Assembly (NCBI RefSeq): GCF_002706795.1
Contig: NZ_CP017705.1
Span: 1,740,001-1,804,000, forward strand
From: Brevibacillus laterosporus DSM 25
GTDB lineage: Bacteria > Bacillota > Bacilli > Brevibacillales > Brevibacillaceae
Length of the DNA stretch: 64,000 nt
Direction of reading: 5' to 3'
Positions 1 through 64,000 of this stretch are shown here, in pieces. Below the pieces are notes generated by a model. The model saw only the letters and a program-made list of their open reading frames with translations, ran no database searches and was not told the DNA's origin. The position numbers and the translations under genes were made by a program. The first letter of the stretch is position 1; each line of letters begins with the position of its first letter.

Positions 1-118
1 TTCGAGCAATATCATGAGGAGACTCCCCATATACTGTCTCTTGATTGAAATCCCCTTGGAATAAACGAACACACTTCCCTCCACGTATATCGATAGCAGG
101 ATAGATAGTGAATGTCAT
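1..118 (-). CDS. hisA: HisA, ProFAR isomerase (5' part only)
   Basis: The first 39 residues of phosphoribosylformimino-5-aminoimidazole carboxamide ribotide isomerase are visible; the rest lies left of the window. The N-terminus reads [20 protein letters not shown], the classic HisA start carrying the catalytic Asp of the first beta strand (PAIDI) and the GGKCVRL phosphate-proximal motif. The ATG overlaps the hisH stop in an ATGA arrangement, so the two are translationally coupled. HisA supplies PRFAR to the HisH-HisF synthase, which fits the preceding gene. Confidence 0.95.
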
Positions 119-735
119 GACAGACCCTCCTTGCATTGCTGTACAAAATTAGCTAATAAACGAATGCCTGTTGACCCGCTCTTCTCTGGATGAAACTGCA
201 TACCTGTAACTTTTCCAGACGAAACAATCGCTGCTACATCATGATGATAGTCCGTGGTTGCAAGCAAATGAGTCGGATCATGTACCTGTACATAATAGGA
301 ATGCACAAAATACGCATATTCTCCTTCTAGTACTCCCTTTACTAAAGGATGCTGACGATTCCTTAGAGAAAGTTGATTCCATCCCATATGAGGAATTTTA
401 AAATCTCCCTGAAAGCGTACAACTCTCCCTGGGAGCAGGTCTAAGCCTTTATGCTCCCCATGCTCTTCACTTTCGCTAAACAATAGTTGCATTCCTAAAC
501 ATATTCCCAATATTGGACGATCTGTCCGTACATATTCTCGGATCGCTTGATCTAAGCTGATTGCTCGTATATATCTCATGGCGTCCCCAAAGGCACCTAC
601 ACCTGGTAGTAATAATCCACTATAGTTATTTAAGTGTTCTGGTTGACTAACGATCTCATGTGCTACCTCTAAACGTTCCAGCGCTTTGCGTAAACTAAAC
701 AAATTACCCATCCCATAGTCGATAATTCCAATCAT
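115..735 (-). CDS. hisH: HisH, imidazole glycerol phosphate synthase glutaminase subunit
   Basis: Class I glutamine amidotransferase of 206 residues, the usual length. It hydrolyses glutamine and channels ammonia to HisF in histidine synthesis. The nucleophile is Cys79 in GICLGMQ, and the His-Glu pair is in FHPEKSG near residue 182; the N-terminal DYGMGNL and [11 protein letters not shown] segments are typical. It starts four bases after hisB ends and overlaps hisA by four bases, so it sits mid-operon. hisF is not in the window and presumably follows hisA. Confidence 0.97.
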
Positions 736-739
736 GTTT

Positions 740-1339
740 CTACAGCATTCCTTTCGTAGAGGGGACTCCTTTTACTCGTGGATCGATCTGCGTTGCTTCA
801 TCCAACGCACGGCCTAAGGCTTTGAATATCCCTTCAATCATGTGGTGGGTATTCTGGCCATAATGCAAAATAACATGAACGTTCATCCGTGATTCTAAAG
901 CAAATTTCCACAAAAATTCCTGCACTAGCTCAGTAGGAAATTGTCCAACCTGCCAAGAAGGATAAGTAGCACGGTATTCCAAATGAGGCCGATTACTTAT
1001 ATCAATCACCACTTGGGCCAACGCATCATCCATAGGAACAAATGCATTCCCATAGCGTTTGATCCCCGTTTTATCACCCAACGCCTCACGTACGGCCTGA
1101 CCTAGACAAATTCCGATATCCTCAACCGTATGATGATAGTCAATCTCGATGTCGCCTTCTGCTTCTACCTGTAATTGAAAATGGCCATGACGCGTAAATA
1201 AATCAAGCATATGCGACAAAAAGGGAACACCTGTGTTTAGTCTGCTCTCTCCATTTCCGTCTACTGCAAATTGTAAAGCTACATTTGTCTCGTTGGTTTT
1301 TCGCTTTATAGTTGCTGTTCGACTCATAGCCTGTTCCAT
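740..1339 (-). CDS. hisB: HisB, imidazoleglycerol-phosphate dehydratase
   Basis: Monofunctional dehydratase of 199 residues (no fused phosphatase domain), converting imidazole glycerol phosphate to imidazole acetol phosphate. The two duplicated metal-binding His clusters are visible: DYHHTVEDIG near residue 70 and THHMIEGIFKALGRAL near residue 165, plus the HMLDLFTRHG segment. The first ATG is preceded by AAAGGAAG at good spacing, so I keep it rather than the later Met in MSRTATIKRK. It lies 52 bases after hisD and 4 bases before hisH. Confidence 0.96.
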   Translation of the reverse strand: MEQAMSRTATIKRKTNETNVALQFAVDGNGESRLNTGVPFLSHMLDLFTRHGHFQLQVEAEGDIEIDYHHTVEDIGICLGQAVREALGDKTGIKRYGNAFVPMDDALAQVVIDISNRPHLEYRATYPSWQVGQFPTELVQEFLWKFALESRMNVHVILHYGQNTHHMIEGIFKALGRALDEATQIDPRVKGVPSTKGML

Positions 1340-1391
1340 CGCTTTCTTCCTTTCAGCTAAGTTGACAACACTCTGTTATCAGCCTTTATCA

Positions 1392-2663
1392 TTAACACTC
1401 TGCTATCCTAACTTGAATAGCTTTGGCATGAGCTGTTAACCCTTCTGCCTCCGCCAATCTCACAATCTTTTCTCCATGTTCTACGAGATCAGCCTTACTA
1501 TAAGAAATAACACTCATTTTTTTAATAAAATCATCCACTGATAAAGGAGAAGAAAAACGGGCTGTTCCATTTGTTGGTAAAACATGATTCGTTCCTGCAA
1601 AGTAATCTCCTACAGGTTCGGAGCTGTAGGGACCTAAAAAAACAGCTCCGGCATTTTTTACTTTCCCTAAATGACTAAAGGCATCTTCCACATGTAACTC
1701 TAGGTGCTCAGGAGCTAATCGATTAACCACTGCAAAGCCTTCTTCCAAATCAGCCACAACACAGATAGCTCCATGAGAGTGTAAGGAAGCTTCAGCGATC
1801 TCTTTTCTTGGTAAGCTCACTATTTGCTGCTTTATTTCAAAAGCTACTTCCTCAGCTACTTTTTGTGAGGTCGTAATCAAGATAGCTGATGCCATTGAAT
1901 CGTGCTCCGCTTGTGACAGGAGATCAGCAGCAATATAACGGGGCGAGGCTGTTTCATCTGCTAACACTACGATTTCACTAGGACCGGCTATCATATCAAT
2001 GCTTACCACTCCAAACACCTCACGTTTGGCTAGCGCTACATAGATATTGCCCGGCCCTACAATCTTATCTACAGCAGGAATAGTCTTGGTTCCATACGTA
2101 AGTGCTCCAATTGCTTGAGCCCCACCAACTTTATAAATCTCCGTCACACCAGCGATCTCGGCAGCAACTAAAACGGCTGGGGCAACCTTACCTTCTCGAT
2201 CCGGTGGTGTGACCATTACAATTTTCTCCACCCCTGCGACTTGTGCTGGAATGGCATTCATGAGAACAGAGGAGGGATAGGAAGCGGAACCGCCAGGAAC
2301 ATAAAGCCCCACGCTATGTAGAGGCCGAATCATTTGGCCTAGCATAGTTCCAGACTCTCTTGTCGTAAACCAGGATGTACGTGCCTGATGTTGATGGTAT
2401 GCGCGAATATTGTCGGCAGCTTCTTGCAACGCTTTTTGCACCTCGTTGGAAACGAATGTCTTGGCAGCTAGATACTCTGCTTCCGTTACTCGAATCTCAC
2501 CTACTGTTACTCCATCATATTTTTGTGTAAATGTACGAATTGCTTCATCGCCATACTCTTTAACCGCTTGTAAAATCTCCCGTACCGCACTTTGCTGTTC
2601 TTTGGTGCCTCGGTCAATACTACGTGTGATACTTAGCTCGCGTGCATTTATAATCCGTAGCAT
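1392..2663 (-). CDS. hisD: HisD, histidinol dehydrogenase
   Basis: Zinc-dependent NAD enzyme of 423 residues catalysing the last two oxidations to histidine. Characteristic segments are VPGGSASYPSSVLMN (about residue 125), GPSEIVVLAD (about 228), the Zn/catalytic SQAEHDSMA (about 250) and GDYFAGTNHVLPT (about 350). It begins five bases downstream of hisG, in the conserved hisZ-G-D-B-H-A order. Nothing is truncated relative to the family. Confidence 0.97.
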   Translation of the reverse strand: MLRIINARELSITRSIDRGTKEQQSAVREILQAVKEYGDEAIRTFTQKYDGVTVGEIRVTEAEYLAAKTFVSNEVQKALQEAADNIRAYHQHQARTSWFTTRESGTMLGQMIRPLHSVGLYVPGGSASYPSSVLMNAIPAQVAGVEKIVMVTPPDREGKVAPAVLVAAEIAGVTEIYKVGGAQAIGALTYGTKTIPAVDKIVGPGNIYVALAKREVFGVVSIDMIAGPSEIVVLADETASPRYIAADLLSQAEHDSMASAILITTSQKVAEEVAFEIKQQIVSLPRKEIAEASLHSHGAICVVADLEEGFAVVNRLAPEHLELHVEDAFSHLGKVKNAGAVFLGPYSSEPVGDYFAGTNHVLPTNGTARFSSPLSVDDFIKKMSVISYSKADLVEHGEKIVRLAEAEGLTAHAKAIQVRIAEC

Positions 2664-2668
2664 GCTGT

Positions 2669-3346
2669 CTAGTACCTCCTATCCTTCTCATCTCTGAGTA
2701 CCTCTGCTTTTGGAATGACCTGGAGAAATTTTTGGGCAATGTCCTCTACTGCTTCACTTTTCATTCGATAACTTGAGCGGTTAGCAATTAATCTTGTAGT
2801 AATATCACAAATATGTTCAATCTCCACCAGACCATTCTCTCGTAATGTCTGTCCCGTAGAGACAATATCAACAATTCGTTCAGCAAGTCCGATCAAAGGA
2901 GCTAATTCTACGGAACCATTTAGCTTAATGACCTCGACCTGTTGACCTTGCTCTCGAAAATAACGTGATGCGATTGTAGGATACTTAGTAGCTACTCTAG
3001 GCTGAACCGCTGGCTGATACTGAGCTAAACCAGCAACTACCATGCGACATCTCCCAATTTCAAGATCAAGTAATTCATAGACGTCTCTGTCTTCTTCCAA
3101 TAAAACATCTTTGCCTACTACACCAACATCTGCTACCCCATACTCCACATAAGTCGGTACATCAGCTGGTTTTGCCAAAATAAATTCCATCTGAAAATGA
3201 GGAACAGGAATAATTAATTTGCGGGAATCTTTGAAATTTTCCTCAAGCACGATTCCTGATTCCTGTAAAAAGATTAATGATTCTTCAAAGATTCTACCCT
3301 TTGGCATCGCTATCGTTAATTTTTGCAACGATTCTGTTTTTCTCAC
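2669..3346 (-). CDS. hisG: HisG, short-form ATP phosphoribosyltransferase catalytic subunit
   Basis: First committed enzyme of histidine synthesis. The short form lacks the C-terminal regulatory domain and needs HisZ. Visible motifs are [15 protein letters not shown] at the N-terminus and the PRPP loop in [15 protein letters not shown]. The longest frame extends further into hisZ, but a GTG at 3346 preceded by a GGAGGAGAGG Shine-Dalgarno fits the family N-terminus and gives a GTGA overlap with the hisZ stop. I therefore call 225 residues. The overlap implies coupled synthesis of the two subunits, matching their hetero-octameric complex. Confidence 0.95.
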
Positions 3347-4515
3347 GGTACCTCTCCTCCCCAGATAACAACATGATTTTGCTCGCAATTTACAAAAGCA
3401 TGCTCTACCTCTGCTGACCACCTCGCTGTAATAACGATATTTTGTTCATCACGTTTTTGCTGTGCATAGCGAAGAGCCTCTTCCCGTTGATGTTGCTCAT
3501 ATAGAATGACATAACGTTTTTGATTAAAAGGGGCTACTATATTTGCTACCTGTAATAAACAATCAATTTCCAGTGCAAACCCTGTAGCTGCTGCTGAACG
3601 ACCAAATTGCTCTAACAACCGATCATATCGTCCGCCACTTAACAAAGATGAACCTATATCTGCTGCATACCCTTCAAAAACAATTCCTGTATAGTAATCA
3701 AAACGACCAATAAGTGTTAAGTCCAATAAGATATGCTCTTCCACACCATAAGCCGCCAACGCATCCCATAATGATGAAATGGTTTGCATAGCTTCTACCG
3801 ATTTCGGATTACGTAAGAGCTGCATACCCTCCTCAATGCTCTCTCTACCACCACGTAATTGAAGTAAGGAAAGCAATTTCACTTTCTCTTCCTCCGTGAC
3901 AGATAATGTACTCACAACCTGTCGATATCCTGCATAATCTCTATGCTGTAGGCATTTCACCAAGCTCAACCTCTCGTGTTTATCCACCACGATTTCTTCT
4001 AACAAGCCTGTTACCACATCCACATGACCAATCGTTATTTTAAAGGCAGCTACACCTGCTTCTTGTAAACATGAAATTGCTAAGGCGATCACCTCAGCAT
4101 CAGCATCTACACTAGCATCCCCGATAAGCTCCACTCCTGTTTGATAAAATTCAGCAGGACGTCCAGCTTCTTTTTCTTGCGCACGAAATACATTCGCTTG
4201 ATAAAATAACCGGATAGGATAAGGTACGTGCTTATACAAGGAGGAGACAACACGTGCTATAGGTGCCGTCACCTCAGGACGTAAAATGACAGTATGTCCC
4301 TGTTTATCCAACAGCTTAAACATATGGTCGGTCAAGGTCGCACTTGCTACCCCCACCGTTTCAAAGTACTCCAGCGCAGGCGTAGCAATTTCATCATAAC
4401 CCCACCTCGATATACATTGACGCAAAATTCGTTCAATTACACGTTGTTTTTGTAACAGCTCAGGCAATACATCCCGCATGCCCAATGGCTTTTCAAAAAC
4501 CAAAGGTGTAGCCAT
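3343..4515 (-). CDS. hisZ: HisZ, ATP phosphoribosyltransferase regulatory subunit
   Basis: Histidyl-tRNA-synthetase paralogue (class II core, no anticodon domain role) that partners short HisG and confers allosteric histidine control. Class II-like features include the GMRDVLPE start, [26 protein letters not shown] and GGRYDRL segments. The start is the Met of [16 protein letters not shown] lies eight bases before it, too close to the upstream Met two codons earlier. First gene of the his operon, directly behind the promoter at 4584-4612. True HisRS is unlikely because of the operon position and the short C-terminus. Confidence 0.94.
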
Positions 4516-4572
4516 CCTCATTCCCTCCTGCTCCTATAGACACTTTACTCTGCTAATAAACTAAAGCGTGTG

Positions 4573-4612
4573 AATTAGTAGAAAATATACTACTAATTAT
4601 CAAAGAGGTCAA
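4573..4612 (-). promoter_or_regulatory. hisZ operon promoter with palindromic operator
   Basis: On the minus strand a -35 TTGACC (4607-4612) and -10 TATATT (4584-4589) are separated by exactly 17 bases. A perfect inverted repeat AATTAGTAG / CTACTAATT (4573-4581 and 4590-4598, 8-base centre) has the -10 box as its centre, so a bound dimer would block RNA polymerase. A TrpR-family HisR/YerC-type repressor has been proposed for his operons of Bacillales; that assignment is an inference here. Confidence 0.75.
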
Positions 4613-4752
4613 CATTTTTTTATGACAGCATGTCTTTGTGTTATATCTTTGCCTACGTACTTAGTAGTCAAAAATATATTTTTTAGCCTCGACCACAAAC
4701 AGAGGCTTTATTACACTTTTCCCTATTGCACTTCTATAAACGCTTTATTTAC

Positions 4753-4787
4753 AATAAAAAAACCTTCGTCTCCTGACGAGACAAAGG
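4753..4787 (-). terminator. Rho-independent terminator after the yvoF-like gene
   Basis: Stem CCTTCGTCTC (4763-4772) / GAGACAAAGG (4778-4787), five-base loop, followed on the minus strand by a T-rich tract. It starts ten bases after the acetyltransferase stop and separates that gene from the his promoter. A second small GC hairpin (GCCTC/GAGGC, 4686-4706) between here and the his promoter has no clear role. Confidence 0.85.
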
Positions 4788-4796
4788 TCCTCTACT

Positions 4797-5279
4797 TCAC
4801 TGTCGAATGATTTGTAACGGATTTCCACCCACAAATGCTCCTGCTGGTACATCACGGTGAACAACACTCCCTGCTGCAATTACTGCACTATCACCAATGA
4901 CTACCCCTGGCAAAATCGTGGAATTGGCGCCAATTAATACACGGTCACCAATAATAACTTCCCCTAGTCGATACTCGTCCACTAAATATTCATGGGCTAA
5001 AATTGTAGTATTGTAGCCAATTACGCAATTTCGTCCAATCGTAATTAGTTCAGGATACATAATATCCATCATGACCATCAATGCTACAGCAGATTGATCG
5101 CCTACTTTGATTCCAAGAAAGGTACGATACATCCAATTCTTCACAAACACAAACGGACAATAACGCGCCAGTTGGATAACAACAAAGTTTCTGCAAACCT
5201 TCCAAAAACTCACGGTTTTATACATATGCCAAAGCGGATTTACTCCTCCCGCTACGGGATATCGTTTGGTGTTACGCAT
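4797..5279 (-). CDS. yvoF: YvoF-like hexapeptide-repeat acetyltransferase
   Basis: 160-residue left-handed beta-helix O-acyltransferase. Hexapeptide repeats run from about residue 75 to 150 (ITIGRNCVIGYNTTILAHEY, VIIGDRVLIGANSTILPGVV, AVIAAGSVVHRDVPAGAFVG), with the catalytic-type His in the LAHEYL loop and a GNPLQII tail. In B. subtilis the gene between the hprK group and hisZ is yvoF, also a putative acetyltransferase, so position and sequence agree. It lies 47 bases after hprK with no terminator between, so it is probably co-transcribed. The acceptor substrate is unknown. Confidence 0.85.
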   Translation of the reverse strand: MRNTKRYPVAGGVNPLWHMYKTVSFWKVCRNFVVIQLARYCPFVFVKNWMYRTFLGIKVGDQSAVALMVMMDIMYPELITIGRNCVIGYNTTILAHEYLVDEYRLGEVIIGDRVLIGANSTILPGVVIGDSAVIAAGSVVHRDVPAGAFVGGNPLQIIRQ

Positions 5280-5326
5280 AAGCGTCAGATTGCTCCTTTA
5301 CCTCTTCCTATAGGGATCGCATCATC

Positions 5327-6253
5327 TTAGATAAATGAATCATGATCTTCAATTGTATCTGTCAAACGCTTAGAGAAATGCACAGCAGCATTGTAGCCCA
5401 TGCGTTTCAAGCGATAGTTCATAGCTGCTACCTCGATAATAACTGCTAAATTTCGACCTGGACGCACAGGGACGGTAATGACCGGCACATCTGTATCCAT
5501 TACTTTCATTTTTTCTTCGTCTAGTCCCAAACGTTCGTAGTGCTTATGCTGATCCCACAGTTCTAGCTTCACGACCATATCAATGTTTTTCGTATTACGC
5601 ACAGCTCCTGCACCAAACATCGTCATTACATTGATAATACCTACTCCGCGGATTTCTAATAAATGTTGAATTAAATCAGGTGCCATCCCCGTTAAGTGGC
5701 CTTCTTGTGTTTGACGAATCTCTACAGCATCATCTGCTACGAGACGATGACCACGCTTAACCAGTTCCAGAGCTGTCTCACTTTTCCCTATTCCACTAGC
5801 ACCAAGAATAAAGACGCCCACTCCGTATACATCCGTAAGAACCCCATGAATGGTAGCGGTTGGAGCAAGACGATCTTCTAAATAATTTGTAAGCTTACTA
5901 ACCAGACTGGTTGTAGGTAAAGGAGATTGAATGACAGGTACTCCTCTACTATTAGACACATCCAGCACTTCTTGTGGCAATTCCAAATTACGCGCTACAC
6001 ATAAGCAAGGTGTCTCCTCACTCATTAAAAAGCTGAGTCTATCAACTATGGTCTCTTTAGGTAATGTATGTAAAAATTCCATTTCAGTCATTCCGAGAAT
6101 TTGGATGCGTTCTCCAGGATAATGGGATTTATATCCCGCTAGCTGTAATCCAGGTCGACTTAAATCAGTAACGCTGATCGGGCGACTTAACCCTTTTTCG
6201 CCACTTACTATTTTCAGTTGAAAATGTTCGACAAGATGACTGACATTTACCAT
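5327..6253 (-). CDS. hprK: HprK, HPr kinase/phosphorylase
   Basis: Bifunctional sensor that phosphorylates and dephosphorylates Ser46 of HPr for carbon catabolite control. Walker A GASGIGKS is at residues 151-158, followed by the [11 protein letters not shown] segment, the signature [10 protein letters not shown] and the capping tail [20 protein letters not shown]. The frame is open 46 codons further upstream, but the sigma-A promoter at 6312-6340 lies inside that extension, and family length (about 310) supports the Met of [10 protein letters not shown], giving 308 residues. A TTG three codons earlier is an alternative. lgt and ppaX, which follow hprK in B. subtilis, are absent. Confidence 0.95.
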
Positions 6254-6311
6254 TTGTATCAAACACCACTTTCCCAGCCAAGATTGCTGTTTTCCGTTAT
6301 TTCTTACCCCT

Positions 6312-6340
6312 ATTGTAACGAACGCACCTTGTGCAAACAA
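6312..6340 (-). promoter_or_regulatory. hprK promoter
   Basis: On the minus strand TTGTTT (6335-6340) and TACAAT (6312-6317) are spaced by 17 bases. This places transcription initiation about 50 bases before the hprK ATG and just after the uvrA terminator, so hprK-yvoF can form its own unit. Confidence 0.65.
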
Positions 6341-6379
6341 CTCTCTTCGCGAATTGACTTTATCTTTCATATCGTGTAA

Positions 6380-6412
6380 ATGAAAAGGCACCCTGTTAAA
6401 AAGGATGCCTTT
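6380..6412 (-). terminator. Terminator after uvrA
   Basis: Inverted repeat AAAGGCA/TGCCTTT (6384-6390 and 6406-6412) with an inner CC/GG extension, followed on the minus strand by TTTTCATTT. The T tract is short, so read-through into hprK is possible. Confidence 0.6.
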
Positions 6413-6439
6413 CCCATGTTGTAATGTAAAGCTTTTACC

Positions 6440-9328
6440 CTAGGTATGATTAACTAGCTCTTGAATCCGTTCTTGGGTACGCTTGCGATCACGTTCAAGA
6501 ATAGGTCCCAAAAATTCACCTGTATACGATCCCTTAACCTTGGCTACCTCTTCAGGAGTTCCTGTAGCTACAATACTACCTCCACGTGTTCCACCTTCTG
6601 GTCCAAGGTCGATTATATGGTCTGCTGTCTTAATAACATCCAGATTATGCTCAATAACCAAAACAGTATCCCCATTCTCTACTAATCGTTGCAAGACTTT
6701 TAGCAATCGATCAATGTCGTAGGTATGCAATCCTGTTGTTGGTTCATCTAGAATGTATATGGTGCGCCCCGTACTTCGGCGATGTAATTCAGAAGCTAAT
6801 TTAACGCGTTGGGCTTCTCCACCTGATAAAGTAGTTGCCGGTTGTCCTAGCTTCATGTAGCCTAAACCAACATCAAGCAAGGTTTGAACCTTCCGTTGGA
6901 TTTTCGGTACATTTTTGAAAAACTCAACTGCATCTTCCACTGTTGTTTCCAAAATATCAGAAATGCTTTTGCCTCTATATTTAACCTCTAAGGTCTCACG
7001 ATTGTATCGTTTACCATTACAAATCTCGCAAGGTACGTATACATCCGGTAGAAAATGCATTTCAATCTTAATAATACCGTCCCCTGTGCAAGCTTCACAA
7101 CGCCCGCCCTTTACGTTAAAGCTAAATCGCCCTTTTTTGTATCCACGCACTTTTGCTTCATTAGTGGAGGCAAACAGGTCACGAATATCATCAAACACAC
7201 CTGTATACGTAGCTGGGTTCGAGCGAGGTGTACGACCAATTGGTGACTGGTCAATATCAACTACCTTGTCCAAATGCTCCAAGCCATTAATCCGTTTAAA
7301 TTCTCCAGGCTTGGCTTTTGCACGATTTAATTCACGTGCCAAAGCTTTGTGTAGAATCTCGTTGATTAGGGTACTTTTTCCTGAACCAGAGACACCCGTA
7401 ACAGCAACGAACACACCTAATGGAATCTTGACGTTTACATTTTTCAGGTTGTTTTCTTTTGCCCCTTCAATAATCACCCATTTATCGCAAGCTTCTCCAT
7501 TTTGTGCAGGCTTACGTCTTTCAAGAGGAACAGGGATGAATTTACGCCCACTTAAATAAGCTCCTGTTAGAGAGTCAGGATTCTTCATCACTTCTTGTGG
7601 GGTTCCTTCCGCTACTATCTGTCCACCATGAATCCCTGCTCCAGGACCAATATCGATAATGTAATCGCAGGCTAGCATCGTATCCTCGTCATGCTCTACT
7701 ACGATAAGTGTATTTCCTAAGCTTGTCATATGCTCAAGCGTCTTAATCAAACGAGCATTATCGCGCTGATGTAGACCAATACTTGGCTCGTCCAAAATAT
7801 ACAAGACTCCCATTAGACTAGAGCCAATCTGTGTAGCTAATCGTATACGTTGGGCTTCTCCACCTGATAAGGTTCCTGCCGCTCGACTTAATGTAAGGTA
7901 ATCAAGCCCCACATCAATGAGGAAATTCAGTCTGGCTTTGATCTCTTTTAAGATCATCTGAGCGATCTTAATATCTTTCTCACTTAACTCGACTTGATCA
8001 AAAAATTGGTGTGCATCTACAATAGATAGACTGGTTAACTCCGAAATATTACGTTTGCCGATCAAAACAGCTAGGCTCTCTTGGCGCAATCGCTGACCCT
8101 TACAAACCGGGCAAGCTTTTTGACCCATGAAGCCTTCAATTTGTTCCCGTATATAATCAGAACTGGTTTCTAGGTGACGTCTTTGTAGGTTAGGGATTAC
8201 CCCTTCAAATGCCACTGTAGCCTCACGTACTTGACCAAATTCATTCTCATAACGGAATTGAATTTTTTCACCTTTACTACCATATAAAACGATTTGTAAT
8301 TGCTCATCTTCTAGCTCTTCCACCGGTACATCTGTAGGAATGCTAAAATGACGGCACGCTGATTCTAACAATTGTGGGTAGTAGGTAGAAGACTTTGGTT
8401 CCCAAGCTGCTACAGCACCCTCTGACAATGTTTTTGCAGAATCCGGAACAACCAGATCAGGGTCCACTTCCATCCGCACTCCCAATCCATCGCATTCTGA
8501 GCAGGCTCCATACGGACTATTAAATGAGAAGATTCGCGGTTCTAACTCACCAATCGAGAAGCCACAGAGTGGACAAGCATGCTTCTCGCTAAATAGTAGT
8601 TCTTCCTGATCGATAACATCGACAATCACCTTACCGTCTGCTAAACGCAAAGCTGTTTCTAAGGAATCAGCAATACGTGTCTGAGAATCAGGTTTGACAA
8701 CGATCCGATCAATTACAACTTCAATGCTATGCTTTTTGTTTTTTTCCAAAAGAATCTCTTCAGATAAATCCCGCACTTCTCCATCAACACGAACCCGTAC
8801 ATAACCTTGTTTACGGATATCTTCCAATAGCTTTACGTGCTCTCCTTTACGTCCCTGAACTAAAGGAGCAAGAATTTGCATACGGGTCCGTTCCGGGAAT
8901 TCCATAATACGATCTACCATTTGTTCGATCGTTTGTGAACTAATTTCTATTCCATGAGTAGGACAAACAGCCTTACCAATACGCGCATACAACAGACGCA
9001 AATAATCATAGATCTCTGTCACTGTTCCTACAGTAGAACGTGGATTGCGACTAGTGGTCTTCTGATCAATCGAAATAGCTGGAGATAGACCATCAATAGA
9101 ATCTACGTCAGGCTTATCCATTTGTCCAAGAAATTGACGAGCATAAGCAGATAGCGACTCTACATAACGACGCTGTCCTTCCGCATAGATCGTATCAAAA
9201 GCAAGAGACGATTTTCCTGAACCAGATAATCCCGTTAAAACAACAAATTTATCTCGTGGGATGACGACATCTATGTTTTTTAAATTATGAGCGCGTGCAC
9301 CCTTCACCACGATTCGATCTAATGGCAT
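6440..9328 (-). CDS. uvrA: UvrA, excinuclease ABC subunit A
   Basis: Damage-recognition ATPase of nucleotide excision repair, 962 residues. It contains two ABC ATPase modules: Walker [15 protein letters not shown] near residue 32 and [14 protein letters not shown] near 640, two LSGGEAQR signatures (about 485 and 825) and Walker B ILDEPS / ILDEPT. CxxC zinc-binding pairs include CPLCGF, CPVCKG and the C-terminal module pair CEACTG/CEICNG. ATG at 9328 with GGGAG eight bases upstream is preferred to the GTG three codons earlier. It starts 12 bases after uvrB. Confidence 0.98.
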
Positions 9329-9340
9329 GTATTTCACTCC

Positions 9341-11317
9341 CTACAGGTCTGCTTTCAACTCCAATATCAAATCACGAAGCTCTGCTGCACGTTCGAACAT
9401 GAGATTGCGTGCGGCTTCCTTCATTTCCTCTTCCATTCGCTCGATAACTACAATACGATCTTTTTTCGGCATCTTCTTTACATCTAAGTGTGGTAGATAA
9501 TCAGCTTTCTCCTCCGCCACTCTTGTTGCTTCAATAACTCCACGAACAGCTTTTTGAATCGTTTGTGGCGTAATGCCGTGCTTTTCATTGTAAGCAAGCT
9601 GGATTCTACGCCGGCGTTCTGTTTCTTGTATTGCTTTCGTCATTGAATCAGTCATTTTGTCAGCATACATAATTACACGACCCTCTGCATTCCGCGCAGC
9701 ACGCCCAATGGTTTGAATTAATGACCGTTCATTGCGCAAGAAGCCTTCTTTATCAGCGTCTAAAATCGTAACTAAAGATACTTCCGGCAAATCCAATCCT
9801 TCCCGCAACAAGTTAATCCCCACCAAAACATCAAATTCACCCAATCGCAAGGCGCGTAAGATCTGCATGCGCTCAATCGTCTTGATATCGGAATGCAGGT
9901 AACGGACTTTAATGCCAATCTCCTTCAAGTAATCGGTTAGATCTTCTGACATTTTCTTCGTAAGCGTCGTTACTAAAACACGCTCGTCTTTAGCAATGGT
10001 TGCCTGAATTTCGCCGATTAAATCATCAATTTGGCCTTTTATTGGACGAACTGTGATAGTTGGATCAACTAAACCTGTTGGACGAATGACCTGCTCTGCC
10101 ATCTTAGGCGTGTGCTCAAGTTCATATACTCCTGGTGTAGCTGAAATATAGACTGCTTGCTTTACTTTCTTTTCAAATTCCTCAAACCTGAGTGGTCGGT
10201 TATCGCGTGCGGACGGTAAGCGGAAACCATGCTCCACCAGTACATCTTTACGCGCTCTATCGCCATTGTACATCCCGCGGATTTGTGGCAGGGTCATATG
10301 AGACTCGTCTATCACCATCAAAAAATCATCTGGGAAGTAATCAAGTAACGTGTACGGAGGATGTCCCTCCGGTAAACCAGTCAAATGACGGGAATAGTTC
10401 TCAATTCCCGAGCAAAAGCCCATTTCTAACATCATCTCAATATCATATCTCGTACGCTGTTCTAGACGTTGAGCCTCCAGTAGTTTGCCTGCTGCTTGCA
10501 ATTCTAGCAACCTTAGTTCAAGCTCCTGTTCAATATTCTCAACAGCCTTCTTCATTTTTTCTTCACGGGTAACAAAGTGAGATGCAGGGAAAATCGCTAC
10601 GTGGTCTCGGCTTCCCATAATCTCCCCGGTTAATACATCAATCTCTGTAATGCGCTCAATCTCATCACCAAAAAACTCTACTCGTATTGCCTGTTCACTG
10701 CGCGACGCCGGGAATATTTCCAGCACGTCTCCTCGAACACGAAACGTCCCACGAGTAAAGTTAATATCATTGCGATCATATTGAATATCTACTAGCCGAT
10801 GCAAAACCTCATCTCTGCTTTTTTCCATGCCCGTACGCAAAGAAAGTACCATTTCTCTATATTCAATCGGGGAACCCAAACCGTATATGCAAGAAACAGA
10901 AGCTACAATGATTACATCCCGTCTCTCTAATAACGAGCTAGTTGCTGAGTGACGTAATTTATCAATCTCATCATTAACGCTTGAATCCTTTTCAATATAA
11001 GTATCCGAATGAGGAATGTAGGCTTCCGGTTGATAGTAATCGTAGTAACTAACGAAGTACTCTACCGCGTTATTTGGGAAAAATTCACGAAATTCTGCTG
11101 CCAACTGTGCAGCTAAGGTTTTGTTATGCGCCATGACTAGTGTAGGTTTGTTCACCTGAGCTATCATATGAGCAGCTGTAAAAGTTTTACCTGTTCCGGT
11201 AGCACCCAGCAGAGTTTGATGACGTTTACCAGCCTTTATTCCTTCCACTAACTCTGCAATCGCAGTAGGCTGATCACCTGAAGGCGTATACTCCGAAACT
11301 AACTCAAAACGATCCAC
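9341..11317 (-). CDS. uvrB: UvrB, excinuclease ABC subunit B
   Basis: 658-residue helicase-fold repair protein that receives damaged DNA from UvrA and recruits UvrC. Walker A is [13 protein letters not shown] (about residue 39), the damage-probing beta-hairpin is around [12 protein letters not shown] (about 92), motif II is VIDESHMT (about 337), and motif VI is [11 protein letters not shown]-terminal UVR domain ([20 protein letters not shown]) contacts UvrC. A GTG start with AGGAGG and GAGGGG upstream is used. First gene of uvrBA, with a LexA-type box in its promoter region. Confidence 0.98.
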
Positions 11318-11352
11318 GGTCCCCTCATCCTCCTTTATATATCCTATCCTTC

Positions 11353-11402
11353 ATTATAGCACAATCATTTAAAATCTAAGCAAAAACTCGAACGTTTGTT
11401 TG
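11353..11402 (-). promoter_or_regulatory. uvrB promoter region with LexA (SOS) box
   Basis: The 14-base sequence CGAACGTTTGTTTG at 11389-11402 matches the Gram-positive LexA/DinR operator CGAAC-N4-GTTCG at nine of the ten fixed positions. On the minus strand it is followed by a -10 TATAAT (11353-11358) with a loose TTGCTT -35 nineteen bases upstream. Repression of uvrBA by LexA and induction by DNA damage is expected from related species; here it is inferred from the site. Confidence 0.75.
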
Positions 11403-11491
11403 TCTATTCGTTATAAGTGATTTTACCGATAATAATGAAAGATAGCAAGTCTATCTGTCTGATAATTTTTACCCATTTGGGAGGAAAATGA

Positions 11492-12334
11492 ATGCCGACC
11501 AACAACATACAAAAGTCGATGGCGGCGGCTAAGACCGCAGCACAAAGCACAATACCGAAAACAAAGTCTTCCGTACTACCAGAATATAACTATGCCAATA
11601 AAAAAGAATATTCAACTGGGTTGGATAGCGAGTCTTTTATGAAGCTAATGATTGCCCAACTTGCGAATCAAGACCCGATGTCACCAATGGACAACTCTCA
11701 ATTTATGATGCAAACTGCTATGATGACAATGGTAGAAAAAGTGTCGAATATTGAACTTCTCATGAAGGAGTCAAATAGCAGTCTGTTAAACGTAAAAGAG
11801 TACGAGGAAATCATCGGTAAAAAAGCTACCTATGAGGTGGCTCGTAAAGATGAGTCCGGACAAATATATGTAACAACAGCTTCTGGTACCGTTAACGGTG
11901 TAAAAATGGTCGAGGGTAAAATTTGGTTTTTAGTGGGTGACGATATTATCTCCCAACAGCAAATCCATGGCTTAGAATCGCTTACGTCCCAAACTGGCGT
12001 TGACCAAACGCTAAAATACGCTAATATGATTGGTTATCAAGTTACGTATACGGAACAAGGGAAAGACGCGGATGGTAAACCAACCTCAACTGAAGAAACA
12101 GGCATCATTCAAGCAGTCAGCATGAAAAATGGTTTAGTTGAATTTGTTCTAGAGAACGGTAAAAAGATTAAATCTACGGATATCGTTGGGCTTGAAGTAG
12201 TAAAACCAGAACTAGAGCCAGAGCCAGAACCGGAACCAGAGGAAGAAGTAGAACCACCTTCTGAGCCAGGGGATACAGATGGTACTGGTGAAACAGATGG
12301 CTTCCAAAATCCTGATGGTTCTGAAACTCCTTAA
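11492..12334 (+). CDS. flgD: FlgD-like flagellar hook-capping protein
   Basis: 280 residues. The N-terminal FlgD core is clear at about residues 45-105: LDSESFMKLMIAQLANQDPM, SPMDNSQFMMQTAMMTMVEK and the SNIELL stretch. Residues 110-235 look like the beta-rich hook-cap region (IIGKKATYEV, TASGTVNGV, MIGYQVTYTE). The last 45 residues are an acidic low-complexity tail of Glu-Pro repeats and Gly/Thr/Asp. A GGGAGG ribosome site precedes the ATG. FlgD caps the growing hook and normally sits in the fla/che operon with fliK and flgE; here it stands alone on the plus strand beside uvrB, ending at its own terminator. It may be a relocated or second copy. Confidence 0.82.
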   Translation: MPTNNIQKSMAAAKTAAQSTIPKTKSSVLPEYNYANKKEYSTGLDSESFMKLMIAQLANQDPMSPMDNSQFMMQTAMMTMVEKVSNIELLMKESNSSLLNVKEYEEIIGKKATYEVARKDESGQIYVTTASGTVNGVKMVEGKIWFLVGDDIISQQQIHGLESLTSQTGVDQTLKYANMIGYQVTYTEQGKDADGKPTSTEETGIIQAVSMKNGLVEFVLENGKKIKSTDIVGLEVVKPELEPEPEPEPEEEVEPPSEPGDTDGTGETDGFQNPDGSETP

Positions 12335-12397
12335 GAACAAGAAAAACCCACTACCTAAGAATTGATAAGAACAACAAAAAACTGCTTTTCAAAAGAC

Positions 12398-12439
12398 AAA
12401 GATGACCTCAAAAAGTAGCTTGAGGTCATCTTTGGTTTT
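12398..12439 (+). terminator. Strong terminator after the flgD-like gene
   Basis: Perfect 14-base stem AAAGATGACCTCAA (12398-12411) / TTGAGGTCATCTTT (12420-12433) with an 8-base loop and a short T tract after it. The symmetrical A-rich flank may also stop transcripts from the convergent membrane-protein gene. Confidence 0.85.
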
Positions 12440-12481
12440 CCATGCTTGCTTAAATGAAGTCTTATCTGTCTCAATGGTCTT

Positions 12482-13963
12482 CTATACATATTCTGAGGTT
12501 AGTCGCTGCTCCATACTAAGAACACCATTAATTTTGTAATAAGGAATCTGATCTGGGTGTTCCATGCTTCTGGCTAACTCTTCCTGCTCCCATTTTCTTA
12601 ATATCTGCGCAGCCTCTTCCATTCTAATTCCTGCCCCGTAAGCAAATTCATGTATGGTCAACGCTCCGCCCTTTTGCTCTGCTACCTGAAAGCCCATTCT
12701 CTCCATTCGTTCTGACTCGGTCGATACTCGAGAAGCGATCGTGCCAAGAGCAAGTAAGAAAATGATCCCCCATGCAATTCCAAACATCCACATACCATAC
12801 CTATCAGCAACATAACCTCCCATCCCACTTAGTAGACAGGCTAGCATGGCGTATTGCATAAATTGAATGATCAGTTTATTACTGTGTTCCATAGGTGAGA
12901 AAAAAGAACGATTCTGATTAATAACCGATTGATCTGTTATCTCTGGAAAATAATATAGTATAGAGCCATCATCTAACGTATGAATAGATGCATATCTATT
13001 TTTGAACCAATTTTGAATAGTAGGTTGTACAGAGTCAATTGATTCGTATGTATAGGCTGCAATCTCTTTTTGATAAAGATATCCTTCTTTTTCAAAAATG
13101 TAATCCATGATATCTATCTCTCTCATTCGCTTCATGGTCTTGTTACTCTGAACATAGCTAGAAATGCCCAGTAGAATAAAAAAGCTAAGGGAAACAGACG
13201 TAGCTACAATATATATTTTTGCATGTTCAAGGATATAATGTTTATCTACAAGATCAAATAGTACAATGAGCAGCACAAGTAATACCTTAACAAGAATATT
13301 TCCTGCTGTAAAAAAACGAACCACTTTGTTTTCACGTATAGATTCAGGTACTATGACGTTTAACAGTTGAGCATGATTCTTCTTAGTCATCTGCTTCTGA
13401 TTTTCGTTCCAGTCATCGTCATCATCCCAATCATCGTCTTCGTCTTCATCTTCTTCATCCCATTCACTGTCACATTCATCATCATTCTCCTGATCACTAT
13501 CCTGATTAGATCGCTCCAACGATTGTAATATGTAAGGGTCTAAATGATATATAGTTCCACTCCCAGTATTAATAATACTCTTAAATACTCCCTTTTCTTC
13601 TAAATCCCTTACTATTCTGTCACATTCATCTAGACGTAACGAAGATTCTAAAGAAAATAATGGGACAGATAATCTCCCATTATGCCTACCTGCAATAGAC
13701 AAGGCTAATGCTTCACAACTAGATCGATATTCTCTTTTAAGTAAACGTTTTTTTCGAATAGAGAAAGCTAGGAAAACTATGGTTATTATACCGATAAGGA
13801 CGGCGATAAAAATAGCATTTTCTTGGATTTTTCTAAACGTATAGACAATTGCTAGTATGGTAGAAAGATATAAAAATATATAAACAAGTTCAAAGAAATC
13901 CTCTCTCCGTTGCTTCGTTCTTTCTGATTCTACGTCTCTTGTATAGATCGCCAATGATCTCAT
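12482..13963 (-). CDS. Unrecognised multipass membrane protein with three winged-helix-like units
   Basis: 493 residues; no family recognised. Two hydrophobic helices lie at about 27-67, another pair near 210-270 and another near 370-410. Residues 155-185 are extremely acidic, with runs of Asp/Glu and Trp. Three soluble stretches (about 82-145, 283-345 and 430-490) share a layout: helix, a Gly-Leu/Ile-containing turn, a helix-turn-helix-like pair, then a beta wing ending in G-S/T-I-x-Y. These resemble the single such unit in the adjacent upstream gene, 11 bases away, so the two are probably one operon. The ATG sits almost on its AGAGGTGA ribosome site, so a TTG three codons later is possible. 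A membrane-anchored regulator is a guess. Confidence 0.75.
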   Translation of the reverse strand: MRSLAIYTRDVESERTKQRREDFFELVYIFLYLSTILAIVYTFRKIQENAIFIAVLIGIITIVFLAFSIRKKRLLKREYRSSCEALALSIAGRHNGRLSVPLFSLESSLRLDECDRIVRDLEEKGVFKSIINTGSGTIYHLDPYILQSLERSNQDSDQENDDECDSEWDEEDEDEDDDWDDDDDWNENQKQMTKKNHAQLLNVIVPESIRENKVVRFFTAGNILVKVLLVLLIVLFDLVDKHYILEHAKIYIVATSVSLSFFILLGISSYVQSNKTMKRMREIDIMDYIFEKEGYLYQKEIAAYTYESIDSVQPTIQNWFKNRYASIHTLDDGSILYYFPEITDQSVINQNRSFFSPMEHSNKLIIQFMQYAMLACLLSGMGGYVADRYGMWMFGIAWGIIFLLALGTIASRVSTESERMERMGFQVAEQKGGALTIHEFAYGAGIRMEEAAQILRKWEQEELARSMEHPDQIPYYKINGVLSMEQRLTSEYV

Positions 13964-13974
13964 TCACCTCTTTA

Positions 13975-14376
13975 TTATTTAAACCCAGGAAAATAATAAA
14001 TAATATCTCCTGTCTGAGCCACACTTAGTTCTGCATATCCTTGCTTTTGTAGTTTCTGTAACGCTTCTATTGCCTGTTTAATAGTTAATTCAGTTTGGGC
14101 CGCTATATCAGATGGTGTGATATAACCTTTTCTTTTTTCAGCTATTGCTAGAATTTGTAGAATCATAGTGGATTCCGTATTCCAAAAAGGCTCTCTTTCC
14201 ATGAACCCCTCATATCTTTGCTCCTCCCTTTTTAATTGCCACGGAATAATTGCAAGAAAACAAATGAGATAAGAAACCAACCAAACTGTAAAAGGGTCAC
14301 TTTCAAATCCAATTAATGGAACTAACCAATTTAATAAAAACGAAAGTCCTATGGTAAGAATGATAAGCAGTACCAT
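13975..14376 (-). CDS. Unrecognised small membrane protein with winged-helix-like domain
   Basis: 133 residues. Two N-terminal hydrophobic helices (about 2-20 and 28-45) are followed by a soluble C-terminal domain (70-133). That domain has the sequence pattern of a winged helix: ILQILAIAEKRKGYITPSDI, a recognition-type helix in KQAIEALQKLQKQGY, and a wing ending GDIIYYFPGF. The last motif recurs almost exactly as GSILYYFPEI in the downstream 493-residue protein, so they are paralogous in part. AAGGAGGTGAATA precedes the ATG. First gene of the pair. Confidence 0.75.
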   Translation of the reverse strand: MVLLIILTIGLSFLLNWLVPLIGFESDPFTVWLVSYLICFLAIIPWQLKREEQRYEGFMEREPFWNTESTMILQILAIAEKRKGYITPSDIAAQTELTIKQAIEALQKLQKQGYAELSVAQTGDIIYYFPGFK

Positions 14377-14483
14377 TATTCACCTCCTTATCTATAGATC
14401 GTATATACTCATATACTTATGATTTATACATCCACGCCCATAATCCTTTGATTTTCTTTTCATTTTTATAGTTTTCGATAGTA

Positions 14484-14526
14484 CAAAAAAAACGAGTAAG
14501 GGACTGCCATACTTGTCCTTTACTCG
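14484..14526 (-). terminator. Terminator after minJ
   Basis: 12-base stem CGAGTAAGGGAC (14493-14504) / GTCCTTTACTCG (14515-14526) followed on the minus strand by eight or more T. It separates minJ from the winged-helix membrane-protein pair. Confidence 0.92.
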
Positions 14527-14563
14527 GGTAATACATGATGTTCTATGTTCTACCTTCTATCTT

Positions 14564-15847
14564 CTAAATTCCAAGCTCGTGCTCTCCTTTAGACTTATGC
14601 TTCTTTACTCCATGTAAACCAATCTCCTGCATGGAAACAAAATGCGTTGTTCGCTCGTCTGGTACCACAATAATTCCAAGCTGATGATGTTGTCCCGCAT
14701 AGATAGCACTCTGCGTAAATTTTATTTCATTATCCAATGTTAAAACTTCCATTTTACAGAATGCTGGATTAACTTGTAACGCTTGATATAAATCTTCTTT
14801 TACAGAGATCGGGTGCCCATTTACCTTAACGATCACCTCACCGATCCTAATTCCCATTACATCGGCAGGTGTCCCTGGCAGAACAGCCATCACTTTCAAG
14901 CCCTTTTCAGCAGGAACATAGTAGGGAGGCAGTTTCTCTTCTTGACGTGAGCTTAGCCAGCCCAACCATTCGTGTCCAAAAAATGCAAAGAGGGCAGCCA
15001 CATATACAAGAGACGGAATGATTACTGCTGCATAGCTTATTCCAAGCAAAAGGAATGAGTAGATAAATAAATGCTTGGATAACGAGTTCGCCTTTGCCTG
15101 AGGTGTTTTCGTTTTGGTAATAGCAGAAAAACCCGTAATAGCTGGTAATAGTAGCATTCCAAGTGTAGCCATCGCCCAATCAGGAGAAAACAATGGCCAA
15201 CCTTGAAATAAAGCAGGCACATGAAATGCTTCTCCCGTAACAGGTGTTAATACAATAACAGGTGTTAACCAAAAGGAATGAAGTTGGTAAGCACCTACAA
15301 CTCTTCCACGTTTACCTTCTACAAACAACGGAGATGCATGTCTGCCTCCATGACTTCTAATAAACCACGCTTCTACGATATGTAAAAGAGCTACTAAAGC
15401 TAATAATGGTGCTGGATTAGCATGAGCAAACCAACCCCAGACTTTGTCGAAACCAGATATCTCTCCTACTATGGGAAATAGTTTAGCAATTCCGTGTAAG
15501 CCGGTAAAAATAGCTGTCCCATAGGCTAAACATAGAAATCGAAACCTTACAAAGGCGAGTAATAGAGCAATTGCCCAGGCGATCCACATGTCAGATACCT
15601 GAATGAAAATACCTAGTAAACCAGCTACCAGACTAACAAACAAACCACCTACCATCCCCAGACCAACGGAACGGAGAGTCTGTGTCAATGGCGAATGTAT
15701 TCGTACAGAAAACAGTTGACGCTCCCATAACATTTGTTTGCGATAATGCAAGTAAATAAATATGAGAAACGCATATAAGAGCGGATTTAACAGAAAATGT
15801 ACCAATGCGTACAAATAGTTGCTTATAAGGTTCCAGAGCACACTCAA
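14564..15847 (-). CDS. minJ: MinJ-like PDZ membrane protein (division-site topology factor)
   Basis: About eight hydrophobic segments in the first 330 residues are followed by a cytoplasmic or peripheral PDZ domain at about 335-400, containing LKVMAVLPGTPADVMGIRIG and VIVKVNGHPIS. In B. subtilis MinJ links DivIVA to MinD at septa and poles, has the same TM-plus-PDZ plan, and lies beside ctpB-ftsXE exactly as here. The frame opens 16 codons earlier, but a TTG at 15847 behind GAGGGGGAGAG fits a MinJ-type N-terminus (427 residues). swrA, which lies near minJ in B. subtilis, is absent. Confidence 0.85.
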   Translation of the reverse strand: MSVLWNLISNYLYALVHFLLNPLLYAFLIFIYLHYRKQMLWERQLFSVRIHSPLTQTLRSVGLGMVGGLFVSLVAGLLGIFIQVSDMWIAWAIALLLAFVRFRFLCLAYGTAIFTGLHGIAKLFPIVGEISGFDKVWGWFAHANPAPLLALVALLHIVEAWFIRSHGGRHASPLFVEGKRGRVVGAYQLHSFWLTPVIVLTPVTGEAFHVPALFQGWPLFSPDWAMATLGMLLLPAITGFSAITKTKTPQAKANSLSKHLFIYSFLLLGISYAAVIIPSLVYVAALFAFFGHEWLGWLSSRQEEKLPPYYVPAEKGLKVMAVLPGTPADVMGIRIGEVIVKVNGHPISVKEDLYQALQVNPAFCKMEVLTLDNEIKFTQSAIYAGQHHQLGIIVVPDERTTHFVSMQEIGLHGVKKHKSKGEHELGI

Positions 15848-15958
15848 AATTCTCTCCCCCTCAAAAAATATAAAAGAGAACTTGGCAGCTGCCAAGCCTC
15901 TAGTGCCGGCAAAACTTATTGCACTTATTCTATCATTGTTAACAATCTATCTTCATGC

Positions 15959-15994
15959 AAAAAAAGAACCACGACCGTTTTGTTCGTGGTTCTT
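15959..15994 (-). terminator. Terminator after ctpB
   Basis: Stem AAGAACCACGA (15964-15974) / TCGTGGTTCTT (15984-15994) with a nine-base loop and a T run on the minus strand, 44 bases past the ctpB stop. Confidence 0.92.
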
Positions 15995-16038
15995 ACTTTC
16001 TACAGAATAGAAAGGTTTCCCTGCTTTTTTTCTTTGGA

Positions 16039-17520
16039 TTATTTTACCTTAGACTGTGCGGTGATTTCCAATGCACGTTGCAATTGGCGATCATTATTCG
16101 GATCTTTCATTACTTTAATTAAAGCGGTTTGCATCTCTAGACCCGTTTTTTGATCAACTTTTCCCGTAGCTTCAAGCTTGTGCGCCTGTTGGAATTTTTT
16201 CACTGCCGCTTCAGTTGAAGCATCATAATAGCCATCCATACGATCTGGCTTCAATTGCAATCCTTTAAGAATTAATTGGAGGTTCTTAACGTCCAACCCA
16301 TTCATATCACGTGATAATACCTTATCATGTGGGAGCTGAGTTGCTTTGAAGTAGTCTGGCTGATTGACAACTTCATTAGGTTGGATACCTTTTTTATGAA
16401 TCCAATCCCCTTTTGGTGTTAACCATTTGGCAATTGTCAGCTTCAACTGGCTCTTATCCTTCATTTCCATCGTGTTCTGAACGGTACCCTTACCAAACGT
16501 TTTTTCACCAACCAATTTTGCACCTGCACTCTCAGAAAGGGCACCTGCTAAAATTTCAGAAGCACTAGCAGACCCTCCATCAATAAGTACAGTGATTGGA
16601 TACGGCTTTCCCTTATCCACTTTGGAATAAAACGTCTCTACTTGTTCGTTATTATTTCCATACGAGATTTCAACGATTTTGGCTTTGTTAGGGACCAAGC
16701 CTTCACTAATACTAGTTGTCGCCTTTAGATAACCGCCTGGGTTACCACGAACATCAATGATTAATCCTTGAATTCCTTTTTTCTCTAGTTCAGCCAATTC
16801 TCTATTAAAATCGTCAGCCGTGGCACTTGCGAAAGAAGTCATCTCCAATTTACCGATCTTTTTACCGTTACTCTCTAGGATAGAGCTATAGACCGTCTCA
16901 ATTGGAATATCATCTCGAACTATTACAACAGTAATCGGTTCAGGCTGTCCTGCACGCAAGATTTTAAGAGTAGCCTTGGTTCCTTTAGGTCCACGGATTT
17001 TGCCTACCGCTTTATGCAAATCTAAGCCTTCCAAAGATTCGCCATTAACGCTAAGCACCTGATCGTTCGGACGAAGCCCCGCCTTTTCTGCTGGGGAGGT
17101 TTTTATCGGTGAAACAATGGTAAGCTTACCATCCTTCATTGTTACTTCTGCACCAATTCCTTCAAATGAAGAATTAAGAGATGCATTAAATTCTGCTGCT
17201 GCCTGAGGATCCATATAGTCTGAATACGGATCATCCAACGCAGAGATCATGCCATTGATGGCACCCTCCATGAGTTTGTCATCAGCTACCTCATGCACGT
17301 AACGCGATTTGATTATTTTATATACTTCCTGTAGCTTAGCAAAGTCTTTGAGCGAATCTTGTCCACTACCAAGAGAGAAAAGACCGTTGCTTCCGCCAGC
17401 CACTACTGCATTGGTTGCAGAGCTTAACGGAGCTGTCTTCACAGCAATCACAGTTAAGAGACTACTGGTCAACATACCAGCTAGCACAAGGGCGAGCACC
17501 TTGCGTCCGTTCCAGTTCAT
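16039..17520 (-). CDS. ctpB: CtpB-like S41 carboxyl-terminal processing protease
   Basis: Secreted/membrane-anchored serine protease of 493 residues. An N-terminal signal anchor (about 6-28) is followed by a PDZ domain (about 105-190; SPAEKAGLRPNDQVLSVNGE) and an S41 core. The Ser-Lys dyad is in GGSASASEIL and GEKTFGKGTVQ, and RGNPGGYL is conserved. A C-terminal peptidoglycan-binding domain follows (about 400-470; LQLILKGLQL, TEAAVKKFQQAH). In B. subtilis CtpB cleaves SpoIVFA during sporulation. The Met of MNWNGRKV is favoured because AGGATGG lies eight bases before it. Downstream of the FtsEX-hydrolase cluster, 83 bases after that gene. Confidence 0.93.
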   Translation of the reverse strand: MNWNGRKVLALVLAGMLTSSLLTVIAVKTAPLSSATNAVVAGGSNGLFSLGSGQDSLKDFAKLQEVYKIIKSRYVHEVADDKLMEGAINGMISALDDPYSDYMDPQAAAEFNASLNSSFEGIGAEVTMKDGKLTIVSPIKTSPAEKAGLRPNDQVLSVNGESLEGLDLHKAVGKIRGPKGTKATLKILRAGQPEPITVVIVRDDIPIETVYSSILESNGKKIGKLEMTSFASATADDFNRELAELEKKGIQGLIIDVRGNPGGYLKATTSISEGLVPNKAKIVEISYGNNNEQVETFYSKVDKGKPYPITVLIDGGSASASEILAGALSESAGAKLVGEKTFGKGTVQNTMEMKDKSQLKLTIAKWLTPKGDWIHKKGIQPNEVVNQPDYFKATQLPHDKVLSRDMNGLDVKNLQLILKGLQLKPDRMDGYYDASTEAAVKKFQQAHKLEATGKVDQKTGLEMQTALIKVMKDPNNDRQLQRALEITAQSKVK

Positions 17521-17603
17521 ACTATACACCATCCTTTTTGTCAGCCATGGAAAAGCTATGCAACTAGTGTATGCAAAGTGGAGCTACAATATTTGCGAGA
17601 CTG

Positions 17604-18791
17604 CTAGCGGATATAAGGTGCTGGATCAACCGGTCGATTGTTTTTATACACGGTGAAATGCAAATGGTTACCAGTTGAGCGTCCAGTGGAACCTACCTCT
17701 GCAATCTTTTCACCACGTTTTACAGCTTGTCCAACCCGAACCTTAATTCCGCCCTCACGAATATGTCCGTACAGCGTGCTAATTTCGTTATTATGCTGAA
17801 TAACGACTGCATTACCATATCCACGCATCGTACTAGCAAAAATAACAACACCATCTTCAGCCGCCTTAATCGTTGTTCCTTTAGGAGCAGCCATATCAAG
17901 CCCATCATGACCAGCTGACTTTCCTGTAAACGGATCAGCTCGATATCCAAACGAAGAGGTAAGAACAAACGAATCAAGTGGAACGCCTAATTTTCCACCT
18001 TTGTAATTGCTAACACTACTTAAATTTTGCTTTTCTAACAGCTTAGCAGATTCTGCCTGAATCATCGCTCTCATGGCTTCCTGTGCTTCTGCTTCGATTT
18101 CTACGAGATCGTTTTCCTTCTTCTTAAGCTCCGCTTTCACAACGACACTGCGATTATATTGTCGATCCAGCTCCTCTTTTAAATCTTCGCTTTTTGAGAA
18201 CATCGTTTTATAGGAAGCAAGTAAATTATCCACGTCTTTCTTCCGTTTTTCAATGGTTTGTTTATCCTTTTTGTTCTCTTCCAAAATTCGATTATCCTGT
18301 TCGACAATTAGTTTCATGCCGTGCATGCGTGTTAACAAATCGCCAAAATCAGAGGAGCCCATCAATACATCTAGGTAAGAAACCTTACCGCGTTTATACA
18401 TTGCTTTGACACGTGTCTTTAATAGCTCATCACGCTTAGCCACCCGATCTACAGCGGAATCTAAATCTTCCTGTGCAACCACGGCTTTTTTAGCTGTTGC
18501 GTTGATATCCTTATCCAGCTTGTCCAGCTTCTGCTGTGTTTCTTCTCGCTTTAGATCAATGGCGAATAGCTCATGATCTAAATTTTTCTGCTCGCTTCTC
18601 ACTGTATTAATTTGACTTTTAATATTACTGACCTGAAGTTGTTGCTTCTTTTTCTGTGATCTGATTTGTTCTAGCTCACGATTAATCGTCTGTAATGATT
18701 TCTTACTGGCATACCCCGCAGGAGCAGGCGCTAATCCCCATGCCAGCATACTGGTCGCTAAAACAGAAAGAATGAGGTTATTCTTTTTCAT
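17604..18791 (-). CDS. EnvC-like coiled-coil M23 murein hydrolase
   Basis: 395 residues. A signal peptide (about 1-28, ending near PAGYASKK) leads into long coiled coils (about 35-110 and 165-245, heptad-rich Lys/Glu/Leu). A LytM/M23 metallopeptidase domain follows at about 275-395. Zn ligands appear intact: His and Asp in SAGHDGLDMAAP and the HLHF pair. This is the plan of EnvC and of CwlO-type hydrolases activated by FtsEX. It lies just after ftsX, so control by FtsEX through the coiled coil is a strong inference. GGGAGGG precedes the ATG. Confidence 0.92.
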   Translation of the reverse strand: MKKNNLILSVLATSMLAWGLAPAPAGYASKKSLQTINRELEQIRSQKKKQQLQVSNIKSQINTVRSEQKNLDHELFAIDLKREETQQKLDKLDKDINATAKKAVVAQEDLDSAVDRVAKRDELLKTRVKAMYKRGKVSYLDVLMGSSDFGDLLTRMHGMKLIVEQDNRILEENKKDKQTIEKRKKDVDNLLASYKTMFSKSEDLKEELDRQYNRSVVVKAELKKKENDLVEIEAEAQEAMRAMIQAESAKLLEKQNLSSVSNYKGGKLGVPLDSFVLTSSFGYRADPFTGKSAGHDGLDMAAPKGTTIKAAEDGVVIFASTMRGYGNAVVIQHNNEISTLYGHIREGGIKVRVGQAVKRGEKIAEVGSTGRSTGNHLHFTVYKNNRPVDPAPYIR

Positions 18792-18835
18792 TTCACGTGC
18801 CCTCCCATAGCCTTATTCTATCAATTGCTCTATCA

Positions 18836-19729
18836 TTACACCTTCAAGAATTTGCGAACGGAAAGCATACTTCCCCAAATACCAATAAAAGCACCAATTC
18901 CTATCAATAATAACCCTACTTGATAGGCAAACGGATCCATTGGCAATAAAGGAAGCATTGAGCTATACATGCTAGCGTGTATTTGTTGCAATAAATAGTA
19001 GTAGCCTACTGTAAGGATAGTAATAGGAATAATCGCTCCCATTACACCCATAAACAGACCTTCAATAAAGAAAGGCCAACGAATAAACCAGTTGGTTGCT
19101 CCTACTAATTTCATAATTTCAATTTCACGACGGCGTGCAACAATTGTTAGTTTAATGGTATTAGCAATCAGGAACATCGCCGTAAAAGCTAATCCAATAA
19201 TGAAGAAAATGCCTACATTACGCATAATATTGGTTGCGGTAAACAAATTGTTCACCGTTTCCGCCCCATAGTCGACATCTTCAATATGTTCCATCTCTTT
19301 GACCTGCTTAGCGACAAAATCTACATCTTCTGGTTCTTTAGTCTTAACTACCAATGCATCTGGTAGAGGATTCTCTTTCTCCAAGCCGTCCAAAAGCTTT
19401 CCGTTTTCACCTAGCTGCTCTCGCAAATCCTTTAATCCCTGAGCTTTCGGAACATAGGTAACGGTTTCTACAGCAGGTAATGCTTTCACTTGTTTTTGTA
19501 AATTCTCTGCTACTGCTTTATCGGAGGTAACATCCATAAAAACACGAATTTCAACCTGATTTTCAACCAATTTTGCCATGTGATTTACGTTTAATGCGAG
19601 TAGTAAGAATACACCTAAAATCAATAATGTAATGGTTACGGCACTGACTGAAGCAAAAGTCATCCAGCCATTCCGTCCCAAATTCTTTACACCTTCTCGC
19701 ACATGGCGTCCGTATGTACTAATCTTCAT
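18836..19729 (-). CDS. ftsX: FtsX, ABC-transporter-like permease of FtsEX
   Basis: 297 residues with four transmembrane segments: one near 25-50, then an extracellular domain (about 55-165), then three near 175-285. MTFASVSAVTITLLILGVFL and the conserved cytoplasmic VARRREIEIMKLVGATNWFI are typical. FtsX transmits ATP-driven changes from FtsE to cell-wall hydrolases. The frame runs upstream into ftsE, but the Met of MKISTYGRHV, nine bases after GAGGGG, is the family start and overlaps the end of ftsE by 11 bases. Confidence 0.96.
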   Translation of the reverse strand: MKISTYGRHVREGVKNLGRNGWMTFASVSAVTITLLILGVFLLLALNVNHMAKLVENQVEIRVFMDVTSDKAVAENLQKQVKALPAVETVTYVPKAQGLKDLREQLGENGKLLDGLEKENPLPDALVVKTKEPEDVDFVAKQVKEMEHIEDVDYGAETVNNLFTATNIMRNVGIFFIIGLAFTAMFLIANTIKLTIVARRREIEIMKLVGATNWFIRWPFFIEGLFMGVMGAIIPITILTVGYYYLLQQIHASMYSSMLPLLPMDPFAYQVGLLLIGIGAFIGIWGSMLSVRKFLKV

Positions 19730-20405
19730 AACCGTATTCCCCTCTCTGTTCATCGCGGGCAATTTCACCAGCTTCAATCGCGATGACACGACGGCGAATC
19801 GTATTAACAATCTCACGGTTATGTGTTGCCATTACAACGGTCGTTCCACGCTGATTGATTTCTTCAAACAAGCGCATAATATCCCATGAAGTTTCGGGAT
19901 CAAGGTTACCTGTAGGCTCGTCCGCAATAATGATACTTGGATTGTTAACGATAGCCCGCGCCAATGCGACACGTTGTTGCTCTCCACCCGATAACTCTCC
20001 TGGCAGCATTTTTGCTTTATGCTTTAATTTAACAAGATTAAGCACATCCAGAACACGAGGCTTTATGCTTTTCTGATTCGCCTCGATGACTTCCATTGCA
20101 AATGCAACATTTTCAAATACCGTTAAAGTTGGCAATAGTTTAAAATCCTGAAACACAACTCCGATACTTCGGCGTACATTCGGTATTTGTCTTTCCTTAA
20201 TACGACTAACATTAAAACTGTTTAAAAAGATTTGTCCTTTGGTTGGTCTCTCTTCACGATACATTAATTTAATAAAGGTTGATTTACCTGCACCACTCGG
20301 ACCTACAACATAGACAAATTCACCCTTATCAATCTTTACATTAATCCCCTTTAGCGCATTAGTGCCATTGGGATATGTTTTCCAGACATCATACATCTCG
20401 ATCAA
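19719..20405 (-). CDS. ftsE: FtsE, ATPase of FtsEX
   Basis: ABC ATPase with Walker A GPSGAGKSTF (about residue 36), signature LSGGEQQR (about 139) and Walker B IIIADEPTGN (about 159). A TTG start at 20405 gives MIEMYDVWKTYPNG and 228 residues, matching family length; AGGGTG lies eight bases upstream. The GTG three codons earlier has poor spacing. It drives FtsX in septal or lateral wall hydrolase control and overlaps ftsX, so the pair is coupled. Confidence 0.95.
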   Translation of the reverse strand: MIEMYDVWKTYPNGTNALKGINVKIDKGEFVYVVGPSGAGKSTFIKLMYREERPTKGQIFLNSFNVSRIKERQIPNVRRSIGVVFQDFKLLPTLTVFENVAFAMEVIEANQKSIKPRVLDVLNLVKLKHKAKMLPGELSGGEQQRVALARAIVNNPSIIIADEPTGNLDPETSWDIMRLFEEINQRGTTVVMATHNREIVNTIRRRVIAIEAGEIARDEQRGEYGYED

Positions 20406-20485
20406 AAGAATCACACCCTACTATCGCTTATGTTCTTGAAGCATCAGAAAAAGACAAAAAATACTAGCATCTGATCACTTTTTCT

Positions 20486-20494
20486 ATTATACCA
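20486..20494 (-). promoter_or_regulatory. Extended -10 promoter for ftsE
   Basis: The minus strand reads TGGTATAAT, an extended -10 (TGnTATAAT), about 80 bases before ftsE. No good -35 hexamer is seen at normal spacing, consistent with an extended -10 promoter. The remaining stretch up to argH (20495-20733) shows no gene or other clear signal. Confidence 0.55.
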
Positions 20495-20733
20495 CTGAGT
20501 TTCTGTGTTGTTATCCCCTAATTATCGCATTTCTTGTCGGCAAAATGGAAAAAAACAACATAAAATTGTGATCTTATACCCACTTTTTTATATTGACAAC
20601 TATTTTCTTACTTTTTTGACATAAGTTCTTATCCAAGTAAAACCTAGTTTCTAGCCCGTTTTTTAACGAAATGATCTTCAGGTATTTTCCCCATCTCATA
20701 GAATATTTTTTGTTGACTAGAGAATGTTCACAG

Positions 20734-20770
20734 CAAAGGGGACCAGCTTTGAACCAGCTGATCCCCTTTG
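20734..20770 (-). terminator. Stem-loop after argH
   Basis: 15-base inverted repeat starting CAAAGGGG (20734-20748 and 20756-20770; one G-T-type mismatch) with a seven-base loop, 29 bases after the argH stop. No T run follows on either strand, so it may act as an mRNA 3'-end stabiliser or a weak or factor-dependent terminator. Confidence 0.6.
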
Positions 20771-20798
20771 TCGCTACAGCATTACAGTCTATTTTCAC

Positions 20799-22247
20799 CT
20801 ATACAACAGGCGACTTAATATCCACCAAGGCCTCCACCATAACCTTTTGACTATGTGTTGCCACCCACGCTTTGTTTCCTTTTCCTTGCTGCTGGTAAAA
20901 TTGAATCTGCTGTTCAACCTGTTGTTTGGCCGTTCCACCTAGTACATTACGTGCATTCACGACCGCATTAATATCTAGTGCCTGGTACACATCCTGATCG
21001 ATAAGCGGGGAAAACCCATGGAATTCTTCTAAGGTAAGATCTAGCAAATATTTTTGACGTTCAATGCAGTACAGAACCGCTTTTCCCACGATTTCATGTG
21101 CCTGTCTGAACGGAATTTGTTTCGTTACTAGATAATCTGCCAAGTCCGTCGCATTAGAGAAATCCTGTGTGACTGCTTTTCGCATCTGCTCCGTTTTTAC
21201 CTGCATAGTAGAAATCATAGGCGTTAACAAAGCCAGTGCTCCATGTAACGTCTCCACTGTATCGAACATGCCCTCTTTATCCTCTTGCATGTCTTTGTTA
21301 TAGGCGAGCGGTAGTCCTTTTAGTACCGTTAGCATTCCGATTAGATTCCCGTAGACACGTCCAGTCTTTCCACGGACAAGCTCTGCTACATCAGGGTTCT
21401 TCTTTTGTGGCATGATGCTAGAACCAGTGCAAAACGCGTCGTCTAATTCAATAAAGGAAAATTCCTGACTGCTCCAAATAACTAGTTCTTCGCACAAGCG
21501 GGAGAGATGGGTCATTAATAAGGAAGCATTGGATAAAAACTCGATAATAAAATCTCGATCGCTCACTGCATCCATGCTATTTTGATAAATCCCGTCAAAC
21601 TGAAGCATAGAGGCAACGAACTGTCGATCAATCGGAAAAGTAGTCCCAGCAAGTGCTCCCGCTCCGAGAGGTAATGTATTTACCCTTTTAAATGAATCCT
21701 GCATCCGTTCCAAATCTCGTTGTAGCATAGATACGTATGCCATCAAATGATAGCCAAAAAGCACTGGCTGCGCCCGTTGTAAATGAGTATACCCAGGCAT
21801 AACGGTCTCCAAATGATTTTGGGCCTGATCTAATAATGCCTGTTGTAGGTACATGCTTAATTCAATAATTTCCATCAGTTTTTCACGTAGATATAAATGC
21901 ATATCTAGCGCCACCTGATCATTCCGGCTTCTACCTGTGTGGAGTTTACCACCTAAGGCTCCTATTTCTTCAATTAATAGTTTTTCAATATTCATATGAA
22001 TATCTTCATGCGCTATGTCAAATTGAACCTGCTTCTGCTCGATCTTTTCTTTTACCTTTTTCAAGCCAGCAATGATTTGACGTACCTCATCCATAGACAG
22101 AATGCCGCATTTTCCGAGCATGGCTACATGCGCCGAGCTACCCACAATATCCTGACGCCATAGTCTCTGGTCAAACGAAATAGAAGCTGTATATTCATCT
22201 ACGAGTTGATTGGTTGGTTTAGTAAAACGTCCTCCCCAAAGTTTCAT
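20799..22247 (-). CDS. argH: ArgH, argininosuccinate lyase
   Basis: 482-residue fumarase/aspartase-superfamily enzyme releasing arginine and fumarate from argininosuccinate. The catalytic flexible loop [20 protein letters not shown] is near residue 280. The [19 protein letters not shown] segment (about 105) and the TAGYTHLQ-equivalent [11 protein letters not shown] (about 155) are also present. The ATG overlaps the argG stop by four bases. Last gene of the arginine block. Confidence 0.97.
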
Positions 22248-23521
22248 GGCATGATCGCTTCCTTTGCTGTTTTACTTGTAGAAGGAGAAGCATCTGTAGC
22301 AAAGTTATTTTCAAGCTCGGCATTGTTTTCATCATTAATCTGCGAATATACCTTTGTAGGCAATCCCCACAATTTGATAAAGCCAAGTGCTGCTTTATGA
22401 TCAAATTGATCCCCAGAATTATAGGTAGCCAATTCATGACTATACAATGACGCATCTGATTTACGTCCGACGACAATAGCCTGACCCTTATGGAGCTTGA
22501 CACGAACAATACCTGTTACATTTGCCTGAGTCTCTTTAATGAAGGCCTGTAGGGCAGGACGAATTGGAGAATACCAGAGACCCTCGTAAATCACTTGAGC
22601 CATTTTTTGTTCCACGATTGGTTTAAATTGAGCGACTTCACGAGGTTGTGTCAGAAACTCCAGCTCCCGATGTGCTAGAATGAGTGTAGTAGCAGCTGGC
22701 GTCTCATATACTTCACGAGATTTTATACCTACTAAGCGATTTTCCACATGGTCAATCCGACCGACTCCATGCTTGCCTGCAATCTTATTTAAAGCCAGAA
22801 TTAGCTCAGCTAACGTCATTGCTTCCCCATTTAAAGCAGTCGGAACACCTTTTGTAAAACTGATCTCAATCTCTTCCGCTTGATCTGGAGCATCGTCAAT
22901 CGAGGCAGTTAATTCATAAGCTCCTTCAGGTGGTGCAGCCCACGGGTCTTCTAGAACGCCGCACTCGCAGCTTCTTCCCCAAAGATTCTGGTCGATTGAA
23001 TATGGGTTATCTAGATTGATCGGGATGGGAATATTATTTTTCTTGGCATACTCGATCTCTTCATCACGTGTCCAACCCCACTCACGAACTGGCGCAACAA
23101 TTTGAATATTTGGATGTAGGGCGGTAAATGAAATATCAAAGCGCACCTGATCGTTTCCTTTACCAGTGCATCCATGAGCAACAGCTACTGCTCCCTCCTG
23201 ATTCGCGATCTCAATCAAAATTTTAGAAATCAAGTAACGAGACAGCGCTGATACCAAAGGATATTTTCCTTCGTACATGGCATTAGCTTGTAAAGCTGGT
23301 AAAACATATTCATTCGCAAAGGCTTCCTTCGCGTCTACTACGATGGATTTATATGCACCAACTTGCATCGCTTTTTTTTGGACAAACTCCAAATCCTTTC
23401 CTTCCCCCACATCAAGGGCTACCGCGATTACGTCATAGCTATAAGTATCTTGCAACCATTTTATTGCTACAGAAGTATCTAAACCACCAGAATACGCTAA
23501 AACAATTTTATCTTTTGCCAT
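22244..23521 (-). CDS. argG: ArgG, argininosuccinate synthase
   Basis: ATP-pyrophosphatase condensing citrulline and aspartate. The P-loop-like [15 protein letters not shown] is at residues 9-23; [13 protein letters not shown] (about 115) and the LWGRSCECG region (about 178) are conserved. At 425 residues it is about 20 longer than usual; the extra is a C-terminal Asn/Ser/Thr/Ala-rich tail after VYSQIND. It directly precedes argH with an ATGA-type overlap. Confidence 0.97.
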
Positions 23522-23556
23522 TGTTGTCTCTCCATTTCGTAGTGTTTTTCTGGGTA

Positions 23557-23584
23557 ATTATACATATTGTACTATAAAATTACA
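23557..23584 (-). promoter_or_regulatory. Possible internal promoter for argGH
   Basis: In the 89-base gap between argF and argG the minus strand carries TATAAT (23557-23562) and TGTAAT (23579-23584) 16 bases apart. No terminator precedes it, so argGH could also be read from upstream. No convincing ArgR box was found here. Confidence 0.4.
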
Positions 23585-23610
23585 TTATTTCCATATCGTT
23601 CACAAGGAAT

Positions 23611-24582
23611 TTACATTACAGAAGCTAGCAATGCTTTTTGTGCATGGAGACGATTTTCTGCTTCCTCAAACACCACAGAATGAGGTCCATCAATAATCTC
23701 TGCTGTCACCTCTTCACCACGGTGCACAGGCAGACAATGCATAAAGATATAAGATGAGTCAGCTCTTGCCACCAGTTTTTTATTTACTTGATAGGAAGCA
23801 AAATCTTTTAAACGTTGCTCATTCTCTTCTTCAAAGCCCATGCTGGTCCATACATCCGTGTAAATAACGTCTGCTTGATCAACAGCTTCATACACATCAT
23901 GGGTCATCATAAATTTCCCACCATATTGCGTAGCATATTCCTCTACCTTTTCAACAATAGCTTTCTGCATCTCATATCCTGGAGGTGTAGCGACACGTAC
24001 ATCTAATCCGAGGATAACCGCCCCTAAGACAAGTGAATTCGCCACATTATTGCCGTCTCCAATGAAGGCTAGCTTAATTCCCTGCAATTTACCCTTGTGT
24101 TCTTGTATAGTTAAAAGGTCAGCTAAAGCCTGACAAGGATGATATAAATCAGTTAGCCCATTAATAACAGGTACACTAGCGTGCTTTGCTAGTTCTACCA
24201 CATCTTCGTGTGCATGAGTCCGAATCATAATTCCATCTACATAACTAGACAAAATTTTAGCTGTATCTGAAATTGTTTCACCACGACCTAGCTGTAGATC
24301 TTTATCAGTCAAAAACAGACTACTTCCCCCTAATTGATACATACCAACCTCAAAAGAAACACGAGTACGGGTGGAGGATTTAGTAAAAATCATCGCTAAC
24401 GTTTTCCCAGCTAATGGCTGATAGGCCTTACCGCTTTTTTGCATCGATTTTATTTGACTAGCATAATGCAGTAGTCCGAGTACCTCTTCCTTATTCCACT
24501 CATCAATCTGTAGCGTACTTTTTCCTCTATAGCGAGAGGGTTGAATGTCTGCATAGAGATCCAAGGTCTTCACAGGCTTCAT
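23611..24582 (-). CDS. argF: ArgF, ornithine carbamoyltransferase
   Basis: Carbamoyl phosphate plus ornithine to citrulline. The carbamoyl-phosphate loop FTKSSTRTRVSFEVG (about residue 68) and the ornithine/active-site HCLPVHRGEEV (about 283) are intact. The longest frame starts inside carB; the Met of MKPVKTLDLY, ten bases after AAGGAG, is the best start and gives 323 residues. It still overlaps the carB end by 56 bases, longer than a usual coupling overlap. Its substrate is made by the adjacent CarAB. Confidence 0.94.
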   Translation of the reverse strand: MKPVKTLDLYADIQPSRYRGKSTLQIDEWNKEEVLGLLHYASQIKSMQKSGKAYQPLAGKTLAMIFTKSSTRTRVSFEVGMYQLGGSSLFLTDKDLQLGRGETISDTAKILSSYVDGIMIRTHAHEDVVELAKHASVPVINGLTDLYHPCQALADLLTIQEHKGKLQGIKLAFIGDGNNVANSLVLGAVILGLDVRVATPPGYEMQKAIVEKVEEYATQYGGKFMMTHDVYEAVDQADVIYTDVWTSMGFEEENEQRLKDFASYQVNKKLVARADSSYIFMHCLPVHRGEEVTAEIIDGPHSVVFEEAENRLHAQKALLASVM

Positions 24583-27500
24583 TACTTTCGCTCTCCTTTT
24601 CTTGGTTGATTTGTAGGTAGGCCGCAAACGTCTCGACAACAGTGAACAACGTAATGCCATGTTGAACAGATAAGCTACGCAATTGAAATCCTTTACGTTC
24701 TGCCTGATTTCCTTTTGTAGCGGTTATTAAGGAGGTTTGAATTGCTCCTGCTTTCACCAATGCCATATAATCAGGTAATCCCCTACATATTTGTGCAATT
24801 TCAATGCCATTCTGAATCAAAAAATGAGCCGTCCCTTCTGTTGCATACAGGCGAATACCCAATTCGTTTTGTTCCTGGAGATAAGGTAGTACGCTTGCTT
24901 TGTCAGCATCGTTTAGCGAAAGAAATAGACCATCTCCACTAGCTAGTCGTTTATTCGTATGTTGCTTGTAGGTAAAGGCCTTACTTAATGCTTCCTTTAC
25001 TGTTCTACCAAGACCCAGAATTTCACCTGTGGATTTCATTTCAGGTCCAAGTAAAGGATCAACTCCCACTAGCTTAGTTGAGGAAAACACAGGAGCTTTT
25101 ACAACAAAAAAATCAATGTCTTGTGAAAGTCCAAGCCCATAGCCCATCTCCGCCAAGCGTTCCCCCAGAGAGGCTCGCACAGCCAATTCCACCATCGGAA
25201 TATTGGTCACTTTACTCGTAATCGGCACTGTTCGTGAAGCACGCGGATTTACTTCTAATACATAGACATTTGAATCTTTTAGTACGAATTGAATATTAAT
25301 GAAACCGATCGCTTGCATTTCCTTCGCGATCTTCTTGGTATAGTGAACTATCAGCCGCTTCTGTTGATCTGTGAGATTCTGGGCAGGAAACAATGCAATA
25401 CTATCTCCTGAATGTATCCCTGCTTTCTCAACATGTTCAAAAATTCCGGGAATTAATACATCATAGCCATCGGATATCGCATCTAGTTCCACTTCCATAC
25501 CCGCTATAAATTGATCGATCAACAAAGGGAAGCAACTGGTATCAACTTGTTCATCAATCCAGTCTTGCATGGCTGTACGTAGCTCGCTCTCATCATGCAC
25601 GACCGTCATTCCCTGGCCTCCAATGACGTAGGATGGACGTAGCAGTACAGGATAGCCGATGCTAGTAGCAACATGAATCGCCTCTTCTGTGGAATAGACT
25701 CCCCTTCCTGGTATGTGGGGAATATTTAGCTTTTGGAGCAACTGATAAAAAAGCTCTCGATCCTCAACTCGCTTCATTTGCTCTAAAGCTGTTCCTAAGA
25801 CTGTCAGTCCCGCTTCTTCTATAGCACTTGCCAAATTAATCGCGGTCTGCCCACCGAATTGGACGAGTACTCCAGCTACTTCTTCTTGCTTAGCTACATG
25901 TAACACATCTTCTATATGCAAAGGCTCAAAATAAAGATGGTCAGCCGTCTCGTAATCGGTACTCACTGTCTCTGGGTTATTGTTAACCACGATGGCTTTC
26001 AGCTTCTGTTTTTGCAAAGCTTTAGCTGCATGGACGGAACAATAATCAAATTCAATCCCCTGCCCAATACGAATGGGGCCTGAGCCTAGTACCAATATTT
26101 TTTTCGCGGATAACGATACTACCTCATTCTTGCCTTGCCATGTGGAATAATAATAGGCTGTCTTTGCATCAAACTCTCCCGCACACGTATCGACCATGTT
26201 ATAGACCGGCATGAGACCCCATTGCTGTCGTTTTTTCCAGATTTCACTTACGGGGACCTTCATGATCCAAGCGATTGTCTGATCCGTAAATCCAATTTCC
26301 TTACACATACTCAGCTCTTCCATGCTTAATGTGTCTAAGCATGATGTTTCCAACCTTTTCTCCCACTGGATAATGGACTCGATATGATTTAAGTAGAAAG
26401 GGTCAATTTCTGTTTTCTCGTGAAGCTTTTGTAAACTCATACCACGTCGTAGCGCTTCTGCTACAGCAAATAGACGAATATCAGTAGCAATATCTAACAC
26501 TTTCTCCAATTCCTCTGTGGATAGAGACGCTATATCCTTTCGGTAGAGATAATGACAACCAATCTCTAAAGAGCGGAGAGCTTTTAACAAAGCCGCTTCA
26601 AAAGTTCGAGCGATAGCCATCACCTCGCCGGTTGCTTTCATTTGTGTTCCTAGCTTGCGATCAGCTAATGGAAATTTATCAAAGGGCCAACGTGGAATTT
26701 TGACCACTACATAATCCAGTGCTGGTTCAAAGCTAGCATAGGTATAACCGGTGATAGGATTGAGTACCTCGTCCAGGTGATAACCCAATGCTAATTTTGC
26801 GGCAATCCTTGCGATCGGATAGCCTGTGGCTTTTGAAGCTAAGGCAGAGGAACGACTGACCCGCGGATTTACTTCAATTAGATAATAACGATCTGAATAT
26901 GGATCTAATGCAAATTGAATATTACAACCACCCACTACACCTAACGCCCGAATTACCTTAGTAGAAACACTACGCAGCATTTGATATTGACGATCTGTTA
27001 ATGTTTGAGAAGGTGCTACAACGATACTATCTCCCGTATGAACACCAACAGGGTCCATATTTTCCATATTACAAACGATAATGCAGGTATCGTTTGCATC
27101 TCGCATGACCTCATATTCAATCTCTTTCCAGCCTTTTACGCTCCGTTCCACTAACACCTGCTGAATCGGACTTGCCGCTAGTCCTTGTTCAGCGATCTGT
27201 TCGAGAGCCTGTTGATCAGGAGCAATTCCTCCCCCAGCTCCTCCGAGTGTATATGCTGGACGAACAATCACGGGATAACCAATCTGATTAGCAAATTGTA
27301 GAGCCTCCTGTACAGTACTTACTGTTATGCTTTCAGGAACAGGTTCATTAATGTGATTCATCATCCGTTTAAATAACTCGCGGTCTTCACCATTCTGTAT
27401 AGCAGTCAAGGGAGTCCCAAGCAAAGCTACCCCATAACGCTCTAATACACCTGACTCAGCTAATTCCACTGCCAAATTGAGTCCTGTCTGACCGCCTAGT

Positions 27501-27766
27501 GTTGGTAGCAATCCATCTGGTTGTTCCTTTTGAATAATTTTTGTTATAGAAGCCACAGTTAACGGTTCCAGATACACCTTATCTGCGACCTGTGCGTCGG
27601 TCATGATAGTAGCTGGATTGTTATTTACCAACACAACTTCTACGCCTTCCTCTTTTAGTGAAAGACAAGCTTGTGCCCCAGAGTAATCAAACTCCGCTGC
27701 CTGCCCAATCACAATCGGACCCGAACCGATTACCAGCACTTTATGAATGTGTTGTTGTTTAGGCAT
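24527..27766 (-). CDS. carB: CarB, carbamoyl-phosphate synthase large subunit
   Basis: 1079 residues with two ATP-grasp halves, each preceded by a biotin-carboxylase-like N-domain (VLVIGSGPIVIGQAAEFDYS near residue 10 and VLGSGPIRIGQGIEFDYC near 560). The C-terminal MGS-like regulatory domain (about 930-1050) is shorter and divergent. Being inside the arginine operon it is likely the arginine-specific isozyme. The last 18 residues (Cys/Arg/Ser-rich) are encoded where argF starts and look like read-on sequence rather than a domain. The ATG overlaps carA by eight bases. Confidence 0.97.
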   Translation of the reverse strand: MPKQQHIHKVLVIGSGPIVIGQAAEFDYSGAQACLSLKEEGVEVVLVNNNPATIMTDAQVADKVYLEPLTVASITKIIQKEQPDGLLPTLGGQTGLNLAVELAESGVLERYGVALLGTPLTAIQNGEDRELFKRMMNHINEPVPESITVSTVQEALQFANQIGYPVIVRPAYTLGGAGGGIAPDQQALEQIAEQGLAASPIQQVLVERSVKGWKEIEYEVMRDANDTCIIVCNMENMDPVGVHTGDSIVVAPSQTLTDRQYQMLRSVSTKVIRALGVVGGCNIQFALDPYSDRYYLIEVNPRVSRSSALASKATGYPIARIAAKLALGYHLDEVLNPITGYTYASFEPALDYVVVKIPRWPFDKFPLADRKLGTQMKATGEVMAIARTFEAALLKALRSLEIGCHYLYRKDIASLSTEELEKVLDIATDIRLFAVAEALRRGMSLQKLHEKTEIDPFYLNHIESIIQWEKRLETSCLDTLSMEELSMCKEIGFTDQTIAWIMKVPVSEIWKKRQQWGLMPVYNMVDTCAGEFDAKTAYYYSTWQGKNEVVSLSAKKILVLGSGPIRIGQGIEFDYCSVHAAKALQKQKLKAIVVNNNPETVSTDYETADHLYFEPLHIEDVLHVAKQEEVAGVLVQFGGQTAINLASAIEEAGLTVLGTALEQMKRVEDRELFYQLLQKLNIPHIPGRGVYSTEEAIHVATSIGYPVLLRPSYVIGGQGMTVVHDESELRTAMQDWIDEQVDTSCFPLLIDQFIAGMEVELDAISDGYDVLIPGIFEHVEKAGIHSGDSIALFPAQNLTDQQKRLIVHYTKKIAKEMQAIGFINIQFVLKDSNVYVLEVNPRASRTVPITSKVTNIPMVELAVRASLGERLAEMGYGLGLSQDIDFFVVKAPVFSSTKLVGVDPLLGPEMKSTGEILGLGRTVKEALSKAFTYKQHTNKRLASGDGLFLSLNDADKASVLPYLQEQNELGIRLYATEGTAHFLIQNGIEIAQICRGLPDYMALVKAGAIQTSLITATKGNQAERKGFQLRSLSVQHGITLFTVVETFAAYLQINQEKESESNEACEDLGSLCRHSTLSL

Positions 27767-28865
27767 AATGCTTCGCTCCTATCATTTGTACGGACTCCAA
27801 GAAGGTCACAATAATATGTGAGGTATCATCCGGTCCCGGATGTGCTTCTGGATGGAATTGAACGCTCATAATCGGCAAACAAGTATGTCGGATACCTTCC
27901 ACACTGCCATCATTTACATTTCGGTAGGTGACCACTACGTTTTGTTTATCTAATCCCTCTTCCTTCACCACATAGCTATGATTCTGAGAAGTCATATATA
28001 CTTTTCCAGTGACTAGCTCTTTTACAGGATGATTGCTTCCACGATGCCCAAAGGGAAGCCGCTCTGTCTGTCCCCCAAACATCAACGACAGCACTTGATG
28101 CCCCAAGCAAATTCCTAATGTCGGAAATGCTTCCGCCAATGTACGCCATTGCGGACAATATTTTCGTAATTGCTCAGGGTTGCCAGGCCCATTGGAGAAG
28201 ACGATGCCATCTGGCTGCATAGCTCTAATCTCTTCCATGCGCGTCTGATAAGGTACGACCGTTACCTTGCATCCAAGCTTTAATAGAGATTGCAAAATCG
28301 AGTGCTTCATGCCCAAATCAATAACAACAATATGCTCGCCTTCTCCTCGATAGGTGATTGAGCGGGTTCTGGAAACATGCTCTACAAAGATTCGTTCCTC
28401 ATGACGAAGCTTGTGCAAAGCGATCTCCTCTGCTGTCATAGGCTGATCAGCTAGCACACCATAAAGCAGACCACCCTGCCGTACCTTTTGTGTAATAGAC
28501 CGCGTGTCTACTCCGGCTAATATAGGGAAGCCAAACTGCTTTGCAGCAGTATCTAAAGATATCTGGGAACGAAAATGGCTAGGTTTTTGACAAAGCTGAC
28601 TGACAACCATGCCAGATATAGCAGGCTGAGTAGACTCATAATCGGTTTCATTAACACCATAATTACCAATCAATGGATAGGTGAAGGTGACGATCTGACC
28701 ATAAAAGGAAGGATCGCTCATCACCTCCTGATATCCAGTCATTCCTGTATGAAAAACCACCTCGCCGTATGAAGCAAGTGGAGCTCCGTAAAGCTTACCT
28801 GTATATACTTCTCCGCTCTCTAACGTAAGAAACCCTATATTTTTGCTTTGTAAATACTTATCCAC
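27759..28865 (-). CDS. carA: CarA, carbamoyl-phosphate synthase small (glutaminase) subunit
   Basis: 368-residue class I glutamine amidotransferase delivering ammonia to CarB. The N-terminal CarA domain has FHTGMTGYQEVMSDPSFYGQ; the nucleophile is in GICLGHQVLSLMFGG and the His/Glu in QFHPEAHPGP. The GTG start lies nine bases after AGGAG. Its own promoter and an ArgR-type box lie directly upstream, so carAB(-argF...) can be transcribed separately from argCBD. Confidence 0.96.
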   Translation of the reverse strand: MDKYLQSKNIGFLTLESGEVYTGKLYGAPLASYGEVVFHTGMTGYQEVMSDPSFYGQIVTFTYPLIGNYGVNETDYESTQPAISGMVVSQLCQKPSHFRSQISLDTAAKQFGFPILAGVDTRSITQKVRQGGLLYGVLADQPMTAEEIALHKLRHEERIFVEHVSRTRSITYRGEGEHIVVIDLGMKHSILQSLLKLGCKVTVVPYQTRMEEIRAMQPDGIVFSNGPGNPEQLRKYCPQWRTLAEAFPTLGICLGHQVLSLMFGGQTERLPFGHRGSNHPVKELVTGKVYMTSQNHSYVVKEEGLDKQNVVVTYRNVNDGSVEGIRHTCLPIMSVQFHPEAHPGPDDTSHIIVTFLESVQMIGAKHYA

Positions 28866-28909
28866 CCCAGCCAGCTCCTATCCTAAGAAAATTCCCAACA
28901 ATCCCTCTT

Positions 28910-28927
28910 AATGAATATATATTCGTT
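28910..28927 (-). promoter_or_regulatory. ArgR-type box upstream of carA
   Basis: AATGAATATATATTCGTT is a near-palindrome that fits most fixed positions of the ARG-box consensus TNTGNATWWWWATNCANA (the core TGAAT-ATAT-ATTCG is good, the outer bases are not). It lies just downstream of the carA -10, where a bound hexamer would block initiation. Confidence 0.6.
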
Positions 28928-28938
28928 ATTTTTGTATA

Positions 28939-28967
28939 ATAATACATTCACTCCAAAAAAAATGCAA
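28939..28967 (-). promoter_or_regulatory. carA promoter
   Basis: Minus-strand TTGCAT (28962-28967) and TATTAT (28939-28944) with a 17-base spacer. The -35 falls inside the 3' arm and T run of the terminator at 28955-29000, so the two elements share DNA. Confidence 0.7.
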
Positions 28968-29000
28968 TGATTTTTCTGAATTAATTCAAAAATCATTGCA
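28955..29000 (-). terminator. Terminator after argD
   Basis: Perfect 13-base stem TGCAATGATTTTT (28963-28975) / AAAAATCATTGCA (28988-29000), followed on the minus strand by eight T (28955-28962). It divides argCBD from carAB-argFGH. The stem is A+T-rich, so it may be partly permissive. Confidence 0.8.
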
Positions 29001-29026
29001 ATGATTGCTTCTGATATGTGGTTGTA

Positions 29027-30214
29027 CTACTTCTTTTTTGACTCCAAAATCTCTTTTAGCACTAGAATTAATTGGTCGATTTCTGACCTTTGGATAATAA
29101 GCGCCGGTAATAGACGGATAACATTTGGACCTGCTTGTAGCAATAATACGCCTTTTTGCTGAGCCGCTTTTAGATACACGCTAGCCTCACCAGTCATTTC
29201 TAAACCAATCATTAATCCTAGCCCACGTACTCCTTTTATTTGATCGGGATATTGTTTTGCTACTTCTTTTAGGGCATCAAGCAAGTACTCGCTCATTTCT
29301 TTTACATGGGATAAAATGTTCTGTTTCTCCATTTCCAAAAGGGTTGCCATTCCAGCTGTTGTAGCTAATTGGTTCCCCCCAAAGGTGGTTCCATGTGATC
29401 CTGGAGAAAAGGCCGTGGCTACCGCTTCGGTCGCTATCATTGCTCCTATCGGAAAACCACTACCTAATCCTTTAGCCAGTGTAACCACATCGGGAACGAT
29501 TCCATAGTGCTGGTAGCTGAACCATTCTCCTGTTCGCCCAATACCTGTCTGCACCTCATCTATCATAAATAAGATATCATTTTGTTTGCACCACTCGTAT
29601 AGTCCAGTCACGAAATCCACTGATGCTGGATGCACGCCACCTTCTCCTTGTACAAGCTCTAGCAATACTGCACACGTTTGGTTTGTAGTTACTTTCTTCA
29701 CTGCTTCTACATCCCCATATGGTACAGTAATAAATCCAGCAGGTAACGGATTGAAGCCCTCTTTTACCTTTTGCTGACCTGTAGCTGTTAACGTAGCTAA
29801 CGTTCTACCATGGAAGGACTGCTCAAACGTAATGATTTCGAACCGATTCTCATCCTTACTTTTTTGAGCATAACGTCGAGCTATTTTAATCGCCGCTTCA
29901 TTCGCTTCCGCGCCGCTGTTGCAAAAGAACACTTGATCCAATCCAGACAGCTCAGTCAGTTTTTTTCCTAATTCCTCTTGCAGTGGATGTTGCGTTAAAT
30001 TGGAGCTATGCCATAAGGTATCTAGTTGTTGATGTAGTTTAGCTGATACGGCGGGAGGACAATGTCCCAGCGATGTGACACCGATGCCTGATGTGCAGTC
30101 TACATACGCTTTACCTGTGTGATCCCAGACCGTAGTGCCGCTACCTTTGACAATCGTAACATCCCAACGTGCATAAGTATTCATCACATGCATTTTTTCT
30201 GTATAAACAGTCAT
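29027..30214 (-). CDS. argD: ArgD, acetylornithine aminotransferase
   Basis: Class III PLP aminotransferase of 395 residues. FFCNSGAEANEAAIKIAR (about residue 95), the PLP-Asp in IDEVQTGIGRTGEWF (about 217) and the Schiff-base Lys in TLAKGLGSGFPIGA (about 246) are present. It transaminates N-acetylglutamate semialdehyde to N-acetylornithine. Third gene of argCBD; AAAGGAGAGGG precedes the ATG. Confidence 0.95.
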   Translation of the reverse strand: MTVYTEKMHVMNTYARWDVTIVKGSGTTVWDHTGKAYVDCTSGIGVTSLGHCPPAVSAKLHQQLDTLWHSSNLTQHPLQEELGKKLTELSGLDQVFFCNSGAEANEAAIKIARRYAQKSKDENRFEIITFEQSFHGRTLATLTATGQQKVKEGFNPLPAGFITVPYGDVEAVKKVTTNQTCAVLLELVQGEGGVHPASVDFVTGLYEWCKQNDILFMIDEVQTGIGRTGEWFSYQHYGIVPDVVTLAKGLGSGFPIGAMIATEAVATAFSPGSHGTTFGGNQLATTAGMATLLEMEKQNILSHVKEMSEYLLDALKEVAKQYPDQIKGVRGLGLMIGLEMTGEASVYLKAAQQKGVLLLQAGPNVIRLLPALIIQRSEIDQLILVLKEILESKKK

Positions 30215-30235
30215 GATTCCCTCTCCTTTTCCCTA

Positions 30236-31069
30236 CTAAACTTTGTTAGAAATGAAAGCTTGTGAATCTTGTCCTCGTGACATCTCCGCTGAAATAGAAG
30301 TACCTACAGCCATTCCCTTTACTACACCATCAAGCGTTTCTGCCTCTCCCTTACAAATAACAACCTCCTGAACTCCCTGGGCAAGTGCATCTAAAGCAGC
30401 TTGAACTTTCGGAATCATTCCACCCGTAATGATTTGGTTCTTCATCATCAATTGGATGTCTTCAGTCGTAACAGTTGGTAGCAATTGTTTTTCTCCTAGC
30501 TCATTCTCTGCCCAAATCCCTGGTACATCTGTTAACATCAGCAATTGCTTCGCCCCTAGAGCAGATGCAATCGCCCCTGCTACTGTATCTGCATTGCAGT
30601 TATATCGTGTTCTACCATCCTCTGATACGGCAATAGGTGACACGACTGGAATATAGCCATTTGAAAGCAACAATTGAAGAGGAGCTTGATCTACCACAGT
30701 AATGTTTCCTACCAATCCTAATCCTTGCGTTTTCTCTACCGCTTGCAACAAGGAACCATCTACTCCACTTAATCCCCATGCTTTTCCACCTGCATGTAAT
30801 AGCTTTCGAACAACCAATTTATTGATTGGACCACTTAATACCATTTCCACAGCTTGCATGGTAGGTTCATCCGTGACTCGCAATCCGTTAGAAAAGGTAG
30901 GTTCGATCTTCAATTGCTCTAGCATTTGATTTATCGCTGGTCCGCCTCCATGTACAATTACAATAGATCTTCCTTCCGCTTGTAGGGTAGCAAGCTTGTT
31001 GTAGAAAGATTCAGGCAATTGTTCCAGCATACTTCCACCGCATTTGATTACCATAACCTCGTGTAGCAT
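30236..31069 (-). CDS. argB: ArgB, acetylglutamate kinase
   Basis: Amino-acid kinase family, 277 residues. The phosphate loop VIKCGGSML (about 7-15), VHGGGPAINQML (about 39) and the nucleotide region MLTDVPGIW and GGMIPKVQAAL are conserved. The N-terminal helix of arginine-feedback-inhibited enzymes is not obvious. It follows argC by 72 bases; argJ, usually between them, is absent. Confidence 0.95.
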   Translation of the reverse strand: MLHEVMVIKCGGSMLEQLPESFYNKLATLQAEGRSIVIVHGGGPAINQMLEQLKIEPTFSNGLRVTDEPTMQAVEMVLSGPINKLVVRKLLHAGGKAWGLSGVDGSLLQAVEKTQGLGLVGNITVVDQAPLQLLLSNGYIPVVSPIAVSEDGRTRYNCNADTVAGAIASALGAKQLLMLTDVPGIWAENELGEKQLLPTVTTEDIQLMMKNQIITGGMIPKVQAALDALAQGVQEVVICKGEAETLDGVVKGMAVGTSISAEMSRGQDSQAFISNKV

Positions 31070-31141
31070 CTTAAAAGTCTCCTATTCATAAGTAGTTGAC
31101 CTAGAATACCTTACACTTCATTCAAGTTCTGTGCTTTACCA

Positions 31142-32194
31142 CTACGGATAAAGGGCATGTATAGGTAAACCCAGCGTCTCTTCAAATCCAAACAACAAAT
31201 TCATATTTTGGATCGCCTGACCCGCGGCACCTTTCACCATGTTATCAATGACAGATAAAACGATAATACGCCCCGTTCTTTCATCAAAATGAAGAGCTAT
31301 ATCGCAGTAATTTGTCCCAAGTACCTCTTTCGTGCGCGGATAGGACCCAAATGGTCTTACACGAACAAAAGGGGCGTCCTGATAGGCATGTTCATATAGC
31401 TTTTGTAAGCTTTCTACAGTAAAAGCTACATCCTTACTTTTATCTATACTAATATAACTAGTAGTCAAAATCCCTCTAGTCATTGGCACCAAATGAGGCG
31501 TGAACTGAATGGTTATGTCTTTCTCCGTCATTTGTAAAATTCCCTGCTCGATCTCTGGTGTATGCTGATGCTGTCCTACCTTATAAGCGTGAAAGCTATC
31601 ATTTAATTCGCTATAATGCACACCAAGAGACGCTCCACGCCCAGCACCTGAGACTCCTGATTTAGCATCAACAATAATACTTTCAGGTTTAATCCAGTCT
31701 GTTTGAAGAACTGGTAGCAGTGCAAGTAGGGTAGCGGTTGGATAGCAGCCTGGATTAGCAACTACAGAGGCTTCTTTCAGTTTGGTTTTGTTCCATTCCG
31801 GCAAACCATAGACAGCCTGTTGCAAAACACCTTTCGTTGCTGGTGATTTTTTATACCATTCCTGATAAACCTCAGGAGATTGTAGCCTGAGATCACCAGA
31901 TAGATCGATAACTTTCACTCCTCCCTTAATTAAAGCAGGTGTTATTTCAGCACTAACCCCAGCAGGTGTCGCTAAGAATACTACATCATTCTCCTGCGCA
32001 ATCTTCTCTGACTGAATGCCTTGTAAAACAGGTAGATCTGCACTCTGCAAATGAGGGAAATATTCAGTCAATGATCTGCCTTCTGCTGAGCTAGAATAAA
32101 GACTATGTATGTTTATCTCAGGATGCTGCAATAAGATACGAATGAGTTCAATACCGCTATATCCAGTGGCTCCAATAATCCCAATACGTTTCAT
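31142..32194 (-). CDS. argC: ArgC, N-acetyl-gamma-glutamyl-phosphate reductase
   Basis: NADPH-dependent reductase, 350 residues. Rossmann GATGYSGIELIRIL lies near the N-terminus; the catalytic Cys is in ANPGCYPTATLLALLP (about residue 149), with HQHTPEIEQ further on. The ATG at 32194 eight bases after AGGAG is preferred to the GTG three codons earlier. First gene of the arginine block, with promoter and ARG box immediately upstream. Confidence 0.96.
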   Translation of the reverse strand: MKRIGIIGATGYSGIELIRILLQHPEINIHSLYSSSAEGRSLTEYFPHLQSADLPVLQGIQSEKIAQENDVVFLATPAGVSAEITPALIKGGVKVIDLSGDLRLQSPEVYQEWYKKSPATKGVLQQAVYGLPEWNKTKLKEASVVANPGCYPTATLLALLPVLQTDWIKPESIIVDAKSGVSGAGRGASLGVHYSELNDSFHAYKVGQHQHTPEIEQGILQMTEKDITIQFTPHLVPMTRGILTTSYISIDKSKDVAFTVESLQKLYEHAYQDAPFVRVRPFGSYPRTKEVLGTNYCDIALHFDERTGRIIVLSVIDNMVKGAAGQAIQNMNLLFGFEETLGLPIHALYP

Positions 32195-32213
32195 CGCTCT
32201 CACTCCTAGATTT

Positions 32214-32231
32214 TATGCATAAATATACATT
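32214..32231 (-). promoter_or_regulatory. ArgR box upstream of argC
   Basis: TATGCATAAATATACATT matches every fixed position of the ARG-box consensus TNTGNATWWWWATNCANA except the last base. It lies between the argC -10 (32233-32238) and the ribosome site, overlapping the expected transcription start, a classic repressor position. Confidence 0.8.
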
Positions 32232-32232
32232 A

Positions 32233-32261
32233 ATAATAATAAAAATTCGGATTGATTACAA
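32233..32261 (-). promoter_or_regulatory. argC promoter
   Basis: Minus-strand -35 TTGTAA (32256-32261) and -10 TATTAT (32233-32238) with a 17-base spacer, directly preceding the ARG box. Confidence 0.75.
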
Positions 32262-32274
32262 TTATTATTTTTGT

Positions 32275-32307
32275 TTAAAAAGGATGAGACCCTCAGGACC
32301 TCATCCC
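32275..32307 (-). terminator. Terminator after the cytochrome c gene
   Basis: Stem GGATGAG (32282-32288) / CTCATCC (32300-32306) with a T run on the minus strand, ten bases past the gene end and directly upstream of the argC promoter. Confidence 0.85.
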
Positions 32308-32316
32308 ATTTTATTT

Positions 32317-32670
32317 TTATTTCTTTTCTGCTAGCCAAGCTGCAATCGTTTCTGCATCTTCCCCTTTAGACATATTGGCTGGCATGCTACCTTTTCCATT
32401 TTTAATGATCTCTAAAATTTCATCTTTATTGTATTTACTACCTATTGTTTCCAAGGAAGGGCCTGTTGCTCCCTTCAAGTCCACACCATGGCAGCCAATA
32501 CAGCTACTTTGTTTAAATTTTTCTTCTCCTGCTGATGCAGTCGCTGTATCTCCACTTGCCTTCTCTGCTGCCGGCTTTTCTTCAGGTGCTGGTTGTGATT
32601 GTTGTCCACCACAGGCTGTTAATCCCACAGCAAGAGCTCCTACCATCAATACAGTTGCTAAACGTTTCAT
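32317..32670 (-). CDS. cccB: Cytochrome c551-type lipoprotein
   Basis: 117 residues. A lipoprotein signal ends at Cys20 (VGLTAC), followed by a Gln/Pro/Glu/Ala-rich linker (about 21-48) and a single-haem cytochrome c domain. The haem motif CIGCH is at residues 57-61 and the probable distal Met in GSMPANM. Likely a small membrane-tethered electron carrier to a terminal oxidase. In B. subtilis cccB lies between ftsE and prfB, consistent with this position once the arginine block is discounted. Confidence 0.92.
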
Positions 32671-32706
32671 TTTTTTGATTGCCTCCCTTTCTTTGCAACT
32701 AAAAAT

Positions 32707-32752
32707 AGGTACAAACGAGCAGTAGACTATATAGCCATTACCGTTTGTACCT
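32707..32752 (-). repeat. Long-range inverted repeat in the cytochrome c leader
   Basis: Perfect 11-base arms AGGTACAAACG (32707-32717) / CGTTTGTACCT (32742-32752) with a 24-base interval, starting 37 bases upstream of the cytochrome c ATG. No T run follows in sense. It may be an operator pair or a leader hairpin controlling expression. The rest of the 320-base gap to the tRNAs shows a possible -10 (TATACT) near 32835 and nothing else I can support. Confidence 0.6.
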
Positions 32753-32948
32753 GTGTTACCTTTACTTCACTTACTTCTCTGTTTTTACCATTAGCTAAGC
32801 TACATCCAAATTGGTGTAATTTGCTAAATGTAGTATATCATAGTAGTATGCGTTTTCTTAGTTTCTGTATCAGTGTTCATAAGATTGTAAAACATTTTAG
32901 AAAAGAGCAATATATCAAAACTGTCAAATAAAAAACACAAAAAACATG

Positions 32949-32980
32949 AAAAAGCGCTTTTGCATATTTGCAAAAGCGCT
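32949..32980 (-). terminator. Terminator after the tRNA-Leu pair
   Basis: Perfect 11-base stem AGCGCTTTTGC (32953-32963) / GCAAAAGCGCT (32970-32980) with a T-rich tract on the minus strand, 13 bases past the tRNA 3' end. Confidence 0.88.
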
Positions 32981-32993
32981 CACTGTTCTTATA

Positions 32994-33080
32994 TGGTGCC
33001 GAAGACCGGACTTGAACCGGTACGGGAATACTCCCGACAGATTTTAAGTCTGTTGCGTCTGCCTATTCCGCCACTCCGGC
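32994..33080 (-). tRNA. tRNA-Leu (TAA)
   Basis: 87-base class II tRNA. Acceptor arms GCCGGAG and CTTCGGC pair with one G-U. The anticodon loop CTTAAAA gives anticodon TAA. A long variable arm (CGGGAGT...ATTCCCG), the T-loop GGTTCAAGTCC and an encoded CCA are present. Confidence 0.97.
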
Positions 33081-33087
33081 AAACAAA

Positions 33088-33170
33088 TGGTGCGGGTGGA
33101 GGGACTTGAACCCCCACGGTCGCCCGCCAGAACCTAAATCTGGTGCGTCTGCCAATTCCGCCACACCCGC
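33088..33170 (-). tRNA. tRNA-Leu (TAG)
   Basis: 83-base class II tRNA. Acceptor GCGGGTG pairs with CACCCGC, the anticodon loop TTTAGGT gives anticodon TAG, and a variable arm, T-loop GGTTCAAGTCC and encoded CCA follow. It precedes tRNA-Leu(TAA) by seven bases in the same transcript. Confidence 0.97.
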
Positions 33171-33187
33171 ATCGTGTTGACTTCTAT

Positions 33188-33216
33188 AGTCTAACATAGC
33201 AATCTGTGAAATGCAA
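33188..33216 (-). promoter_or_regulatory. Promoter of the tRNA-Leu pair
   Basis: Minus-strand TTGCAT (33211-33216) and TAGACT (33188-33193) spaced by 17 bases, 17 bases upstream of the first tRNA. Confidence 0.65.
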
Positions 33217-33254
33217 TACTTTTTCTATTTTTTATTTCTAAATTATTATCTAGC

Positions 33255-33292
33255 AAAAAAGAGACTGAAAAAATCTAGCATTCTTCAGCCTC
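33255..33292 (-). terminator. Terminator after prfB
   Basis: Stem GAGACTGAA (33261-33269) / TTCAGCCTC (33284-33292), one G-U pair, followed on the minus strand by six T. It separates prfB from the tRNA promoter. Confidence 0.85.
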
Positions 33293-33318
33293 TTCTTTTA
33301 AAGAAAAGTAATTGTTCT

Positions 33319-34429
33319 TTATTGTAATTGAAAGCGTAGATAAGCATCAATAAACGGATCAAGCTCTCCATCCATCACTGCTTGCACATTGCCTATCTCC
33401 ATATTGGTACGATGATCCTTCACCATGCTGTAGGGATGGAATACATACGAACGAATTTGACTGCCCCAAGCAATGTCCTTCTGTTCTCCCTGAATCGAAG
33501 CTAGTGTTTTCTCTTGCTCTTGCTTTTGCAGCTCGAACAACTTGCCTAATAGCATCTTCATAGCTCGATCACGGTTTTTAATCTGAGAACGCTCCGCTTG
33601 ACACGTCACAACTATACCAGTCGGCAGATGAGTAATGCGGACCGCAGAATCCGTCGTGTTGATATGCTGTCCCCCTGCACCACTGGCACGGTAGGTATCA
33701 ATCTTTAAATCCTCGGTGCGAATATCTACTTCTTTATCGTTCCCAATCTCCGGTAATACGTTGCACGATACAAAAGAGGTATGACGACGCCCTGAAGAGT
33801 CAAACGGCGAGATACGTACTAATCGGTGTACTCCTTTTTCCGCCTTTAAATATCCGTACGCATTGTGTCCTTTAATTAACAGCGTAACACTTTTAATCCC
33901 TGCTTCATCACCTGGTAGATAATCCAACGTCTCTACTTTGAAGCCCTTGCGTTCAGCCCAGCGTGTATACATACGCAATAGCATAGAACCCCAATCCTGT
34001 GACTCCGTTCCACCAGCTCCTGGATGCAATTCCAGAATGGCGTTATTTTTATCATATTGATCGCTCAACAACAATTCTAGTTCAAAGTCCTCAAAGGTCT
34101 TTTTTAACTCCTGTGTACTCTCATACAGATCGGAAATAAGGGAGCTATCGCCTTCTTCAATCACCAGCTCTAGCATCATCTGTAAATCGTCATAGGAGGT
34201 GTCTAGGCGACCCATCGTATCTGTCAGACTTTTGATCCCATTAAGCTCTCCGATGGTTTTTTGTGCAGCATCATTATCATCCCAAAAATCTGGAGCTAAC
34301 ATCCGCTCTTCCAATTCACCTATACGCTCTAGCTTTTCTGGGAGGTCAAAGAGACCCCCTAATATCCGCCAGTCGTTTGGACAGACTAGCCATTTCTTGC
34401 TTTACATCAGCCACGTCGATCAATGCCAT
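33319..34429 (-). CDS. prfB: Peptide chain release factor 2 with programmed +1 frameshift
   Basis: RF2 terminates at UGA and UAA. Reading starts at ATG 34429 ([13 protein letters not shown]...), runs 27 codons to an in-frame TGA at 34348-34346, and continues by a +1 shift at GDL-type CTT-TGA-C into the frame ending at 33319; the product is about 369 residues. An internal Shine-Dalgarno-like AGGGGG lies just before the slip site. The coding parts are therefore 34349-34429 and 33319-34347. The GGQ motif is in [15 protein letters not shown], with the RF2-type SPF anticodon tripeptide in RISPFDSSG. In B. subtilis prfB is next to secA; here two inserts separate them. Confidence 0.97.
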
Positions 34430-34547
34430 TCTATCTACTCCTTTAAAACTGATTTTCTTATTGTTTATTGTATCTGAAATTAAGACAGGTGCAAACTTCC
34501 TAGGTTTTGTTGAAGATGAATTTTTATCTATTTCCTAAAAATATCAC

Positions 34548-34566
34548 CACGTTTTTCCAAAACGTG
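34548..34566. promoter_or_regulatory. Palindrome upstream of the two-component operon
   Basis: Perfect 8-base arms CACGTTTT / AAAACGTG around TCC. A -10-like TAGAAT follows two bases later (34569-34574) but no -35 hexamer is present at normal spacing, so an activator, perhaps the response regulator itself, could bind here. Confidence 0.5.
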
Positions 34567-34615
34567 TAGAATAGTGAGTAGTGTTTTACTTATAGATTTA
34601 GCGGGGGGAAAGAGA

Positions 34616-35356
34616 ATGAATCGGACAATCCTGGTTGCCGATGATGAGCAAGAGATAGTCGAATTACTACGATTATATTTAGAAAAAGAAAACTTGCGAG
34701 TCGTTGAAGCCTCAGATGGAGAAGAAGCCCTTCTCTATATTCAGAATCACTCAATAGACCTAGTTTTAATTGATATTATGATGCCTAAGCTTAACGGCTT
34801 GCATTTACTTACACAAATACGTCAGGACTACACGCTCCCCGTCATCTTCTTGTCAGCTCGCAGTCAAGATCACGACATTATTTTAGGATTAGGTATGGGG
34901 GCAGATGATTATATTACCAAGCCTTTTAATCCCTTAGAGGTCGTAGCCCGAATCAAAGCACAGCTGCGTCGTTCCTATCATCTGAATCCATGGAACGAGG
35001 AAGTAACACAGGCTTTGTCAATTCTTACTGTAGGAGATTTAACCTTACATAAAAACCAATGCATCTTATGTAGAAATCAGGTGGAAATTCCTCTAACATC
35101 AACCGAGTATAAAATGCTTCAGATGTTTATGGAACAGCCCAATCGTGTATTTACCAAACGCCAGATTTTTGAAAAAGTATGGGGCGATCCCTTTTACAGT
35201 GACGATAACACCATCATGGTTCATATTAGCAAATTGCGTGATAAAATAGAGCCGGACCCCAAAAAACCACTTTATGTAAAAACAGTTCGAGGTCTAGGCT
35301 ATAAGCTGGTTCATTTTTCATCCGAACAAAGAAGGTCAGCTAACAATGAAACATAA
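34616..35356 (+). CDS. OmpR/PhoB-family response regulator
   Basis: 246 residues. A receiver domain (about 1-120) has the acidic pair Asp9-Asp10, phospho-acceptor Asp53 in LIDIMMP, and conserved Lys in YITKPFNPLEV. A C-terminal winged helix (about 145-243) ends with VKTVRGLGYKLVHF. The GADDYITKPF...ARIKAQLRR region resembles VanR-type regulators. A run of six G precedes the Met of MNRTILVADD; the frame extends 14 codons further without ribosome site support. The gene overlaps the kinase by 11 bases. Confidence 0.93.
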   Translation: MNRTILVADDEQEIVELLRLYLEKENLRVVEASDGEEALLYIQNHSIDLVLIDIMMPKLNGLHLLTQIRQDYTLPVIFLSARSQDHDIILGLGMGADDYITKPFNPLEVVARIKAQLRRSYHLNPWNEEVTQALSILTVGDLTLHKNQCILCRNQVEIPLTSTEYKMLQMFMEQPNRVFTKRQIFEKVWGDPFYSDDNTIMVHISKLRDKIEPDPKKPLYVKTVRGLGYKLVHFSSEQRRSANNET

Positions 35357-36764
35357 AAAAATCCACTCTACTTTATTATGGAATTATAGCATCTTTATAT
35401 TTATTATTAGCTCCATTTTAACTATAGCGCTCGGTTATCTAGTCTATCAAATAAACTCAAGCGTTGAACAAGGCTTATCTCCTATTTATCGAGCGAAGGA
35501 CATCGTATCAGATGACTACGAAAATATTAGGGCAAATGCCATCTTGGAAAACGAAGGTTGGGTAGAAATCCTCAATTCTGACCGACAGATCATCCATGTT
35601 ATCGGGGTGAAAATGGATTCGATCTATCATTATACGGAAGAGGAGCTATATCAGTATTTAGACAATACAGAGGAGCAACTCTACTATTACTCTATTTCAC
35701 CATTTACTACCGAAAGTAATAAGAAATACATTTGTTTGGTTAAAATTCCACGAGATAGTATTAATATTGACATTCAATACTTTAAAAATTTTGACCACAC
35801 AGTATCTCAAGTCAGCAAGATTATCCTAAAATCATGTTTGCTTCTATTTATACCGATTATTATTATCATATTGTTATATAGTCGGTGGACAGCTAGAAAA
35901 ATCAGTGTACCTCTTCATACTATCACCATTGCCATTAAAAAGATGATTGACGGGGATTATCAAGCTCGTATTCATTTAAAGGCTGAAAGTGAATTTGGAA
36001 AAATCCGCGATGCATTTAACTTTTTGGCAGATAAACTAGAAGCTACCCGCGCCGAGAAGGAAAAATTGGAAGAAAGCAAGCAGCGTATGCTCATGGATAT
36101 ATCACATGATCTTAAAACACCTATCACAAGTATTCAGGGATACGCTTCAGCCCTACAGGATGATATGGTTGTGGATGAAGAGAAAAAAAGGCGTTATTTG
36201 CAGCTCATTTATAATAAGTCACAGAGTGTAAATGCTTTGATTAATTCTTTATTTGACTTCCTAACACTAGATGATGGTCAGTACCCCCTTTCCATTCGTA
36301 CCTATGATTTATGTGAGTTCATTAGAGAGATTACGGTTGATTTCTTAGATGACATGGAAGAAAAACAATTTAAATTACATATTCAAGTTCCCGAATACGA
36401 AATTTTGTACGATTTTGATTATCGTCATATGAGTAGGGTAATTAGTAATCTGATCTCCAATACAATTAAATATAACCCAATAGGAACAAACGTCCGCATC
36501 GCTGTTCAGGAACAAAACGATTCTATCATCATTGAAATTGCTGACAATGGTACCGGCATTCCAGCTCATGTACAACGCCATATTTTTGACCCTTTCGTCA
36601 GAGGAGATCACTCGCGACAAACCGATGGGGGAACTGGCTTAGGCCTGTCAATCGCTCATAAGATTGTCCAATTACATGGCGGTCTGCTTGAATTGGATGA
36701 AAGCCCTTTAGAAAAAACGGTTTTTCGTATTACTCTTACCAAACAAAAAAGGAGCCCCGAGTAA
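35346..36764 (+). CDS. Sensor histidine kinase
   Basis: 472 residues. Transmembrane helices at about 13-36 and 160-178 flank a 120-residue extracellular sensor rich in Tyr and Glu. A HAMP-like linker (about 180-235), HisKA with His254 in MDISHDLKTPITS, and a HATPase domain with N (NLISNTIKYN), G1 (IADNGTGIP) and G2 (GGTGLGLSIAHKIV) boxes follow. It partners the overlapping response regulator. The stimulus is unknown. Its 3' end contains the convergent cls terminator. Confidence 0.93.
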   Translation: MKHKKIHSTLLWNYSIFIFIISSILTIALGYLVYQINSSVEQGLSPIYRAKDIVSDDYENIRANAILENEGWVEILNSDRQIIHVIGVKMDSIYHYTEEELYQYLDNTEEQLYYYSISPFTTESNKKYICLVKIPRDSINIDIQYFKNFDHTVSQVSKIILKSCLLLFIPIIIIILLYSRWTARKISVPLHTITIAIKKMIDGDYQARIHLKAESEFGKIRDAFNFLADKLEATRAEKEKLEESKQRMLMDISHDLKTPITSIQGYASALQDDMVVDEEKKRRYLQLIYNKSQSVNALINSLFDFLTLDDGQYPLSIRTYDLCEFIREITVDFLDDMEEKQFKLHIQVPEYEILYDFDYRHMSRVISNLISNTIKYNPIGTNVRIAVQEQNDSIIIEIADNGTGIPAHVQRHIFDPFVRGDHSRQTDGGTGLGLSIAHKIVQLHGGLLELDESPLEKTVFRITLTKQKRSPE

Positions 36765-36777
36765 CAAATGGGCTCCT
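36745..36777 (-). terminator. Terminator after cls, inside the kinase 3' end
   Basis: Stem AGGAGCCC (36750-36757) / GGGCTCCT (36770-36777) with six T following on the minus strand. It overlaps the last kinase codons and the cls stop codon, a compact convergent arrangement. Confidence 0.85.
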
Positions 36778-38230
36778 ATAAAATTGCTGACAGTAACCGC
36801 GAGACAGATTCTTTTAATCGAATGGATAATGGACGTTGTTTATACTTTTCCAGTGTTAATTCAGATGATAGCTCTACATCAGCTAAGAAATGATTAGCCA
36901 GTTGTTTAGCTGTATGGGAATGGTAGACAAAAGCATTCACTTCAAAATTTAAGCGGAAACTCCTCACGTCGATATTAGCAGTTCCTACTGTGGAAAGCTT
37001 ATCGTCTACGACAATTGTTTTAGCGTGCATAAAGCCATTCTCATAGGTATATACCTTTGCCCCAGCTCGTAATAACTCACCTGCATTTGAATAAGTAGCC
37101 CAATAAACAAAGGGGTGATCCGGTTTATTAGGGATCATAATTTTGACATCGACACCAGATAAAGCTGCAATACGCAAAGCATCCAGAATACTATCATCAG
37201 GAATTAAATACGGGGTCTGAATATACACATATTCCTTTGCTGTTAGGATTAATTTCATGTATCCATTCTTAATTTGCTCCCATCGTGAATCAGGACCGCT
37301 TGAAACAATTTGTAGCGGAATGTCTCCACGGGGATCAGAGGGAATTTGATAATAATTTCGAAAGGCCATATCTCGCCCAGATGCTTGCTTCCAATCTAGC
37401 ATAAAGCGTGATTGCAAATCATCAACAGCAGAGCCTTCTATTCTTAGATGTGTATCTCTCCAATAACCGAAGGCAGGATTTTTGCCCAAATACTCATCCC
37501 CAATGTTAAAGCCCCCAATATAGCCAATCTCTCCATCAATCACAACAATCTTTCGGTGATTACGGTTATTAGCACGCAAATTTAATAGTGGAATCTTGGC
37601 AGGAAAGAAAGGCTCAATCTGTCCACCTGCTTGCCTAATTCGACGTACAAATCCCTTAGACAGCCAGCGTGATCCACTCTCATCAAATAGGACGCGAACC
37701 TCTATCCCCTCACGTGATTTTTCGCATAATAAATCAGCTAATCGATTGCCAAGCTCGTCACTTTTTATAATGTAATATAGCAAATGGACATGTTTGCTGG
37801 CCCGGCGTATATCTTCAAACAAACGTTCAAATTTATATAAGCCATCCGTAATAATCTCTACTTGATTATCTTGGGTCAGTAGTGCTTCATCATTGTTTAG
37901 ATGCAAATACACTAGATCTTGATACTCTTTGCCAACAGGATCATGAAAATGGAGCTTCTTGGCTTTTAGCTGCTCCATCTGTTTAACTACCTCTCTCTTG
38001 ATATAAGCATAGACATGTTTATCCCATTTAAAAATTTTCTTTCGGCTTAAATTTTGACCCAGCATAAGATATAAAACAAATCCAAGAACAGGAATAAACC
38101 ATAGAATCATTAACCAGGCCCATGTAGAAACAGGGGTACGCCTTTCTAAAAAAACAACCACAATGGCAAACAAAAAGTTTAATAAGAATAAAATTTTTAC
38201 GAGCCACGAGGTTATCTCTGCTGTTTCCAT
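36776..38230 (-). CDS. cls: Cardiolipin synthase, phospholipase D family
   Basis: 484 residues with two N-terminal transmembrane helices (about 8-60; FLLNFLFAIVVVFLERR, PVLGFVLYLMLG). Two HKD sites lie at about 220 (NHRKIVVIDGEIGYIGG) and about 400 (MHAKTIVVDDKLSTVGTAN). It condenses two phosphatidylglycerols to cardiolipin at the membrane. The Met of METAEITSWL follows GGGGGAG closely and gives the family length (about 482); the frame extends 18 codons further. Located between secA and the plus-strand two-component genes. Confidence 0.94.
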   Translation of the reverse strand: METAEITSWLVKILFLLNFLFAIVVVFLERRTPVSTWAWLMILWFIPVLGFVLYLMLGQNLSRKKIFKWDKHVYAYIKREVVKQMEQLKAKKLHFHDPVGKEYQDLVYLHLNNDEALLTQDNQVEIITDGLYKFERLFEDIRRASKHVHLLYYIIKSDELGNRLADLLCEKSREGIEVRVLFDESGSRWLSKGFVRRIRQAGGQIEPFFPAKIPLLNLRANNRNHRKIVVIDGEIGYIGGFNIGDEYLGKNPAFGYWRDTHLRIEGSAVDDLQSRFMLDWKQASGRDMAFRNYYQIPSDPRGDIPLQIVSSGPDSRWEQIKNGYMKLILTAKEYVYIQTPYLIPDDSILDALRIAALSGVDVKIMIPNKPDHPFVYWATYSNAGELLRAGAKVYTYENGFMHAKTIVVDDKLSTVGTANIDVRSFRLNFEVNAFVYHSHTAKQLANHFLADVELSSELTLEKYKQRPLSIRLKESVSRLLSAIL

Positions 38231-38270
38231 TGTCTCCCCCATTTCTAACTTATTGCTCTTATTATATGCG

Positions 38271-38303
38271 AAAAAAGCTGCCATTCAACTGAACAGCAGC
38301 TTT
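38271..38303 (-). terminator. Terminator after secA
   Basis: Stem AAAGCTGC (38274-38281) / GCAGCTTT (38296-38303) followed by further T on the minus strand. Confidence 0.85.
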
Positions 38304-38317
38304 CTTCTCAGGCCTGT

Positions 38318-40792
38318 TTATTTTTTCTTTTTATCAGCACGGCGTTGTGCTCTGTTTTTTTGCTCAGGCTCAGATGTTCCAGCCTCATCAGATGGTCCGG
38401 ATGTTTTTAACTTCTCAGCATCAATTACTTCCTGACGCTCTAGGTTTTGTCCTACTTCCGATTTCATGATATACAAGGATACTTCTTCCTCAATGCTTGC
38501 AATCATGCCTTGGAACATCTCATATCCTTCAAATTGGTACTCACGCAATGGATCTGTTTGAGCATAGGCACGTAGGTGGATACCTTGACGCAACTGTTCC
38601 ATTGCATCGATGTGATCCATCCACTTACTATCAACAGCACGTAGAACGACCACTTTTTCGAATTCAGCCATCATATCGCCGATTTCTTCCTGACGTTGTT
38701 CCAATTGCTTAACAGCAATCTCTTTCAACATCTCCTCAATCTCTTCTGCTTCTTTTCCTTTCAGATTAGAAAGCGTAATCGCATCTTCGAACAAGAATGT
38801 ACTTTGGCATGTTTCAAGTAGACCCTCTAGATCCCATTCCTCTGGAATCTGTTCTTTCGGGCAATAAGCTTGAACTACACGCTCAATCACGCTATTTACC
38901 ATGCCCTCAACAATATCATGTAGGTTATCGCGTTCAAGAATCTCTTTACGCTGCTTATAGATAACTTCACGCTGTTTATTCATTACGTCATCATATTGCA
39001 AGACAACTTTACGAGCATCGAAGTTGCTACCCTCTACTCGTTTTTGAGCAGATTCAACCGCACGAGATACAAGACGGCTTTCGATTGGCATATCTTCTTC
39101 CATTCCTAGCTTATCCATCATATTCATGATGTTATCAGCTCCGAAACGTCGCATTAGCTCATCCTGTAGGGACAAGAAGAACTGAGAGGAACCTGGGTCC
39201 CCTTGACGACCTGCACGACCACGTAGCTGGTTATCAATACGGCGGCTCTCATGGCGCTCTGTACCGATAATATGCAAGCCACCTACTTCAGGTACTCCTT
39301 CACCCAATTGAATGTCTGTACCACGACCAGCCATGTTTGTAGCAATGGTTACTGCACCGAATTGACCTGCACGTGCAACAATCTCTGCTTCGCGTTCATG
39401 CTGCTTAGCATTTAGTACGTTATGTGGTACACCTTTTTGGCGCAATAGATGAGACAATTTTTCTGAGTTTTCGATAGAGATTGTACCAACCAGGACAGGT
39501 TGTCCTTTTTTATGGCGCTCCACGATCTCTTTTACTACCGCACGATATTTGGCATCCTCAGATTTATATATCGCATCCGCCATATCTATACGTTGGATTG
39601 GGCGGTTCGTAGGAATAACGACTACATCCAATCCATAGATTTTTTTGAATTCCTCTTCCTCTGTCTTAGCTGTACCGGTCATACCGCTCAATTTTTGATA
39701 CATACGGAAGTAGTTTTGTAGTGTAATTGTTGCCAAGGTCATGCTTTCACTTTGTACTTTTAGGCCTTCCTTCGCTTCAATCGCTTGATGCAGACCATCA
39801 CTGTAACGACGCCCCACCATCAGACGCCCTGTGAACTCGTCTACGATCACAACCTCGCCATCCTGCACAACATAATCAACATCACGTTTAAACAGAACCT
39901 GGGCCTTCAGAGCGGATGTAACATGGTGGTTAAGCGTAACATGGTTGGTGTCATACAAATTATCCACGTTAAACGCTTTTTCAACCTTGCTCACACCTTC
40001 ATCGGTTAGAGTAGCGATTTTTAGTTTTTCATCGATGCTAAAATCCGTTTCAGGCTCTAGTCTTTTTACAAAATGGGAACAAATATAATAAAGTTCAGTA
40101 GATTTATTAGCTGATCCAGAGATGATCAGTGGAGTACGTGCTTCGTCGACTAAGATACTATCCACTTCATCAATGATTGCATAGTGCAAAGGGCGTTGCG
40201 TCATTTGCTCTTTATAAAGCACCATGTTGTCACGTAGGTAGTCAAATCCAAACTCGTTGTTTGTACCATACGTGATATCACAGTAGTAAGCCTCACGCTT
40301 TTGTTCAGCACTCATACCGTTTATGTTCAAGCCTACAGTCATTCCAAGAAATTGATAAAGCTCACCCATAATCCTGGAGTCACGTTCAGCCAAGTATTCG
40401 TTTACCGTTACAATGTGAACACCTTTCCCAGCCAAGGCATTCAAGTACGTAGCTAAGGTCGCTACAAGGGTTTTACCTTCACCGGTCTTCATTTCAGCGA
40501 TACGTCCTTCTTGCAGGACCATACCACCAATTAGCTGTACATCAAAGTGACGCATCCCCAATACACGTTTGGAAGCTTCACGCACAACAGCAAAAGCTTC
40601 GTTTAATATATCATTCAGCGTTTCTCCCTTTTCCAAACGCGCACGGAATTCCGCCGTTTTTTCCTTTAATTGGTCATCACTAAGTAATGTTACTTGGGGT
40701 TCTAACGCATTAATTTTTTCTACACGCTTAACTAATTTCTTTAATTCACGCTCATTTGTATCGCCAAAAAGCTTTTTCACAAGCCCTAACAT
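38318..40792 (-). CDS. secA: SecA, preprotein translocase ATPase
   Basis: 824 residues. Walker [14 protein letters not shown] is at 101-113, DEAD-type [20 protein letters not shown] near 207, and the C-terminal RecA half contains [13 protein letters not shown] and the [19 protein letters not shown] arginine fingers. Helical scaffold and wing domains follow. The protein ends in a Lys/Arg tail ([12 protein letters not shown]) without the Cys-x-Cys...Cys-His zinc-binding motif found at the end of B. subtilis SecA. AAGGGGTG precedes the ATG. Confidence 0.98.
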
Positions 40793-40870
40793 AGGGACAC
40801 CCCTTCCACCGTTCCCCTAAGGGTACTTTCTAACAACCTATTTTACCAAATCTATATCAGTAAACACAAG

Positions 40871-40900
40871 TAAAGGAGTTGCCAATCGACAACCCCTTTA
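40871..40900. terminator. Stem-loop between secA and hpf
   Basis: TAAAGGAGTTG (40871-40881) / CAACCCCTTTA (40890-40900) with one mismatch. T tracts are weak on the minus strand and a TTTTTG follows on the plus strand, so it is at best a weak terminator for hpf. Confidence 0.55.
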
Positions 40901-40945
40901 CCACTTTTTGTATATATTTTTAAATTTTTAAATGATTGTATACGT

Positions 40946-41497
40946 TTACTTTGGTTCTATTAACCCGTATCGTCCATCATTTCGACGATAGACTACATTT
41001 ACATCATTACTTTCACTGTTTTCAAAGACGAAGAAGTTGTGGCCCAGAAGTTCCATTTGCATAACGGCCTCTTCTGAATCCATCGGTTTTAAGTTGAATC
41101 GCTTGGTTCTTACGATATCAAACTGTACATCATCCTCTTCATCCGCTACAGCTACAGAGGAAGCTTCCATAGTTGGCATAGCTTTATTCCCTGTTTCATG
41201 ACGCTGTTTACGGTTGATTTTTGTTTTGTACTTACGCATTTGACGCTCTAATTTTTCGACAACTAAATCAATTGCTGCATACATATCATCGTGGGTCTCC
41301 TCTGCTCGGAGAATAACTCCGGTCATCGGAATGGTTACCTCAATGGTTCCTTCTCCACGAAGCACGCGCATCGTTACATGTACCTCTACATGACTTAGGT
41401 TGTCAAAATAGCGTTCGAGACGGCTTATCTTTTTCTCTACATACTCCCGAAGAGCTTCTGTAACTTGAATGTTTTCGCCACGAATATTGTAGTTCAT
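40946..41497 (-). CDS. hpf: Long-form ribosome hibernation promoting factor
   Basis: 183 residues. The N-terminal RaiA/HPF domain (about 1-95; YNIRGENIQVTEALREYVEK, HVTMRVLRGEGTIEV) binds the 30S subunit. A linker and C-terminal dimerisation domain (about 125-183; RTKRFNLKPMDSEEAVMQME, GHNFFVFENSE, VVYRRNDGRYGLI) drive 100S ribosome formation. The Met of MNYNIRGENI is eight bases after AAGGAGG and is preferred over the GTG two codons earlier. It precedes secA as in B. subtilis. A hairpin sits directly before its ribosome site. Confidence 0.96.
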   Translation of the reverse strand: MNYNIRGENIQVTEALREYVEKKISRLERYFDNLSHVEVHVTMRVLRGEGTIEVTIPMTGVILRAEETHDDMYAAIDLVVEKLERQMRKYKTKINRKQRHETGNKAMPTMEASSVAVADEEDDVQFDIVRTKRFNLKPMDSEEAVMQMELLGHNFFVFENSESNDVNVVYRRNDGRYGLIEPK

Positions 41498-41513
41498 GGA
41501 CACAACCTCCTTC

Positions 41514-41543
41514 CGTCTATGCTATTTGTATTCTGCATAGACG
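41514..41543 (-). repeat. Hairpin immediately upstream of the hpf ribosome site
   Basis: Perfect 9-base arms CGTCTATGC / GCATAGACG with a 12-base loop; the 3' arm on the minus strand ends two bases before GAAGGAGG. It may stabilise the mRNA or shape ribosome access. No promoter for hpf was recognised in 41544-41716. Confidence 0.55.
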
Positions 41544-41716
41544 TAAATAAAACCTGCTGTTGCCTCTTTTTGTTTTAACAAAAATCGTGAAAAACAGACA
41601 AAATGTTTAAAAATTTTCACTTGATTTTAATCTTTCGTCAACATAGCAAGTAAGGCTTGTCTCCATTTTAAACCTATTTTGATTTTTTTGAAACAGAGAA
41701 TTTTAAGGAAATAAAC

Positions 41717-41747
41717 ACCAAAAACCCCCTAAGTTAACCTAGGGGGT
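41717..41747 (-). terminator. Terminator after the cold-shock gene
   Basis: Stem ACCCCCTA (41724-41731) / TAGGGGGT (41740-41747), eight-base loop, followed by TTTTTGGT on the minus strand; 17 bases past the csp stop. Confidence 0.88.
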
Positions 41748-41764
41748 ATTGATTATAAAATCAA

Positions 41765-41962
41765 TTAGATTTTAGTTACGTTTGCCGCTTGAGGACCACG
41801 GTCGCCTTCAACGATATCAAACTCTACAGTTTGACCTTCATCCAAGCTTTTGAAACCTTCGGATTGGATAGCGGAGAAATGTACGAATACATCGTCGCCT
41901 CCATCGCGTTCGATGAAACCAAAACCTTTTTCTGCATTAAACCATTTTACTTTTCCTTGCAT
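41765..41962 (-). CDS. cspA: Cold-shock domain protein
   Basis: 65-residue single OB-fold RNA chaperone. RNP1 KGFGFI (residues 13-18) and RNP2 VFVHF (about 26-30) are intact, and [20 protein letters not shown] is the typical start. Probably nucleic-acid binding and antitermination at low temperature or during growth. It is monocistronic: strong promoter at 42019-42047, a leader of about 50 bases, own terminator. Confidence 0.97.
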
Positions 41963-42018
41963 GTATTAAACATTCCTTTCATAAGAAAACTGTGGACTAT
42001 TTGTTAATCCATGATCTG

Positions 42019-42047
42019 ACTATACACCTTGCCTATGGTAAAGTCAA
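42019..42047 (-). promoter_or_regulatory. csp promoter
   Basis: Minus-strand TTGACT (42042-42047) and TATAGT (42019-42024) with a 17-base spacer, about 60 bases upstream of the csp ATG. Confidence 0.8.
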
Positions 42048-42720
42048 ATGCTGGATTATCGACAAATTTCAACGTAGACGATATTTTTTTGTTAAACATC
42101 TAGCGTCAGCCTCAGAAAGGCTTACTCTTACTAGCAAATAAGCCACTACTGCCGTAGTAAAAGCAGGAAAGCGCTCCCATTTTTTTGATTAGATTTTTTT
42201 TCATAAATTCGATTTCAGCAAAAAAAATAGTGCTAAAAATGAAGTAATCTACCATTAAAAATTGGCCTCAGCCCTATACATAAGGGAATTACGATACATT
42301 TTTAGAGATAATTACCAGTTCTAAATGTGAAATTTATTTATCTCTATCAAACGAGCTACTTCCACCTACAGATATTGTCGATTAATTGTATTCTAGCTCG
42401 AAAAATTTCTTCAATTCTATATGAAAATGATGCCACACATTGGACACATAAGATTTTTTAGCTTATTTATTTCTTTATCCACAGCTTACAATAGTAAGCT
42501 AGGTCCACTACTCGTCGTATGGCCATCTGTCTACCTCATTATTTTATAATTTATTCTCTTATTTTATTATCTGTGGGTAACTTAACCTATAATTGCGCAT
42601 TTCCACAAAGTTGTCCACATTATCCACAAGAAGTTGTGCACAAGACCACTGTTTTTGTGCATAACTTAGAATAAGCGCTTCCATCTTGTTCACATCAGCT
42701 TGTTGTCTGTTCTCATAAAT
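42048..42720. other. Gene-free interval containing a DnaA-box cluster
   Basis: No plausible gene in 670 bases. The left part (42048-42470) shows only a small ACTAC/GTAGT hairpin near 42150 and T/A-rich tracts. The right part (42475-42694) contains DnaA-box matches. Exact TTATNCACA occurs at 42475-42483 (+), 42620-42628 (+) and 42656-42664 (-). One-mismatch sites are at 42572-42580 (-), 42611-42619 (+), 42634-42642 (+) and 42686-42694 (+). A nearly pure A+T stretch lies at 42536-42571. dnaA/dnaN are not nearby, so this is not the usual oriC context; a DnaA-titrating or regulatory cluster is inferred. Confidence 0.65.
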
Positions 42721-42763
42721 AAAAAAGACCTCCTAATTTTGATTCAAAAAGGAGGTCTTTAAA
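42721..42763 (-). terminator. Terminator after motB
   Basis: Perfect 11-base stem AAAGACCTCCT (42724-42734) / AGGAGGTCTTT (42750-42760), flanked by A on one side and T on the other so that either strand could terminate. Confidence 0.88.
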
Positions 42764-42799
42764 AAACATTCAATTATGAATATACCTATAGTGAATCCT

Positions 42800-43558
42800 T
42801 CATTCTGTCTGTTCACTTAATACGGTGATTTCCACACGGCGATTTTGGATGCGATTCTTTTCTGTTGTATTCGCTACAAGAGGCTTTGTTTCTCCAAAAC
42901 CGGCGACAATGAAGCGTGATGGAGATAATCCCCGTTCTTGTACAAATTCCTGCATTACTGCCTTTGCACGCGCAAGAGACAGATCCCAATTAGCAACATA
43001 CTGACTTTTTGTAATGGGAGTGTCATCTGTGTGTCCCTCAATTCGCACTTGGTGGGGGAATTTTTGTAATACGTCAGCTAGCCTGTCTACGATCTTTTGA
43101 CCATCTGGAGCTAACTCTGCTGATCCACTAGCAAATAACAAATTTTCCGGTAACCGTATCATCACTCCATCGCTTTCTTCTTCAAAGGGAATATGGAATT
43201 CTTGCAAGGCTTCCCCTACTTTTTCCTTCACTACCTGCATATTTCGATCTACATCTTCCTCTGGTTGTTGACCTGCACCGATAGCCATTACATCACGCTT
43301 TGCAGACAGCTCGCGAATTTCTGCTTCCAATGCTTTCTTTTTCATTTCAGCTACAGCTTGCTCAGCTTTTGCTATCTCTGCTTTTTGAGTAGTTTGAGAT
43401 GCCTTCTGCTGAAGCTCTTGTTGTTGTTGCTTGACCTGAGCCGAGTACATTGCTGCAATGATTATGACGATTATAAACAACAAGGTAATCAAATCGCTAT
43501 AGCTTAATAGCCAGCTCTTCTCCAGCTCCTTCTCATCATACAGACGATCATCCTGCAT
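42800..43558 (-). CDS. motB: MotB-like flagellar stator subunit
   Basis: 252 residues. A short cytoplasmic N-terminus leads into a single transmembrane helix (about 20-40) carrying the ion-binding Asp22 in SYSDLITLLF. A coiled-coil/plug stretch (about 45-95) and an OmpA/MotB peptidoglycan-binding domain (about 130-250; IRLPENLLFASGSAELAP, RIEGHTDDTPI, NRRVEITVL) follow. The Met of MQDDRLYDEK overlaps the motA end by 11 bases. Whether it conducts protons or sodium (MotS-like) cannot be settled by eye. Confidence 0.9.
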   Translation of the reverse strand: MQDDRLYDEKELEKSWLLSYSDLITLLFIIVIIIAAMYSAQVKQQQQELQQKASQTTQKAEIAKAEQAVAEMKKKALEAEIRELSAKRDVMAIGAGQQPEEDVDRNMQVVKEKVGEALQEFHIPFEEESDGVMIRLPENLLFASGSAELAPDGQKIVDRLADVLQKFPHQVRIEGHTDDTPITKSQYVANWDLSLARAKAVMQEFVQERGLSPSRFIVAGFGETKPLVANTTEKNRIQNRRVEITVLSEQTE

Positions 43559-44378
43559 ACTCGCTCTGCCTTTCAATAATTCCTTTCATACTACCTGGCA
43601 TTTTTAAGAGCACTAGCTTTTGATCAGCAGGTAAAAAGGAATTTAGTTTTTCAAACAAAATTCGAGGAGTTTCCACGCGTTGTAACCCTATGCATCCTTC
43701 AATGTAAAGCCGTTTTTCAAACATTTCCTGATCATGAATATCCATCAATCGGTAGTAACATGGCAGCGCAAACATATTGGCTAACAAGGCCCCATACAAG
43801 GTAGCTACCACTGCGGTGCTCAGGCTCTGCCCTGTCTGCGTAAAATCAGACAAGGTTTGTAATACGCCTGTCATCCCCATTAATGTCCCAACAAGCCCCA
43901 TTCCAGGTGCCAGTAAGGCAATCAGTCGAAACATTCCTCCCATCTGCTGATAGCAATGCTGTTCACCCTTACACTCATTCTCTAAAATCATACGAAGTTC
44001 TTGCTCTGATACACCCTCGATCGCTAGCAACGCTCCTCGCTGAACAAATGAATCAGGCTCGTCCATCAACTCTTTTTCCAAGGGAAGATAGCCTTTCTCT
44101 TTTAAAACAAGCGAGTATTGATAAAAACGCTTGATGGTCTCTTCCATGTTATTTTCTCTACCATGAACCAATAACCGGAATAAATGTTTGATTTTAATGT
44201 GTTTACGCTTAATGGCATACGAGATAATGACAGATAATCCCACTAATTCAATTGCCGCTGGATGTAGCAACTGACTTACACTTCCATTTAAATAAATGGT
44301 ATGTATTAAAATAAACATAACTAGTAGAACGAGTAACAACGAACGATTTCTTCCTGCAAAAAATGTTTTTACATTCAT
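43548..44378 (-). CDS. motA: MotA-like flagellar stator subunit
   Basis: 276 residues with four hydrophobic segments (about 13-30, 40-57, 148-172, 185-207) and a cytoplasmic loop (about 60-140). The MotA/ExbB signature with the two conserved prolines is seen in LLAPGMGLVGTLMGM and NMFALPCYYRL. It pairs with the overlapping motB to power rotation. A TATAAT (44423-44428) lies upstream, without a convincing -35. Confidence 0.88.
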   Translation of the reverse strand: MNVKTFFAGRNRSLLLVLLVMFILIHTIYLNGSVSQLLHPAAIELVGLSVIISYAIKRKHIKIKHLFRLLVHGRENNMEETIKRFYQYSLVLKEKGYLPLEKELMDEPDSFVQRGALLAIEGVSEQELRMILENECKGEQHCYQQMGGMFRLIALLAPGMGLVGTLMGMTGVLQTLSDFTQTGQSLSTAVVATLYGALLANMFALPCYYRLMDIHDQEMFEKRLYIEGCIGLQRVETPRILFEKLNSFLPADQKLVLLKMPGSMKGIIERQSEYAG

Positions 44379-44539
44379 GTTAGTAACCTCACTTGCCCAA
44401 GCATGTATTTCTGAACGAATTCATTATAGCAAATGAAAATCCAGAGTTAGATGAAAAAGTAAAAAATATTTCTACTCCTAAAAAACAGCAAAGAAAAAAG
44501 CGAATCCCTGCTTTCACCAGCAAGTTTCGCCCCTTTGCC

Positions 44540-45652
44540 CTATACCACTTTAGCCATGAAGCCCTGTATCGCATGTACTACCTTTTGTTGTATCTCTAAA
44601 GTAATACGTGGCCACATCGGCAGACTTAACGCCTCAGTTGCCATTTGTTCCGTAATAGCTAACGTGGGCTGTTGTGTTGTCTGATATACTGGCAGCTGAT
44701 GTACAGGAGTTGGGTAATATAGCATCGCACCAATTCCTTCTTGCTGTAGATAACGGTGCAATTCGTCTCGTAAGCCTTGTTCCACCCGAATCGTGTATTG
44801 ATGATACACATGTTTGGCATATCCTGCTACCTTTGGCGTAACAATTCCTGGTACGTCTTTTAACATCTGATTGTAATGCTGGGCAGCCTCTCTTCTGGCT
44901 TCGTTCCATTGATTAATATAAGGTAGCTTTACACGTAAAATACAGGCTTGCAACTCATCTAAACGAGAATTGTAACCTGTAAGTTCATTCTGATAAGGAA
45001 TCAAGGAGCCGTGGGTACGTAATTTGCGAGCTAGCTCTGCCAGTTCGTCGTTATCAGTGGTTAACATACCTGCATCACCGTATGCTCCCAGATTCTTGGT
45101 TGGATAAAAGGAAAAACAACCAAAATGTCCAAAGGTCCCGAGCTTCTTGCCACAGTACTCTCCACCAAATGCCTGTGCCGTGTCTTCAATAAGCCCTAGT
45201 CCGTATTGTTGAGCGATCGTAATCATCGGCTCCATTTTAGCCGCATGTCCATATAGATGAACAGGGATAATCGCTCTGGTCCGATCGGTAATTTTGGATT
45301 CTATATCAGCTGGCTCTACATTGAATGTATCTGGATTAATCTCGGCAAACACCGGCTTCGCTCCGACTAGCTCCACAGCTTCCGCCGTAGCATAAAAAGT
45401 AAAGGAGGGAACAATCACTTCATCTCCTGCTCCAATTCCCAATGCCCTTAAAGCGATAAATAAAGCATCCGTGCCTGAATTTAACGCAATCGCATGTTTG
45501 CATCCCAAATAGTCGGCTACTTCCTTCTCAAACGCTTTTCCCTCGGTACCAAGTACGAAATGGCCCGAACGTAGCACTTCCTGGACAGCACTGTTGATCT
45601 CATCCCAAAGTAATTCTACCTCGTCCGTCAAATCAATGATGGGTATCCTCAC
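44540..45652 (-). CDS. DegT/DnrJ/EryC1 sugar aminotransferase (WbpE-like)
   Basis: PLP-dependent aminotransferase for nucleotide sugars, about 370 residues. NSGTDALFIALRALGIGAGD (about residue 58), EDTAQAFGGEY (about 155) and the Schiff-base Lys in SFYPTKNLGAYGDAG (about 183) are present. WbpE-type enzymes make UDP-2-acetamido-3-amino sugars, and the divergent neighbour encodes the matching N-acetyltransferase type. A GTG start seven bases after GAGGGGG is preferred to an ATG two codons earlier that nearly touches it. The dehydrogenase partner is not in the window. Probable role is glycan of flagellin or surface layer. Confidence 0.88.
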   Translation of the reverse strand: MRIPIIDLTDEVELLWDEINSAVQEVLRSGHFVLGTEGKAFEKEVADYLGCKHAIALNSGTDALFIALRALGIGAGDEVIVPSFTFYATAEAVELVGAKPVFAEINPDTFNVEPADIESKITDRTRAIIPVHLYGHAAKMEPMITIAQQYGLGLIEDTAQAFGGEYCGKKLGTFGHFGCFSFYPTKNLGAYGDAGMLTTDNDELAELARKLRTHGSLIPYQNELTGYNSRLDELQACILRVKLPYINQWNEARREAAQHYNQMLKDVPGIVTPKVAGYAKHVYHQYTIRVEQGLRDELHRYLQQEGIGAMLYYPTPVHQLPVYQTTQQPTLAITEQMATEALSLPMWPRITLEIQQKVVHAIQGFMAKVV

Positions 45653-45795
45653 GTTCATTCCCCCTCGTATCCGTCATTAAATTCCTCTATTAGTAATACG
45701 TTAAGAAGAGGAGCATCGTGCAACATCTGAGTAATTTGTGGAAGGAAAAAAATGATCCTTTACCAAAAAGGGAACGAACTACGAGGGGGCAAGCT

Positions 45796-46347
45796 ATGTC
45801 TCACCAGACACATGAAAATGTCTTTATTCATCCAACAGCCGAAGTGTCTAAGCAAGCCATTATTGGAGCTGGAACAAAAATCTGGAACAATGCACAGGTC
45901 CGCGAGAAAAGTAAAATCGGTAGCCATTGTATCCTTAGTAAGGATGTTTACGTCGATCAAGGGGTAAAAATTGGAAATAATGTCAAAATTCAGAATGGTG
46001 TTTCTGTATATCAAGGGGTCGAGATTGAAGATAATGTGTTCCTCGGCCCCCATATGACATTTACAAATGATTTGTTTCCTCGTGCATGTAATAATGCATG
46101 GAAAGTGGTACCGACCAAAGTAGAGATAGGAGCTTCCATAGGAGCACACGCCACCATCGTATGCGGAACAACCATCGGTGCCTATTCTATGGTAGGAGCG
46201 GGCTCTGTAGTCATCCGGGACGTAGGAGCTCATCAGCTCGTAGTAGGAAACCCCGCTCGTATGATTGGCCTTGTTTGTTACTGCGGTGAGAGGATCGAAT
46301 ACCACAGGCCTTGTCAGGCTTGTGGGCAAAGTATCCCAGTAGATTGA
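45796..46347 (+). CDS. WbpD-like hexapeptide N-acyltransferase
   Basis: 183 residues, left-handed beta helix (about 8-150: VFIHPTAEVSKQAIIGAGTK, VKIGNNVKIQNGVSVYQGVE, IEDNVFLGPHMTFTND, ASIGAHATIVCGTTIGAYSM). The tail carries two Cys pairs (CYCGERI, CQACGQS) like a small zinc ribbon, as in WbpD/WlbB enzymes that acetylate UDP-3-amino sugars. The Met of MSHQTHENVF sits six bases after GAGGGGG; an upstream GTG 26 codons earlier adds a non-homologous charged leader and is less likely. It ends at its own terminator. Confidence 0.88.
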   Translation: MSHQTHENVFIHPTAEVSKQAIIGAGTKIWNNAQVREKSKIGSHCILSKDVYVDQGVKIGNNVKIQNGVSVYQGVEIEDNVFLGPHMTFTNDLFPRACNNAWKVVPTKVEIGASIGAHATIVCGTTIGAYSMVGAGSVVIRDVGAHQLVVGNPARMIGLVCYCGERIEYHRPCQACGQSIPVD

Positions 46348-46390
46348 TTCCATAGATTCTATTGGCTCTACAGAAGCTTCAGTAAGAAAT

Positions 46391-46418
46391 AAAATGGTCG
46401 ATTACTCGACCATTTTTT
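46391..46418 (+). terminator. Bidirectional terminator between the acyltransferase and fliT
   Basis: 11-base stem AAAATGGTCGA (46391-46401) / TCGACCATTTT (46406-46416) with a four-base loop and T run; the opposite strand also ends in T, serving fliT. Confidence 0.88.
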
Positions 46419-46439
46419 CGTGTGAAAACTAGCATAACC

Positions 46440-46808
46440 TTACTTTTTCTTATCAAAAAAAGCTCCATAGGCAACCTGAGTGGTTTCACCAGCGTACTGT
46501 TTGCTTGCTGTTTTCGCCTTGTTTACCTGTTGTAGCTGTTCTTCAATTTTAGCTTGTTGTTGCTTCATCAGCGGAAGGATTTCTTGATCAAGCTGATAGC
46601 TCTTTTTCAATAATTCCTTCTCCTGTACATGTAATTCTATGCCTTGTGTTTGCAGTTTGCCAAGTTGCGTAATTTGTTCTTCTCTCTGTTCAAGGACGGA
46701 GTTCCACTCGTCGGGATTAGGCTCTTCATCACGTTTCAAGATCTCCATTAATTTTTCAGTAAGGATAAGGATATTGCTCGCTACATCCATCACAGAAACA
46801 TTCGTCAT
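46440..46808 (-). CDS. fliT: FliT-like flagellar chaperone
   Basis: 122 residues, almost entirely helical with Gln/Glu/Lys-rich coiled coils; low sequence conservation is normal for FliT. The Met of MTNVSVMDVA overlaps the fliS stop as TAATG, supporting translational coupling; the frame opens 18 codons earlier without a ribosome site. Its place at the end of flaG-fliD-fliS is the main evidence. It probably escorts FliD. Confidence 0.82.
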   Translation of the reverse strand: MTNVSVMDVASNILILTEKLMEILKRDEEPNPDEWNSVLEQREEQITQLGKLQTQGIELHVQEKELLKKSYQLDQEILPLMKQQQAKIEEQLQQVNKAKTASKQYAGETTQVAYGAFFDKKK

Positions 46809-47200
46809 TATGCCTGAGTTCCTTCCGGTTGCCTTTTCACGATCAGCATTGCCTGTTTCCATGTATCCCGGAATTGCACAAAAAACTCTTCTACTTCCGT
46901 GATAATGGCACCGTCCTTTTTCAAATTCGCTTCCATTGTACGATTAAACATATAGTCATACATCAGCATAAACTGCTCAGAAATTGGTACATTTTGATCT
47001 AACGTAACCATTAATTCTCGGATGATATCCTGTATCTTAATAATGCTGAGATGAGCTTTTTGAACGTCCTGTTTCTCCAAGGCCATCTTTGCCTCTTTAC
47101 TATAACGGATGCCTCCATTGTACAGCATTAACGTAAGCTCGCCCGGCGAGGCAGTCTTCACTTGGTTCTGTTGATAGATCTGTGCAGCCGTCTGATTCAT
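46808..47200 (-). CDS. fliS: FliS, flagellin export chaperone
   Basis: 130-residue four-helix protein. Typical YQQNQVKTASPGELTLMLYN (about residues 9-28), YSKEAKMALE, and LMVTLDQNVPISEQFMLMYD with a YMFNRTM segment. It binds the flagellin C-terminus and, with FliW and CsrA, links flagellin level to translation. The flagellin gene itself is not in this cluster. Confidence 0.95.
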   Translation of the reverse strand: MNQTAAQIYQQNQVKTASPGELTLMLYNGGIRYSKEAKMALEKQDVQKAHLSIIKIQDIIRELMVTLDQNVPISEQFMLMYDYMFNRTMEANLKKDGAIITEVEEFFVQFRDTWKQAMLIVKRQPEGTQA

Positions 47201-47228
47201 GCATTCCCCTCCTTATTCCTCAAAACCA

Positions 47229-48860
47229 TTACCCACCGAAGTTAGATAATAGATTGGAGCCTTGAGAATTAAGCTTATTAATCGCTTGCTCCATAGCGGA
47301 GTATTTCTTCCAAAGATTTGTCTCTTTATCTTTTAGTTTCTTCTCCCAATCTTTAATGCGAGTGTTGATATCTCGGATATCCTTTCCAATCAGACTGTTA
47401 TCACCTGTTGTACCTGTCTTACCCGCTTTTTCTCCAATTTTTTTCATAGCAGCATTCGTCTGACTATAGATACGTTGAGCAAGACCTTGGGATTTGAACG
47501 AATCGGAGCCTGTGCTAATCCCACTTCCATTTGTAAAGAGAGCAATCACTTTATCCTGATCATTCAACAATGCATCTCTAAGCTTATCTTCGTCAATATG
47601 AATCTTACCGTTTTCCATATAATCAAACTTACTGCCCATACCGTCGGATTTCTTTGTACCGATTCCAATGCTTGCGAGTGTATTTTTTGGTGGTTCTACT
47701 CCATCTACAGGAGAATAGAACGAACTACGCATCTGATTGAGCACATCAGATAAGATACTGTCACTTTTTAACAGACCACTCTTCGCTTTCTCTTCCCAAT
47801 TCTCAATTTGTTTTTCTTTCATTTCTTCTCTTTCTTCATCAAGAAGTGGTTGGAAATCACGGTACACCTTTTCGGTCAACTTACCATTAAATTTATCGAT
47901 TACCTTGTTGTAGGTATCAACGAATTCTTTGATAGCAGTCATAACTGATTCCGTATCTTTTGCTGTAGATATGACTACCTTTTTATCACCTGCGCTAATA
48001 TTATCTTTAAAAGTAAAACTGATACCATCAAAATCAAGCGTATTTTTATCGTCTAAAGCAAAGTCAACACCATTTACTGTTGCTTTTCCGGCTTGTTTTA
48101 CGATGCCTTGAAAATCTTGTACATCTTTACCTGTAAAACCTGTCTTCGTATAATTTGAATTAGGTTTTCCTGGAGTAGTAGATCCTGAAACAAAATTTTG
48201 TTTAATCTCTCCATCAACAATATTAAGTTTATTATCTCCGCCGCTAGTAGTGATTTTAATTGCTGATACTTGTGATTCATTTCCTTCGGTTGGAGGTACT
48301 TGTGATGTAAAAACGATTGATTTGTCTGTACTAGAATAAAAAGCTTTAACACCAGTATTACTTGATTCACTATTGATTTTATTTAAAATCGTATCAATGG
48401 TGTCTTTTTCCCCTACTGCAATGTTAATCTCTCCTGAGCCATCATTACCCTGAATTGTGAAATCAAAGGCACTATTTATTTCTGTACTACTATCCTTGAT
48501 ATCATCGCTGACCTTAAATTTCACGGAAACACCAGTGCCTGGTTTTGCTAGCTCAACATTCGTTACATCATATTGGGTGGTAGAATTTTTCTTTGTAATA
48601 CTTGCTGTTACTTTAGCGTCATCGGAAGAAGATAGCTTTTGCTTTGTAAAGGCTGAAGTCAAGCGCAACTTATCTATCTTTCCATTTAACTCTAATAACA
48701 ATGCATTTTGCTCACGATAGCTGTCGCGTACCCACTCTTCTTTTTGACGCTTACGAAGTAATTTCTCCATTGGAGATCTTTCCACTTTCATTAATTTATT
48801 AATCATTGTCTCGGTATCAATACCTGAAGCTAAACCAGATAATCTTATTGGACTTGCCAT
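47229..48860 (-). CDS. fliD: FliD, flagellar filament cap
   Basis: 543 residues. The conserved D0/D1 start IRLSGLASGIDTETMINKLM and C-terminal coiled coil (about 490-540; KDIRDINTRIKDWEKKLKDK, LWKKYSAMEQAINKL) frame a variable Ser/Thr/Asp-rich middle (about 100-300), the surface-exposed domains that differ between species. AGGAGGG precedes the ATG. It follows flaG by 12 bases and precedes fliS. Confidence 0.96.
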   Translation of the reverse strand: MASPIRLSGLASGIDTETMINKLMKVERSPMEKLLRKRQKEEWVRDSYREQNALLLELNGKIDKLRLTSAFTKQKLSSSDDAKVTASITKKNSTTQYDVTNVELAKPGTGVSVKFKVSDDIKDSSTEINSAFDFTIQGNDGSGEINIAVGEKDTIDTILNKINSESSNTGVKAFYSSTDKSIVFTSQVPPTEGNESQVSAIKITTSGGDNKLNIVDGEIKQNFVSGSTTPGKPNSNYTKTGFTGKDVQDFQGIVKQAGKATVNGVDFALDDKNTLDFDGISFTFKDNISAGDKKVVISTAKDTESVMTAIKEFVDTYNKVIDKFNGKLTEKVYRDFQPLLDEEREEMKEKQIENWEEKAKSGLLKSDSILSDVLNQMRSSFYSPVDGVEPPKNTLASIGIGTKKSDGMGSKFDYMENGKIHIDEDKLRDALLNDQDKVIALFTNGSGISTGSDSFKSQGLAQRIYSQTNAAMKKIGEKAGKTGTTGDNSLIGKDIRDINTRIKDWEKKLKDKETNLWKKYSAMEQAINKLNSQGSNLLSNFGG

Positions 48861-48872
48861 TTGAAATCCCTC

Positions 48873-49229
48873 CTAAATTTTTTGATCAACCATAATACCA
48901 ATTAGTTCGTACATTTGAGCAACTGTATCCATCATCTTTTTAGATGGGATCTCTCTGACCACTTCATCAGTCTTATTGTCAATCACCTGTACATAATACT
49001 CACCTAATTTTTCATGGAGATTAAATTTCAAGTGTGTTTCTTTTGCTTGCATGAATTTATTTAAAGCTGATACTTCATCCTGTAATTCTTTTTGAAAAGC
49101 GTCCTTATGCTCAATAGCTTGAGCCACATCTTTTTCTGTTGAAGGCTTCGGTTTTATAGTAGCATCTAATGGTGGCTTGGTTAGCTCTTGAGGATTTGAA
49201 CCTGCATTTCCATTTTGACGAATTTCCAC
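48873..49229 (-). CDS. flaG: FlaG-family protein (YvyC-like)
   Basis: 118 residues. The C-terminal FlaG domain has LKFNLHEKLGEYYVQVIDNK and TDEVVREIPSKKMMDTVAQM; the N-terminal half is polar linker. Implicated in filament length and assembly in other bacteria. GTG start after GGAGGG. First gene of flaG-fliD-fliS-fliT, with a sigma-D-like promoter 36 bases upstream. Confidence 0.93.
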   Translation of the reverse strand: MEIRQNGNAGSNPQELTKPPLDATIKPKPSTEKDVAQAIEHKDAFQKELQDEVSALNKFMQAKETHLKFNLHEKLGEYYVQVIDNKTDEVVREIPSKKMMDTVAQMYELIGIMVDQKI

Positions 49230-49264
49230 AGTAATCCCTCCGTCATCTTCATCTTCTATCTAAA

Positions 49265-49292
49265 GTATCGGCATATTGCTGGGAGAAATTGA
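49265..49292 (-). promoter_or_regulatory. Sigma-D-type promoter for flaG-fliD-fliS-fliT
   Basis: Minus-strand GCCGATAC (49265-49272) differs from the sigma-D -10 consensus GCCGATAT at one base; TCAA (49289-49292) lies 16 bases upstream (consensus TAAA). Confidence 0.65.
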
Positions 49293-49318
49293 GTAGTAGC
49301 GCTCTTTTCCTCGTTAAA

Positions 49319-49352
49319 AATAAAAAAGAGACCTCATAAAATGGAGGTCTCC
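49319..49352 (-). terminator. Terminator after fliB
   Basis: Stem GAGACCTC (49328-49335) / GAGGTCTC (49344-49351) with six T on the minus strand; it isolates fliB from the flaG promoter. Confidence 0.9.
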
Positions 49353-49450
49353 TTTGGTTTATTAGAAAAGGTAATTCAAAATAACAAATAGTAATCTAGT
49401 CTTTTAGGTGTTTCCTACCATTTGGATAATCATTACTATAACAGCTTCGA

Positions 49451-50695
49451 TTAATTTTTGATCAAAATAGACATATATCCCATTGTAGTGAAACCATTTT
49501 CCTCCATCAGGCTTTTCGTATTTGTTAAATAAGCTTGATTATGTTCGACAGCTCGTCCAAATGATTGAATAAGCTTCACAACATGATCGGTAGAAAACGC
49601 CGTTTTATGGTATTTAGACATGCCGATTAACTGCAATTTAATCAAGGCATAACGAATAATGAGCATGACATATTCTTCAAAAATATTCTTATCAAGGGTA
49701 ACAGGGAAGACTTTAGAAAACACATGATTTACCAGATAATTTTCTAAGATATATTCGTGATTTTTCATGAATGGTTGGTAATAGTTTTCATTAGCATCTA
49801 TATATCTAGTAAGAGTATCTTCCTCTTCCATACCTTCAAAATGTTCCAATCCCATTAAACATTCCGTATAGCACTCTGTATAGCGCTGATTGACTCCACC
49901 TTGAAAAAAACGTCGATCAGTTAATTTTTTAATAATCTTCATTTGAATGGTATGATTAACAGGCACATCAGCAAACATTTTATCAATGGTACCACTTTGC
50001 AGCATATTGGTATAGGAACCTATAAGCTGTAAGACTTGATCTTCTTCTGAATTGTTCATGTATTCTTGTACTTTTTGATAGAATAACCCTAAAAATAGTA
50101 GACGATCCTCTAACTTATATTGTCGGTATTGCAAGACTTGGATCGTAAAAATTCGAAGTTCCCAGAAATACTTTTGGAGTTTTTTACCTTTTACTTGCTT
50201 ACTGGTGTTAATATGGTTAGAAAATTGTAAACCTATCTCAACACTCTCTATTTGCTCTTGAAATCCTATTCCTTCTGGGTTAAGAAGTGCCAATCTTGCT
50301 ATTTCTGGACAAGATATGGTTGCTGCACGCTCGACAACATCATTCACATTATTCCAAATACGAGGATAGGTTTTACAAGTGTGACAGAGGTAATCTTCCC
50401 CTTTTTTTAGTTGGATACTACATAGTTTTTGTTCATTAAGAAACACACAGCTACCTTCTGTATCCATCTTAATTCTGGCATAATTACTCGGAGAAGCCTT
50501 GGAGCGAACTCGTTTTATGTTCTCGTCTATAATTGGTGATAATTCCTCATCTTTCAAACGTTTATATTTCTTATACGTATCCTGATCAACTGTGACCTTC
50601 CATCCAGCACAGCAAGTATCCTCACACTCTGAACCTATACATTGGAATTCTAGCATATACTCTGGCACAAGTGTTTTCTTAGTTGTTGTCGACAT
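49451..50695 (-). CDS. fliB: FliB-like flagellin lysine-N-methylase
   Basis: 414 residues. The Cys-rich N-terminal half is typical of FliB: FQCIGSECEDTCCAGWKVTV (about residues 17-36), a Cys-containing FLNEQKLCSIQL stretch and LCHTCKTYPRIW (about 104-116), likely ligands of an Fe-S cluster. The C-terminal half is helical. FliB methylates surface lysines of flagellin in Salmonella. Here it occupies the place of the hag gene, between flaG and csrA. GGGGG precedes the ATG. Confidence 0.9.
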   Translation of the reverse strand: MSTTTKKTLVPEYMLEFQCIGSECEDTCCAGWKVTVDQDTYKKYKRLKDEELSPIIDENIKRVRSKASPSNYARIKMDTEGSCVFLNEQKLCSIQLKKGEDYLCHTCKTYPRIWNNVNDVVERAATISCPEIARLALLNPEGIGFQEQIESVEIGLQFSNHINTSKQVKGKKLQKYFWELRIFTIQVLQYRQYKLEDRLLFLGLFYQKVQEYMNNSEEDQVLQLIGSYTNMLQSGTIDKMFADVPVNHTIQMKIIKKLTDRRFFQGGVNQRYTECYTECLMGLEHFEGMEEEDTLTRYIDANENYYQPFMKNHEYILENYLVNHVFSKVFPVTLDKNIFEEYVMLIIRYALIKLQLIGMSKYHKTAFSTDHVVKLIQSFGRAVEHNQAYLTNTKSLMEENGFTTMGYMSILIKN

Positions 50696-50747
50696 TTGCA
50701 GATTCCCCCAAATTCCTTACTATTTATTAAAATTTTTAAAAGATATA

Positions 50748-51119
50748 CTATGAGAGTACGTGAGGAACTACATTACGTGTCATTTCCTCTTGCCACTGGT
50801 TTTGTAGTGGGATCATTTGGGAAGATAATACTTGAATTGCTAGTACCTGATCCTTTCGTTCAAAAGCAACTACCAACTTCTCTAGTATTTCAGCTCTGAC
50901 TTTTGTTAACTCTTCTAAACGGTTATCACTTAATAGAAATGGCGAAACCACCCCTACTGACTGTTCTAATTGATTACATGCATCAGTGATATCTGCCATC
51001 AAATATGCCATTTCATGGATCTGACTCTGATGCAGGCGCTCATATAGTAATTCGATCGCCTCTCCACAAGTTATTGACAGTCCAATCATCCCTCGCATAA
51101 CATCCCAGTATTTTTCCAT
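50748..51119 (-). CDS. Unrecognised helical protein at the hag position
   Basis: 123 residues, no recognised family. Predicted all-helical, acidic, with regular hydrophobic spacing (MAYLMADITDACNQLEQSVG, LEELTKVRAEILEKLVVAFE), no membrane segment and two Cys. AAAGGA lies somewhat far from the ATG. It precedes fliB by 52 bases, with no terminator between them, and a sigma-D-like -10 lies about 100 bases upstream, so it may be part of a motility operon. The shape resembles small flagellar chaperones, which is only a suggestion. Confidence 0.7.
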   Translation of the reverse strand: MEKYWDVMRGMIGLSITCGEAIELLYERLHQSQIHEMAYLMADITDACNQLEQSVGVVSPFLLSDNRLEELTKVRAEILEKLVVAFERKDQVLAIQVLSSQMIPLQNQWQEEMTRNVVPHVLS

Positions 51120-51223
51120 GATAAAAAATATTTCCTTTCCAAAACAAATAGATCATAGCTAGCTTTAACCTAGCGATTCCTGATCACGCGTCAACAATAG
51201 TTTGCTAACCTCTCATACTACAT

Positions 51224-51231
51224 ATATCGGT
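51224..51231 (-). promoter_or_regulatory. Sigma-D-like -10 upstream of the unknown gene and fliB
   Basis: Minus-strand ACCGATAT differs from the consensus GCCGATAT at one base. No TAAA-like -35 is found at 14-16 bases, so support is partial. Confidence 0.35.
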
Positions 51232-51291
51232 ATTTTATTATACGTTGCATAGCATTTTTAACGAAACCATTTTCTTACAAGTAAAGACAAC

Positions 51292-51327
51292 AAAAAAAAC
51301 TTGAAGCTTATTCATCTTCAAGTTTTT
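51292..51327 (-). terminator. Terminator overlapping the csrA end
   Basis: Stem CTTGAAG (51300-51306) / CTTCAAG (51316-51322), extended by A-T pairs, with eight T on the minus strand. The csrA stop codon lies in the loop. Confidence 0.88.
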
Positions 51328-51553
51328 CTTCAGTTTCTAACCATTGAGCTAGTTGAGCCCAATCTACTTTTGTTTGTACAGCTAATTGATTCTCTTCTTG
51401 AATGGCTACGTATACTTCTTTTCGATGAACGTTAATATCGCGTGGAGCCGATATGCCGATACGGACAAAGTCTTTCTCAACTGCAATCACTTTTATCTCT
51501 ATCTGATCGCCAATCATGATGGACTCATCTTTTTTACGCGCTAATACCAACAT
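51308..51553 (-). CDS. csrA: CsrA, post-transcriptional regulator
   Basis: 81 residues, dimeric RNA-binding protein blocking ribosome access to flagellin m[23 protein letters not shown] and [20 protein letters not shown] contain the strand-1 and strand-5 RNA-contact residues (Leu4, Arg6; Arg near 42). The Met of MLVLARKK follows AGGTGA and is preferred over the GTG three codons earlier. The C-terminal helix is longer than in E. coli, as in Gram-positives that use FliW. It starts right after fliW. Confidence 0.96.
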
Positions 51554-51562
51554 ATTTATCAC

Positions 51563-51982
51563 CTACTTTGTCACTGGCTTCTCTTTTTGTAAAAGGAGGG
51601 GCTGCCGTAAATTATAATGGTCCCCTTGCAGAATAAATTGTGTAGCTTTTCTGTTTTTCACATTAATGACAAGAGGTGATTTCAAATTAACTGTGATTTG
51701 GTCTTTTCCTCGTATTGTCATGACAGACAAAATCACTACCTGAGATTCTTCCGTAATCTCCAAGACTTCTTTCACTGAACGGGGTAGATCAAATTCATAA
51801 TCCGTAAAGAATAGAAACGGATCTACCACCCAAAAACTAGTTCCCTGCTCTTCCAATGACTGAAGAGAGAAAAAAGGCATTTCCGGATTCTCTTGCACTA
51901 ATTGATACTCATGTAAATGTGAAAAACCAATCATACCCTCTACAATATAAAGTTTTCCCATTTTTTCCTGTTGATACATCAT
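51563..51982 (-). CDS. fliW: FliW, CsrA antagonist and flagellar assembly factor
   Basis: 139-residue beta-barrel protein. Typical IGFSHLHEYQLVQ, FFSLQSLEEQGTSFWVVDPF and VNLKSPLVINVKNRKATQFI segments. FliW binds CsrA allosterically, or flagellin, so that flagellin level sets its own translation. Adjacent to csrA as in B. subtilis, although hag is missing locally. Confidence 0.95.
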   Translation of the reverse strand: MMYQQEKMGKLYIVEGMIGFSHLHEYQLVQENPEMPFFSLQSLEEQGTSFWVVDPFLFFTDYEFDLPRSVKEVLEITEESQVVILSVMTIRGKDQITVNLKSPLVINVKNRKATQFILQGDHYNLRQPLLLQKEKPVTK

Positions 51983-51995
51983 CAGACAACACCTC

Positions 51996-52574
51996 TTATC
52001 TAGCTACGTTCACATTTAAACCAACGACTTCGATATCCAGCCGATTCCACTGTTTTACGTACGCTTCTACCTTAGAAGGCGTATATTTGTGAACAGGTGG
52101 GTGGATGGTTGTCTCAATTTTTGTCCCTCTTGGCGTAAATTTGATCTCTACCGGCTTGGCTTCATAACGTATTTCAATACCATCTCCAATGAGAGAACCC
52201 GCAGCTACGACTCCTTCACCTGAAAACATGATGCTTTTTTCAAAGGCGATATCAGCTATGGCATTTCCTCCGCTTTCAAAAGAACGCAGTTGATCCCCTT
52301 CAACTCCAGCTTGCTCAATCGCTTCCATTACTTTGTTGTAGCCATACTCAGCATTATCACTAGTCCGTCGTAACGGGCCTCTCATATCGATATTTTCACG
52401 CGCTTCATTGGAATCAATCTGCAATTCACCCAGAGGCTGGCTAATCTCAAGAATAGCTACTTCTTGTTTTATTTCCATGCTTGCCATTGGTTGCTCAATC
52501 TCTTGCTTTCCACGCTCACTACGCCAGTTTAGCAAGAGAGGAGTAGATCTCATAGATAAAGAAGCTAGTTGCAT
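51996..52574 (-). CDS. yviE: YviE-like protein of the flagellar cluster (DUF6470)
   Basis: 192 residues, no known biochemical role. Gln/Glu-rich N-terminal half with repeated short beta segments (PLGELQIDSNEARENIDM) and a C-terminal half ending YVKQWNRLDIEVVGLNVNVA. Position between flgL and fliW equals yviE of B. subtilis. It lies 13 bases before fliW and 21 after flgL, so it belongs to the same operon. Confidence 0.85.
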   Translation of the reverse strand: MQLASLSMRSTPLLLNWRSERGKQEIEQPMASMEIKQEVAILEISQPLGELQIDSNEARENIDMRGPLRRTSDNAEYGYNKVMEAIEQAGVEGDQLRSFESGGNAIADIAFEKSIMFSGEGVVAAGSLIGDGIEIRYEAKPVEIKFTPRGTKIETTIHPPVHKYTPSKVEAYVKQWNRLDIEVVGLNVNVAR

Positions 52575-52595
52575 CTTACTACTCCCCTTTCACTT

Positions 52596-53498
52596 TTATC
52601 TTAAAAAATCGAGTAACGATGGTTGAATGATTCGTGCACCTGCACCTAAAGCAGCTCGATGTACATTTTCTTGCATTTTTAAGTTTGTAATAACCTCTGC
52701 TTCATCTGCATCTTCATTTTTAGACATCATGGAAGTAATGCTTACACTATCAGTATCAAGTCGATCGCTCATTAATTCTAAGCGATTAGAACGCGCACCT
52801 AAAGCGGCTCGCTCTAAAAGTAAGTTATTAATGTGATTGTCCATTCTATCTAAATAGTCTGCTGCAGATTTTCCTGCGTTTAGATCTCCTACAATGTCTT
52901 CTAATGTTTTAAAAATATTTTCACCTGCTGGCGAATCAAAAATGTTTTTTCCACTGATGTTCACTTGGAAAAAGACTCCTTGACTCATTTCCATTTCCAC
53001 TTTGCCTTCGTTGGATGTAAAGATGAACTCATCTTTACCACCTTGATTTTTAATTTCAAACGGTGGCTTATTATTATTGTCGCCTCCGTAAATATATTTC
53101 CCATTCACCGTTTGGTTAGCCAAATCCCCCAAATGTTTTTTTAATTCATCAATCTCAGCAGCAATACTTTTTTCTTCTTCTTTTGAATAAGTACCATTAC
53201 CTGAGCCATTTAATAGTTCACGAACCCGGTGAAATACCTTCCCAACTTCATCCATAGATGTATCATAAGAATCCATCCACGTTTGGGCTTGTCCAGCATT
53301 GCGTAGAAACTGCTCATTTTCCACTAGTGATGTTCGATAATACATTCCTCTAGAAGCAATTACTGGATCATCGGACGGACGGGACACTAATTTCCCTGTA
53401 GAAAGTTGTTGATAAGATTTACTCATCTGGCTCATGGAGTTATTAATATTGCGTACCATGGTGTTACTCATCATATTCTGTGTAATACGTATTGCCAT
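52596..53498 (-). CDS. flgL: FlgL, hook-filament junction protein (HAP3)
   Basis: 300 residues. Flagellin-like D0/D1 N-terminus AIRITQNMMSNTMVRNINNS with STGKLVSRPSDDPVIASRGM, and a matching C-terminal helix (ALGARSNRLELMSDRL...). The Met of MAIRITQNMM sits eight bases after AAGGAGG; the frame opens 30 codons further upstream. It joins FlgK to the flagellin filament. Confidence 0.96.
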   Translation of the reverse strand: MAIRITQNMMSNTMVRNINNSMSQMSKSYQQLSTGKLVSRPSDDPVIASRGMYYRTSLVENEQFLRNAGQAQTWMDSYDTSMDEVGKVFHRVRELLNGSGNGTYSKEEEKSIAAEIDELKKHLGDLANQTVNGKYIYGGDNNNKPPFEIKNQGGKDEFIFTSNEGKVEMEMSQGVFFQVNISGKNIFDSPAGENIFKTLEDIVGDLNAGKSAADYLDRMDNHINNLLLERAALGARSNRLELMSDRLDTDSVSITSMMSKNEDADEAEVITNLKMQENVHRAALGAGARIIQPSLLDFLR

Positions 53499-53601
53499 TT
53501 GGTTAGCCTCCTTGTACAGTGTCCAGCTAAATTTTATTTCATCCCTTACTGCTTTACGTTTATAGATGAACAGGAACTTAGACTTCATCTCTTACCGTTT
53601 T

Positions 53602-53631
53602 AAAAAAAGCGTCGCTACCTACGACGCTTTT
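53602..53631 (-). terminator. Terminator between flgK and flgL
   Basis: Perfect 10-base stem AAAAGCGTCG (53605-53614) / CGACGCTTTT (53622-53631) with a T run on the minus strand, ten bases past flgK. It splits what is usually a single operon; a local promoter for flgL was not identified. Confidence 0.85.
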
Positions 53632-53641
53632 CCCTAGTAAC

Positions 53642-55123
53642 CTACAAGCCTACACGCCCCATACCATTAATGATTTTGTCTAAGATCTCATCCATACTGG
53701 TCATGACACGAGCCGCTGCGCTATATGCCTTCTGAAACTTGATAACGTTCGTCATTTCTTCATCTGTATCAACTCCTGATACAGATTCACGGTTCATTAA
53801 AATCATGTCTGAAGTCGTATCTGCATTTTTATAATTACGGTAAGCTTCTTGACCATCTACACCCAATTGAGCGATTGTGTGGCGATAAAAATCGTCAATG
53901 GTTGTAGATTGCGGAAAATCAGTTGGATTGCCGCCTGTTCCCGCAGGAATTAGTTTATTTTTAATTTTGGTGATCTCCAATGCATTTTGGTTGTTTCCGT
54001 CATTAACTTGCCCTGTTCCATCAGCTCTAGCTGCTGCGATCTTATCTAGGCTATTTAATATCTCAGGATTTACTTTAATATTTGCTGCACTTGTCGGATT
54101 ATCTTTTCCACCGTCAATCACAAAGAAATTAAGGCCTTCCTGAGTGCCATTTTTAATATCATCCAGGTTGTACCCCGTTCTATGAACTTCGTTAATCTCA
54201 CGGGCTAAATTGACAGCAAGAGCATTAATCTTTTGTATCATATTGGTTGTGGTTTCATCTCTTCCTTCAATCGCTGCTGACAATGTTCCCGAGGCCGTAA
54301 GTGGTTTAAACTCTGCTCCACCTAAGGTAATATCAAACTTTCCTGTTTCTGCGTTTTTTGTGGCTTTCATTTCAACAGATGTTGCATTGTTAACAAGCGG
54401 TTGTCCACCTATTGTAATATTAACCATACCACCTTCTGTTGGCGTAACCTTGACATCAACCATCGAGGAAAGCTTATCAATTAAAACATCACGTTGGTCA
54501 TATAAATCATTAGGCTGATAACCATGTGGTACAACATCACCGATTTGTTTATTAATGGATGCGATTTGCTTGGCAATAGAATCAATGGATTCAGATTGTA
54601 CAGCTACCTCATTATTTAAATCAGCTTGTAGTTGGGTAAGACGGTTGTACATATGATTAAATGTGTCAGCTACTGCTACCGCACGTTCACGTAAAACAGA
54701 ACGCACTGATTGGTTCCTTGGGTCGCCGGATAAATCCTCCCACCCTTTCCACATTTGATCCATGACCTTCTGTAGACTACTATCAGACGGTTCATTCATG
54801 ATATCTTCTATGTTAGAAATCGTTTTAACCTTGTCATTCCAATACCCTGTATTTTTAGCGGCAGCTCGATACTGACCATCTATGTAATCTTCTCGAATGC
54901 GTTGAATATCTGTTGCATACACACCTGTACCAAGTAAACCCGGTGCACGGTCTGCATTCATCCCAGGTCCAGGTATCGGAGTTGTAGCAGCCATATTTAC
55001 GCGTTGACGAGTATAGCCAACTGTATTAGTATTTGCAACGTTGTGTCCTGTTACGTTTAAAGCAGCTTGTTGTGCAAACAACGCTCTCTTACTTACTTCG
55101 ATAAGATGGAAGGTTGATCTCAT
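53642..55123 (-). CDS. flgK: FlgK, hook-filament junction protein (HAP1)
   Basis: 493 residues. N-terminal rod/hook motif ALFAQQAALNVTGHNVANTN with VGYTRQRV; C-terminal ESVSGVDTDEEMTNVIKFQK and AYSAAARVMTSMDEILDKII. The central portion is the variable surface domain. It follows flgN by 14 bases. Confidence 0.97.
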   Translation of the reverse strand: MRSTFHLIEVSKRALFAQQAALNVTGHNVANTNTVGYTRQRVNMAATTPIPGPGMNADRAPGLLGTGVYATDIQRIREDYIDGQYRAAAKNTGYWNDKVKTISNIEDIMNEPSDSSLQKVMDQMWKGWEDLSGDPRNQSVRSVLRERAVAVADTFNHMYNRLTQLQADLNNEVAVQSESIDSIAKQIASINKQIGDVVPHGYQPNDLYDQRDVLIDKLSSMVDVKVTPTEGGMVNITIGGQPLVNNATSVEMKATKNAETGKFDITLGGAEFKPLTASGTLSAAIEGRDETTTNMIQKINALAVNLAREINEVHRTGYNLDDIKNGTQEGLNFFVIDGGKDNPTSAANIKVNPEILNSLDKIAAARADGTGQVNDGNNQNALEITKIKNKLIPAGTGGNPTDFPQSTTIDDFYRHTIAQLGVDGQEAYRNYKNADTTSDMILMNRESVSGVDTDEEMTNVIKFQKAYSAAARVMTSMDEILDKIINGMGRVGL

Positions 55124-55137
55124 ATGGACACCCCTTT

Positions 55138-55641
55138 CTAAGCCTTGTGGTTAAAAATAGAACGATTCATTGACGAGTGTAACTGTTGATTCACTGGATT
55201 TTTATAAATAAAGTCCTCTTCTGGTCGATCTGTGAACAGGTCGAGGCTCATGTTGACAAAGTCAAGGGAGTGCTGCAATAATTGCTGATTCTGCTCATTC
55301 TCTTCCTTCAATTGTCCAATGACTCTGAGTAATTCTTCCCGATACTGAGTCAACCGATTTTTCGTTTCTACGTCCGTACACAATCTAATGACATCTTGCA
55401 GGGTTCCATTCGTAACAGCTACCCCTTTTTCATTAAAGATCGTGTTGGTCATTTCTTTACGTAATAGCTCGGTTTGCTGAACAGCTTTTAACAACTGTTG
55501 TTCTTTTTTGACATGTTCAGTTAGTAGTTGCATATCGTTTTTTATTAAAACTTCTCGCTTCTCCAATGCCAATGTATATAGTGCTTGGTGAAGATTCGTC
55601 AAATTATCCAACACGGCAAAGAGTTCGTTTACATGCGTCAT
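55138..55641 (-). CDS. flgN: FlgN-like export chaperone
   Basis: 167 residues, long helical hairpin (about 1-140) rich in Leu/Glu/Gln, typical of FlgN, which escorts FlgK and FlgL. Key support is position between flgM and flgK (YvyG in B. subtilis). The tail (about 140-167) is polar with Asn and His. Confidence 0.9.
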   Translation of the reverse strand: MTHVNELFAVLDNLTNLHQALYTLALEKREVLIKNDMQLLTEHVKKEQQLLKAVQQTELLRKEMTNTIFNEKGVAVTNGTLQDVIRLCTDVETKNRLTQYREELLRVIGQLKEENEQNQQLLQHSLDFVNMSLDLFTDRPEEDFIYKNPVNQQLHSSMNRSIFNHKA

Positions 55642-55659
55642 GAGCTCCCTGTCGCTCCC

Positions 55660-55938
55660 CTACGATTTTTTCCAAAAAGCAATGAATTTCTCAGCGATTT
55701 GATCGCTTGGTACTTGATATGTACCGTTTTCAACCTTGCTTTTTAGTTCAGAAATTTTAGCGAGACGGGCTGAATCCATTTCTTGTTCTTCCCCTAGCTT
55801 CAGAAGCTCCCTTCCCTCAGTAGAGATCGAAACTTCATCTTTTCCCCATTTATGCTTTAATTGGCTATTCTGCTGCACTTTATTAGCCTTATTATAGGCT
55901 TGTATCATTCCTGTGCGATTCGTTTCATTAATACGCAT
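55660..55938 (-). CDS. flgM: FlgM, anti-sigma-D factor
   Basis: 92 residues, largely disordered then helical, with MRINETNRTGMIQAYNKANK and the sigma-binding helices ARLAKISELKSKVENGTYQV and AEKFIAFW. It holds sigma-D inactive until hook completion. GAGGTG precedes the ATG. A sigma-D-type promoter lies upstream, giving the usual feedback loop. Confidence 0.95.
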   Translation of the reverse strand: MRINETNRTGMIQAYNKANKVQQNSQLKHKWGKDEVSISTEGRELLKLGEEQEMDSARLAKISELKSKVENGTYQVPSDQIAEKFIAFWKKS

Positions 55939-56062
55939 ATTTTCACCTCGATCATTGAGACTTGCGCTAGAAAGAACTTACGGCTACCCCCATATTAAGA
56001 AGTTGACCGTACTGTTTCTTAGCTACAGGATGGGAAATCACCGTTTGCTTGCTCTAGTAGTA

Positions 56063-56090
56063 ACATCGGCTTTTCTAATGAAAACGATTA
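56063..56090 (-). promoter_or_regulatory. Sigma-D-type promoter for flgM
   Basis: Minus-strand GCCGATGT (56063-56070) with TAAT (56087-56090) 16 bases upstream; seven of eight -10 bases fit the consensus. Located between yvyF and flgM, so flgM-N-K can be read independently of yvyF. Confidence 0.65.
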
Positions 56091-56128
56091 ATGTTTCTGA
56101 TCACCCAAAATCGTTTGGTTGGATAGTC

Positions 56129-56542
56129 CTATTCTTTTCTAAACTTATAGACCTGATTTCTCTTTCGCTCATCATCCGTAAGACGACGATCAACGTCCAT
56201 TTGTTGTGTAATTTCACGTTGTAACTTACCCGAGCAATTTGTACACAAAGCCCCTGATTGAATAATTTCCCCACAGCTTTCACATGGGTATCCAAGGTTC
56301 GGGTTGCTTTGAACCGAAATCCGCCCTTCACGAATAAATCGGGTAATCTCTTTCACGTCGACACCCGTCCCTTCGCTCAATTGATACATGGTAGCACCGC
56401 GATTTTCCCTTTTCCTTAGGAAACTAACACATAGTTCATATTGCTTCTCTTGTTCTTTATAACACGATGGACATACATCTCTTATTCCTTTCACAAAAAG
56501 CACGTCACATATCGGACAGTTTGCTAAATGCCCTAATCCCAT
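56129..56542 (-). CDS. yvyF: YvyF-like flagellar-operon zinc protein
   Basis: 137 residues with two double-Cys zinc knuckles (CPICDVLF...CPSC at about 9-27 and CESCGE...CTNC at about 87-104). Between them is a MerR/excisionase-like helix-turn-helix stretch (YQLSEGTGVDVKEITRFIRE). Matches the TIGR03826 YvyF family that precedes flgM in B. subtilis. The function is uncertain; a regulatory role in flagellar expression is suggested by context. Confidence 0.9.
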   Translation of the reverse strand: MGLGHLANCPICDVLFVKGIRDVCPSCYKEQEKQYELCVSFLRKRENRGATMYQLSEGTGVDVKEITRFIREGRISVQSNPNLGYPCESCGEIIQSGALCTNCSGKLQREITQQMDVDRRLTDDERKRNQVYKFRKE

Positions 56543-56700
56543 AATTTTCTTCCTCCCTGATTCACTTTGTTTTTGGCATGAAAAATATATGTTATCATTA
56601 CTTATACTTATGTTTATTGCTTGAATTCAGTGCCGTGTGCAGTTTTTCTAGTCGACTGAATAAACTATAGGCATATATCAAGTACATGGAGGTCTTTACC

Positions 56701-57450
56701 ATGATCGTCATTAAAACCAAGGAAGAAATTGAACTCATGCGTCAAGCTGGCATCATTTTAGCCAGTATTCACCAAAAAATTGCTACCATGATTCAACCAG
56801 GCATTACGACTTGGGAAATCGATCAATTCGTAGAACGCTATCTGAAAGAACATGGTGCCACGCCGGAGCAAAAAGGTTATCATGGCTATCCCTATGCCAC
56901 ATGTGCATCCGTTAACGATGTCATTTGCCACGGATTCCCTACTAAAAAGGAATTAAAAGATGGTGATATCGTGACGATCGACATGGTTGTTAATCTTAAT
57001 GGATGGTTGGCCGACTCGGCTTGGTCATATGGGGTAGGACAAATCTCTGAAGAAGCTGATCGTCTGTTAACCACCACCAAGGAATCTCTGTATCTAGGTA
57101 TTGAGCAAGCAGTTGTTGGCAATCGTATCGGCGATATCTCCCATGCCATTCAAAAATTCGCCGAAGAGCGCGGATTCTCTGTCGTCCGTGATTTTACCGG
57201 CCATGGAATTGGCAAAAAAATGCATGAAGATCCATATGTTCCACACTACGGGCCTGCTGGTAAAGGAGTTCGCTTAAAGGAAGGCATGGTTCTCACCATT
57301 GAGCCCATGCTAAATGTAGGAACTTATCATGCAGTCGTTGATGAAGAAGATGGGTGGACAGCACGTACACGCGACGGTAAATTATCAGCTCAGTACGAAC
57401 ACACTCTTGCCATTACGGCAGATGGGCCACAAATCCTAACTCAATTATAA
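56701..57450 (+). CDS. map: Type I methionine aminopeptidase
   Basis: 249 residues; removes N-terminal Met. Active-site His77 and metal ligands Asp94, Asp105, His168 (FTGHGIG), Glu201 (TIEPM) and Glu233 (YEHTLAIT) are all present. The Met of MIVIKTKEEI, eight bases after GGAGG, is used. Standing alone on the plus strand and not with adk-infA, it is probably a second copy (YflG-type). Confidence 0.94.
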   Translation: MIVIKTKEEIELMRQAGIILASIHQKIATMIQPGITTWEIDQFVERYLKEHGATPEQKGYHGYPYATCASVNDVICHGFPTKKELKDGDIVTIDMVVNLNGWLADSAWSYGVGQISEEADRLLTTTKESLYLGIEQAVVGNRIGDISHAIQKFAEERGFSVVRDFTGHGIGKKMHEDPYVPHYGPAGKGVRLKEGMVLTIEPMLNVGTYHAVVDEEDGWTARTRDGKLSAQYEHTLAITADGPQILTQL

Positions 57451-57492
57451 GTCTTCTGTACCAGAAAATCATGATTACTTATTATTTTCATC

Positions 57493-57532
57493 GGCAAATT
57501 TGCGGTAACAGATTTGCCGTTTTTCTTTTTCC
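57493..57532 (+). terminator. Terminator after map
   Basis: Stem CGGCAAAT (57493-57500) / ATTTGCCG (57513-57520) and a long T-rich tract, ending seven bases before the convergent comFC stop. Confidence 0.9.
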
Positions 57533-57538
57533 CAGCAT

Positions 57539-58345
57539 TTAGCGAGCCAATGTCAGACTGAAGATGGATAACTGAAGATTTTGTTTTTTTGCATAGTACG
57601 AAAGTACCCTAGCACATGCTTCAATTGTTGCCCCCGTTGTAAAAATATCATCTACTATCAGTATTCGCCAACATGTTTTTTTCCGACAAAAAGAAAATGG
57701 GTGAGAACTTAGAGATGTGGTTTGCAGGCTAGGATGAATAATAAATGCATCCTGCATACTTACAAACCGTGCTGTTCGTCCTTTTTGCTTACTCTGCTTT
57801 TCTGTTTCCTTTGGACGCTCCCATAGCGGAACACAAGGGATTCGCTGATGATAGCCCACATATTCGGCTAGCTTCTGCGCTTGATTAAATCCCCGTTCTT
57901 GCATCCGATTCCTATGCATTGGAACGTAACTAATGAGATCCACCTTTCTCCCCAGACCGTAATGAAACTGATAACCTACTAATATGAAAGTTGCACAGAC
58001 TAAATACAGTCTCTCATCCCCCTGATACTTCCACTGTTTCATTAATTCTTTTGCCCACTCATTATACTGGATTACACTTCGATTTCCATTCAATTCTTGC
58101 CTATATCGACTACAATCTCGGCATATCTCAAAGTTTCCTTTACATGCTTTACCACACATTTTACAAACATTCTTCATCAGAAGTATAGCCTCTAAAACAC
58201 ATTCCTCACATAAAAGCAATTTCATTAGCTGATAAAAGCATCTTGGATAAAAGAAAGCAGGCACACTTTTTGATAGATGATGAATTAATTGTCTTGTTTT
58301 TTTAGCAATTTGAATCATATTTTTACAGACCAGACACTGCATCAT
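57539..58345 (-). CDS. comFC: ComFC, phosphoribosyltransferase-like competence protein
   Basis: 268 residues. N-terminal Cys pairs (CLVC, CEEC, CKMC...CRDC) form zinc sites. A PRTase domain follows with YVPMHRNRMQERGFNQA and the PRPP loop ILIVDDIFTTGATI (about 229-242). Needed for single-strand DNA import in transformation with ComFA. It lies 12 bases downstream of comFA; comFB is absent. Confidence 0.93.
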   Translation of the reverse strand: MMQCLVCKNMIQIAKKTRQLIHHLSKSVPAFFYPRCFYQLMKLLLCEECVLEAILLMKNVCKMCGKACKGNFEICRDCSRYRQELNGNRSVIQYNEWAKELMKQWKYQGDERLYLVCATFILVGYQFHYGLGRKVDLISYVPMHRNRMQERGFNQAQKLAEYVGYHQRIPCVPLWERPKETEKQSKQKGRTARFVSMQDAFIIHPSLQTTSLSSHPFSFCRKKTCWRILIVDDIFTTGATIEACARVLSYYAKKQNLQLSIFSLTLAR

Positions 58346-58357
58346 GATTCACTCCTC

Positions 58358-60304
58358 TCATTCTACCATTGTTGCAGTCTCTTCCGCCAAGCGATTCATT
58401 CGTTTAATATGTCTGATAGCTTGAGTAGGGCCTGGGGCTTTCTTATTCATTAGATAGAGAATCTGTCCCTCTGGATAGTCACTGGAGCGTCCTACTCTCC
58501 CTGCTATCTGGACTAGCGAAGCTTCATCAAAGATAGCAGCATCTGCCTCCAACACAATGCAATCGCTACGTGGAATGGTTACGCCGCGTTCTAGGATCGT
58601 AGTAGTTACTATGATCATGTACACCCTTTCTCGAAAAGCACGCACCTTATGTTCCCGTGCAGGATCGGATGCATGTACTCCTTCTACTTTATCTCTCATA
58701 TCTGGAAAGAAGTGCTGAACATAAGCTAACACAAAGGGAATTTCCTCAATTCGCGAGACAAATATAAAAACCTGTCTTTGTGCCTGTAAACTATTGCGTA
58801 AAAAAAATAATAGAGAAGTAATGGGCTGCAATAAATGAATGCTTCGATTTAAGTGACTTTTGATAAGCTTTGTTGGAATAGGGAGTGGGTGTCCATGGAA
58901 TCTAGCTGGCAAAATAGCATGGGTAGAGGAAGTAAGCGACAGCCTTTTATGATAAGGGAACAGTTGATTGTCCACTCGTTTTGTTACTAGCTCTTTCTGT
59001 AGATAGTGTGGAGGTGTGGCGCTCAGATATAAAATCTTGCCATGGGGTACTAACGCTCGTTTTATAGCATGATACAGTGTTTCATTTTTATGGTAAGGAA
59101 AAGCATCTACTTCGTCAATTACTATCAAAGAAAAACGCTGGTAACAACGTAGCATCTGGTGTGTAGTCGAAATAATTAGTTGGCTTTGCTCCCATTTTTG
59201 CTGACTGCTCCCATGGATAGCTACGACTGAAATAGAAGGAAATACTTTTTGTAGACGTGGTGCTAATTCTAAAACGACGTCTTTACGGGGTGTAGCGATA
59301 CAAACGGTTCCTCCACGAGTCAACTCTGCATCAACTGCCGGAAACACGAGCTCCGTTTTCCCTGCTCCACACACCGCCCAGATGAGAAATCTCCGTTCTT
59401 TTGAAAAAATGAATTCCTTCACCTTTTTGGCTACGATTGCTTGTCTTTTAGAGAATTGTCCATTCCATTGCAGGACAGTTGCAGAAATAGTACGACGTCC
59501 CACAGTAGAATCTGATTGACTTAACAGTTCGGCAGGCACACATATAAGGGGTACACAGCTCTTGCATCTTCCCATAGAGAGACAGTTGTAACAGTATGAG
59601 CAGGGCTGTTGACAGCTATAGCAGATGGTTCGTTCAATCTCCGTGACACTGTTGCACCGCTCACAATGATACGACAGTTGATGCTCCCACCATGAATGAT
59701 TTAGTTCAAGACTAATACTGGGACGCCACTCTGCTTTTCCCTGTAAAATTAACCATTGCAGTGACATCATAAGGTAGTCTGGATTATTTTGGTTTACATA
59801 GGGGGATTCTTGAAGATTCAGCCTCTTTACCTCGTCCAATAATAACGCTCTACCTTGTAGTTTAAAAAGAAGCTGATGCGTCTGTTGCTTGTTTCTAGCA
59901 AGGAATTCTAGCAATTTTTGTTTTTCAAGCATATTAGATTCACAAGTCTTTCCTTCATCCTCTATTTCTTCAAAGCTGAAGGCGTAGGATCGCCCGTAGG
60001 AATAATTTTCACCTACCTCCTTTACAGATAGGCGATTTACCTCTTTCGTGTAGCCTTGAGCCAACAGACGTGCCTGCTTGAGTGTATGAGGAACAACCCT
60101 ACCATCGGCTACTTGTCGTGTAATTTTTTGGTTCACTCTATCCCTTATCGCAAAAAGTAAGGCGAGTGATTTACTTTTTCCAATAATGTGCAATCTCTGC
60201 CCGTTCTGCTCTTTCCAAAATTGCTTGTCTACCTGGAAACACGGAGTAATATATGCTAAGACAGATTGTCCATCTTCTTTGATATAAAGAACATATTCAT
60301 GCAT
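58358..60304 (-). CDS. comFA: ComFA, competence DNA-uptake ATPase (long form)
   Basis: 648 residues, about 185 more than B. subtilis ComFA. A long N-terminal region of unknown fold (about 1-220) precedes a four-Cys-pair zinc finger (CERCNS, CYSC, CSYC, CKSC, about 225-260). A superfamily 2 helicase core follows: Walker A AVCGAGKTELV (about 330), motif II VIDEVDAFPY, SATPPH, and motif VI QIAGRVGRS. The Met of MHEYVLYIKE follows AAGGGGG; the frame opens 13 codons earlier. Confidence 0.93.
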   Translation of the reverse strand: MHEYVLYIKEDGQSVLAYITPCFQVDKQFWKEQNGQRLHIIGKSKSLALLFAIRDRVNQKITRQVADGRVVPHTLKQARLLAQGYTKEVNRLSVKEVGENYSYGRSYAFSFEEIEDEGKTCESNMLEKQKLLEFLARNKQQTHQLLFKLQGRALLLDEVKRLNLQESPYVNQNNPDYLMMSLQWLILQGKAEWRPSISLELNHSWWEHQLSYHCERCNSVTEIERTICYSCQQPCSYCYNCLSMGRCKSCVPLICVPAELLSQSDSTVGRRTISATVLQWNGQFSKRQAIVAKKVKEFIFSKERRFLIWAVCGAGKTELVFPAVDAELTRGGTVCIATPRKDVVLELAPRLQKVFPSISVVAIHGSSQQKWEQSQLIISTTHQMLRCYQRFSLIVIDEVDAFPYHKNETLYHAIKRALVPHGKILYLSATPPHYLQKELVTKRVDNQLFPYHKRLSLTSSTHAILPARFHGHPLPIPTKLIKSHLNRSIHLLQPITSLLFFLRNSLQAQRQVFIFVSRIEEIPFVLAYVQHFFPDMRDKVEGVHASDPAREHKVRAFRERVYMIIVTTTILERGVTIPRSDCIVLEADAAIFDEASLVQIAGRVGRSSDYPEGQILYLMNKKAPGPTQAIRHIKRMNRLAEETATMVE

Positions 60305-60357
60305 AATATCTATCCCCCTTGTCCTTATTGTTAAAAAAGACAATGGGATCGCGCAAG

Positions 60358-60391
60358 AAAAAAGAGACCAGCCTGTAACTTAGCTAGCCTC
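60358..60391 (-). terminator. Terminator after the small membrane protein gene
   Basis: Stem GAGACCAGC (60364-60372) / GCTAGCCTC (60383-60391) with two G-U pairs and six T on the minus strand. It overlaps the last codons and lies upstream of comFA. Confidence 0.8.
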
Positions 60392-60754
60392 TTTTCCATC
60401 TGTTCTCAAATCGATGACAACGACTGGTTCTCTTCCTGCTTGTTGTTCTCTTATGGTATCTGGATGGACTCGGTATAATATCTCCGTCATCCGTGGCGTA
60501 TCGTCAGAAGAGCCTTCATCCACAAAACTAATACTAATTGGCTGTCCATATAAACCGGACTGAAACATCAGGGTGCGTACAGCCTCTTCAACTCGATGCT
60601 CTGAATTATGCAAAAGTAGTTGATAATGTGTCAAGGTCAAAGGTTCCATAATAGCAGTGGCCCTACCTGACTCCATCCAGATGTAGAACATTTTCAGCAA
60701 AAGAGCGGAGCAGCCGTATGCTGCAAACAACCAGATCATAAAATCAGCTAACAC
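60380..60754 (-). CDS. Small membrane protein with a glycosyltransferase-2-like segment
   Basis: 124 residues, family not recognised. One N-terminal hydrophobic helix (about 3-25), then a domain whose layout resembles the start of a GT-A fold: LLLHNSEHRVEEAVRTLM followed by ISISFVDEGSSDDTPRMTEI, close to the VDDGSTDDT-type motif of family 2 glycosyltransferases. The rest of a GT2 domain is missing. AAGGAGG sits eight bases before the GTG used here; an ATG two codons earlier is too close. Located between degU and comFA. Probably a degenerate or minimal relative with another role. Confidence 0.7.
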   Translation of the reverse strand: MLADFMIWLFAAYGCSALLLKMFYIWMESGRATAIMEPLTLTHYQLLLHNSEHRVEEAVRTLMFQSGLYGQPISISFVDEGSSDDTPRMTEILYRVHPDTIREQQAGREPVVVIDLRTDGKEAS

Positions 60755-60852
60755 GGTCATCCCCTCCTTTAATAAGGTATGCCGTACTGCTTGACTTGGT
60801 TGCTTTCTCTACGCTCATTTTTCATAAGTTTTGTATGATCCGTTTAAAAACC

Positions 60853-61560
60853 TTACAGCTTTACCCAGCCATTCTTTATTGATATAACTACAGCTTGAGT
60901 CCGATCCTGTACATTTAGCTTTTGCAAAATACTACTTACATGGTTTTTAACCGTCTTTTCACTAATAAATAAATATTCACCGATCATTCGGTTGCTTTTT
61001 CCTTCTGCCATTAATTGCAATACTTCACGCTCACGACGCGTCAAGGATTCTATAATGCGCGGGTCCATCACTGGTGACTCTTCGAACGTAATACTACGAT
61101 CCATTGACTCTTCCTGCTCGCTTAAACGACGGAATTCATCGATTAACTTTCCGGTCACTTTCGGGTGGATATACGCCCCACCTTGGGCCACCACACGTAC
61201 CGCTTCTACCAATTCAGAAGTACCCATATCTTTTAATAAATATCCAGATGCCCCTGAACGAAGTGTGCGATAGACATATCCTTCATCATCATGAATGGAT
61301 AAAATAATCACTTTTGTTTCTGGACTAATTTTTACGACTTCTTCTGCAGCCGCAACACCGTTTACGTTCGGCATATTAATATCCATCAATAACACATCTG
61401 GTCTATATTCAGCTACTAGCTTGGGAGCTTCCATCCCATCTGAGCCCTCACCCACCACTTTGAAACCAGATTCCATATCAAGTATTCTCTTTACGCCTTC
61501 ACGAAACAATTGATGATCGTCTACTAACACGATTTTAATTTCATCCAACAATTTTTCCAC
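60853..61560 (-). CDS. degU: DegU, NarL-family response regulator
   Basis: 235 residues. Receiver with acidic pair in [16 protein letters not shown], phospho-acceptor Asp60 ([12 protein letters not shown]) and Lys in [10 protein letters not shown]-terminal LuxR helix-turn-helix (about 170-235; [17 protein letters not shown]-type, [19 protein letters not shown]) follows. Controls exoprotease, motility and competence genes. GTG start; its GGGGGG ribosome site overlaps the degS end, five bases away. Confidence 0.96.
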
Positions 61561-61565
61561 CGTAA

Positions 61566-62744
61566 TTAACCCCCCTGTTTGCCGGTACTTTTGAATACTG
61601 ACGCGGGCTGAAGCGGTATTTGAAACACCACTCTAGTCCCTTCCTTGTTATTGGACGTAATGCCGATTCTACCATTCAGTAATTGGCAACGTTCCTTCAT
61701 TCCCATTATTCCGAACGATTGTCCTTTTTTGCTAACCTCACTCACATTAAATCCAATTCCATCATCTTTTACGACAATAAACATGTTTTCCAGCTGAAAC
61801 TCAACCTTTATTTGGACAAAATTAGCTTTCGCATGCTTGTACACATTGTTTAGGCATTCCTGAACTAAGCGAAAAGCTGCTGCCTTAAATGAACTTTCCA
61901 GCGTATGTTCTTTACCAAAAACAATTAGATCAATATGTAATTTACTACGATCCTCAAAGGTTTGTATATACTTTTGCAAAGTTGGAATGAGTCCTAAGTC
62001 ATCTAAAGCCATTGGTCTCAAGTCAAAAATAATTTTTCTAACATCTGCTAAGCTCATTCTTACAATTTCCTTTAAGCTACCTAACTCCTGTTGAGCATCC
62101 TGTATTGCGTCGTTTTTCAACATTTTTTCTACAATTTCTGTACGCAATACCACATTGGCCATGGATTGTGCAGGTCCATCATGGATCTCTCGGGCTACCC
62201 GCTTACGCTCCTCTTCCTGAGCCTGAATAATTTTCAGTCCCATAAGCTGATGTTGCTTGGCAGACTCCAATGCTTCCTCCACTTTGGACAAGTCCCCTGC
62301 TAAAAAGCTGTGAACCACGCTGATCTGACTTAAAAGCCCTTCTGCTCTAGTAATTGTCTCTAAGATATTCCGCAGACGAAACTCTAGCTCATCACGGCGT
62401 TTCTTGAGATTATTTTCTCGCTCACGCATTAAGGATAGCTCTATCTGAACATTATGAGCTTCTTCATAAGCTGCACGAATATCTGTTTCCGTAAAGCTTT
62501 GAAAATTACGGCTTACCTGCACCAATCTCGACCTTGATCGGCGGGACTGTAACTCTAGATTATCAACATTCTGGATCACTTCTGTTAATACTTGCCGTAT
62601 TTCAACAATCTCTTTTTTGATTGCATTACTCTCCGAACGAGCCCCTTCTGCAATTTGAAATATTTGCTCTTTGCTCATTTCAACCGTTCGAATCGTTTTT
62701 TTAATGACCCCATCTAGAAGGCTGATATCAATGCCTTTATCCAT
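61566..62744 (-). CDS. degS: DegS, cytoplasmic sensor histidine kinase
   Basis: 392 residues, no transmembrane helix. An N-terminal DegS sensor region with coiled coils (about 1-170) leads to a HisKA_3 domain with His188 in [16 protein letters not shown] and a HATPase domain (about 280-380; [35 protein letters not shown]). Partner of DegU. AGGGGG precedes the ATG. Confidence 0.97.
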
Positions 62745-62755
62745 GGGTTTCCCCC

Positions 62756-63766
62756 TTATTGTTCCATTTTTACTTTGGTAAATAGTTCGAGGAGCTGGGG
62801 TGCACCTACCTTGCGTATTCCTGCATCGAATCTCGGGATGGAATATGGATTTTCATTTGGCTTCACAACGTCTCTCCTAGATGTAAAGACATATTGATAT
62901 CCAGCTTCCTTTACCGAGTCAATCACAATGTTGCTTGTATAGCCTTGGGGTAAAGAGAGAGAGGGTATAGGCTTTTTCACAAGTTGTTCTAAGCCCACCT
63001 TTGACATCTTAAAATCAACAAATAAACGACTTCGGTACTCTTCCTCATTCTCTGCACGTTGAAATTCTTCTAGGTATACAGGCTCCGTCCCCGCTTTCTG
63101 AACTCCCCACTCATCCAGCTCTTTATGTTCATGTAAACTGAATGTGTGCGAGCCAATATCAACTAAGCCGGAAGCCAGCATTTCGTCAATTTGTTGATAA
63201 GTTAAAGGAACGGTCATATTTTCTCGCTTTCGATCTAAAGTATCCCGCAATCTGCCTGCAATGACAAAAGCTGCAGACGGATACCCATATTTAGAAAGCA
63301 ACGGATATGCTTCTGTGTAATAACTTTCATAGCCGTCATCAAACGTAAGTAAAACTGCATTCTCTTTGGCAGTTACGCCTGTTTGCATAAAAGTAAAAAA
63401 CTCACTTAGGCTGATAGGCTGAAGGTTATGTTCCTTTATAAACTGTAAGTGCTCACCAAACTGCTCTGGTGTCATTACAAAAGGCTTATTACTGTCACGG
63501 GTAATGTGATGATAATTCAAGACTACAACCTTGTCTTTATACCATCTCTCGTTTGATAGCTTTTCCTTTGGTTTACTATTTCTAGAAGATGTTTGCTCTA
63601 GATCTAACTCTTTATGTTCTAATAAATGAGACGTATGATCCCCCGTCTTTTGTTGCACATAATCCGTATTTTCTACTCCAACACTCTCTGGTCTAAGCCA
63701 ATACACAAGGGTAGAAAACAGGAGGAGAAGAAAGAAAAAGACGAGAAAGAAAGGCTTTTTCCTCAT
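62756..63766 (-). CDS. Membrane-anchored polysaccharide deacetylase
   Basis: 336 residues. An N-terminal signal anchor (about 3-25), a polar linker (about 30-75) and a NodB domain follow. Motif 1 LLTFDDGYESYY carries the catalytic Asp pair, motif 2 is DIGSHTFSLHEH, and a C-terminal SLPQGYTSN loop is seen. Probably acts on a cell-wall or surface glycan. The frame opens 15 codons upstream, but a TATAAT lies within that extension, so the Met of MRKKPFFLVF is used. It is 11 bases before degS and may be co-transcribed with it. Confidence 0.9.
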   Translation of the reverse strand: MRKKPFFLVFFFLLLLFSTLVYWLRPESVGVENTDYVQQKTGDHTSHLLEHKELDLEQTSSRNSKPKEKLSNERWYKDKVVVLNYHHITRDSNKPFVMTPEQFGEHLQFIKEHNLQPISLSEFFTFMQTGVTAKENAVLLTFDDGYESYYTEAYPLLSKYGYPSAAFVIAGRLRDTLDRKRENMTVPLTYQQIDEMLASGLVDIGSHTFSLHEHKELDEWGVQKAGTEPVYLEEFQRAENEEEYRSRLFVDFKMSKVGLEQLVKKPIPSLSLPQGYTSNIVIDSVKEAGYQYVFTSRRDVVKPNENPYSIPRFDAGIRKVGAPQLLELFTKVKMEQ

Positions 63767-63791
63767 GATGCGCCATATTCCTTTCGATCTT

Positions 63792-63797
63792 ATTATA
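63792..63797 (-). promoter_or_regulatory. -10 box of the deacetylase-degSU promoter
   Basis: Minus-strand TATAAT 26 bases upstream of the chosen ATG. The 17-spaced -35 (TGTAAA) is poor. Confidence 0.5.
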
Positions 63798-63886
63798 GTG
63801 CTTTTCGACAAAGATTTACAGAATCCTCTACGTAGTCTAACCCATTGAAGTTGTACTTGCCTAGCCTTTTTCGCAATTTTTGTAAG

Positions 63887-63919
63887 AAAAAAGAAGCCTA
63901 GGAAAATCCCAGGCTTCTT
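63887..63919 (-). terminator. Terminator after metK
   Basis: Stem AAGAAGCCT (63891-63899) / AGGCTTCTT (63911-63919) with an inner GG/CC pair and T run on the minus strand, eight bases past the metK stop. Confidence 0.9.
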
Positions 63920-63927
63920 TGTATTTT

Positions 63928-64000
63928 TTACAGGTTAGCAGCGTCTTTTTTCAGATCTTCTGCTTTATCTGTACGCTCCCATGGTACATTAAGATCATTA
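63928..64000 (-). CDS. metK: MetK, S-adenosylmethionine synthetase (3' end only)
   Basis: Only the last 23 residues are present, reading NDLNVPWERTDKAEDLKKDA and ending in AANL. The PWERTDKAE-L segment is the conserved MetK C-terminus. The gene continues beyond the right edge. A terminator follows immediately. Confidence 0.88.
   Translation of the reverse strand, partial: NDLNVPWERTDKAEDLKKDAANL

Follow-up and report, generated by a model that had tools for sequence, protein, structure and literature searches.

Why should a non-coding stretch of the Brevibacillus laterosporus chromosome, 359 kb from dnaA (dnaA at 2,141,635; 6.6% of the chromosome), carry seven DnaA boxes with at most one mismatch within 220 bp? 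The genome is a single contig of 5,400,144 bp, and the window, by which we mean the whole 64-kb stretch analysed, covers positions 1,740,001-1,804,000; five-digit coordinates below are positions within it. An earlier note had counted three exact and four one-mismatch boxes at 42475-42694, in the gene-free interval between csp and motB. Our box scan reproduces that count when the palindrome at 42634+/42635- TTGTGCACA(A) is taken as one site, and Pfam bears out both flanking genes. The features of the locus are:

41765-41962, - strand: csp cold-shock gene (Pfam CSD), the next gene left of the cluster here
42475-42694, no strand: DnaA-box cluster, seven distinct boxes with at most one mismatch (box scan)
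42475+, 42620+ and 42656-: the three exact TTATNCACA boxes (box scan)
42475-42483, + strand: exact DnaA box TTATCCACA, at the same place in locus L002 and, with one mismatch, in L003
42536-42571, no strand: A+T-rich tract, 32 of 36 bases A+T (counted by eye), not conserved in relatives
42571-42646, + strand: hit of sequence model R1 at E=1.1e-16, with E=0.012 for its second-best hit in this genome
42572-42580, - strand: DnaA box TTACCCACA, one mismatch, at this place in only L001-L003 of 30 loci
42599-42643, + strand: conserved core, in which successive boxes start 12, 9 and 14 bp apart (alignment), in the order ATTTCCACA (TTCTCCACA in most relatives), TTGTCCACA, TTATCCACA and palindromic TTGTGCACAA
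42599-42607, + strand: degenerate box ATTTCCACA, two mismatches
42611-42619, + strand: DnaA box TTGTCCACA, one mismatch (box scan)
42620-42628, + strand: DnaA box TTATCCACA, exact (box scan)
42634-42643, no strand: palindromic DnaA box TTGTGCACAA, one mismatch on either strand (box scan and alignment)
42656-42664, - strand: DnaA box TTATGCACA, exact (box scan)
42686-42694, + strand: DnaA box TTGTTCACA, one mismatch (box scan)
42724-42760, - strand: probable motB terminator, with an inverted repeat and, after it on the - strand, a run of T (read by eye)
42800-43576, - strand: motB-type stator gene (Pfam OmpA, MotB_plug), beside the cluster in 29 of 30 loci

The terminator scanner reported none at 42724-42760, where the loop exceeds the scanner's limit. 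To the left of the cluster, the gene-free stretch 42363-42482 is 0.88-0.97 identical among the three nearest species, with no recognisable gene and no RNA family match. We also considered and rejected a structured RNA as an explanation: across 41000-44000 one family appeared at E <= 1, the neighbouring cspA thermoregulator, whose match over csp and its leader (41719-42013, - strand; E 5.6e-18, 73.7 bits) falls below the gathering score of 78.

Could the boxes have simply piled up by chance? The count of exact boxes gives this view some footing: where about two exact sites per window had been expected in the earlier note, shuffles give a mean of 3.18 (sd 1.59), and the three observed are an ordinary number rather than a raised one. 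It is the clustering that stands out, with all three exact boxes of the 64-kb window falling inside 42475-42694. At a density of 1.205 boxes (at most one mismatch) per kb, the Poisson chance of at least seven boxes in one given 220-bp stretch is 1.4e-8; genome-wide, exact boxes number 277 vs. 185 for a reversed-pattern control. We then scored clusters (boxes plus exact boxes per 220 bp, a width taken from the finding itself and so favouring this cluster) over 2.064 Mb of the 5.4 Mb, comprising 1.264 Mb around oriC and 0.8 Mb elsewhere. The motB-side cluster ranks first in the 2.064 Mb, with a score of 10 (seven boxes, three exact) and a narrow lead over gcp and oriC, the next scores being 9, 9 and 8. 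The other clusters, with distances given where measured, are:

gcp/tsaD cluster, +416 kb: six boxes, three exact, score 9
dnaA upstream cluster: six boxes, three exact, score 9
dnaA-dnaN cluster: six boxes, two exact, score 8
cluster 15 kb from dnaA (-15 kb): four boxes, two exact, score 6
ywlC/spoIIR cluster, -270 kb: four boxes, two exact, score 6

Here the gene names gcp and ywlC were recognised by eye from translations, not by database search; on the same chromosome, the gcp/tsaD-downstream cluster lies at 2558298-2558508 and the ywlC/tsaC-spoIIR cluster at 1871846-1872017. No cluster of score at least 5 was present in the 0.8 Mb scanned away from oriC, and six Markov controls of 1.264 Mb peak at 5 vs. 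10 for the motB-side cluster. A random scatter of similar clusters, named beforehand as evidence that would speak against a special site, was not observed in 2.06 of the 5.4 Mb. Several DnaA boxes are clustered here beyond chance and outside oriC, which is one property of a chromosomal DnaA-box cluster (DBC).

Conservation refutes the chance pile-up, to which we assign next to no probability. A BLAST search with 42430-42700 matched 35 of 59 genomes (its own included), 33 of them from family f1, and this 271-bp stretch missed the family members G007 and G014, both of which were later detected by a model built from 23 loci by sequence alone. In close relatives, where the earlier note had proposed to look, the cluster is present throughout: in each of the 39 genomes of the window's order, from seven genera, the model finds a single strong match (E 1.6e-24 to 4.4e-13), and the next-best match anywhere in those genomes is 3.2e-6. 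Sixteen of the 39 lie outside the training set of the model. Together with its survival of the loss of either neighbour (below), this shows evolutionary retention as a non-coding element, a second property of a DBC.

What is conserved is the core and its geometry. Box order and spacing are fixed across relatives in the alignment: relative to the box at 42611, the array reads TTCTCCACA at -12 (ATTTCCACA here, where this box has decayed in the B. laterosporus window), TT[A/G]TCCACA at 0, TTATCCACA at +9 and the palindromic TTGTGCACAA at +23, with an inverted TTATNCCCA at +35 additionally present in many relatives. Mean pairwise identity over 34 loci peaks at 0.87-0.92 between -10 and +20 (three 10-bp bins), in part through selection, since it was by their core that the loci had been found. 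Between -120 and -60, and again from +50 on, the bins give 0.26-0.34; identity drops to background within 50-70 bp of the core. Identity between the three nearest species is 1.0 in the 40-bp bin starting at 42603 and 0.62 in the bin from 42523, which holds most of the A+T tract.

Scanning 84,980 species genomes for the box array, a set from which the window's own genome records may be left out, returned 23 stretches, 20 of them under the name Brevibacillus and the other three from Anoxybacillus sediminis, Tepidibacillus decaturensis and Paenibacillus koleovorans. Two records call for separate comment. Record NZ_CP064048.1 (L234), of Anoxybacillus sediminis PCH 117, has a Brevibacillus-type cluster and is probably misnamed; genome G013 groups with the window's family, and its dnaA match is split over two open reading frames, perhaps through a sequencing frameshift.

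Many weaker second model hits, about 60-100 kb further from oriC, turned out to belong to a different conserved array, which in B. laterosporus lies outside the window at 1721811-1722212, about 18 kb to its left (loci L062, L247-L261 and L263). In 17 of 17 loci, all chosen through those hits, a CGAAC-N4-GTTT motif leads straight into TTGTGCACAA and another two box-like sites; we take the motif to fit the LexA box of B. subtilis. The array sits directly upstream of a small open reading frame of about 70-95 aa (LIYQE...ECLLT, start codon uncertain), found in 26 of 299 class genomes, all from f1, with one stop in 3 of the 26 matches; it has no Pfam match (for a 70-aa cut) and no NCBIfam match, both at E <= 0.01. 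This may be a gene under joint SOS and DnaA control, checkpoint-like in character.

Returning to the cluster itself, its place on the chromosome is rather constant. Across 16 family assemblies, taking the main contig as circular, its distance to dnaA is 5.4-10.6% of the main contig (median 9.8%), with the cluster on the other chromosome arm in two of them (G023 and G028); in G236, a single-contig genome from another family, the distance is 4.8%. Such an oriC-proximal position is a further property of a DBC. The earlier note had also raised a secondary origin. Like a bacterial oriC of the dnaA-dnaN type, the locus has DnaA boxes, some with a 12-bp step, and in this species the box cluster adjoins an A+T-rich tract. 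Against a secondary or relict origin, that tract is not conserved, and in-phase triplets under the DnaA-trio rule number at most two on either strand vs. six at the dnaA-dnaN gap of this genome, so that no trio run is present. Every 2-kb step of the 64-kb window has a negative GC skew, without a switch. Furthermore, the cluster is not linked to dnaA-dnaN, and dnaA itself, with box clusters on both sides, is at 2.14 Mb, away from the window. In each of these respects the locus differs from an oriC, and we consider an origin here very improbable.

The neighbouring genes offer another reading, namely that DnaA uses the cluster chiefly as an operator, of an ABC operon in most of the family and of csp or motAB in this species. 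Both motB and motA lie on the same side of the cluster in 29 of 30 loci. On the other side, in 26 of 30, the nearby gene start is that of an amino-acid ABC substrate-binding protein (SBP_bac_3 in the one such gene tested with Pfam), in many of them with a permease reading frame behind it, and by ATG readings the core is roughly 60-130 bp from the ABC-transporter gene in most relatives. Clusters of several other families also lie at an amino-acid ABC operon, and DnaA of B. subtilis seems to act as a repressor of genes adjoining its clusters, according to the accessible part of one report (PMC4447404). Two of the five promoter-like matches in the window fall in the cluster (42617-42589, - strand; 42543-42570, + strand), although 4.3 are expected by chance.

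Losses of these neighbours argue the other way. The ABC gene is lost at 4 of 30 loci (G000, G003, G004 and G012, whose best substrate-binding matches are 33-34% paralogs; the first three are the lineage of the window that lost the gene), with the cluster still there, and motA is lost at one of 30 (G005, best match 23%), with ABC gene and cluster both kept. Because the cluster survives the loss of the ABC gene or of motA, neither neighbour alone explains its retention, which weakens the case for the cluster as nothing more than an operator, be it of csp, of motAB or of the ABC operon. Nor does the cluster hold a fixed place relative to one retained target gene: its position differs from family to family, and either neighbour may be missing. 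The promoter scans as a whole are at chance level, no sigma-70-like promoter was found in the two relatives scanned, and some 650 bp separate the core from the csp start, for which there is a good promoter-like match at 42047-42019. Searching viral contigs with the MotB protein produced no confirmed relative, a result that says little. Of the control of flanking genes proposed earlier, a side role is possible, given the ABC gene near the core, but it is hardly the sole role, as the cluster outlives either neighbour; as the chief use of the cluster, regulation of these genes seems to us unlikely. In relatives the cluster may, in addition to titration, serve the ABC operon as an operator.

The buffering of DnaA, also raised in the earlier note, is the option best supported, the cluster being conserved, surviving neighbour loss, lying near oriC and being accompanied by gcp and ywlC clusters as in B. 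subtilis. We therefore favour the reading that it is probably a DBC of the B. subtilis kind and would titrate DnaA. As a non-coding landing site, it would accept several DnaA molecules, and its ordered boxes, with starts 12, 9 and 14 bp apart, may promote cooperative binding. Lying 5-11% of the chromosome from dnaA in the assemblies measured, the cluster should be copied soon after initiation; the doubled cluster would then soak up free DnaA and, together with the gcp, ywlC, 15-kb and oriC clusters, could delay the next initiation. In B. subtilis, deletion of six DBCs outside oriC leads to early initiation, which one DBC put back partly relieves, according to the accessible text of a review (PMC5295017) that also states that the B. 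subtilis clusters have no significant role in initiation. Against titration, only three of the seven boxes are exact, and in most relatives the cluster abuts an operon, where a regulatory role is possible.

Alternatively, a datA- or DARS-like site would change the nucleotide state of DnaA rather than hold DnaA. IHF and Fis are not known in Bacilli, and unlike E. coli datA and DARS, a site in this class is not expected to have them as partners. The cluster does share with the E. coli loci datA, DARS1 and DARS2 its non-coding character, fixed box geometry and rather steady relative distance to oriC, as far as the accessible part of one paper describes those DnaA-box loci (PMC4585315). However, datA needs IHF and DARS2 uses IHF and Fis, and B. 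subtilis has no identified regulator of DnaA-ATP/ADP conversion, as stated in the accessible text of the same review (PMC5295017). We regard a datA- or DARS-like role as quite improbable.

Beyond the family, the model revealed where else in the class such clusters lie. At E <= 1e-6 it matches 65 of 398 class genomes, 36 of f1 and 29 others with 31 hits. Fifteen of these 31 fall in the block fliD-fliS...ABC operon-csp-hpf-secA, in eight families (f8, f18, f20, f22, f24, f30, f31 and f32). There the cluster may lie upstream of hpf or of the substrate-binding gene, separate the latter from the permease gene, or stand between fliS and csp/hpf, among other placements. The remaining 16 comprise three dnaA regions, four hits at gcp/tsaD and nine without the block, tsaD, ywlC, dnaA or dnaN in the 5-10 kb around; two of these nine belong to G051, some 17 kb away from the dnaA of that genome. 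The Paenibacillus koleovorans locus lies between fliS and csp. In f18, f30 and f31, an amino-acid ABC operon has a DnaA-box cluster between its substrate-binding gene and its permease gene (L106, L112, L120, L122, L283, L289 and L308).

A survey of the block itself took one genome per family for 24 families (f2-f25), as met in the first sample of relatives, of which 23 were testable (G042 was left out, with hpf at a contig end). Seven of the 23 have a block cluster of score at least 7 (G041, G046, G051, G052, G053, G056 and G057), adding f13, f19 and f23; G041, G053 and G057 were scored on 5-kb stretches fetched for the model hit and the other 20 on 13-kb hpf-side stretches. The other 16 families have no cluster of score at least 7 in the block (with the stretches of G039 and G047 shortened by contig ends), a strict threshold that only 24 of 34 f1 loci reach, the others scoring 3-6. 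No second cluster above score 4 occurs in the 20 13-kb stretches (two of them shortened), and one of score 6 is present in the 5-kb stretch of G057.

With f1 included, 12 families of the class have a block cluster, and the association across Bacilli is real but patchy. Because oriC and gcp of other families show the 12/9 box step as well, common descent of the block clusters is unproven: either a single old locus was lost or weakened many times, or boxes arose in the block again and again. Tentatively, and with less than even confidence, we suggest that the fliS...hpf-secA block may be an old DnaA-sink locus of Bacilli, in which the cluster stays while genes come, go and change order. If so, the DnaA-cluster set of B. 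subtilis would be reduced or reshuffled, and the block would be a class-level locus of replication timing.

The kind of element is known from B. subtilis. As in its DBCs and strong DnaA regions (ywcI/vpr, gcp/ydiF, trmE/jag, ywlC, yydA and sda), several boxes lie in a short intergenic stretch, and there are several sites per chromosome, mostly oriC-proximal, with gcp/tsaD and ywlC clusters in B. laterosporus also. An in vitro DnaA map of B. subtilis has oriC, ywcI/vpr, gcp, trmE, ywlC, sda and yydA as its strongest regions, and in the accessible part of that report the top 20 of 269 regions name no hpf, fliS, motB or secA (PMC4447404), unlike B. laterosporus, where the motB-side site ranks first, narrowly over gcp and oriC. 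The motB-side site is thus not named in the published top 20, as far as that part of the report goes. An open-licence literature search found no paper on this locus, on DnaA boxes or oriC of Brevibacillus, or on DnaA-box titration in Paenibacillus; the accessible text of a 2026 review has no passage on 'DBC' or 'titrat' and names the B. subtilis paper only in its references (PMC13220808).

To the study of DnaA titration beyond E. coli and B. subtilis, these findings bring another lineage with a defined cluster set, consisting of the motB-side site, gcp, ywlC and the near-oriC clusters. They also show that a gene is not necessarily regulated through the retained DnaA boxes lying beside it. The motB-side cluster is a strong site that could be deleted without touching a gene, in a family in which some natural members already lack one or the other of its neighbours.
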